Virus record (IMG/VR): IMGVR_UViG_3300042326_000371
Coordinates: 1 to 29,641 of that record
Strand: one strand, 5' to 3'
Source of the DNA: a virus
Length of the DNA: 29,641 bases
This document shows, in pieces, positions 1 through 29,641 of this stretch. The notes under the pieces were generated by a model that saw nothing but the letters and a program-made list of their open reading frames with translations, had not been told where the DNA came from and ran no database searches. The position numbers and the translations under genes were made by a program. The number at the start of each line of letters is the position of its first letter. Positions within the stretch are counted from its first letter, which is position 1.

Positions 1-797
1 CATTAAGCCAAGCAGTTCAACGCCAAGGCGGGCGCGAATTTATGTTGCTTGAGCCTAATGTAAAACAGAATGTTGCTTGGGCCTCAGAGCCGGCTGCAGC
101 ATCTAGCAAAACCGAAAACTTGCGAATGTTTGCCGATAAAGGCGAGGATGCTCTTGGAATATTTTTAGGTATGAGTCCCCAAGGTATTAACTTTAGCCAC
201 CATATGGCCCAAGGCATGGTTGGCCAGCTGCCAACATTACCAATCGCCAAACAGGCTTATAAAGAGTTGCGGGAAGATGTGCGTAAGACATGGGTAAAGG
301 ACCCCGAAACTGGCGTGAAGAGATACCCATTTAAAGACTTTGCGGGCGTAGATTCCCCAAATATCTACGAATTAATGTCTAAAGACGGTCAGCTGCGCAA
401 GGCTATTGTTGAGTCTATGAGTAAGGCCAAGTTCCGAGACCAAGGTTTTCCGCGCTGGGAAGATACCGCTAAAGTAATGAATGACCCAAGATTGTTTCAG
501 GGTGAGGCTGGCCGGTCTATGTTTATTGCGCAGCCAGGCGCGGGTCCATTAGTCCCAGAGTTTAAACATGGGTCCTATTCGATGGGCATACCTGGGCAAT
601 ATTTTGGCGGATTACAGGCTAAAAGCGGTGAAATTGTGGGCGCGCCCGCTGATTTACTGTTTCCAAAGACATTTGAAAGAATGCGCAAATCGGGTAAAAC
701 CGAGGCCAATATTGCTAGATCAATGCAAGTTGCGCACCATGGGGAGAGGTTTACTGAAGAATCTTTGGACCCTCTAATGAAGTTTCTTGGGTATTGA
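1..797 (+). CDS. C-terminal part of a large phage protein (5' end outside window)
   Basis: The frame is open from the left edge; the first in-frame ATG is at 42, but codons before it (LSQAVQRQGGREF) read like ordinary coding sequence, so the real start lies outside the window. The visible 264 residues are mixed alpha/beta, basic in places and without membrane segments or a motif I can name. It ends just before the packaging genes. In podovirus-like genomes such a position often holds a very large virion or polyvalent protein, which is what I would guess, but I do not recognise the family. The last 47 bases overlap, tail to tail, the leftward gene ending at 751. Confidence 0.7.
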   Translation, partial: LSQAVQRQGGREFMLLEPNVKQNVAWASEPAAASSKTENLRMFADKGEDALGIFLGMSPQGINFSHHMAQGMVGQLPTLPIAKQAYKELREDVRKTWVKDPETGVKRYPFKDFAGVDSPNIYELMSKDGQLRKAIVESMSKAKFRDQGFPRWEDTAKVMNDPRLFQGEAGRSMFIAQPGAGPLVPEFKHGSYSMGIPGQYFGGLQAKSGEIVGAPADLLFPKTFERMRKSGKTEANIARSMQVAHHGERFTEESLDPLMKFLGY

Positions 798-960
798 GTT
801 GAGCATAAACAAACCTCAATTCTTGGCACAACTCGGTCACGATTGAGGATATGGCATTAAACCGCTCCTCGTTGGTCATAGCAAGATACTCTGGTGCGTT
901 GCGTACATAAGCGTCACCAGTTTCTACATTAACTCCACAGTAAAAGACTATTCGTTTCAT
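751..960 (-). CDS. small hypothetical protein on the opposite strand, 69 aa
   Basis: Sixty-nine residues starting MKRIVFYCGVNVETG, soluble, with a predicted helix in the second half (NEERFNAISSIVTELCQEL). Its ATG is preceded by an AAGAAAGG-type ribosome site and overlaps the stop of the 23-codon ORF 957-1028 (ATGA), so the two are probably translated together. It is the only leftward gene at the head of the structural genes. Its promoter carries an operator palindrome that also occurs at the early promoter near 27030, so it is likely controlled together with early genes. Function unknown. The 3' end overlaps the end of the preceding rightward gene by 47 bases. Confidence 0.6.
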   Translation of the reverse strand: MKRIVFYCGVNVETGDAYVRNAPEYLAMTNEERFNAISSIVTELCQELRFVYAQLNTQETSLEGPKILQ

Positions 961-1028
961 TTTTGACCCTTTCTTAAAGCAATATGTTTTTGTAGGATAT
1001 GCCAGAACTCCGATTTAATGATTTTCAT
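957..1028 (-). CDS. 23-codon ORF ahead of the 69-aa gene (leader peptide candidate)
   Basis: A very short ORF beginning MKIIKSEFWHIL, basic and amphipathic. It has an excellent ribosome site (GGAGGAG, immediately upstream) and its stop overlaps the next ATG as ATGA. The strong ribosome site and exact coupling argue that it is translated. It could be a small regulatory peptide, or simply a leader that delivers ribosomes to the 69-residue gene. No homologue is recognised. Confidence 0.45.
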   Translation of the reverse strand: MKIIKSEFWHILQKHIALRKGQK

Positions 1029-1043
1029 AACTCCTCCATAAGA

Positions 1044-1056
1044 GTAAACAGTTTAC
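1044..1056. promoter_or_regulatory. operator-like palindrome GTAAAC-A-GTTTAC
   Basis: A perfect 6+1+6 palindrome lying directly downstream of the leftward -10 element, so a bound protein would cover the transcription start. Twelve bases of it (TAAACAGTTTAC) recur at the early leftward promoter near 27030. Two promoter-linked copies are good evidence for a shared phage repressor site. The repressor gene is not in the window. Confidence 0.55.
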
Positions 1057-1085
1057 AGTATAAGATTAACACAAACAACAAGAAA
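1057..1085 (-). promoter_or_regulatory. leftward sigma70-like promoter for the 23-codon and 69-aa genes
   Basis: On the minus strand the -10 is TATACT (1057-1062). With a 17-base spacer the -35 position reads TTTCTT (1080-1085), which is weak. Start of transcription would fall inside the palindrome 1044-1056, leaving a leader of about 20 bases to the GGAGGAG ribosome site. Confidence 0.4.
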
Positions 1086-1096
1086 CGATTTATTAT
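1066..1096 (+). promoter_or_regulatory. possible rightward promoter for the packaging and structural genes
   Basis: TTAACA (1066-1071) and TATTAT (1091-1096) each match the sigma70 consensus at five of six positions, but the 19-base spacing is longer than ideal. The location, just upstream of the small terminase gene and divergent from the leftward promoter, is sensible. Weakly supported. Confidence 0.22.
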
Positions 1097-1131
1097 TTAA
1101 CAACTGGAACTTATTGATTGAGTTAATCACT

Positions 1132-1401
1132 ATGGCCGCACCGATAGGAAATTCTAATGCTGTAAAGGGCAAGATGTTCTATGACAAGCTCCGAAAGGTG
1201 CTGACTCAAGAACCTCAAAAGCTAGAAAACATTGTTAAGCAGCTGGTTACACAAGCTGAACAAGGCGAGGCATGGGCCGTGAAAGAGGTCATTGACCGGT
1301 TGGATGGTAAAGCCGTGCAAACTAACCAGGTTGAGAATTCCGATGGAACTCCGCTCTTGGCTGGCATTCAGGTCATGTTTGTAAAACCACAAGATGCTTG
1401 A
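1132..1401 (+). CDS. putative terminase small subunit
   Basis: Eighty-nine residues from the ATG at 1132 (MAAPIGNSNAVKGKMFYD). A TTG at 1114 would add six residues and has a GGA upstream, but the ATG gives the more natural N-terminus. The protein is a small helical, charged protein with a segment resembling EQGEAWAVKEVIDRLDGKAVQ, as seen in small DNA-binding phage packaging proteins. It overlaps the large terminase gene by eight bases, the usual small-then-large subunit order. It would recognise phage DNA and pass it to the motor. The assignment rests on position and general style more than on a decisive motif. Confidence 0.6.
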   Translation: MAAPIGNSNAVKGKMFYDKLRKVLTQEPQKLENIVKQLVTQAEQGEAWAVKEVIDRLDGKAVQTNQVENSDGTPLLAGIQVMFVKPQDA

Positions 1402-2674
1402 GACTTTAGATAAAGCATTAGCTAACGCAGAATTCCCCGTAAAACTGGCTTTTTTGTTTGAGCCCAAGAGATATAAGATTCTGTACGGTGGGCGCGGTGG
1501 CGCTAAGTCTTGGGGAGTTGCCAGAGCGTTATTAATTAAGGCAGCTAAAGACCCTATCCGCATCCTTTGCGCCCGTGAGTTTCAGGTATCCATTAAGGAT
1601 TCTGTCCATAAGCTGCTTACAGACCAGATTGACAGTCTAGGCTTAGAGTCCTTTTACGAGGTTACCCAGACAAGCATTCGCGGTAAGAATGGCTCTGAGT
1701 TCTTCTTTATTGGCCTTAAAAACAACATTACCAATGTCAAATCCTTTGAGGGTGTAGACATATGCTGGGTGGAGGAGGCTCAGACTGTTTCTAAAACTAG
1801 CTGGAATGTCCTAATTCCTACGATCCGAAAGGACAACTCCGAGATATGGATTACTTTTAATCCAGAACTTGAGACCGATGATACCTACCAGCGGTTTGTT
1901 ATCTCACCGCCTACCAATGCAATAGTCCAAAAGATTACCTGGCGCGATAACCCTTGGTTTCCCCAGACGCTGCGGGAGGAGAAAGACAACCTCCATATGC
2001 GGGACATCGAGGCCTACAACACCGTCTGGGAGGGTTTGTGCCGCAAGACCGTGGATGGAGCGGTATTTGGTAACGAAATAACCCTTGCTGACCTTGAGCA
2101 GCGCATTACCAAAGTTCCCTATGATCAAATGAAGGGAGTTCATGCTGTCTTTGACCTTGGTTGGTCGGACAATACGGCCATCTGGTTTGTGCAATTCATT
2201 GGATTTGAGATTAGATTAATCCGATATATTGAGGACAATCAAAAGACCATGTCCTATTACATGGCCGAGATGCAGAAGTTCGGGTATCACTATGACACCA
2301 TCTGGCTGCCGCATGATGCTGAGAACTCAACTCTGGCAGCTGCTGGGCGCTCGATTGCCGACATTGTCAGGGCAGCCGGTTACAAGGTGCAGATTGTGCC
2401 AAGAACCCCAACTGCGGACTCTATCAATGCAGCTAGGACAATATTCAACAAGTGTTATTTTGATAGAGAAAATTGCCATCAAGGATTACAATGTTTAAGA
2501 CATTACCGATATGATGTGGACCCAGACACTAAGCAATTCAGTAAAACGCCTTTGCACGATATATATTCGCACGGAGCCGATGCGTTTAAATATCTTGGTT
2601 TAGTAGTGAATGAGCCCCGCAAATCGGTAGCTAAACGAGCCGTGCAACAACCGGCTGGATCATGGATGGGATGA
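1394..2674 (+). CDS. terL: terminase large subunit (packaging ATPase and nuclease)
   Basis: A 426-residue DNA-packaging motor of the PBSX/Terminase_3 type. The N-terminal ATPase has Walker A GGRGGAKS at residues 32-39 and Walker B VDICWVEEA at 121-129 ending in the catalytic Glu pair, followed by IWITFNPE at 151-158, a coupling-motif position. The C-terminal RNase H-like nuclease offers Asp254 (FDLGWSD), Asp308 (LPHDAE) and Asp396 (SHGADAFKYL) as likely metal ligands. Length is typical. The ATG lies inside the small-subunit gene and the stop overlaps the start region of the portal gene, so translation is coupled along the packaging genes. It cuts concatemeric DNA and drives it through the portal. 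Confidence 0.95.
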   Translation: MLETLDKALANAEFPVKLAFLFEPKRYKILYGGRGGAKSWGVARALLIKAAKDPIRILCAREFQVSIKDSVHKLLTDQIDSLGLESFYEVTQTSIRGKNGSEFFFIGLKNNITNVKSFEGVDICWVEEAQTVSKTSWNVLIPTIRKDNSEIWITFNPELETDDTYQRFVISPPTNAIVQKITWRDNPWFPQTLREEKDNLHMRDIEAYNTVWEGLCRKTVDGAVFGNEITLADLEQRITKVPYDQMKGVHAVFDLGWSDNTAIWFVQFIGFEIRLIRYIEDNQKTMSYYMAEMQKFGYHYDTIWLPHDAENSTLAAAGRSIADIVRAAGYKVQIVPRTPTADSINAARTIFNKCYFDRENCHQGLQCLRHYRYDVDPDTKQFSKTPLHDIYSHGADAFKYLGLVVNEPRKSVAKRAVQQPAGSWMG

Positions 2675-2676
2675 AT

Positions 2677-4923
2677 ATGGCAAACGATCAGCGTATACAA
2701 GACGCGCAGAAATTCTTAAGATACGCAAATGATGCGGACTCTTACAACCGCCAGGATGCCCTGGACGACCTTAAATTTTCTTCCGGTGACCAATGGCCAG
2801 TTGAAGTGCAAAACTCTAGAAACCTAGAGGCTAGACCCTGCCTGACTATTAACAAACTAGATGGCTTTATCCGCCAGGTCTGTAATCAGCAGCGCCAAGC
2901 AAGACCCCGCATGAAAGCGCACTCGATGAACTCGGCAGCTAATGCCAAGGTCGCTGACATCCTAACGGGCATTTTTAAGCATATTGAGGTCAACTCGGAC
3001 GCAGATACCGCCTACGATACGGCCTTTGAGTTTGCGGTCCGCATGGGTTGGGGTTACTGGCGCATAGTTACCGACTACACACGAGAAGATTCGTTTGACC
3101 AAGAAATTTACATTAAACCCATCGTAAACCCATTTACTGTTTACATGGACCCCAACAGTCAGATGCCAGATGGGTCTGACGCTGAGTCTTGCCTAATTAC
3201 TGAGGTAATGAGCAAAAAGGAATTTAAGGCCGAATACCCTAATGCAGACGATGGCGGTAACTTCAATATGCGTGGAACTGGTGACGCAGACGCGGATTGG
3301 GTTATGAAGGATGACATCCGAATCGCTGAATGGTGGTATACCGAGCGCAAAAAGACCAAATTGCTTATGCTTTCCGATGGTACGCAAGTCTATAAAGATG
3401 AGGCACCCAGCGCAGAAATGATGATTGCAGCCGGCATTGAAGTGGTGGCCGAGCGCGAAACAATGCGCAAGACCATTAAGTGGGCAAAGCTGACCGGTAT
3501 AGAAATCCTTGAAGAATCCACATGGATGGGTAAGCATATCCCAATAGTCCCCGTCTATGGCCAACAGCTGACGATTGACGATAAGCGCAAGAAGTATGGC
3601 ATTGTGCGCATGGCCAAGGACCCGCAGCGGATGTACAACTACTGGCGTACCGCTCTGACCGAGTCGGTGGCTCTCGCGCCCAAGGCTAAGTGGCTGTTGG
3701 CAGAGGGTCAAGATGAGGGCCATGAGAATGAATGGAACTTGGCTAACATTAAGGCCACACCGGTATTGCGTTACAAGCAAAAAGACATTGAGGGCCAACC
3801 TGCGCCACAACCGGTTAGATTGCAACCAGAGCCACCTGCTGCCGGAATCGTTGAGGCTACAAGCGCAATCAACAATGACCTGCAAACCGTAGTTGGGATA
3901 TTTGACCCCAATATGTTGTCTCAAGGCAATATGTCTGGTAAGGCAATCCGCGGTCAGCAGATGCAGATTGATATGTCGAACTTTCATTATTACGACAATC
4001 TGACGCGCTCCCTTAAACATACTGGGCGGATCATCCTAGACCTAATCCCCAAGATTTATGACAAAGAGCGGGTCATGCGGATTATTGGCTACGACAACCA
4101 GCCTGAGATGGTAACGATTAACCAACGGGCCGTGGATGAATCAGGCGCTGAAAAGATACTGAATGATGTAACCGTGGGCGAATACGATGTGTATATGGAT
4201 ACTGGCCCTGGCTACCAATCCAAGCGCCAGGAGGCAGTCGAGTCGATGATCCCATTGATCCAATCTAACCCTGAACTATTCCAAGCTGCCGGCGATTTAA
4301 TATTCCGCAACATGGACTTCCCAGGCGCAGATGTGATTGCTGACCGTTTGGCCGCAATGAACCCATTAGCCCAGATTGACGAAAAGGCAGACATTCCGCC
4401 ACAAGTCCAGATGCAGTTGATGGCCAGCCAAAAGATGGTTGCCGATATGCAGCAACAGATTGCGGCCTTGACCATGAACTTGCAGCACCAAACCGATGTG
4501 CAGCGCATGAAGGAAGAAGGCCAAACCAAGCGCAAATTGATGGATGTAACCTCTAGGGCGTACAACACCGAGACCATCAACGAGGCTAAAGTTAACCAGA
4601 CCAACATGAAGTCGATTACCGACCAGAACCGGACTGAGTTAGACGCTATCACCAAACTGTTACTAAAGGGCATGGATTCACGCGCCCTGCAACAAGAAAT
4701 AGACCGCAGGGATTTTGAGCAAGGCCAAGCAGCTGCGTTTGCTGAGAGCGAAGTCAATATGAATGAGTCACCATTCTTGCAGCAGGAGATGGCGATTGCC
4801 CAGGAGCCAATGACTAACCCCGCAATGGATGACCAAATGATTGCGCAGTTTGCTGCACAACAAATGCAACCGCAGCCATTAGAACAACCGGTTATCCCTG
4901 GCGTACCAATGGGACCTCGTTGA
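2677..4923 (+). CDS. portal protein, P22-like
   Basis: About 748 residues, the large size typical of P22-type portals. The N-terminal part (FLRYANDADSYNRQDALDD, then FSSGDQWP and ARPCLTINKLDGFIRQVCNQ) matches the family pattern. The last 170 residues are rich in Gln, Met and Ala and contain a predicted coiled coil (MVADMQQQIAALTMNLQ), like the barrel helix region of P22 gp1. Three in-frame ATGs exist at 2662, 2671 and 2677. I prefer 2677 because GGATGGG sits six bases upstream; 2671 overlaps the terminase stop as ATGA. The dodecamer forms the DNA gate at one capsid vertex and the platform for the gp4-like tail protein. Confidence 0.92.
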   Translation: MANDQRIQDAQKFLRYANDADSYNRQDALDDLKFSSGDQWPVEVQNSRNLEARPCLTINKLDGFIRQVCNQQRQARPRMKAHSMNSAANAKVADILTGIFKHIEVNSDADTAYDTAFEFAVRMGWGYWRIVTDYTREDSFDQEIYIKPIVNPFTVYMDPNSQMPDGSDAESCLITEVMSKKEFKAEYPNADDGGNFNMRGTGDADADWVMKDDIRIAEWWYTERKKTKLLMLSDGTQVYKDEAPSAEMMIAAGIEVVAERETMRKTIKWAKLTGIEILEESTWMGKHIPIVPVYGQQLTIDDKRKKYGIVRMAKDPQRMYNYWRTALTESVALAPKAKWLLAEGQDEGHENEWNLANIKATPVLRYKQKDIEGQPAPQPVRLQPEPPAAGIVEATSAINNDLQTVVGIFDPNMLSQGNMSGKAIRGQQMQIDMSNFHYYDNLTRSLKHTGRIILDLIPKIYDKERVMRIIGYDNQPEMVTINQRAVDESGAEKILNDVTVGEYDVYMDTGPGYQSKRQEAVESMIPLIQSNPELFQAAGDLIFRNMDFPGADVIADRLAAMNPLAQIDEKADIPPQVQMQLMASQKMVADMQQQIAALTMNLQHQTDVQRMKEEGQTKRKLMDVTSRAYNTETINEAKVNQTNMKSITDQNRTELDAITKLLLKGMDSRALQQEIDRRDFEQGQAAAFAESEVNMNESPFLQQEMAIAQEPMTNPAMDDQMIAQFAAQQMQPQPLEQPVIPGVPMGPR

Positions 4924-4960
4924 CAACTATTGAAAAACAGTTTCTAATAGATTTAACCTA

Positions 4961-4984
4961 CCGATGGGTTCATCGGGTTTATTC
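4961..4984 (+). terminator. weak hairpin between portal and scaffold genes
   Basis: CCGATG (4961-4966) and CATCGG (4971-4976) form a six-pair stem with a GGTT loop, followed by GTTTATT. The T-run is interrupted and the stem is short, so at most this is a partial terminator or an RNA-processing or stability element tuning portal against scaffold and coat expression. Confidence 0.35.
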
Positions 4985-4997
4985 TTGGAGTTAATCC

Positions 4998-5924
4998 ATG
5001 TCCGATGCAGAAGTAGCACAGGAACCGGTAAGGAAACAAGCTGGTAACTTAGTAACAAGTGAGAATTTAGCTGAGTTTCATGCACAAAAACTTGGTTTAG
5101 CCAGTCAGGAAACTCCAACTGAGGCCGCAGATGCGGAGCCGGTTGTTGAGCAAGACCGGAGTGAGCCAGAGGCAGAAACAGATGCTGTAGCAGGTGAAAA
5201 GAAGCACAACCCGAAACTTGAAAAGCGGTTTTCGGAACTGACCAAGCAGCGCGAAGCAGCCCGCCAAGATGCGGACCGTGAGCGTAGTGCTCGTGAGGCT
5301 CTTGAGGCGCGTATTAAGGATTTGGAAGGCAAGTTAAATCCGCCTAAATCGGAAGAACCTGACCCTAAACCAGACCCAGCGCAATTCAATGATGCTCTAG
5401 AGTATGCTGAGGCTCTGGCCGAGTGGACTACTGATCGAAAGATGCGGGAGCGGGATCAAGCAGAACTTGCTCGCAAGGTTGAGGAGGAACAGTCGCGGAT
5501 GCGGCAGAAGTTCCAAGATCGACTAGATGTTGCGAAACAAGATATGCCGGATTACGAGGAAATGATTGCGTCAAGCGATGTCTCGGTGTCACAACCGGTC
5601 ACCGATGCAATTATTGAGAGTGATGTAGGCCCACAACTCCTATATTACTTGGCCGAAAATCCTGATTTTGCTCGTGAGTTGGCGGAGAAATCCATTACCT
5701 CACAACTCCGTGCCATCGGGCGTTTAGAGGCTAAATTTGAGAAAGCAGAGCCAGCTAAACCGAGCGTAAGAGAACCTGTTGCGAAGAAGTCTAATGCTCC
5801 GGCACCGATTAGTCCGCTGAAAGCCGGTGGGAATCCTAGCGATATTGCGTTGGATTCTGACCGTAAATTTCATGGCACCTACCAGCAATGGAAAGCTGCA
5901 AGGGCCTCTGGGAAGATTCGATGA
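4998..5924 (+). CDS. putative capsid scaffolding protein
   Basis: A 308-residue, highly charged protein between portal and coat genes. It has an acidic, disordered N-terminal third (many Glu, Pro and Ala), a long helical stretch at about residues 75-185 with heptad-like Glu/Arg/Leu spacing (SAREALEARIKDLEGKL), and a basic, Pro/Ala-rich C-terminus ending in a Trp-containing tail (TYQQWKAARASGKIR). Basic C-terminal tails bind coat protein in P22-type scaffolds. The ribosome site is TTGGAG. Position, composition and coiled coil all fit a scaffold that directs procapsid assembly and is absent from mature heads. No catalytic protease motif is seen. Confidence 0.75.
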   Translation: MSDAEVAQEPVRKQAGNLVTSENLAEFHAQKLGLASQETPTEAADAEPVVEQDRSEPEAETDAVAGEKKHNPKLEKRFSELTKQREAARQDADRERSAREALEARIKDLEGKLNPPKSEEPDPKPDPAQFNDALEYAEALAEWTTDRKMRERDQAELARKVEEEQSRMRQKFQDRLDVAKQDMPDYEEMIASSDVSVSQPVTDAIIESDVGPQLLYYLAENPDFARELAEKSITSQLRAIGRLEAKFEKAEPAKPSVREPVAKKSNAPAPISPLKAGGNPSDIALDSDRKFHGTYQQWKAARASGKIR

Positions 5925-5957
5925 CGGGTAACTTTAAAATTAATTTGGAGAATTACC

Positions 5958-7205
5958 ATGGCAAATAACTTGCTAACCATCTCCATGATCACCAACGAGG
6001 CGTTGATGGTCTTGGAAAACAGTTTGACCTTTACTGGTCGTGTAGACCGTAACTATGATGACCAGTTTGCGGTTGTCGGTGCAAAGATTGGTAACACAGT
6101 CAATGTCCGCCGCCCAGGTCGTTTTATCGGTACCACCGGCCCAGCGCTGAATGTTGAGGACTTTAACGAGACTTCATCCCCAGTAACCCTCAGTACCCAG
6201 TTCCATGTGGACACACAATTTACGACTCAAGACTTGTCTTTGTCGTTAGATATGTTCTCGGACCGTGTACTAAAACCTGCTATTGCAGCAATCGCCAACA
6301 AAATCGACTTTGACGGCACCACAATGGCAGTTGACAACACCGCTAATACCGTTGGTACAGCTGGTGTAGTTCCATCTGACATCGCAACATTCTTGACCGC
6401 CCAGGCTTTCTTGGATGGTGAAGGCGCTCCCCGTGACGGTAAGCGTTCTTGCGTTGTTGACCCATTCACCGGCGCTAGTATTGTTGGCTCCTTAAAGGGT
6501 TTATTCAACCCACAAGGTTCCATCGCTGGCCAGTATGAAAAGGGAATGATGGGTCGCGACACCATTGGTATGAACTGGTATATGGACCAAAACATCGTGT
6601 CCCATACTTACGGTTCTTACGCAACGGCCACAATGACTACGAATACCTCTACATTTACAGGTTCGTTGACAACTGGCTGGGCTCAGACTTCATCCATCAC
6701 AATCTCTGCTGTTACCGCTAATGCCGTATTAAAGCAAGGCGATACCATTCAGATTGCTGGTGTGTTTGCAGTCAACCCACAGAACCGCCAGCCCTACGGT
6801 GGTAATGTATTGCGTAACTTTGTAGTAACTGCCGATGTAACAATTACTAGTGGTGGATCAGCAACTGTAATCGTTAGCCCTGCAATTATTACTGCTGGTC
6901 AATTCCAAAATGTAACCGTGGCAACTACATCTGCAACTGCAGCTGTAACACCATTTAACAAAACTGGTATTGTCAGCCCACAGAACTTGGTGTTCCATCG
7001 CAATGCGTTTACCCTGGCTACTGCCGACCTCCAATTGCCAGACGGCGTACATTTTGCAGGCCGTGCAAGCGATAAGGATAATGGCTTGTCGATTCGTGTG
7101 GTGCGTCAATACACCATTAACAACGACTCCATCCCAACCCGTTTAGATGTTTTATACGGCTGGGCTCCGCTTTACCCAGAACTCGCCTGCCGCGTAGCAG
7201 CTTAA
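5958..7205 (+). CDS. major capsid (coat) protein, P22 gp5-like
   Basis: The 415 residues have the P22 coat protein pattern: N-terminal MANNLLTISMITNEALMVLE, then VDRNYDDQFAVVGAKIGNTV, a helical segment with FSDRVLKPAIAAIANKID, and a Thr/Ser/Val-rich beta insertion at roughly residues 215-330, where P22 gp5 has its I-domain. The C-terminal IPTRLDVLYGWAPLYPELACR closes the HK97-type fold. The start has GGAG upstream in TTGGAGAATTACC. It follows the scaffold gene by 33 bases, the standard head-gene order. It forms the icosahedral shell. Codon use is regular, as expected for a highly expressed gene. Confidence 0.93.
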   Translation: MANNLLTISMITNEALMVLENSLTFTGRVDRNYDDQFAVVGAKIGNTVNVRRPGRFIGTTGPALNVEDFNETSSPVTLSTQFHVDTQFTTQDLSLSLDMFSDRVLKPAIAAIANKIDFDGTTMAVDNTANTVGTAGVVPSDIATFLTAQAFLDGEGAPRDGKRSCVVDPFTGASIVGSLKGLFNPQGSIAGQYEKGMMGRDTIGMNWYMDQNIVSHTYGSYATATMTTNTSTFTGSLTTGWAQTSSITISAVTANAVLKQGDTIQIAGVFAVNPQNRQPYGGNVLRNFVVTADVTITSGGSATVIVSPAIITAGQFQNVTVATTSATAAVTPFNKTGIVSPQNLVFHRNAFTLATADLQLPDGVHFAGRASDKDNGLSIRVVRQYTINNDSIPTRLDVLYGWAPLYPELACRVAA

Positions 7206-7223
7206 TAGGAAAGGAACCTTATC

Positions 7224-7463
7224 ATGCCAAATCCAGGACCAGCAACTACCCAAACAACCAATTTTCTGTTTAACGGTGATTCAACAGACGGCATACAAAT
7301 TGCCGGTGCCGCAGCAGACAAATTGGCTTTTCATGGCTCAACCCCTGTTATTCAAGCAGCTGCAATTACAAACCTTGGCAATAGCGCTACAGGTACGGAA
7401 ATTGCAACCGCTGTGAATGCAATTTTGGTTGCGTTGCGTAACAAAGGGCTCATTGCGACTTAA
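7224..7463 (+). CDS. small head fibre or decoration-like protein
   Basis: Seventy-nine residues directly after the coat gene, with an AGGAAAGGAA ribosome site. The central part DKLAFHGSTPVIQAAAITN followed by a helix TEIATAVNAILVALRNKGLI is the pattern I associate with the trimerising end of phi29-type head fibres and with small proteins after coat genes in many podoviruses. The gene ends at a strong terminator, so it closes the head transcription unit. A role on the capsid surface is inferred from position and this similarity. Confidence 0.6.
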   Translation: MPNPGPATTQTTNFLFNGDSTDGIQIAGAAADKLAFHGSTPVIQAAAITNLGNSATGTEIATAVNAILVALRNKGLIAT

Positions 7464-7480
7464 TCCCGCATGAGACCTGA

Positions 7481-7518
7481 AAAGGCCATTCTCCAAAAGA
7501 GGTGGCCTTTTTTTTGTT
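7481..7518 (+). terminator. intrinsic terminator after the head genes
   Basis: A perfect eight-pair stem, AAAGGCCA (7481-7488) with TGGCCTTT (7503-7510). The loop can pair further (CTC with GAG), and a run of eight T follows. This is the strongest terminator on the rightward strand and separates the head genes from the fibre and tail genes. Confidence 0.85.
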
Positions 7519-7579
7519 TTTATGGTGTAAAAACCTAAAAACATAGGATAATTTAAACATCTCTATTACGAGGATAATC

Positions 7580-7912
7580 ATGGACTCTCTAAAGATTCTT
7601 TCCCCAACCTTTCGGTTGGACTTAACAACATCTGCATCATCCGCGCTGCAGCTAATACCAGATACCCCAACCATCGCATTCCGCGTGGCCATTCTTAATA
7701 CTGGAACGGGTACTGCAGCCATCACTTTTGGCACAACTGATTCCAATATGGCAACTCCAGCGATTGCAGCATCTGGCAGCAGCGGGTCTTATGTTTTGGC
7801 TCCTGGTATGTTTTTGCCAGTCATTATTGATTGCCCAAGGCCAAACTTCTTTATTAAAGCCATTTCGTCAGGCACAAACTCGCTCTATTTGACATTAGTG
7901 GCAAACGAATAA
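7580..7912 (+). CDS. small beta-rich hypothetical virion protein
   Basis: A 110-residue protein with no membrane segment or cysteine cluster, made of short beta-forming stretches (FRVAILNTGTGTAAITFG, SGSYVLAPGMFLPVIID, SLYLTLVANE). It starts after the head-gene terminator with a GAGGATAATC ribosome region and is followed eleven bases later by the fibre gene. The beta-sandwich look and position suggest a fibre-associated or capsid-attached protein, but I do not recognise a family. Confidence 0.65.
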   Translation: MDSLKILSPTFRLDLTTSASSALQLIPDTPTIAFRVAILNTGTGTAAITFGTTDSNMATPAIAASGSSGSYVLAPGMFLPVIIDCPRPNFFIKAISSGTNSLYLTLVANE

Positions 7913-7922
7913 GGGATTTACC

Positions 7923-10900
7923 ATGTCCAACGACACCGCAAAGACTATAACAACCAATATAGTGCCGGTCCAAGGGACTTTTGAGCCCTTACCGCCATAT
8001 GAGTGTATTAACCTGATTGGACCTGCTGGGACACCGTTTTTTGCCCCTACAAACCCCGATTTAGACGGGGTGGCCATTACCAATAGCACCATTAATTCCT
8101 CAGTAATTGGAGGAACTACACCCGCTGCCGGCACTTTTACCAATGTTGCGACCACAACGGGAACGATTACATCGCCACCAAGCGGCCCTACATCAATTGT
8201 TAACCAGGCGTATGTTGATGCAGTAGCGCAAGGACTTGCATTTAAGCAGCCTGCTGATTACACAACCACAGGTAACATTACCCTTTCTGGTTTAACAACT
8301 CAAGCTGGCGGAGATTGGGCATCGACCCTTACTGCCGGTGAACGAATCTTAGTTAAAGATCAATCAACACAGTCGCAAAATGGAATTTATGTTGCGGCAA
8401 GCGGCGCATGGTCTAGGTCAACTGACGCAAATACTTGGGATGAACTGGTATCGGCTTATCTATTTGTGACATCTGGAACACTTTTAAGTGGTTCAGCTTG
8501 GGTAAACACAAACCAACAAGGCGGAACTCTTGGCGTAACCGCGGTTATTTTCGTGCAGTTTTCTAACAATGCCCTTTACACGGCGGGAACTGGCCTAACT
8601 TTATCTGGTTTTCAGTTTTTAATTACTAATACTGGCGTATCAGCTGCAACTTATGGTTCGGGCAGTACGGTTCCAGCAATTGCAGTAAACGCCCAAGGCC
8701 AGATTACAAGCGCAACTAATACAAGTATTGCTATAGCAGGCAGCCAGGTTACAAGCGGAACGATTGACTCTGCGCGTTTAAGTGGTTCATATTCGGGTAT
8801 TACCGGTGTTGGCACATTAACAGACCTTACAGTCTCCAATGTTATTACTGGATCAATTTCGGGTAACGCAGCCACCGCAACAACTGCGGGTAGTGCAACT
8901 ACGGCCACCACGGCTACCAATCTTGCAGGCGGAGCAACTGGCTCTATTCCTTATCAAAGCGGCGCGGGCGCAACAACATTTTTAGCTGCTGGCACTAACG
9001 GCCAGGTCTTAACTTTGGCTGGCGGCGTACCAACATACGCGACGCCAACCACGGGAACGGTCACCTCAGTTGGTACTGCTGGAACTGTCAACGGATTAAC
9101 CCTTACTGGCGGACCAATTACTGGCTCTGGAACGGTTACTTTAGGCGGCACATTAGACTTATCCGCGCCCCCAACCATTGGCAATACAACGCCAAATACA
9201 GGTAGATTTACTACTCTGACAGTCGATGACAACTCAACTTTTGGAACTAGCAATAGCGATACCGTTACTTTTAATGCTCGGATTAACTCAGATTTTGATC
9301 CAGCAACAGACAATGCTTACGATTTAGGTCGAACAGGCCACGAATGGCGCAATTTGTACATTGATGGAACTGCTAATATTGACAGTTTAATTGCCGATAC
9401 CGCGGATATTAATGCGGGAACCATTGACAATACATCTATTGGTGCAACGACTGCAGCTGCGGCCAAAGTGACAACCTTAGACATTTCTAGTACCCTGGCT
9501 CTTGCTGGATCAACAGGAACAGCTGGTTATGTATTGACTTCCAATGGCGCATCGGCTCCAACTTGGAACGCAAATGCTAATGGTGTAACCATTACCGATG
9601 ACACTACGACCAACGCAACGCGATACATTACATTTAGCGAATTGACCGCTGGAACAGAAACAACTTTAGATGTTTCATCAACAAAACTTCAATTTAATCC
9701 ATCAACAGGCAATTTAACATCAACAGTTTTAACATCAACTAACGATGCAACTATCTCAGGTCTTACTGTTGGTAAGGGTGCTGGTGCTGTATCAACCAAT
9801 GTAGCTGTTGGTGCTAGTGCTTTGGCTGGAAATAGTGTGGGAAGTAATAATACGGCATTAGGCGGTAGTGCTTTGGCGGCTAACACAGTAAGTCGTAATA
9901 CTGCAATAGGTTATGTTGCTGGTGCGGCTACTACAACTGGACATATTACCGCAGTCGGTGCTTATGCTTTGACTTCAAATACTACTGGTAATTCTAATGT
10001 TGCAGTAGGTGGAAATAATGAATCAACAAGTGCGGCATTACAAAATAATACTACTGGAAATAACAATACTGCTGTTGGTGTAGCAGCACTTCAAGCCAAC
10101 ACCACCGCATCAGACAACACCGCAGTAGGTTATCTATCTTTGCTTGCCAATACAACAGGGTCAAGCAATACTGCGATTGGCGACCAAGCCTTGTATTCAA
10201 ACACCACCGCATCTAATAACACAGCCGTAGGTTATCAAGCTGCATACGCAAATACTACTGGTGTAGGTATATCAGCTTTCGGTACATCCGCATTAGCCGC
10301 TAATACGACAGGCTATGGAAATTGTGCTTTTGGTCAATCTGCTTTAACTGCAAACACGACTGGTATTAACAACCTTGCACTCGGTGGAACTAACGCAGTA
10401 GATAGTGGACCAGCATTAAACGCAAATACCACAGGTTCAAACAATGTGGCAGTCGGTAATGCGGCATTAGTTAATAACACCACAGGTAGTCAGAATGTGG
10501 CTATTGGAAGGCAAACACTTGCATCAAATGGTACTGCATCAGACAACACCGCAGTAGGCTACCAAGCTGGATATAGTAATACAACTGGTAGCTACAATAC
10601 TGCCATTGGTAATCAAAGTCTCTACTCAAACACTACAGGCTCTTACAGCACGGTCGTAGGTTATCAAGCTGCTTATCCAAACACAACAGGACAGCTTACT
10701 GCTGTTGGTGCATTAGCATTGAGAAGTAACACTACAGGCACAGCCAATGATGCTTTTGGTGTAAATACGCTTAATTCAAATACGACAGGCTCTTACAATG
10801 TGGCATTAGGTGATTCATCTTTACAGTTAAACACCACCGCATCTAACCACACAGCAATGGGTTATCAAGCGCTTTACGCTAATACTACTGGTGCTAATAA

Positions 10901-11543
10901 TACTGCTTTAGGTTATGGTTCTTTAAACGCAAACACCACCGCCTCTAACAACACAGCAGTAGGTTATCAAGCTGGGTATGCTCTTACAACTGGTGGAAAT
11001 AATACTTGTATTGGTCTTTCTGCTGGATACGGAACACCTGTAGGCGGAGCAGATATAACTACTGGTGGAAATAATATTTATATTGGGGGTTATTCTTCAC
11101 CATCGGCTAGTGCTAATTCATCAGAAATTGTTATTGGGTATAACTCTGTTGGAAAAGGTACTGGCACAGGGTTTATGAACGCTGGTGGTGGTGGCAATTA
11201 TGCTGGAAATAACTCTGCATCTTGGTCAACAACATCAGATAAACGAGTAAAGAAAAATATTGTAAATAACAATATCGGTCTTGAAAAAATTATGCAAATT
11301 CAAGTGCGTAATTTTGAATATCGTAAACCAGAAGAAATTACTGAATTACCACAAGAATTAGCAATTCAAAAAGAGGGCGTGCAACTTGGGGTAATTGCAC
11401 AAGAACTTCAAGAGGTTATACCTAATTGCGTTAAACAAGAATCCACAGGATTTTTAGGTGTTGACCCTAGCGATTTAACTTGGTATTTAATTAACGCAGT
11501 AAAAGAATTAAAAGCAGAAATTGACCAACTTAAAGGAAAATAA
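7923..11543 (+). CDS. tail fibre with YadA-like repeats and S74 chaperone domain
   Basis: A 1206-residue fibre. Residues 1-110 are a likely attachment region. Residues 110-600 are Thr/Gly/Ser-rich, beta-structured fibre sequence. Residues about 625-1075 hold some 24 repeats of a 17-residue unit (NTAVGYQALYANTTGSN type), the left-handed roll typical of YadA-like trimeric adhesin heads. The C-terminal 102 residues, from Ser1105 of SDKRVKKNI, are an intramolecular chaperone of peptidase family S74; Ser1105 with the following Lys would cut the chaperone off after trimer folding. It takes the place of the P22 tailspike as main receptor-binding protein. The C-terminal domain is clearly more AT-rich than the upstream part, a sign of domain exchange. 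Confidence 0.9.
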   Translation: MSNDTAKTITTNIVPVQGTFEPLPPYECINLIGPAGTPFFAPTNPDLDGVAITNSTINSSVIGGTTPAAGTFTNVATTTGTITSPPSGPTSIVNQAYVDAVAQGLAFKQPADYTTTGNITLSGLTTQAGGDWASTLTAGERILVKDQSTQSQNGIYVAASGAWSRSTDANTWDELVSAYLFVTSGTLLSGSAWVNTNQQGGTLGVTAVIFVQFSNNALYTAGTGLTLSGFQFLITNTGVSAATYGSGSTVPAIAVNAQGQITSATNTSIAIAGSQVTSGTIDSARLSGSYSGITGVGTLTDLTVSNVITGSISGNAATATTAGSATTATTATNLAGGATGSIPYQSGAGATTFLAAGTNGQVLTLAGGVPTYATPTTGTVTSVGTAGTVNGLTLTGGPITGSGTVTLGGTLDLSAPPTIGNTTPNTGRFTTLTVDDNSTFGTSNSDTVTFNARINSDFDPATDNAYDLGRTGHEWRNLYIDGTANIDSLIADTADINAGTIDNTSIGATTAAAAKVTTLDISSTLALAGSTGTAGYVLTSNGASAPTWNANANGVTITDDTTTNATRYITFSELTAGTETTLDVSSTKLQFNPSTGNLTSTVLTSTNDATISGLTVGKGAGAVSTNVAVGASALAGNSVGSNNTALGGSALAANTVSRNTAIGYVAGAATTTGHITAVGAYALTSNTTGNSNVAVGGNNESTSAALQNNTTGNNNTAVGVAALQANTTASDNTAVGYLSLLANTTGSSNTAIGDQALYSNTTASNNTAVGYQAAYANTTGVGISAFGTSALAANTTGYGNCAFGQSALTANTTGINNLALGGTNAVDSGPALNANTTGSNNVAVGNAALVNNTTGSQNVAIGRQTLASNGTASDNTAVGYQAGYSNTTGSYNTAIGNQSLYSNTTGSYSTVVGYQAAYPNTTGQLTAVGALALRSNTTGTANDAFGVNTLNSNTTGSYNVALGDSSLQLNTTASNHTAMGYQALYANTTGANNTALGYGSLNANTTASNNTAVGYQAGYALTTGGNNTCIGLSAGYGTPVGGADITTGGNNIYIGGYSSPSASANSSEIVIGYNSVGKGTGTGFMNAGGGGNYAGNNSASWSTTSDKRVKKNIVNNNIGLEKIMQIQVRNFEYRKPEEITELPQELAIQKEGVQLGVIAQELQEVIPNCVKQESTGFLGVDPSDLTWYLINAVKELKAEIDQLKGK
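9796..11150 (+). repeat. tandem 51-bp repeats encoding 17-residue YadA-like units
   Basis: About 24 imperfect units, mostly 51 bp and some 48 or 69-72 bp, coding for N-T-A-[VIL]-G-x-x-[AS]-L-x-x-N-T-T-[GA]-S-x. DNA identity is high between some copies: the 23 bases at 10107-10129 and 10536-10558 are identical, and a unit containing AACACCACCGC recurs near 10200, 10830 and 10930. Such similarity allows unequal recombination to change fibre length. Confidence 0.85.
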
Positions 11544-11544
11544 A

Positions 11545-11760
11545 ATGACTAAATTAACCCAAGAACAAAAAGTAGCTAAAGATTATTCTGCCGCAATGGA
11601 TAGCGTAAATCTTCTATTGGCTGGCAAGCCTGAAATGATGTCTGATGAAGATTGGGCAGATACGGTAGTTAGAAATAAAGAACACTTGCAAATTCAAATT
11701 GCTAAAGGCGATTACTACGCTGGATATGATTTGCAACCCTTTGAAGATGCCATTAAATAA
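11545..11760 (+). CDS. small protein following the fibre gene, 71 aa
   Basis: I start it at the ATG one base after the fibre stop, behind AAAGGAAAATAAA, giving MTKLTQEQKVAKDYS; an upstream in-frame ATG inside the fibre gene is less likely. The 71 residues are acidic and helical (AAMDSVNLLLAGKPEMMSDE) and end GYDLQPFEDAIK. Similar small acidic proteins often follow phage fibre genes. A fibre assembly helper is a reasonable guess, not a demonstrated role. Like the chaperone domain before it, this gene is AT-rich, so the two may have been acquired together. Confidence 0.7.
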   Translation: MTKLTQEQKVAKDYSAAMDSVNLLLAGKPEMMSDEDWADTVVRNKEHLQIQIAKGDYYAGYDLQPFEDAIK

Positions 11761-12071
11761 TGACTAATTATCAATGGAAAATATTAGAGACCCTAATTAT
11801 TGATGGGGCTCTTAAATCCGTTAAATATTGGTGCATGGCAACAGATGATAAAAACTCTGTAATAACTGAGGGTAATTGGAAAATGCTGACGCAGCACATG
11901 GTGGATGACGATACAGCCGAACACCAGGTTATCCATTGGCTTGATTTAGATGCTACCCAAGACGGCAAACATCTCATAAAATACAGATTACAAGAGCAAC
12001 TGGATGCGCTAAGTTTAGCAGCAACAACTAAGCCGCCCTGGGCCGTGGACACATTTAAGGTGACGATATGA
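11760..12071 (+). CDS. hypothetical protein, 103 aa
   Basis: Starts as TAATG on the stop of the previous gene and overlaps the gp4-like gene by four bases, so it is translationally coupled on both sides. Its sequence ([13 protein letters not shown], Trp-rich, [17 protein letters not shown] in the middle) has no motif I can name. It looks like a small soluble alpha/beta protein, perhaps a fibre or tail accessory by context. Confidence 0.65.
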
Positions 12072-13033
12072 CACAACCAATCGACATCATCTCTCGCGCC
12101 CTTAAAGATATTGGGGCTCTGGAGGCTGGTGAGACTCCCGCGCCTGCGGATTCGCAAGACGCGTTTGATATGCTCAATGATATGTGCGACCAATGGTCCA
12201 ATGAGCAAATGATGGTCTTTTATAAGACCGAAATCATATTTACCTTAACTTCCGGACAAACCCAGTACACCATTGGTGCTGGAGGCCAAATAGGCGGCAC
12301 GATTACAGGATCAATTAGCGGCACAACTTTGACTGTCACCAATGTAGCAGCTGGCGCAATTGCTCTAGGTATGACCTTAACAGGCTCTGGTGTGGCAGCT
12401 GGCACCAAGATTACGCGCTTTGGCTCTGGTGCGGGCGGCAATGTTAATTCCAATGGAACTTATACCGTAAGCATCTCGCAGACCGTTGCCAGCACTACTA
12501 TTAGTGCATATTACGAGCGCCCTTTGTCAATTAATTCTGCTTTCGTAAGGGTAAATACTAACTCCAATGGTCAGCCTATTTTGAATGGCGGCTTAGATTA
12601 CCCAATAACCATTCTCAATTTAGAGAACTACGAGATGATAGGTTTAAAAACCTTAAATGGCCCTTGGCCTCGCGCCCTGTACTACCAGCCAAGCGAGGCG
12701 TTGGGAACCATTTTTGTATGGCCTAATCCATCCCAAGGCGAGATGCACATCTTTGCCGATACCTTGTTTCAGCGTTTTACCACCATTAATGATGAGATAG
12801 TTATCCCACAGGGCTATTTAATGGCCCTTAGATGGTGTTTAGCAGAGCGTTTGATGCCGATGTATGGCAAAGCCAGCCCAACGCAAATACAGATGATTAA
12901 TGGCTTTGCTAGTCATGCCAAGGCAACCATTAAGCGCAACAATATGAAACCTATGCAGGTGGCGCGATTTGAGGATTCATTGATTGTTGGTAAGAGAGCA
13001 GATGCTGGTTGGATTCTGACCGGAGGCTTTTAA
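12068..13033 (+). CDS. tail accessory / head-completion protein, P22 gp4-like
   Basis: A 321-residue protein. Residues 1-70 and about 150-321 resemble the P22 gp4 family ([34 protein letters not shown], then WPRALYYQP and [16 protein letters not shown]). This ring binds the portal and closes the filled head. Between the two parts, at residues about 76-149, sits an inserted Gly/Thr-rich beta module ([15 protein letters not shown] to VASTTIS) that P22 gp4 lacks and that makes this protein much longer than the usual 160-200 residues. The same module occurs twice in the next gene. It starts inside the preceding gene and its stop overlaps the next start (TAATG). Confidence 0.82.
12296..12514 (+). 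repeat. inserted beta module, copy 1 (in the gp4-like gene)
   Basis: Encodes about 73 residues with the pattern [11 protein letters not shown]-x(5)[44 protein letters not shown]. Copies 2 and 3 in the gp10-like gene share this pattern at protein level but differ widely in DNA, so the duplication is old or the copies came in separately. Confidence 0.75.
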
Positions 13034-14904
13034 TGCCTGACTTTGGATTTGTTGGCGCAGCTTACGAGGCACCCTCTATTTATCAAGATGCCCAGGAATG
13101 CATTAATTTTTTCCCAGAAATAGACCCAACTAAACCTCAAGGTGACCGCGGCATTATGGCGCTTTATCCAACGCCAGGACTTGAAACAGTTGCTATTCTG
13201 CCAAATCAAGAAGAAGTACGGGGCATTCGTACCCTGTCAGGTGGCACTCAAGTCGTTACCGTATGCGGTGATTTTGTGTATGTGATGGAGTCTGATTACA
13301 CACCCAAAATGATTGGCCAGATGAATTCCTCAACCGGACTGGTCGGGATTGTGGACAACGGAGTGAATGTCTACATTGTGGATGAGACTTACCGTTATTG
13401 CTGGTTTATCTCTAATCCATCCGCAGCAACCTTTACCGGTTCAATATCAACAACAACCTTAACTGTAACCTCTGTTTTAAGTGGAACAATTGCAGTTGGC
13501 CAGGCTATTTTTGGACAGGGAATTGACCAAAATACCGTCATTACTGCTTTGGGTACAGGCACGGGCGGAACTGGAACTTATACGGTTAGCGACTCCCAAA
13601 CTGTAGCGTCAACCACTATTAATTCCAACGCCGCGCCCGCCATCGTAACGGCTGCGATTGCAGGCACAACCTTGACTGTTTCAGCGGTGACTAGCGGAAC
13701 TTTACGAATAGGCCAAACCATTGAAGGTTCTGGCGTAACCGATGGGACTATCATTACGGCCTTTGGTACAGGATCAGGCGGAGTAGGAACATATACAGTC
13801 AGCGCATCCCAGACGGTGAGCAGCACCGCTATTTATGCCATAAATTGGACTGTATTGCCTGCAACCGATGGCCCATTTGAAGGTGGCGGAACGGTTGATA
13901 TAACCGACAATTACTTTGTTTATAACAAACCAGATTCGCAGCTGTGGGCGGCCTCGGACTTACTGAGCCCAATCACCGACCCATTATCGTTTGCTAGTAA
14001 AGATGGCTCACCAGATGACCTAGTGTCCATTATTGTTGACCGCCGAGAAGTCTATTTGCTTGGCGAAATGTCCTCCGAAGTCTGGATTAATTCGGGCGCG
14101 GTGCCGTTTCCCTTTACTCGGATTCCTGGCACATCCACCCAGCAAGGTATTGCAGCGCAATATTCTATGTCTCGCATGGGTAATTCCTTTGCATATGTGT
14201 CAAAAAACAACCGTGGCGAGGCAATGATTGTGCGTATGAATGGATATTTTCCAGAGAGAATATCTACCCATGCGGTAGAAACAACTTTAGTTAATCAGAA
14301 TGTGTCCGATGCATTAGCGTGGACTTACCAGCTTGAAGGCCACGAAGTCTATGTAGTGACCTTTCCCTCAATTGGGACTAATGGCTTAACTTGGGCATTT
14401 GACCAGACTACTGGCCTTTGGCATAAGTGGTTGTACCGTAATAATCAAAACGAATTTGAGCGCCACCGCGGTAATTGCTGCGCATTCTTTAACCAGCAAG
14501 TCTTGGTTGGAGACTACGAAAACGGTAAGATTTATCAATTAAGCCGTAACTATTACACCGATGATGGCCAGCCAATCCGCCGGATACGCAGAGCCCCGCA
14601 CATTACAACCGACCTGCAGCGCCAGTATTTCCATGAGTTGCAGATACAGTTCCAGCCAGGCGTTGGACTGTCTACCGGCCAAGGAGATGACCCCCAGGCA
14701 ATGTTGCGCTGGTCTAATGATGGCGGTTCGACTTGGTCAAATGAGTATTGGACAACCATCGGAAAACAAGGAAAATACCTAAATCGTGCTATTTGGCGGC
14801 GTTTAGGGTTCTCCCGCGATAAAGTGTTTGAGGTTTCTATTTCGGACCCCGTCAAGGCAGTCATTATTTCTGCAAACTTAAAGGCAGAGGCTGGAGAAAA
14901 CTAA
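13033..14904 (+). CDS. tail hub / DNA stabilisation protein, P22 gp10-like
   Basis: The ATG at 13033 overlaps the previous stop and follows CGGAGGC at a good distance, giving 623 residues from [20 protein letters not shown]. The N-terminal pattern ...[12 protein letters not shown]... and later [28 protein letters not shown], and [12 protein letters not shown] fit the phage stabilisation protein family (P22 gp10), which forms the tail hub below gp4 and holds packaged DNA in. Two copies of the inserted beta module occupy residues about 132-270; otherwise the length is near the family norm of 470. It is followed by a coupled start (TAATG). Confidence 0.85.
13426..13845 (+). repeat. inserted beta modules, copies 2 and 3 (in the gp10-like gene)
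   Basis: Two adjacent units (about 13426-13627 and 13648-13845) with the pattern T-x-T-LTV[TS]-x-V-x-SGT-[IL]-x-[IV]GQ-[AT]I-x-G-x-G[IV], then T-[VI]IT-AFGTG-x-GG-x-GTYTVS-x-SQTV-[AS]ST. They match copy 1 in the gp4-like gene. They probably form surface-exposed Ig-like or lectin-like domains on the tail. Confidence 0.78.
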
Positions 14905-15122
14905 TGTCTACACCGCAAAACCAACGGCTGCCAACCAGCCCATTGATTGATGATACGGGGCGGCCAACCCGCGCCTGGCAGTTGTTTTTGCTTAATTTAC
15001 TGAACTTTTCTAGCGCAGCAACGGCTACTGCTGGATCAGCGACTTTGCCGGCAAACCCAGAAGGGTTTATTGAGGTTACCGTTAACGGCGAGTCTAAAAG
15101 AATCCCTTATTACAACCTATGA
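14904..15122 (+). CDS. small hypothetical tail-region protein, 72 aa
   Basis: Starts as TAATG on the gp10-like stop, with GGAGAAAAC upstream. The N-terminal part is Pro-rich (PQNQRLPTSPLIDDTGRPTR), followed by a short hydrophobic helix (AWQLFLLNLLNF) and a C-terminal beta stretch (GFIEVTVNGESKRIPYYNL). The IPYY ending and the position right after the hub gene are seen in other podovirus-like genomes. It may be a minor virion part. No function can be assigned. Confidence 0.65.
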   Translation: MSTPQNQRLPTSPLIDDTGRPTRAWQLFLLNLLNFSSAATATAGSATLPANPEGFIEVTVNGESKRIPYYNL

Positions 15123-15550
15123 ACGAACAATTATTAGCCCCTCTTAATTTGCCATTAACTGCGCAGCGGTGGCTTATGGACTTTTTTAATGTTATCCAAG
15201 GCCTTGACGATTGGCGCGATAACGACCCAGTAGAGCCAAAACAGAAAGAAAAAGTAATTTATCAGGTTATGGTGGAATTACCCCAAAACCATTTCTTTCA
15301 AGCCCATTCCCATAATTTGCTGCCTATCGTCAGTATTCTTATTTTGAAGTGGATTGGTGCTAACAAATTGGAAGATAATAGAGAACAATTACACAAGGCC
15401 TATATGTGGCGAGCTGCGTATTACGACTTAATATTGGAAGTAGTGCGCTTAGTCCACGGATTTGATGAGGCGGCTAATGCTGCTGAGTATGTTGCCAAAT
15501 TATATGGCGAGACTTATGAAGATTATGTAAAGGAGTTTAATAATGCCTGA
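15119..15550 (+). CDS. conserved-looking hypothetical protein, 143 aa
   Basis: A mainly helical 143-residue protein (RWLMDFFNVIQGLDDWRDND, LPIVSILILKWIGANKLED, MWRAAYYDLILEVVRLVHGF). The hydrophobic stretch LLPIVSILILKWI could be a buried helix; it is not convincing as a membrane anchor. It overlaps both neighbours by four and eight bases, so it belongs to the ejection-protein transcription unit. Possibly a chaperone or assembly factor for the injection proteins by analogy with P22 gp14, which lies at a similar place. That is inference only. Confidence 0.65.
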   Translation: MNEQLLAPLNLPLTAQRWLMDFFNVIQGLDDWRDNDPVEPKQKEKVIYQVMVELPQNHFFQAHSHNLLPIVSILILKWIGANKLEDNREQLHKAYMWRAAYYDLILEVVRLVHGFDEAANAAEYVAKLYGETYEDYVKEFNNA

Positions 15551-16316
15551 TCCAGTCACCGGTACTATTGCAGCCGTTTCTATTGGCAGCGGCTATATGC
15601 AATCACAGGCAGCCAAAAGCGCGGCCCAAACCCAGGCAAACGCAGCTGACCGCGCAATGGCTCAAGAGCGGGCCATGTATGAGCAATCTAGAGAAGATTT
15701 AGGGCCATACCGCGAGACAGGGTATACCGCCCTTAAAGACATTGAGCGGATGAAACCGTTTTTAACTTCTCAGTTTGGACCAGACCAATTTGCCCAATAT
15801 TTAGACCCCAGCATGGCATTTCGCCAGCGCCTAGGAACGCAAGCAACGGAGCGTTTAGCTAATGTGGGCGGCGGTGCAATCAGCGGTAATACATTGCGCT
15901 CTTTAGCTGATTATGGTCAAAATCTAGCATCTACCGAGTATGGCAACGCATTTAACCGATTCCAGACTGAGCGTGGCAACATTTACAACACTTTAGCCAA
16001 TATTGCTGGAATGGGTCAACAGTCTGTTAACACAGGAGTTCAAGCTGGCCAAAACTTTGCAGCTGGACAAACAGGATTAATAACTGGCCAAGCTGCTGCA
16101 CAAGCAGCCGGAACAGTTGGATCAGCAAATGCGCTTGCAGGAGGATTTGGCGGTGCTACTAATGCCTACTTGTTAAATCAGTTTATGCGACCACAAACAC
16201 CCGCAGTTGCTCCGCCTGGTGGATATGGCAGTAATCTTTCATCTTTAAATACGCAGCAATTCTATAACCCTGCTGGAGCTAGATTGCCAACAACATATAG
16301 CCCACCCCCTGCTTAA
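15543..16316 (+). CDS. putative DNA ejection protein, P22 gp7-like
   Basis: A 257-residue, Ala/Gln/Gly-rich protein. After a small hydrophobic N-terminus (VTGTIAAVSIGSGYMQ) comes a helical region (AKSAAQTQANAADRAMAQER), YEQSREDLGPYRETGYTAL, then FRQRLGTQATERLANVGGG, and a flexible Ala/Gly tail. This architecture is common in proteins annotated as P22 gp7-type DNA transfer proteins. These are packed in the head and released into the cell envelope ahead of the DNA. It precedes two large genes that would be the other ejection proteins, the same order as in P22 (7, 20, 16). Confidence 0.7.
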   Translation: MPDPVTGTIAAVSIGSGYMQSQAAKSAAQTQANAADRAMAQERAMYEQSREDLGPYRETGYTALKDIERMKPFLTSQFGPDQFAQYLDPSMAFRQRLGTQATERLANVGGGAISGNTLRSLADYGQNLASTEYGNAFNRFQTERGNIYNTLANIAGMGQQSVNTGVQAGQNFAAGQTGLITGQAAAQAAGTVGSANALAGGFGGATNAYLLNQFMRPQTPAVAPPGGYGSNLSSLNTQQFYNPAGARLPTTYSPPPA

Positions 16317-16337
16317 TTAGGAAAGAAAACACTAATC

Positions 16338-17723
16338 ATGGCAATTAATATAAAACCAGACATCTCGTTAAGCGGAAAACCACCGGCAATGATGACATTG
16401 CCCGAAATGGTCAATATGGCTCGTGGTGCGCAAGCGTACCAGCGTGAGCGGGAAATATTCCCTGAATTGGTACAACAAGCTAAAACACAAACGCAACAAT
16501 CCCAGTTTTCTTTGGATAAAGACCAAACTGCAATAGGTATGTCTATATTAGGTGGACGAAGAAATGACCCAAGAATTGAGAGTGGCAATGCCGACCAAGC
16601 TATTGAGGCAATGAATGAAATCCGAGCAGAAGCAATAGCGGCAGGAATTCCACAACAAAAAGTGGATACTGTGCTACGCATGGGTTTTATGGTTGCGAAA
16701 CAAAATCCAGAAAAACTTGGCCGATTTATTGACAATGTTATTCAATCGCAAATTGGAGGTCCTGGCCAACAAGCATTACGAACACCTAAATTGACTACTT
16801 CCGGTGGGCAGACCGGTATGTTCCGTGAAGGTCCAGGCACATTAGAGCCAATACAAATTGTCCAACCATCTCAAGCAGCCGCACCAGCAGCCGCACCAGC
16901 AGCCGCACCAGCAGCCGTAGGACCGGCTGCAGTTGTACCAGCAGCAGCACCACAGGTTGGAACTACGCCTAAAGGTGTTACCAGCGCTGACATGGTTGCG
17001 CCTAGAAACGACCCTGGCTTTGCCTTGCCATACCCAGTACGCAGAGCGGGTGATATTCGCCCATTTGCTCCTGGCGAAGAATCAGCAACTGTTGAGGGTC
17101 AAGCCTATATTAAAAATCTATCAGCCGTTGGATCAACGGCGCCAACAGGTCTTGATCGCGTTGATAGAGTGTTGCAAACTATCAGCAAAATTGAATCGAG
17201 TAGGGATTTTAAGGCTGGTAAGCCTGGCGAGTTGGAAGCTAAATTAAGAGCAGCTATTGGCGATGCAGATTACAAATTATTATCTAAAGAGATTGCTGAC
17301 CTTGTTATTGCAACTAATCAAGCTATTGGTGGCAAGACCGATGCAACAACTGCTTTGGTATCTCAAGCAACGGGTAACGAGGTATACCCGCCTGAAATAT
17401 TAAAAAATATAGCAACCAAATTGCGTGGAGAGGCTTACGGCGCAATGCTAGAGGCAAAAGGCGCAAACAAGTTCTTACAACTTGGATTAAATGAAGCTAA
17501 TCTACCAAGGGGTTATAAAGCGGCGTGGGACGAAAATAAAGATGTTAGGGTATATGAAGCAATGGCAATATTTGCGTCAGACAGATTAACGCCTCAAGAA
17601 AAAATAACTGCTTACAATAAAATTAAACCAACAAACTTAGAGGCATTAAATGAGTTTGAACGAAAGGCTCGAAACATTGAAAGTCTTGCTAATACCGGTA
17701 CATTGCCAAGGCAAAAACGATGA
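16338..17723 (+). CDS. putative internal virion / ejection protein, 461 aa
   Basis: Residues 1-160 form a helical N-terminal region (MVNMARGAQAYQREREIFPEL). Residues about 170-215 are a Pro/Ala linker made by a 12-bp tandem repeat. The C-terminal 240 residues are helical (DRVDRVLQTISKIESSRDF, TALVSQATGNEVYPPEILKN). Position between the gp7-like gene and a 755-residue gene matches the place of P22 gene 20. I find no lytic transglycosylase signature. The end overlaps the next start as ATGA. Confidence 0.6.
   Translation: MAINIKPDISLSGKPPAMMTLPEMVNMARGAQAYQREREIFPELVQQAKTQTQQSQFSLDKDQTAIGMSILGGRRNDPRIESGNADQAIEAMNEIRAEAIAAGIPQQKVDTVLRMGFMVAKQNPEKLGRFIDNVIQSQIGGPGQQALRTPKLTTSGGQTGMFREGPGTLEPIQIVQPSQAAAPAAAPAAAPAAVGPAAVVPAAAPQVGTTPKGVTSADMVAPRNDPGFALPYPVRRAGDIRPFAPGEESATVEGQAYIKNLSAVGSTAPTGLDRVDRVLQTISKIESSRDFKAGKPGELEAKLRAAIGDADYKLLSKEIADLVIATNQAIGGKTDATTALVSQATGNEVYPPEILKNIATKLRGEAYGAMLEAKGANKFLQLGLNEANLPRGYKAAWDENKDVRVYEAMAIFASDRLTPQEKITAYNKIKPTNLEALNEFERKARNIESLANTGTLPRQKR
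16875..16917 (+). repeat. 12-bp tandem repeat, 3.6 copies, coding an Ala/Pro linker
   Basis: GCAGCCGCACCA repeated three times plus seven bases, with degenerate Ala/Pro codons continuing to about 16955. It translates as AAPA units inside a virion protein and is prone to length change by slippage. Confidence 0.9.
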
Positions 17724-19987
17724 GCGATCCATTTGTCCATGAAAATTTAAGTGCGGATGCTAGAACTAAAGCATTAGAGATTGGCCAATCTATGTCTAGC
17801 GAAGGTAGTTCAATTAATACTAGATTATTAGAAAGAATACTGTCTACCCCAGCTGAGTTTAATAGCTACCCTTTGAAAACCCGTCAAGCACTTTTTGAGC
17901 GTTTAGGGGTACGACCCGCTATGGCAGCCACAGAATCTAAAGGCGGTATTGGCTTTGGTAGTTTATTTGATGCCATAAAAACTACCAAACAAGAATATCA
18001 AAAAGAACAAAAAGCCGAACCAGCAACTCAGGCAACTGATTTATTTGGCGCTTTGAGTGCTACTAAACAAGAATACGAAAAACAAAAAAACACTCAAGTA
18101 ATGGGTGATATATCGCAAGAGGCAAAACTAAGAGAAACCTTAGTTGCCGGTGTTCCAGAGGTTGTAAAGAAAGACGCATCTGGGCGCGTAATCGAAGAAC
18201 CCCAACAACGCAAAGTGCGCAATGTAAAACAATTTTTAATGGATGCCCCAGTAGAAACTGCGCTAACCCTAGCTACAGGCGCGGTGACTGCGCCCATCGC
18301 AGCTGTAGAACAATTAGGCTCTGACATCTACGGAAAGATTACTGGCAAACCAAATGTTGGCCAAGATGTGTTTAAGGCAAGAATGCAAGCTGGTACTTAT
18401 GTACCCCGTACAGAAGCTGGCAAAGAAATGGTACAAACAGTTGGCAAGGCATTTGAAGCTACAAAACTACCACCAGTATTAGCCCCAGAATTAACTGCGG
18501 TTACGGCTGCGGGTCGATTGCCTCCTCCCAAGCCAGAGGGCAAGCCAAGAATGTCGGCTAAAGAATACGAAAATGTTAAGGCGGTTGTTGAGGGAACGGC
18601 TCCGCAATTTAAGCAAGACCCACCAGGACTGCCAGGTTTAGCAAGTGTTGGCGCAGCTGGCCGGCGTGACCCTGTAGCAATTAGAGCGGCTATTGATGCA
18701 TTGCCACCAGAACTGCAAGGTGCTGTGCGCAACATTCCAACTAATCGAGTTAACTTGCAGGCCTTAGAGTCTCATGCCCAAGCATTAAATCTACCGGTAC
18801 CCATCTATATGACCCGCGGCCAAGCTACTGGCGATTTGGTGGCGCTTAGTAACGAGTTAAATCGCCGTGGCGAATTGCCAAATATTGCCTACCGCATGGG
18901 CGAAACAAATAAAGCATTAATTGAAAACTTATCTGCTATTAGAGACCGTGCTGCGCCTGATTTGCCAGGCTCTAAACCATCTGATTTTGGTCAAATTGTT
19001 ATTGATACTTACAAAGGTATTGATAGCGACCGGCGAACCATTATTAACGGTTTATATAAAGATTTAGAAACGGCAGCTGGTGGTAATTTTCCAATTAATT
19101 CTCGCGCCTTTGTAAACAATGCCGATGTGCAATTAAGCAAAAAACTAAAAAGCGAGTTTGTGCCACCTGCAATCCAAAGGCAGTTACAAGCATACCGTGA
19201 TGGTGGCAAGATGGATTTTGAGCAGTTTGAGGCATTGCGTACTAATTTGGCTACAGAAATAAGAAAAGCAGAAGCTGCAAACGATGGAAATGCCTCTATG
19301 GCTCTTTCTATAGTTAGAGACTCGTTAGAGGCCTTACCGTTAACTGGCGAGGCTGCAGCACTTAAGCCCCTAGCAGATGCTGCAAGATCAGCGGCTAGAG
19401 AGCGTTTTGAGGCCCTTAAACGAGACCCCGCCTACAAAGCAGCCGTTGACGATAAAGTTGCGCCTGAGAACTTTGTAAATGTTTATGTGCTTAGTAAAAA
19501 CAAGGGAACTGAAAAGAATGTTCAAACTATGATGGAAGCCCTTGGCAAAGGCACCGATGGCCAATACGCAGTTGCGGCTAATATTATTGAGCATTTAAGA
19601 AACAAATCAGTAGATCAACAAGGCAATTTTTCCCAAGCTGCTTATAACACAGCGTTGAAAGAACTAGACCCTAAATTAAAAGACATTTTTGATGGCGCTA
19701 CGGCACAAACACTTAGAGATTTAGGTGAAGTATCCAAAAAAGTTATGGCCCAACCAAAAGGTAGTTTTGCAAACAACAGCAACACTTTGGTTGCTGGTCT
19801 TGCGGAAAAAGCTGGAAAATTGCTTGAAGTAGGACTAAATATAAATGTTATACCCCTAGGTACTATGGCAAAACAAGCCCGCGAGCGCCGAGCAGGACAA
19901 AAATTTGAACAAGAAACTTTAGGTCCAGTAGCTGGCGTTAAAGGCAAGTCAAACTTAATTAGAGACATTTTAAGTAAAAAGGAATAA
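17720..19987 (+). CDS. putative large ejection / internal virion protein, 755 aa
   Basis: A helical, Lys/Ala/Glu-rich 755-residue protein with no enzyme motif I can see. Near the N-terminus (residues about 81-125) a short element is duplicated: SLFDAIKTTKQEYQKEQ and, 26 residues later, DLFGALSATKQEYEKQK. A weakly hydrophobic stretch (VETALTLATGAVTAPIAAVE) lies near residue 180. Size, order and coupling to the preceding gene fit the place of P22 gp16, the largest injection protein. The function is inferred from position. Confidence 0.6.
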   Translation: MSDPFVHENLSADARTKALEIGQSMSSEGSSINTRLLERILSTPAEFNSYPLKTRQALFERLGVRPAMAATESKGGIGFGSLFDAIKTTKQEYQKEQKAEPATQATDLFGALSATKQEYEKQKNTQVMGDISQEAKLRETLVAGVPEVVKKDASGRVIEEPQQRKVRNVKQFLMDAPVETALTLATGAVTAPIAAVEQLGSDIYGKITGKPNVGQDVFKARMQAGTYVPRTEAGKEMVQTVGKAFEATKLPPVLAPELTAVTAAGRLPPPKPEGKPRMSAKEYENVKAVVEGTAPQFKQDPPGLPGLASVGAAGRRDPVAIRAAIDALPPELQGAVRNIPTNRVNLQALESHAQALNLPVPIYMTRGQATGDLVALSNELNRRGELPNIAYRMGETNKALIENLSAIRDRAAPDLPGSKPSDFGQIVIDTYKGIDSDRRTIINGLYKDLETAAGGNFPINSRAFVNNADVQLSKKLKSEFVPPAIQRQLQAYRDGGKMDFEQFEALRTNLATEIRKAEAANDGNASMALSIVRDSLEALPLTGEAAALKPLADAARSAARERFEALKRDPAYKAAVDDKVAPENFVNVYVLSKNKGTEKNVQTMMEALGKGTDGQYAVAANIIEHLRNKSVDQQGNFSQAAYNTALKELDPKLKDIFDGATAQTLRDLGEVSKKVMAQPKGSFANNSNTLVAGLAEKAGKLLEVGLNINVIPLGTMAKQARERRAGQKFEQETLGPVAGVKGKSNLIRDILSKKE

Positions 19988-19990
19988 ATT

Positions 19991-20716
19991 ATGGCAGTCA
20001 ATCTATCCCCCATAGGCAATGGTTTTCAGTTTTTTAATAACGATGGCCTGCCTTTAAACGCCGGAAAACTTTATACCTACCAAGCTGGGTCAACCACCCC
20101 GCTCTCTACCTTTACAGACTCTAGCGGTCTTATTGCTAATACCAATCCAATTATCTTGGGAACGGATGGCCGGCCACCCTCTACTATTTGGTTAACAGAG
20201 GGGTTTTTCTATAAATTTGTACTTGCAACCTCTAACAATGTAACCATACAGACTTATGACAATTTGTATGGAATTATTGGCGCAACCCCTCCAGCTGCCA
20301 CTCCAATACCCGCTGGCGGTATTTTCTTGTGGTCTGGATCAATTGGATCAATTCCAGCTGGATATGTGCTATGTAATGGAAATAATGGTACGCCAGACCT
20401 AAGAGACCGGTTTGTAATAGGTGCTGGAACAACTTATGCAGTAAACGCTACAGGCGGTTCAGCAGATGCGGTTGTTGTAAGTCATACACACGCAGCTACA
20501 GTTACCGACCCTGGTCATCTTCATGAAATAAAAGGTACGCAAGAACTTCCAGGTGGTGGTAGTGGATTTAACGCTAATGCGGCACCTAATTTAGCTACAC
20601 AAAACACGCAAACCAATACAACTGGAATTACAGTAAGCAATGCAACTGCTGGTGTAAGCGGAACTAACGCTAATTTGCCGCCTTACTATGCGCTTTGCTA
20701 CATCATGAAAACCTAA
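19991..20716 (+). CDS. second receptor-binding protein with collar-type C-terminal domain
   Basis: A 241-residue protein. The N-terminal 100 residues (NLSPIGNGFQFFNNDGLPLN, GKLYTYQAGSTTPLSTFTD, then IWLTEGFFYKF) resemble the head- or tail-binding module found at the N-terminus of several short-tailed phage spikes. From residue about 105 it resembles the phage tail-collar domain: PAGGIFLWSGS, IPAGYVLCNGNNGTPDLRDR, GGSADAVVVSHTHAATV, DPGHLHE. HTH and HLH are H-x-H motifs of the kind that bind metal in T4 gp12-like tips. It ends NLPPYYALCYIMKT, the usual collar ending. It lies between the ejection and lysis genes. Confidence 0.82.
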   Translation: MAVNLSPIGNGFQFFNNDGLPLNAGKLYTYQAGSTTPLSTFTDSSGLIANTNPIILGTDGRPPSTIWLTEGFFYKFVLATSNNVTIQTYDNLYGIIGATPPAATPIPAGGIFLWSGSIGSIPAGYVLCNGNNGTPDLRDRFVIGAGTTYAVNATGGSADAVVVSHTHAATVTDPGHLHEIKGTQELPGGGSGFNANAAPNLATQNTQTNTTGITVSNATAGVSGTNANLPPYYALCYIMKT

Positions 20717-20717
20717 T

Positions 20718-20972
20718 ATGGAATGGCAAACGATTATCAATATTGCCCTTGGATGCGTTGTTGCATCCATTGGCTGGTTTGCTAGAGAACTATGGGATTC
20801 TGTTAAAGAATTGCGCAGAGACATCCACCTGATTGAAAAAGGTCTGCCAGAACTGTATGTGCGCAAGGATGACCTAAAAGAAGTGCGGGTTGAGATGGCT
20901 GCACGGTTTGACAAGCTAGAAAGCATCATGGCATCGTTTTTTGACCGATTGGCAGATAAGGCCGACAAGTAA
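20718..20972 (+). CDS. small membrane protein with coiled-coil tail (lysis region)
   Basis: Eighty-four residues: one N-terminal membrane span (IINIALGCVVASIGWFA) and a charged helical remainder (SVKELRRDIHLIEKGLPELY, LDKLESIMASFFDRL-like heptads). This layout, a short anchor plus coiled coil ahead of endolysin genes, is common in phage lysis regions and would suit a holin accessory or an inner-membrane spanin. It lacks proof of either. It is separated from the collar gene by one base and its stop overlaps the next start. Confidence 0.7.
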   Translation: MEWQTIINIALGCVVASIGWFARELWDSVKELRRDIHLIEKGLPELYVRKDDLKEVRVEMAARFDKLESIMASFFDRLADKADK

Positions 20973-21187
20973 TGGATGTGCCATATAACAATGGCAAAAT
21001 TAAGATAGGTTGTGCATATTACCTAAACCCGTTAAGGCCAAAATACATTGAATATGACGAAGATATGTTGGAGTTGCAGAGTTACCTAATTCACGACCCC
21101 CGCATATTAAATCGACAATATTGGGCAAAACGCATTTATATTGCAATCCTTTTATTTATATTAACAATCATGCTAATGGCCCATTAA
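20972..21187 (+). CDS. hypothetical C-terminally anchored membrane protein, 71 aa
   Basis: A hydrophilic domain of about 50 residues (GCAYYLNPLRPKYIEYDEDM) is followed by one membrane span at the very C-terminus (IYIAILLFILTIMLMAH). The start overlaps the preceding stop as TAATG and the next ORF begins directly after its stop. Tail-anchored topology would leave the N-terminus in the cytoplasm. No family is recognised. Confidence 0.6.
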   Translation: MDVPYNNGKIKIGCAYYLNPLRPKYIEYDEDMLELQSYLIHDPRILNRQYWAKRIYIAILLFILTIMLMAH

Positions 21188-21361
21188 ATGTTATTAACCA
21201 TACTCAATATTTTTGCTTTATTTATTGCAATTTTTGCGGTTATTATTTTTACGGTCTTGTTTGCTTTCTTCCTATTTATTATGTTTGCCTGTGTCTTTAT
21301 TGGCTGGAGGGAAATCAACTCAACGCCAATATCAGAAATATGGCAAAGACTAAAAAAATGA
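21188..21361 (+). CDS. 57-aa highly hydrophobic membrane peptide (holin or antiholin candidate)
   Basis: ATG at 21188 immediately follows the TAA of the preceding gene. Residues 4-39 are almost entirely hydrophobic, with Phe and Ile dominating (ILNIFALFIAIFAVII, then FTVLFAFFLFIMFACVF), enough for one long or two short membrane spans, followed by a charged tail REINSTPISEIWQRLKK. It fills the gap between the 71-aa gene and the gene at 21368. A competing 103-residue frame (21121-21432) crosses the same DNA but is Cys/Tyr-rich and overlaps its neighbours badly. The size, hydrophobicity and charged C-terminus are those of small holins. Confidence 0.6.
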   Translation: MLLTILNIFALFIAIFAVIIFTVLFAFFLFIMFACVFIGWREINSTPISEIWQRLKK

Positions 21362-21367
21362 TGATAT

Positions 21368-21820
21368 ATGGCAGACGAACTAGGGTTATCGGCTGGTGCC
21401 AAGGGTATCAGCGAGGGGATGAAAACCGGTAGAGAAGCCGGTAGAGAAATTGGTAAGAACATTGAGGAAGTACAAAAAGAGGCGGTAGATGTAGCAAAAG
21501 AACGGGCAAATGCCAAAATTCGGGAACGCAGAGAAGCGGAGTTAAGGAAAGAACGAGCTATATTTAGGGCTCTTGAGGAATACAAACACCGCAAGAAGAT
21601 TTCCGATGAGGAATACCAGCTGCGCATAGATTTTATTAAGAAGTACGGCACTAAAGAATGGCAAAAATTAATTGACATCAAAACCGAGATTGAGCGCCTA
21701 GAAAAAGAGGACCGCAAGTATTTTGATGCGGAGTTGTCAAAGGTTAAATGGGTGCAATTTTGGTGTTTTTTGGCGGCTGCATGGATTGCGTACTTTATCG
21801 TTTGGGGAAGTAAAAAATAA
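21368..21820 (+). CDS. coiled-coil protein with C-terminal membrane anchor, 150 aa
   Basis: Residues 1-30 are Gly-rich and flexible (GLSAGAKGISEGMKTGREAG). Residues 30-120 are a long, highly charged helix, strongly coiled-coil in character (VAKERANAKIRERREAELRK). Residues about 127-146 form one membrane span (VQFWCFLAAAWIAYFIVWG). The ribosome site is poor, suggesting coupling to the gene before it. It may tether a cytoplasmic complex to the inner membrane. Function unknown. The stop overlaps the next start (TAATG). Confidence 0.65.
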   Translation: MADELGLSAGAKGISEGMKTGREAGREIGKNIEEVQKEAVDVAKERANAKIRERREAELRKERAIFRALEEYKHRKKISDEEYQLRIDFIKKYGTKEWQKLIDIKTEIERLEKEDRKYFDAELSKVKWVQFWCFLAAAWIAYFIVWGSKK

Positions 21821-22437
21821 TGGCCGAAGAAAAGCTAAACGCTAATGACACGCTTTCTAAAGTGTTGGCATATGTAGACTCACCATTTAAACTGTTTGCA
21901 GTTATCTTAATGGCTATTTTTGCGTTTGCAGGGTACATTATTTATGACCAGCAAGAGTTAATTGTTGGAACTTACAAAGAAAGCCAAAGGCTGCCAAGTA
22001 TTGCTGAAGATAGAGTGGACGATGTAGCGGTTCATTTATTTAAAACAACTGACGCAACTGTAATAACGATATTTAAAGTTAACCCTCTTTTTGGTACTCG
22101 CATACAGTATCGAGCCTATACAAAGACCGGAAGGGATAAAACAAACGATGGTTTGGATGTAGGATTATTTACTGCAAACCAAGCAAATAACCACGATGTA
22201 ATTGCTTTGATGGCTAGTAATATTCCATGTGGTGAATACAAAGCAGCACAGTCAGAAATTGGACTGTGGTATATAGAAAAGGGGATGACATTTGGTTGTA
22301 GAATTAGTGTACCGCCTGACCCCAGCAGGTTTGTAGGGCAGATTACGGTAGGTTGGGATAAGCAGCCAACTGATTTAGAACAAGCTAAAGCAATGCTTTA
22401 TATTGGCGCAACTATGCTATCAAAAAGTAAAAAATGA
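21820..22437 (+). CDS. hypothetical membrane-anchored protein, 205 aa
   Basis: After about 20 cytoplasmic residues comes one membrane span (LFAVILMAIFAFAGYIIY), then a 160-residue soluble domain, probably periplasmic, with two cysteines (IPCGEY and FGCRIS) that could form a disulphide. I cannot name the domain. The gene lies among lysis-region membrane genes and overlaps the tiny ORF at 22434 as ATGA. A role at the cell envelope, in lysis or in exclusion of other phages, is possible but unsupported. Confidence 0.65.
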   Translation: MAEEKLNANDTLSKVLAYVDSPFKLFAVILMAIFAFAGYIIYDQQELIVGTYKESQRLPSIAEDRVDDVAVHLFKTTDATVITIFKVNPLFGTRIQYRAYTKTGRDKTNDGLDVGLFTANQANNHDVIALMASNIPCGEYKAAQSEIGLWYIEKGMTFGCRISVPPDPSRFVGQITVGWDKQPTDLEQAKAMLYIGATMLSKSKK

Positions 22438-22520
22438 ATAAATACGACTTACTGGTGGCTGCTTGGATGGCATCAATTTTATTTATTTGTATGGGGATTA
22501 ATTTATGGACACTTTATTAG
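22434..22520 (+). CDS. 28-codon single-span membrane peptide
   Basis: ATG at 22434 overlaps the previous stop as ATGA and the ORF runs 16 bases into the holin-like gene. Its 28 residues begin MNKYDLLVAAWMASILFICM and are nearly all membrane-compatible. It exactly bridges the gap between two genes. There is no clear ribosome site, so it would rely on coupling. It could be a lysis-timing peptide or only a bridge ORF. Confidence 0.35.
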   Translation: MNKYDLLVAAWMASILFICMGINLWTLY

Positions 22521-23008
22521 GCATACTTAAAGGGGTTGCACCCATGTTGGCAACTGCGGTTGCTGGCCCAGCCGGTGGCGCTGCCGTAGGTTGGATTGCC
22601 TCCAAGTTAGGGATTGATGATGCTACTGTAGAAGGGGTCACCCAGGCTCTTACCGGCAATCCTGACATGGCCTTAAAACTTAAAGAATTAGACCTAGAGT
22701 ACGCCAAACTAGATGCAGCTGACCGCGACTCTGCGCGCAAGGCATATGCTGCCGTAGCCACCTCGGAACACGCAACTAAGCTGGATAAGGTTGTGGTCCC
22801 CGTCTTAGCGCTAGGGGTTGTAGGATTGGCGTTTTTCTTAATTGGGATATTGATGTTTGTAGATACCCCAGACAATCAACAACAACTGGTTATTTTTGCC
22901 CTTGGTTTTATAACCTCGGCTGCGGGCCAAGTTCTATCGTTTTACTTTGGGTCCAGCCAGGGTAGTAAAAACAAAACCGAAGAAATGAAAGGAATGATTA
23001 AAAAATGA
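22505..23008 (+). CDS. holin, GTA-type 3TM family
   Basis: A 167-residue protein with the layout of the 'holin of 3TMs, for gene-transfer release' family: a weakly hydrophobic Gly/Ala-rich N-terminus (GPAGGAAVGWIASKLGID), a helical middle (MALKLKELDLEYAKLDAADR, RDSARKAYAAVATSEHATK), then two clear membrane spans at about residues 95-119 and 126-148 joined by a short loop (VDTPDNQQQ), and a Lys-rich tail. Conserved-looking GQVLSFYFGSSQGSKNKTE closes the second span. It directly precedes and overlaps the endolysin gene by four bases. It would open the inner membrane at lysis time. Confidence 0.8.
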   Translation: MDTLLGILKGVAPMLATAVAGPAGGAAVGWIASKLGIDDATVEGVTQALTGNPDMALKLKELDLEYAKLDAADRDSARKAYAAVATSEHATKLDKVVVPVLALGVVGLAFFLIGILMFVDTPDNQQQLVIFALGFITSAAGQVLSFYFGSSQGSKNKTEEMKGMIKK

Positions 23009-23439
23009 TTACTCCACTAACCCTCCACTTTAGCCTAGAGGAGTTGACTACCACCGACCACCGGCAATTTGACAATACGCCAAACACCGATGAACTGGCT
23101 AACCTAAACCGCCTGGCTAAGTTTTTAGAACAGGTCAAAACTGCGTTAGGCGGTAAACCGGTAATGATTAATTCTGCATTTCGTTGCAAGCAGGTCAATG
23201 ACGCGGTAGGGTCTAAGGACACTAGCCAGCACCGAATTGGTTGCGCTGCGGATATTCGTGTGCCAGGCATGACCCCAGATGAGGTGGTCAAGACTGTTAT
23301 GGCTGCCGGCCTTGGGTACGACCAGATTATTCGCGAGTTTGACCGCTGGACCCATATTTCAATCCCTAATAACCCAGAGGATAAACCTCGGCAACAGGCA
23401 TTGATTATTGATCGCAGCGGTACTCGTCCTTACGCGTGA
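23005..23439 (+). CDS. endolysin, peptidase M15 (Peptidase_M15_3-like)
   Basis: A 144-residue single-domain zinc peptidase without a signal peptide. The metal-binding signature is SQHRIGCAADI with His76 and Asp83, plus the third ligand His117 in WTHIS; SAFRC near residue 58 is also typical of the family. Related enzymes hydrolyse peptide bonds in the peptidoglycan stem peptides. Lack of a signal peptide means release depends on the holin gene immediately upstream, with which it overlaps by four bases. It is the last rightward gene before a terminator and the convergent early operon. Confidence 0.9.
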   Translation: MITPLTLHFSLEELTTTDHRQFDNTPNTDELANLNRLAKFLEQVKTALGGKPVMINSAFRCKQVNDAVGSKDTSQHRIGCAADIRVPGMTPDEVVKTVMAAGLGYDQIIREFDRWTHISIPNNPEDKPRQQALIIDRSGTRPYA

Positions 23440-23443
23440 TACA

Positions 23444-23617
23444 CTAAATATTGATTTCGTTGGTTTCTTTTAAACCCTCTTGCCCTGCCTCTTTGGTGGG
23501 GCTCTTTTTTTCGTAGGTCATGGCATCTGTAAATCCCTCACGGTACGCATCGTGAACGGCCTCCATATGCCATAAAACCAACAAAACTGCGCCAACAATT
23601 AATAAAGCGGGGCGCAT
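23444..23617 (-). CDS. 57-aa membrane ORF overlapping the lipoprotein gene end
   Basis: This ORF starts inside the end of the lipoprotein gene (19-base overlap) behind GGTGGATG and ends five bases from the endolysin stop. It has an N-terminal membrane span (PALLIVGAVLLVLWHM) and a hydrophilic, charged tail (DAYREGFTDAMTYEKKSPTK). The rightward terminator after the endolysin lies inside its coding sequence. A short anchored peptide right next to a lipoprotein recalls spanin pairs, but the order and lengths are atypical. Confidence 0.5.
   Translation of the reverse strand: MRPALLIVGAVLLVLWHMEAVHDAYREGFTDAMTYEKKSPTKEAGQEGLKETNEINI
23482..23511 (+). terminator. intrinsic terminator after the lysis genes
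   Basis: GCCCTGCC (23482-23489) pairs with GGTGGGGC (23495-23502) in eight pairs including two wobble pairs, loop TCTTT, followed by TCTTTTTTT. It ends rightward transcription before the convergent early operon. On the minus strand there is no T-run, so it should not block leftward transcription. Confidence 0.78.
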
Positions 23618-23853
23618 GAGACATCCACCACAATATCGCGGGTCATACCGCCAACCTTGCGCTTACCGTAAATGACAACGGCTCTAGTCTTAGCAACCTG
23701 GCAGTCTTGAATAGCCGTAACCACCTCAAGACGGCTCATCGAATGGACCTTGTCATCGACTACCAGCAGCTGCTCTGGCATGGCGTTTTTGTCGGGCAGG
23801 ATGCCGCAACCACTTAAAAATAGTAAACAAACACCGGCTATGATCATTTTCAT
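23599..23853 (-). CDS. small lipoprotein, 84 aa
   Basis: A classic lipoprotein signal: MKMIIAGVCLLFLSGCG, with lipobox L-S-G-C at residues 13-16, so a mature protein of about 69 residues anchored by its N-terminal Cys. The mature part is soluble alpha/beta (QLLVVDDKVHSMSRLEVVT, TRAVVIYGKRKVGGMTRDIV) with one later Cys. The start has a strong GGGGGAG. It is the next-to-last gene of the leftward early operon. It could be an outer-membrane spanin or a surface-exclusion lipoprotein, but it lacks the Pro-rich character of Rz1. Confidence 0.75.
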   Translation of the reverse strand: MKMIIAGVCLLFLSGCGILPDKNAMPEQLLVVDDKVHSMSRLEVVTAIQDCQVAKTRAVVIYGKRKVGGMTRDIVVDVSCAPLY

Positions 23854-23862
23854 GGTCTCCCC

Positions 23863-24264
23863 CTAGAATGGCGTGTCATCGTTAATGTCACCCGCATAGG
23901 ACCGTGAAGGATATTTTCCGGCGCTCTGAGGCGTTTGTGGCTGCGAATCGGGCTTTGCCCCAGCAAACTCTAATTCGCCCACCCTAGCCCTTAAAGTAAC
24001 GCCCTCGGTGCCATCGTGGCGCTTATAGGTTTCTACATGGGGTTCGGTCATGCTGACAAACAATAATTGGCCTTTGGTGAGGTGCGGTCTTAACTTCTCG
24101 CATCTATCCCCCCACATGGTCCCATTGACCCATTGGGTTGGCTGCTTACCATCGACCTTACGGCCATACGAGAACGCCAAGGACAAATCCATAACGGCCT
24201 TGCCGTCTGGTGTAAACCGAACCTCTGGGTCGTTGCCCAGGCGGGCTAATCCGATCATTAACAT
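23863..24264 (-). CDS. ssb: single-stranded DNA-binding protein
   Basis: A 133-residue OB-fold protein: MLMIGLARLGNDPEVRFTPDGKAV, typical of the first strands, then the basic, aromatic DNA-binding part (WVNGTMWGDRCEKLRPHLTK, LLFVSMTEPHVETYKRHDG). The tail is disordered, Pro/Gln/Ser-rich, and ends DINDDTPF, the acidic tip by which SSB recruits partner proteins. It coats single-stranded DNA during replication and recombination. It overlaps the exonuclease stop by one base (TAATG), forming a recombination unit with exo and erf. Confidence 0.92.
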   Translation of the reverse strand: MLMIGLARLGNDPEVRFTPDGKAVMDLSLAFSYGRKVDGKQPTQWVNGTMWGDRCEKLRPHLTKGQLLFVSMTEPHVETYKRHDGTEGVTLRARVGELEFAGAKPDSQPQTPQSAGKYPSRSYAGDINDDTPF

Positions 24265-24911
24265 TAAAAACTCCCTTTATCAAAATAATTCGATTCATCA
24301 TTAAAAAACTCAAATAAAGCATCGCACTCGGCTAAAAACTTCTCGGCAGCTGCCTCAACCTCTGCCAACTCCTCTGGGGTCGGGACATATTTCTTAATAA
24401 ATAGGTCTTTTCCCTCCCCCATACGCGGGTCATAGGACACAAACCAGACATCTTTACCGGTACAAGCTGACTGCAAAAGCATCTGTGGTTTGTATTCCGG
24501 TGGAATAGCCTGGTTGGCCACATATTTCATGTGTGTCTTAGTCTTGGGGCATTTGATCTCAATCAAGCAGCCATCGGACACAAACCCGTCAGGGCTCACA
24601 CCGCAATGATCAATACTTGGATGGTCAATAAAGCCGACATCCTTAACCATTAAACCTGTGAGGTTTTCAAAGGCCTCTTTAGCGGCGCACTCCTGGTCTA
24701 CGCCCCATTGCATATCCGAAGTCATGTACTTGTCCGCAAAGGTGTTGGTGATGCGCTCGGCCACCACCTCGTATCGTAGGTTCTCCCGCTCACTAGACTC
24801 TTTGCCAGACTTTAGGAAGTTCATGGCCGCAGCCATCCTAGAACCGGTTAACTTACCAAGGCGATTATTCCACCAGGTCCCGTCTTGTTGGAATGGATTT
24901 GGTTCACGCAT
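24264..24911 (-). CDS. YqaJ/lambda-type recombination exonuclease
   Basis: A 215-residue nuclease of the YqaJ viral recombinase family. Motifs: GKLTGSRMAAA at residues 19-29, MQWGVDQE with Glu74, the core SPDGF with Asp108, then IEIKCPK with Glu118 and Lys120, which together form the PD-(D/E)XK active site; PEYKPQMLLQS follows as in lambda Exo. It chews one strand of double-stranded ends to give 3' overhangs for the annealase. The start has AAGGAGATC and overlaps the annealase gene by eight bases. Confidence 0.9.
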   Translation of the reverse strand: MREPNPFQQDGTWWNNRLGKLTGSRMAAAMNFLKSGKESSERENLRYEVVAERITNTFADKYMTSDMQWGVDQECAAKEAFENLTGLMVKDVGFIDHPSIDHCGVSPDGFVSDGCLIEIKCPKTKTHMKYVANQAIPPEYKPQMLLQSACTGKDVWFVSYDPRMGEGKDLFIKKYVPTPEELAEVEAAAEKFLAECDALFEFFNDESNYFDKGSF

Positions 24912-25452
24912 TTTGATCTCCTTTTAATTTGGTGTGATGTTTGGCTGCAAAGTCTCGCACCATTTCCCGCTCGTCCGCTGCTAATGTTTTCCATGTAGCA
25001 GTTAACTGGTCGGTTGATGTGGCTGCCGTAATCAAGGCCTCAATCTCTGCCTTGGTGCGGGTAGATTTAGGTTTTACTGGGCGCGATGCTTGGTTGCCGT
25101 CATCGTCTACTGGAGCGATGCCACAGGCTGCTTGCAAACTGAATCTCCGAGCATAGGTCATGGCCGAACCGTACCCCTGGGCATCCTGTTTGGTAGCTGG
25201 CACATGGAGCTTGCCACCCGAAATCATCTCACCAGACTCATGGATAAAAATAGTTTCAATGATGATTCCATCTGCACATTCATGGGAATGTTGAACTAAG
25301 GCAATACCGTTGTCGTTTAAGGCATCAATCACGGCCTCAACGCAAGCTGCTAGATCAGCATACCTTGATTTGAAGTGTGGATTGGTGGACGATTTGAGCG
25401 CAGGCCCAAAGGCTTTTTGCGCTTTGACTAATGCGGTTGCTATTTTTTGCAT
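24904..25452 (-). CDS. ERF-family single-strand annealing recombinase
   Basis: A 182-residue protein. The N-terminal part (KIATALVKAQKAFGPALKSS, YADLAACVEAVIDALNDNGI) and the signature GYGSAMTYARRFSLQAACGI then DDDGNQ at about 93-121 are characteristic of the Essential Recombination Function family known from P22. The C-terminal 60 residues are a basic linker and a helical end. It anneals complementary single strands together with the downstream exonuclease and SSB, allowing circularisation and repair without host RecA. The start lies behind CGGAGAGAAT, the ribosome site repeated through this operon. Confidence 0.9.
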   Translation of the reverse strand: MQKIATALVKAQKAFGPALKSSTNPHFKSRYADLAACVEAVIDALNDNGIALVQHSHECADGIIIETIFIHESGEMISGGKLHVPATKQDAQGYGSAMTYARRFSLQAACGIAPVDDDGNQASRPVKPKSTRTKAEIEALITAATSTDQLTATWKTLAADEREMVRDFAAKHHTKLKGDQNA

Positions 25453-25462
25453 ATTCTCTCCG

Positions 25463-25591
25463 TTAAATAAATGCTAAAAGTAAAATAAATACAACTAAAC
25501 CTACGGCAGCAAAGGCCTCCATCCAAGGAGATTCTTTTTTAGTAAACACATTGCGCTGCCATTTATTGGCCTCAAAGTTAGTTTTTCTCAT
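25463..25591 (-). CDS. 42-aa single-span membrane peptide
   Basis: The start MRKTNFEANKWQRNVF at 25591 overlaps the upstream stop as ATGA, so I reject the longer version beginning at 25687. The C-terminal half is one membrane span (MEAFAAVGLVVFILLLAFI). Short coupled membrane peptides of unknown role recur in this genome (also at 21188, 22434, 23444 and 27944). Confidence 0.55.
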   Translation of the reverse strand: MRKTNFEANKWQRNVFTKKESPWMEAFAAVGLVVFILLLAFI

Positions 25592-25812
25592 GCTGACACC
25601 CGACTTTTGCGTGGTACTGAGATCAAGCGGTAGACTGCGTAACGCACACCAGACGGCTCTTTGACCATATCGGTAACAATGTCCCAACCCTCTGCCTTAA
25701 GGTCAAAAATGATGTCAGCTAGGCGTGTGGCGTGGTAGCGCTCGATTGCCTCCCAACTGGTTATTTTTTTCTTGCTGATTAAATGTTTTGCTACTAGGTT
25801 AATTTTGGTCAT
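25588..25812 (-). CDS. small helix-turn-helix protein
   Basis: The start MTKINLVAKHLISKKKITS at 25812 has an excellent GGAGGAAGT, which rules out the longer in-frame ATG at 25851. The 74 residues read as a winged-helix DNA-binding domain: VAKHLISKKKITSWEAIERY as the first helices, TRLADIIFDLKAEGWDI as turn and recognition helix, and a beta wing (VRYAVYRLI). This resembles the HTH_39-type small phage proteins. It may regulate early genes; whether it binds the palindromes in this window is untested. Coupled to both neighbours by ATGA overlaps. Confidence 0.7.
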   Translation of the reverse strand: MTKINLVAKHLISKKKITSWEAIERYHATRLADIIFDLKAEGWDIVTDMVKEPSGVRYAVYRLISVPRKSRVSA

Positions 25813-26066
25813 ACTTCCTCCACGGTGATTTTGTAATGACGGCCATTGCAATCGACAACAAACAAATGCTTTTTAGTGCTAAGAAATTGACCCTCTGGAC
25901 CTAAGTCCCAATGAATGCGACCTGCACCATAAACAATGGCTAAAGGGTCTGGTGCGTTAAGGGCTCTTTTGGTTATGTGAGCGATGTAGTCGCAATAAGC
26001 TGGCTGCGCTGCTTGCTCTTGATGCTCCAGCTGCTGCTGGTGATGTAATGCTTGTGTATCTTCCAT
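25809..26066 (-). CDS. hypothetical protein with His/Gln-rich N-terminus, 85 aa
   Basis: The start MEDTQALHHQQQLEHQEQAA at 26066 follows GGAGAGAAAAA; the ATG at 26093 lies inside the hairpin just upstream and is unlikely. After the polar, helical N-terminus comes a compact alpha/beta part (YCDYIAHITKRALNAPDPLA, HLFVVDCNGRHYKITVEEV). No family recognised. Confidence 0.6.
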   Translation of the reverse strand: MEDTQALHHQQQLEHQEQAAQPAYCDYIAHITKRALNAPDPLAIVYGAGRIHWDLGPEGQFLSTKKHLFVVDCNGRHYKITVEEV

Positions 26067-26083
26067 TTTTTCTCTCCAAAAAT

Positions 26084-26101
26084 GGAGGGGCAAACCCCTC
26101 C
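26084..26101 (-). promoter_or_regulatory. intergenic hairpin, copy A of hairpin-RBS cassette
   Basis: A seven-pair GGAGGGG/CCCCTCC stem with a four-base loop. On the minus strand it is followed by ATTTTTGG and then the GGAGAG ribosome site of the 85-aa gene. It could be a partial terminator or an mRNA-processing or stabilising hairpin. Compare copies at 26420 and 26650. Confidence 0.6.
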
Positions 26102-26107
26102 GGTCTA

Positions 26108-26401
26108 TTAACGGCTTACTGTTTTTACTGCAAATACTGCTGTGATTTTAGTAAACATCTGCAGCTGCTCATCGCTAACGCCCAGGTCAGCAACAAGGCC
26201 CTTGTAATCCACAACCTGGCGATTGCTGGCCACAACGGTTGCGCGATATAAATTGCCCTCGTAAGAGGTTAAGCCACCAGCAGTTGCTGCCTCTTTGATT
26301 TGGTCTTTAATGCTGTCTGCCTCTTTGGTCAAATCAGCAATTTGTGCCAACAATAAACCGAGGCGGTCTACTTGGGTGATTTGGATGTCGATTGGGTTCA
26401 T
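26108..26401 (-). CDS. hypothetical early protein, 97 aa
   Basis: A helical N-terminal half with coiled-coil character (LGLLLAQIADLTKEADSIKD) followed by a beta-rich end (YEGNLYRATVVASNRQVVDY, MFTKITAVFAVKTV). Small phage early proteins with this arrangement, helix pair plus beta hairpin, are widespread and uncharacterised. Start behind AAGAGAATAT within cassette copy B. Function unknown. Confidence 0.65.
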   Translation of the reverse strand: MNPIDIQITQVDRLGLLLAQIADLTKEADSIKDQIKEAATAGGLTSYEGNLYRATVVASNRQVVDYKGLVADLGVSDEQLQMFTKITAVFAVKTVSR

Positions 26402-26419
26402 ATATTCTCTTCGATAAAT

Positions 26420-26433
26420 GGGGCCGAAACCCC
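26420..26433 (-). promoter_or_regulatory. intergenic hairpin, copy B of hairpin-RBS cassette
   Basis: On the minus strand GGGGTTTCGGCCCC: four G-C pairs plus a U-G pair closing a UUCG tetraloop, then CATTTATCGAAGAGAATAT and the ATG of the 97-aa gene. It differs from copy C at only a few positions. Confidence 0.65.
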
Positions 26434-26439
26434 GGTTGT

Positions 26440-26631
26440 TTAAATTGGTGTTATGTCTAAATTAGATTTTTGTGCCAAAACTTCTCTAAGTTTTTTCATT
26501 TGATCAATGACTTTGTTTTGCTCTGATTCAGTAACATCATCAATCTCACGATCCTTATTTTTAATTGCATGGTACAAGGCATCGATTGCAACTGCGTATG
26601 CATATTCTTTTGGTGTAAATCCGTTTTTCAT
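26440..26631 (-). CDS. hypothetical small helical protein, 63 aa
   Basis: Sixty-three residues, mostly helical and charged: FTPKEYAYAVAIDALYHAIK then DDVTESEQNKVIDQMKKLRE. No motif known to me. The start is set by GGAGAGAAAAA as part of cassette copy C, and its stop is followed by copy B, so it is expressed as a separate cistron between two hairpins. Confidence 0.65.
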   Translation of the reverse strand: MKNGFTPKEYAYAVAIDALYHAIKNKDREIDDVTESEQNKVIDQMKKLREVLAQKSNLDITPI

Positions 26632-26649
26632 TTTTTCTCTCCGATAAAT

Positions 26650-26663
26650 GGGGCCGAAGCCCC
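26650..26663 (-). promoter_or_regulatory. intergenic hairpin, copy C of hairpin-RBS cassette
   Basis: On the minus strand GGGGCTTCGGCCCC: a five-pair stem closing a UUCG tetraloop, followed by CATTTATCGGAGAGAAAAA and the ATG of the 63-aa gene. UUCG loops make very stable RNA hairpins. The downstream bases up to the start codon are nearly the same as in copy B. Confidence 0.7.
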
Positions 26664-26668
26664 GTTAA

Positions 26669-26983
26669 TTAGTTCCAAGCGTGAACTGATTTAAAACCGA
26701 TTGGTGCAACAAAAACTGCGTGGCCTGTTTCGTCAACAATTACATCGCCAACTGAAAGTGAATGCATTTCGTCAATTCTTTTGATGTCTGGGTGATTTCC
26801 CATGTTGCCAATACGAAACACATCGTTTAATGAACCAGCTTTAATTTCAGCAACTGGCTTATACAAATCTTGCGCAGTCAAAATTGCTTTTACAGTTGGG
26901 TGAAATGTTGTATTGAGATATGTCTCACGATGAGCGTTGAATTGGTCATCTGACAAGTTGATTTGGTGTACTGTATATTTCAT
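26669..26983 (-). CDS. first gene of the leftward early operon, 104 aa, unknown
   Basis: The start MKYTVHQINLSDDQFNAHRE at 26983 follows CGGAGAGAAAA; extending it to the ATG at 27079 would run through the promoter and operator, so I reject that. The protein is soluble alpha/beta with a likely beta barrel-like second half (LSVGDVIVDETGHAVFVAPI) that recalls a small SH3-like fold. Being first in the early operon it may be made earliest and most strongly. No family recognised. Confidence 0.65.
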   Translation of the reverse strand: MKYTVHQINLSDDQFNAHRETYLNTTFHPTVKAILTAQDLYKPVAEIKAGSLNDVFRIGNMGNHPDIKRIDEMHSLSVGDVIVDETGHAVFVAPIGFKSVHAWN

Positions 26984-27026
26984 TTTTCTCTCCGATTTTG
27001 TTTCCCGATCAAATGACCGTAAAGTA

Positions 27027-27055
27027 ATAGTAAACTGTTTATTTACTGTTTGCAA
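27027..27055 (-). promoter_or_regulatory. leftward early promoter overlapped by an operator
   Basis: On the minus strand -35 TTGCAA (27050-27055), 17-base spacer, -10 TACTAT (27027-27032). The operator-like palindrome GTAAAC-T-GTTTAT (27030-27042, one mismatch) covers the -10 and part of the spacer, and ACTGTTT is repeated 11 bases away (27034-27040 and 27045-27051). Twelve bases match the palindrome at 1044-1056. Start of transcription would be about 37 bases before the first early gene. Confidence 0.55.
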
Positions 27056-27123
27056 CCGATTTATGCGTTTTTTTATCAAAATTAGGGAAAATACCTATAA
27101 AACTAGGGTAAACCACTAGAAAA

Positions 27124-27168
27124 ATAGGCGCTTGCCTATTAAAAATAGGCGTATGCCTACTTGCCTAT
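27124..27168. promoter_or_regulatory. array of TAGGC dyads (operator or iteron candidate)
   Basis: Dyad 1 is ATAGGC-GCTT-GCCTAT (27124-27139), dyad 2 is TAGGC-GTAT-GCCTA (27146-27159). Their centres are 21 bases apart, two helical turns. A half-site TTGCCTAT follows at 27161-27168 and repeats the right half of dyad 1. Looser TAGG-N7-CCTA and CTAG-N9-CTAG elements lie just before (27083-27118). The array sits immediately upstream of a candidate rightward promoter, so a bound protein could repress or activate it. Alternatively these are iterons for replication initiation. Confidence 0.6.
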
Positions 27169-27171
27169 CCG

Positions 27172-27180
27172 TGGTAATAT
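27172..27180 (+). promoter_or_regulatory. candidate extended -10 promoter of the structured RNA
   Basis: TGGTAATAT fits the extended -10 form (TGn followed by a -10 with four of six matches). No good -35 is present at the right distance; the dyad array occupies that place. Transcription would start near 27184-27187, exactly at the first base-paired GGGG of the RNA below. Confidence 0.35.
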
Positions 27181-27183
27181 ATA

Positions 27184-27342
27184 GGGGTCAGCAAGGTGGC
27201 ACTTGTTGGAATCTCTTTAAGATCAGCAACCCCGAATTTTTCGGTGGTGCGAAAAATGCTTGGAATTGGTCATTTGATCTAAAGAGGACTTATTCCAAGG
27301 ATGCCCTGCCAGGCCGCACCACCCAAGAGTTTGGGGTTTTTT
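27184..27342 (+). ncRNA. putative structured RNA with its own terminator
   Basis: Nested perfect or near-perfect inverted repeats form a rod: AACCCCGAA (27228-27236) with TTTGGGGTT (27330-27338), GGTGGTGCG (27243-27251) with CGCACCACC (27315-27323), and CTTGGAAT (27259-27266) with ATTCCAAG (27292-27299), closed by GTC/GAC. The outer stem runs into six T (27337-27342), as in an intrinsic terminator. GGGGT at 27184-27188 can pair instead with the ACCCC (27229-27233) of the outer stem, so two exclusive folds exist. No coding frame through it looks real. I do not recognise an RNA family. Confidence 0.6.
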
Positions 27343-27353
27343 GTTGCCTACTG

Positions 27354-27620
27354 ACCGTACTCCGCACGATAGTAATGGGCCTACATCGGCTGCGCGGAAC
27401 AGTAGATACGGTATCGGCTCACCACCAGATAACCGGAGCAGCCTGTCAACGAGGGACTGCGGAACTAGCCTAAGACATGGGTGATAGACAACTTAGGCTA
27501 GGATGAATCGTTGCCTTATGGGGCGCATAGGCTGGATTGTTTTACTAATCTTTGCTGGTGCTAAAGTGATCATGGCTATCACCCTTGGGTAACCTATGTT
27601 AAAAGCAAAGACAAACCCAA
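27354..27620 (+). ncRNA. putative second structured RNA or 3' part of a larger one
   Basis: Further helices follow without a gene: ACCG-TAC-TCCGC (27354-27365) with GCGGA-aca-GTA-gata-CGGT (27394-27412), enclosing CGAT-a-GTA with TAC-ATCG (27367-27388); CTAGCCTAAG (27465-27474) with CTTAGGCTAG (27492-27501); GCCT-t-ATG with CAT-AGGC (27513-27532); TTGGGT (27585-27590) with ACCCAA (27615-27620). The 17-base loop of the ten-pair stem contains GGGTGATAG (27479-27487), which can pair with CTATCACCC (27576-27584) as a pseudoknot. With the preceding RNA this would make a transcript of over 400 nt if the first terminator is read through. The rest of the gap, to 27674, holds only an AAAAGGAGAA ribosome site. 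Confidence 0.45.
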
Positions 27621-27674
27621 AACTACCTTGCAAACTATTTCCTAATCATATATTCTCTGCAAAAGGAGAACAAT

Positions 27675-27947
27675 ATGACCCTCGATGATCTTGAAGAAAT
27701 GGCACTTAGATGCGGAATGGTTAAGACTAAAAAAAATTGGTCGGCCACCGAAGCGCAGCTGGAATACTTTACAAACAATATGCTTGAGGAATTTAAGCAA
27801 GTTGCCAGAGACCAGTTAATCCAATCCATTAAAAAAGCAGCTGAGTACGAGCGCGAACAATGCGCCAAGGTTGCTGAGATGGCTTGGTTTGAGGGCATGG
27901 AACAAGAGGACATTGCCAAAGCCATCCGCGAAAGAGCAGACGAGTGA
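27675..27947 (+). CDS. hypothetical small helical protein, 90 aa
   Basis: Strong ribosome site AAAAGGAGAACAAT. Ninety mostly helical, charged residues ending YEREQCAKVAEMAWFEGMEQ then EDIAKAIRERADE. An EREQCAKVAE-like helix followed by an AIR-type end is common in small phage early proteins of unknown function. It is the first protein gene after the structured RNA and overlaps the next ORF by four bases (GTGA). Confidence 0.65.
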   Translation: MTLDDLEEMALRCGMVKTKKNWSATEAQLEYFTNNMLEEFKQVARDQLIQSIKKAAEYEREQCAKVAEMAWFEGMEQEDIAKAIRERADE

Positions 27948-28048
27948 TTTCGTATTCTGCCCAAACCCCGTCATTAATGGATTTTTCTTGGTTTATGTTG
28001 GTTGTTGCTATTTTGGCTGCTCTAGCTATTTGGTTGAGGGATAAATGA
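27944..28048 (+). CDS. 34-aa single-span membrane peptide with GTG start
   Basis: GTG at 27944 overlaps the previous stop (GTGA) and the TGA at 28046 overlaps the next ATG (ATGA), so the ORF fills the gap exactly and is coupled on both sides. Sequence MISYSAQTPSLMDFSWFM followed by a membrane span (LVVAILAALAIWL) and RDK. An internal ATG at 27977 would give 23 residues. The double coupling supports translation. Role unknown. Confidence 0.45.
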   Translation: MISYSAQTPSLMDFSWFMLVVAILAALAIWLRDK

Positions 28049-28425
28049 CAGACTTTGAAGAATTTTGGACAACTTATCCCCGCCGTGTGGCGAAGGGAGA
28101 TGCCCGTAAAGCATGGGTCCAGACCGAGGGAATCCGGCCGCCGCTGCCAGAACTATTGGACGCTATTCGGCAGCAGATGCGCTCGGACCAATGGCGTAAG
28201 AATGATGGCCAGTTCGTATGCTACCCCGCCACTTGGCTGCGCCAGGAGCGCTGGTCTGACGAGTTAAAAGTTACTCTGCCTGGCGTGGTCGATGGCAAAG
28301 AATGGCATGAGACATGGCCTGGCATTGTGGCTAAAGGCAAAGAACTAGGCATTTTGGAAAGCCAGTTTGCCCTGCCGCACGAATTTAAAGCAGCTGTATT
28401 TCGCGGATCGGTAAAGGCGGCATGA
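28045..28425 (+). CDS. stand-alone replication-protein-like module, 126 aa
   Basis: The first 70 residues (FEEFWTTYPRRVAKGDARKA, then FVCYPATWLRQERWSDE) match the conserved C-terminal module of lambda O-like and primosomal phage replication proteins, which usually follows an N-terminal winged-helix origin-binding domain. Here that domain is absent and the module is the whole gene, followed by 50 residues of unknown type. It may work with a separate DNA-binding subunit, or in helicase loading. It lies 420 bases downstream of the TAGGC-rich region, a possible origin. It overlaps the methyltransferase start as ATGA. Confidence 0.6.
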   Translation: MTDFEEFWTTYPRRVAKGDARKAWVQTEGIRPPLPELLDAIRQQMRSDQWRKNDGQFVCYPATWLRQERWSDELKVTLPGVVDGKEWHETWPGIVAKGKELGILESQFALPHEFKAAVFRGSVKAA

Positions 28426-29375
28426 ATGAGTTGGCTCTTTTCGCAGGCGCTGGTGGAGGAATACTTGGGGGACATTTGCTCGGATGGAGAACCGTCTGCG
28501 CAGTCGAATGGGAACCATACCCAGCTAGCGTATTGTGCGCCCGACAAAATGACGGACTTCTCCCGCCTTTCCCGATTTGGGATGATGTTCAAACCTTTGA
28601 CGGAAAGCCGTGGCGAGGAATTGTTGATGTTGTTTCGGGCGGATTTCCCTGTCAAGACATCTCCGCAGCAGGGCGGGGGGGGGGATTGAAGGTAATCGGT
28701 CAGGAATGTGGAAAGAGATGGCACGGATTATTGGCGAGGTACGACCCCAATATGCATTTATTGAGAACAGTCCAATGCTCACTACTAGAGGACTTGAACG
28801 AGTCCTTGCAGACTTGGCCAAGATGGGGTTCGATGCAGAATGGGGTGTGTTATCAGCAGCCGATGTTGGCGCAAACCACCTTAGAGAAAGAATTTGGATC
28901 GTTGCAAGAAACATGGGCTACTCCAACAACAATGGACAAATTGCCACCAAAGTCAGAGTCGGCTCTGATGAGAGAAGCAACAATAGCAAGGCCGAACAGA
29001 ACCAAACCAGCAAATTTGAGAGACCAAGTAAGCAATATGAAATATTGGCCGACTCCCTTGAGTTCGGAACACAAAGCAAATTTAAACATAAGAGAAAATC
29101 ACCAAAATGGATTGACGGCAATGGTTTTGAAAGAGCAAAAGAATTTTCCAACCCCAGCGGCAAGGGATTACAAGGGAGCAGTAAAAACTGGGAAAAGGAT
29201 TACTGCATCGGGAAAAACACAAAATTATGGAGAGCAACTGCCGAACATAGTTGGTGGAAATCTGAACCCAACATGGGTAGAGTGGCTGATGGGGTGGCCG
29301 CCAGAGTGGACAGACTTAAAGCCATCGGAAATGGACAAGTGCCATTGTGTGCAGCAACCGCTTGGAAACTCTTAA
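28422..29375 (+). CDS. cytosine-C5 DNA methyltransferase, frame as assembled (317 aa)
   Basis: Residues 1-87 are an unmistakable C5 methyltransferase start: motif I LFAGAGGG (S-adenosylmethionine binding), then VVSGGFPCQDIS with catalytic Cys77 (motif IV). At the ten-G tract (28675-28684) the conserved protein continues in the other frame. Without a slip this frame runs on to 29375 and loses motifs VI, VIII and X. Yet the continuation looks like real methyltransferase-associated sequence: SLQTWPRWGSMQNGVC, three W/F-x-TP units (TWATPTTMD, YWPTPLSSE, NFPTPAARD) and LNPTWVEWLMGWPPEWTDL, which resemble target-recognition and C-terminal parts of other phage methyltransferases. It may be an alternative product, or the result of one missing G. 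Confidence 0.75.
   Translation: MNELALFAGAGGGILGGHLLGWRTVCAVEWEPYPASVLCARQNDGLLPPFPIWDDVQTFDGKPWRGIVDVVSGGFPCQDISAAGRGGGLKVIGQECGKRWHGLLARYDPNMHLLRTVQCSLLEDLNESLQTWPRWGSMQNGVCYQQPMLAQTTLEKEFGSLQETWATPTTMDKLPPKSESALMREATIARPNRTKPANLRDQVSNMKYWPTPLSSEHKANLNIRENHQNGLTAMVLKEQKNFPTPAARDYKGAVKTGKRITASGKTQNYGEQLPNIVGGNLNPTWVEWLMGWPPEWTDLKPSEMDKCHCVQQPLGNS
28675..28684 (+). repeat. run of ten G inside the methyltransferase gene
   Basis: C followed by G10 then ATTGAA. With 8 or 11 G the upstream frame would join the canonical downstream frame as AAGRGGGIEGNRSGMW (11 G), which matches the normal spacing between motifs IV and VI. Such tracts are classic sites of slipped-strand phase variation, transcriptional slippage, or sequencing error. 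Confidence 0.9.
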
Positions 29376-29437
29376 TAAAAAGATTAAATGAACAACAAGC
29401 TGACTACATCCCAAAGAAATCACCTTATACGGGTTAA
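28706..29437 (+). CDS. cytosine-C5 DNA methyltransferase, canonical C-terminal part in the other frame
   Basis: This frame is open from the G tract and is first startable at ATG 28706. It carries the missing motifs in order: SGMWKEMARIIGEVRP, motif VI IENSP, motif VIII LRERIWIVA, a variable region (28920-29260) as target-recognition domain, and motif X in RVDRLKAIGNGQVP, then CAATAWKLL. Joined to residues 1-87 of the upstream frame by one added G, or by a -1 frameshift, it gives a complete enzyme of about 338 residues, normal for phage Dcm-like proteins that protect DNA from host restriction. Its end overlaps the next gene by 50 bases. Independent translation from 28706 would lack the catalytic Cys. 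Confidence 0.75.
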   Translation: MWKEMARIIGEVRPQYAFIENSPMLTTRGLERVLADLAKMGFDAEWGVLSAADVGANHLRERIWIVARNMGYSNNNGQIATKVRVGSDERSNNSKAEQNQTSKFERPSKQYEILADSLEFGTQSKFKHKRKSPKWIDGNGFERAKEFSNPSGKGLQGSSKNWEKDYCIGKNTKLWRATAEHSWWKSEPNMGRVADGVAARVDRLKAIGNGQVPLCAATAWKLLIKRLNEQQADYIPKKSPYTG

Positions 29438-29641
29438 ATCGCTGCCGTGTGGCGTTTGCGGCGTGTCTGAACCCTCAGATGCCCACCACATCGAACAAGG
29501 CCTCCAATACCTCTGTATTCCGCTCTGCAAGGATTGTCACCAAGGCAGCCACAACGGCATCCATGGTCGCAAATCCATATGGAACGCAACCAAACAAACT
29601 GAACTAACGGTACTCAATGACACAATCCAAAAACTTATCCG
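29388..29641 (+). CDS. HNH-like / Ref-type small nuclease, 3' end outside window
   Basis: The frame is open from ATG 29388 to the right edge (84 codons visible). It shows a zinc-binding and His motif pattern: CGVCG, then DAHHIEQGLQYLCIPLC, CKDCHQG and HNGIHGRKS. The two CxxC pairs with HH and a late HG are typical of HNH-type and RecA-dependent (Ref-like) small phage nucleases. The ribosome site is weak (AAAGATTAA). It overlaps the end of the methyltransferase frame by 50 bases, so it may be coupled. It likely acts in recombination or DNA processing. Confidence 0.65.
   Translation, partial: MNNKLTTSQRNHLIRVKSLPCGVCGVSEPSDAHHIEQGLQYLCIPLCKDCHQGSHNGIHGRKSIWNATKQTELTVLNDTIQKLI

Follow-up and report, generated by a model that had tools for sequence, protein, structure and literature searches.

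A non-coding locus between two gene units

What is the structured RNA that appears to be encoded between the recombination and replication units of a freshwater-type phage, and does it act on the genes behind it or as a gene of its own? The locus belongs to an IMG/VR virus record (IMGVR_UViG_3300042326_000371), linear and 29,641 bases long, which is called the window here. Behind the terminase, portal and structural genes, a leftward unit encodes SSB, a YqaJ-type exonuclease and Erf; next comes a rightward unit with genes for a DNA methyltransferase and a replication-initiation-like protein, and a ~700-nt non-coding stretch separates the two units. The closest match of the terminase in the phage records searched, 71% identical, comes from an uncultured phage from Manatee Spring. 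The phage genome is larger than the record, since a further sequence (L006) connects the end of the window to its start via ~3.6 kb that are absent from the window. Between the leftward genes, GGGGCCGAARCCCC hairpins recur with shared flanks (26400-26440 and 26640-26670), and an imperfect inverted and direct repeat, AAAAATAGGCG..TGCCTA (27117-27167), which is replaced in many relatives, sits immediately upstream of the promoter described below.

A conserved fold built around a terminator helix

The original prediction, a highly structured RNA that ends in a terminator of the intrinsic type, was borne out. We call this element RNA A (27187-27342, plus strand); it spans ~156 nt from a probable start at GTCAGC to the end of the T-run, and is defined by a CM match and 63 homologues. 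The three nested inverted repeats and the six-T run seen in the prediction are all present, and correspond to the outer arm of helix P2, its inner arm, helix P3 and the T letters at 27337-27342. Comparison of the fold energy with shuffled sequence confirmed a structured RNA: the MFE is -68 kcal/mol vs -45.7 (sd 3.9) in 200 dinucleotide shuffles, none of which was as good (z = -5.68).

In the predicted architecture, a 5' hairpin, P1 (27189-27208, plus strand; CAGCAAG-GTGGCA-CTTGTTG), is followed by the terminator helix P2 (27228-27251 with 27315-27338, plus strand), which encloses a three-way junction with P3 (27259-27271 with 27287-27299, plus strand) and the hairpin P5 (27303-27314, plus strand; GCC-CTGCCA-GGC), and a pseudoknot completes the fold. 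The outer arm of P2 pairs 27228-27241 with 27325-27338, and its inner arm pairs GGTGGTGCG with CGCACCACC (27243-27251/27315-27323).

Homologues were gathered from viral contigs by scanning for 16-mers and motifs and by searching with neighbouring proteins, within a search that covered IMG/VR, one GTDB genome scan, and phage and plasmid records. This yielded 63 distinct full-length homologous sequences, extracted from IMG/VR, in four families or subfamilies: A (n=48), B (n=12), C (n=2) and D (n=1). The CM R1 matches the window at 27183-27342 with 177 bits, and a CM built from A-type sequences alone also detects families C and D and two B members at 24-47 bits; the link of families B and D to A consists of weak CM scores (24-28 bits) and a shared architecture, most B members being below threshold. 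Where it is found, RNA A occurs once per contig, on the sense strand. A full RNA A followed by the downstream element RNA B (see below) is also present amid phage-like genes on an Akkermansiaceae MAG contig (L210, JAGYIT010000017.1), which may be a prophage or a misassembly.

Homologous phages show the compensatory changes expected of a conserved fold. In the A4 alignment of 46 CM-aligned sequences, 96.0% of cells are paired over the 47 scored pairs of P1, P2, P3 and P5, and 36 of the 47 pairs have changed on both sides. The covariation score is 0.515 vs 0.191 in shuffled alignments (0/500 shuffles reach the observed value) and at most 0.129 when the structure is slid; A4 was fitted to the structure and its pair counts are therefore biased towards it, but the gap is much larger than such fitting should give. 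Double changes affect 4/7 pairs of P1 (98.4% of cells paired), 19/23 of P2 and 10/12 of P3, and the pairs of P5 are 100% kept in A4. The P1 loop (TGGC, 27197-27200) is moreover complementary to the P5 loop (GCCA, 27308-27311), and this complementarity is kept while the letters change, from TGGC/GCCA in A and C to TGAC/GTCA in B and CTTGG/CCAAG in D, as judged by inspection. We propose that the two loops may form a kissing contact in three dimensions.

RNA A does end in a terminator-like hairpin, and could thus be read as an ordinary strong terminator with incidental structure. The covariation of P1, P3 and the pseudoknot, together with the conserved position of the promoter, contradicts this reading, to which we give practically no credence.

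Scanning the window with Rfam 15 at gathering score matched no family, a relaxed scan gave chance-level matches only, and a tRNA/tmRNA search found none. A literature search returned no description of RNA A; the major ncRNA catalogues were outside its reach, so that an earlier unnamed description is possible. Queries from the window, L190, L195, L198, L117 and L112 gave no blastn match in cultured phages and plasmids, and an L090 query matched only the RNA B of MW202484, in which CM R1 calls no RNA A. This RNA B relative (L217:3913-4293, MW202484.1) is annotated there as a protein gene (UOF77725.1). Just upstream of it, a shorter RNA with a terminator carries the complementary GTAACGGT/ACCGTTAC and may be another RNA A variant that the CM missed.

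A putative promoter and an alternative 5' helix

An extended -10 element, TGGTAATAT (27172-27180, plus strand; TG at 27172-27173, hexamer TAATAT at 27175-27180), precedes RNA A. Its position is conserved: a -10-like hexamer (TATCCT/TATAAT/TAATAT/TACTAT) is found in the homologues ~6 nt upstream of the first letters of RNA A (GTCAGC/GTCGGA), and several homologues add a -35-like TTGAAC/TTGCAA/TTGACA 17-18 nt upstream of the -10. A generic promoter scan of the window did not flag this site. RNA A probably has its own sigma-70-type promoter, from which transcription would start at ~27187, a start that the original prediction did not contain. At its 3' end, a GC-rich stem is followed by a T-run, as in intrinsic terminators (T-run at 27337-27342, plus strand, behind a terminator-like site at 27322-27335), and a T-run is present after P2 in the collected homologues. 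Consensus and comparative evidence therefore gives RNA A a promoter and a terminator of its own, conserved as a unit, as in an autonomous sRNA.

The prediction also held that an ACCCC could pair either with a GGGGT at the 5' end or with the GGGGT of the terminator stem, in the manner of an attenuator. The 5' complementarity exists in the window but is not conserved, GGGGTC being found in 8 of 56 distinct contexts, and the 5' GGGG (27184-27187) lies almost wholly upstream of the probable start. The attenuator switch was accordingly not upheld, and of the two exclusive folds that were proposed, the idea survives with a different pair of helices. The 5' end of RNA A (GTCAG, 27187-27191) is complementary to CTGAC at 27351-27355 (plus strand), beyond the T-run. 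This helix, P0, can form at least 5 of 6 pairs in 56/56 contexts and all 6 in 48/56, vs 8.8% with 6/6 in shuffled downstream 28-mers, and the partner strand follows the RNA A subfamily (GTCAGC/GCTGAC or GTCGGA/TCCGAC). P0 and P1 use the same 5' strand and are therefore mutually exclusive. P0 can form only once RNA polymerase is beyond the terminator, and we therefore assign it to read-through RNA; as its 3' strand lies past the T-run, it cannot control termination as originally envisaged.

These observations bear on whether RNA A could be a cis-acting leader, that is, a conditional terminator heading an operon, which gates RNA B and the downstream genes with an efficiency set by the fold or by a bound factor. 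In the contexts checked, promoter, terminator, RNA B and genes are all on one strand; P1 and P0 are a supported pair of mutually exclusive helices, and the T-run behind P2 would suit such a gate. A conserved competitor of P2 is missing, however, as P0, coming after the T-run, competes only with P1 and the 5' GGGG is restricted to 8/56 contexts, and the downstream genes vary between phages. We consider a cis-acting leader possible, though the less probable account.

Both strands of a pseudoknot are replaced together

The main feature of RNA A, absent from the original prediction, is a 7+4 bp pseudoknot. Its first strand (27213-27224, plus strand; CTCTTTA a GATC) lies in a hypervariable linker after P1, and its second, complementary strand (GATCTAAAGAG, 27276-27286, plus strand) in the apical loop of P3. 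Across 50 distinct linkers, each an allele complementary to its own loop, the predicted duplex with the own partner averages -17.7 kcal/mol vs -8.8 kcal/mol with permuted partners (z -22.6; 0/100,000 permutations), and the preference for the own partner is also significant inside family A alone and inside family B alone. Among the 25 sequences of the window's subfamily, identity is 90% outside the pseudoknot vs 52% inside it, and 46 sequence pairs are at least 95% identical outside yet less than 60% identical inside. Judging from these alignments, the scaffold is near-constant across phages and both strands of the pseudoknot are swapped together from phage to phage. We know of no other RNA family in which one helix has had both of its distant strands co-replaced in dozens of alleles, and this co-replacement makes the reason for the difference between phages directly testable.

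We considered whether the pseudoknot strands act as antisense on the genome of the phage itself and rejected this, their matches being at chance level (7.89 nt to the own locus vs 7.86 nt to other loci, no excess). A 12-nt match to the pseudoknot loop at 27007-27018 was treated as incidental: the surrounding sequence is common to relatives with other alleles, and within the match only GGTCATT belongs to the constant side of P3.

Diversifying selection, recombination of alleles, or relaxed sequence constraint with compensation could each account for the way the pseudoknot varies. Under the first of these, the pseudoknot might be a specificity tag, by which RNAs of the same allele or a matched partner are recognised, resulting in an RNA-based distinction of self from non-self or in exclusion between related phages; we regard this as a long shot. 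An intermolecular pairing of linker and loop, with RNA A assembling with itself and each allele only with its like, would resemble the quaternary contacts of ROOL and GOLLD, in which covarying loop-linker contacts proved intermolecular (PMC12286853). Our comparative data fit pairing in cis and in trans alike, but the lengths of the helices seem to allow an intramolecular fold (P3 plus the pseudoknot is roughly as long as P2, by estimate) and RNA A is far shorter than ROOL or GOLLD, so that we find self-assembly more doubtful still.

A second structured RNA follows RNA A

In the window, RNA A is followed by a second structured element, RNA B (alpha type, 27353-27597, plus strand), which starts within ~20 nt of the end of RNA A in the contexts checked. 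Among 23 homologues, 24 of the 36 predicted consensus pairs of the alpha type show compensatory changes; the MFE taken alone is ordinary (z 0.19), and the support for RNA B is thus purely comparative. It likely also contains a pseudoknot, recognised by inspection, between GGGTGATAG (27479-27487) and CTATCACCC (27576-27584), whose strands co-change in relatives. Relatives with a broken ORF behind RNA B still conserve the element, which hence is not only a leader of that ORF.

Other phages carry other types of RNA B. The Rfam family Betaproteobacteria-1 (RF02932) matches the start of RNA B in L198 (9387-9509), L184 (673-791), L195 (3489-3610, minus strand) and the L207 contig; its CM gave no match to RNA A, its matches falling in the RNA B of L198, L184 and L195, and none to the window, RNA B included. 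This places Betaproteobacteria-1, an Rfam orphan, in phages, where it forms the second half of a modular RNA cassette. In beta-type RNA B, CNCCRAA and a later CACCAAA each precede the same short word (e.g. GGAGAA, GGACAG, AGTGCAG), which varies between phages; this direct repeat was seen in L195, L198, L161, L180, L184, L204, L207, L117 and L119.

The surroundings of the cassette vary as well. In the window, it is placed between the recombination and replication units, ahead of the replication genes, and the original prediction that the RNA precedes replication and methyltransferase genes holds there. Elsewhere the genes behind it are capsid, nuclease-like or PAPS-reductase-like ones: in L203 (from 4928 onward), RNA A and RNA B separate a T7-type capsid assembly gene from the major capsid gene, the cassette precedes PAPS-reductase-like genes in L208 and L192 and an Asp-hydroxylase gene in L195, and it is near nuclease-like genes in other phages. 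Since the downstream genes differ between phages, control of replication and methyltransferase genes is no general property of RNA A; its varied genomic position is as expected of a mobile, self-contained gene.

The closeness of the two elements raises the alternative that RNA A and RNA B are two domains of one ornate ncRNA of ~430 nt, whose first domain is closed by P0 and whose terminated form is a by-product. RNA B comes after RNA A and itself covaries, and P0 bridges the 5' end and the beginning of RNA B, tracking the RNA A subfamily rather than the RNA B type. A leader or a composite RNA would account for the ~20-nt spacing and the covariation of P0 across the terminator at least as well as a free sRNA does. 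On the other hand, a single long RNA would have no need of the terminator that is kept across homologues, and RNA B types unrelated in sequence are found behind the same RNA A. We deem a composite RNA unlikely.

RNA A as a candidate trans-acting phage RNA

The reading we favour, with about as much confidence as doubt, is that RNA A is an autonomous phage ncRNA gene acting in trans and representing a new family of phage RNAs. P1, P2, P3, P5, the pseudoknot, the complementarity of P0, the position of the promoter and the terminator are, as predicted elements, supported comparatively; transcription, the contact of P1 with P5 in three dimensions, action in trans and partial read-through are what we infer from them. 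The preference for action in trans, which the original prediction had offered as one option, stems from the same comparative evidence: RNA A has a promoter and a terminator to itself and is conserved as a unit, and both its position and the genes downstream of it vary.

Transcription would begin at GTCAGC from RNA A's own promoter and mostly halt at its own terminator, which would double as the central helix P2 of the fold. P2 would close the three-way junction, the apical loop of P3 would pair back to the linker after P1, and the loop of P1 would touch that of P5. Once terminated, the RNA would act in trans, either as a folded RNA or as an RNP. Some transcripts, a minority, may extend into RNA B and the genes behind it, and in these the 5' end would re-pair past the terminator, forming P0 and opening P1, so that the two products would differ in their fold. 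RNA A enlarges the set of phage ncRNA families by one whose comparative support is unusually strong and which is worth testing at the bench.

Comparison with known systems

The put RNA of phage HK022 is a structured RNA found where early transcripts begin; it works as a cis antiterminator and has no terminator of its own. Both put and RNA A are structured, and they are set apart here by description, by the lack of an own terminator in put, rather than by sequence. Terminator-type attenuators and riboswitches are, like RNA A, promoter-proximal structured RNAs that end in a terminator and have an alternative helix. Unlike in these systems, the alternative helix of RNA A, P0, excludes P1 and not the terminator helix P2, and no constant gene or pathway lies downstream. 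Betaproteobacteria-1 (RF02932) is a neighbour in the same cassette, another type of RNA B and not RNA A itself. ROOL and GOLLD are phage-encoded structured RNAs with pseudoknots and kissing loops whose function is unknown (PMC12286853). RNA A shares with them its phage origin, its high structure, a pseudoknot and, as proposed here, a kissing contact; it differs in having no Rfam match at gathering score and in its size, ROOL and GOLLD being described as much larger, with GOLLD members exceeding 800 nt.
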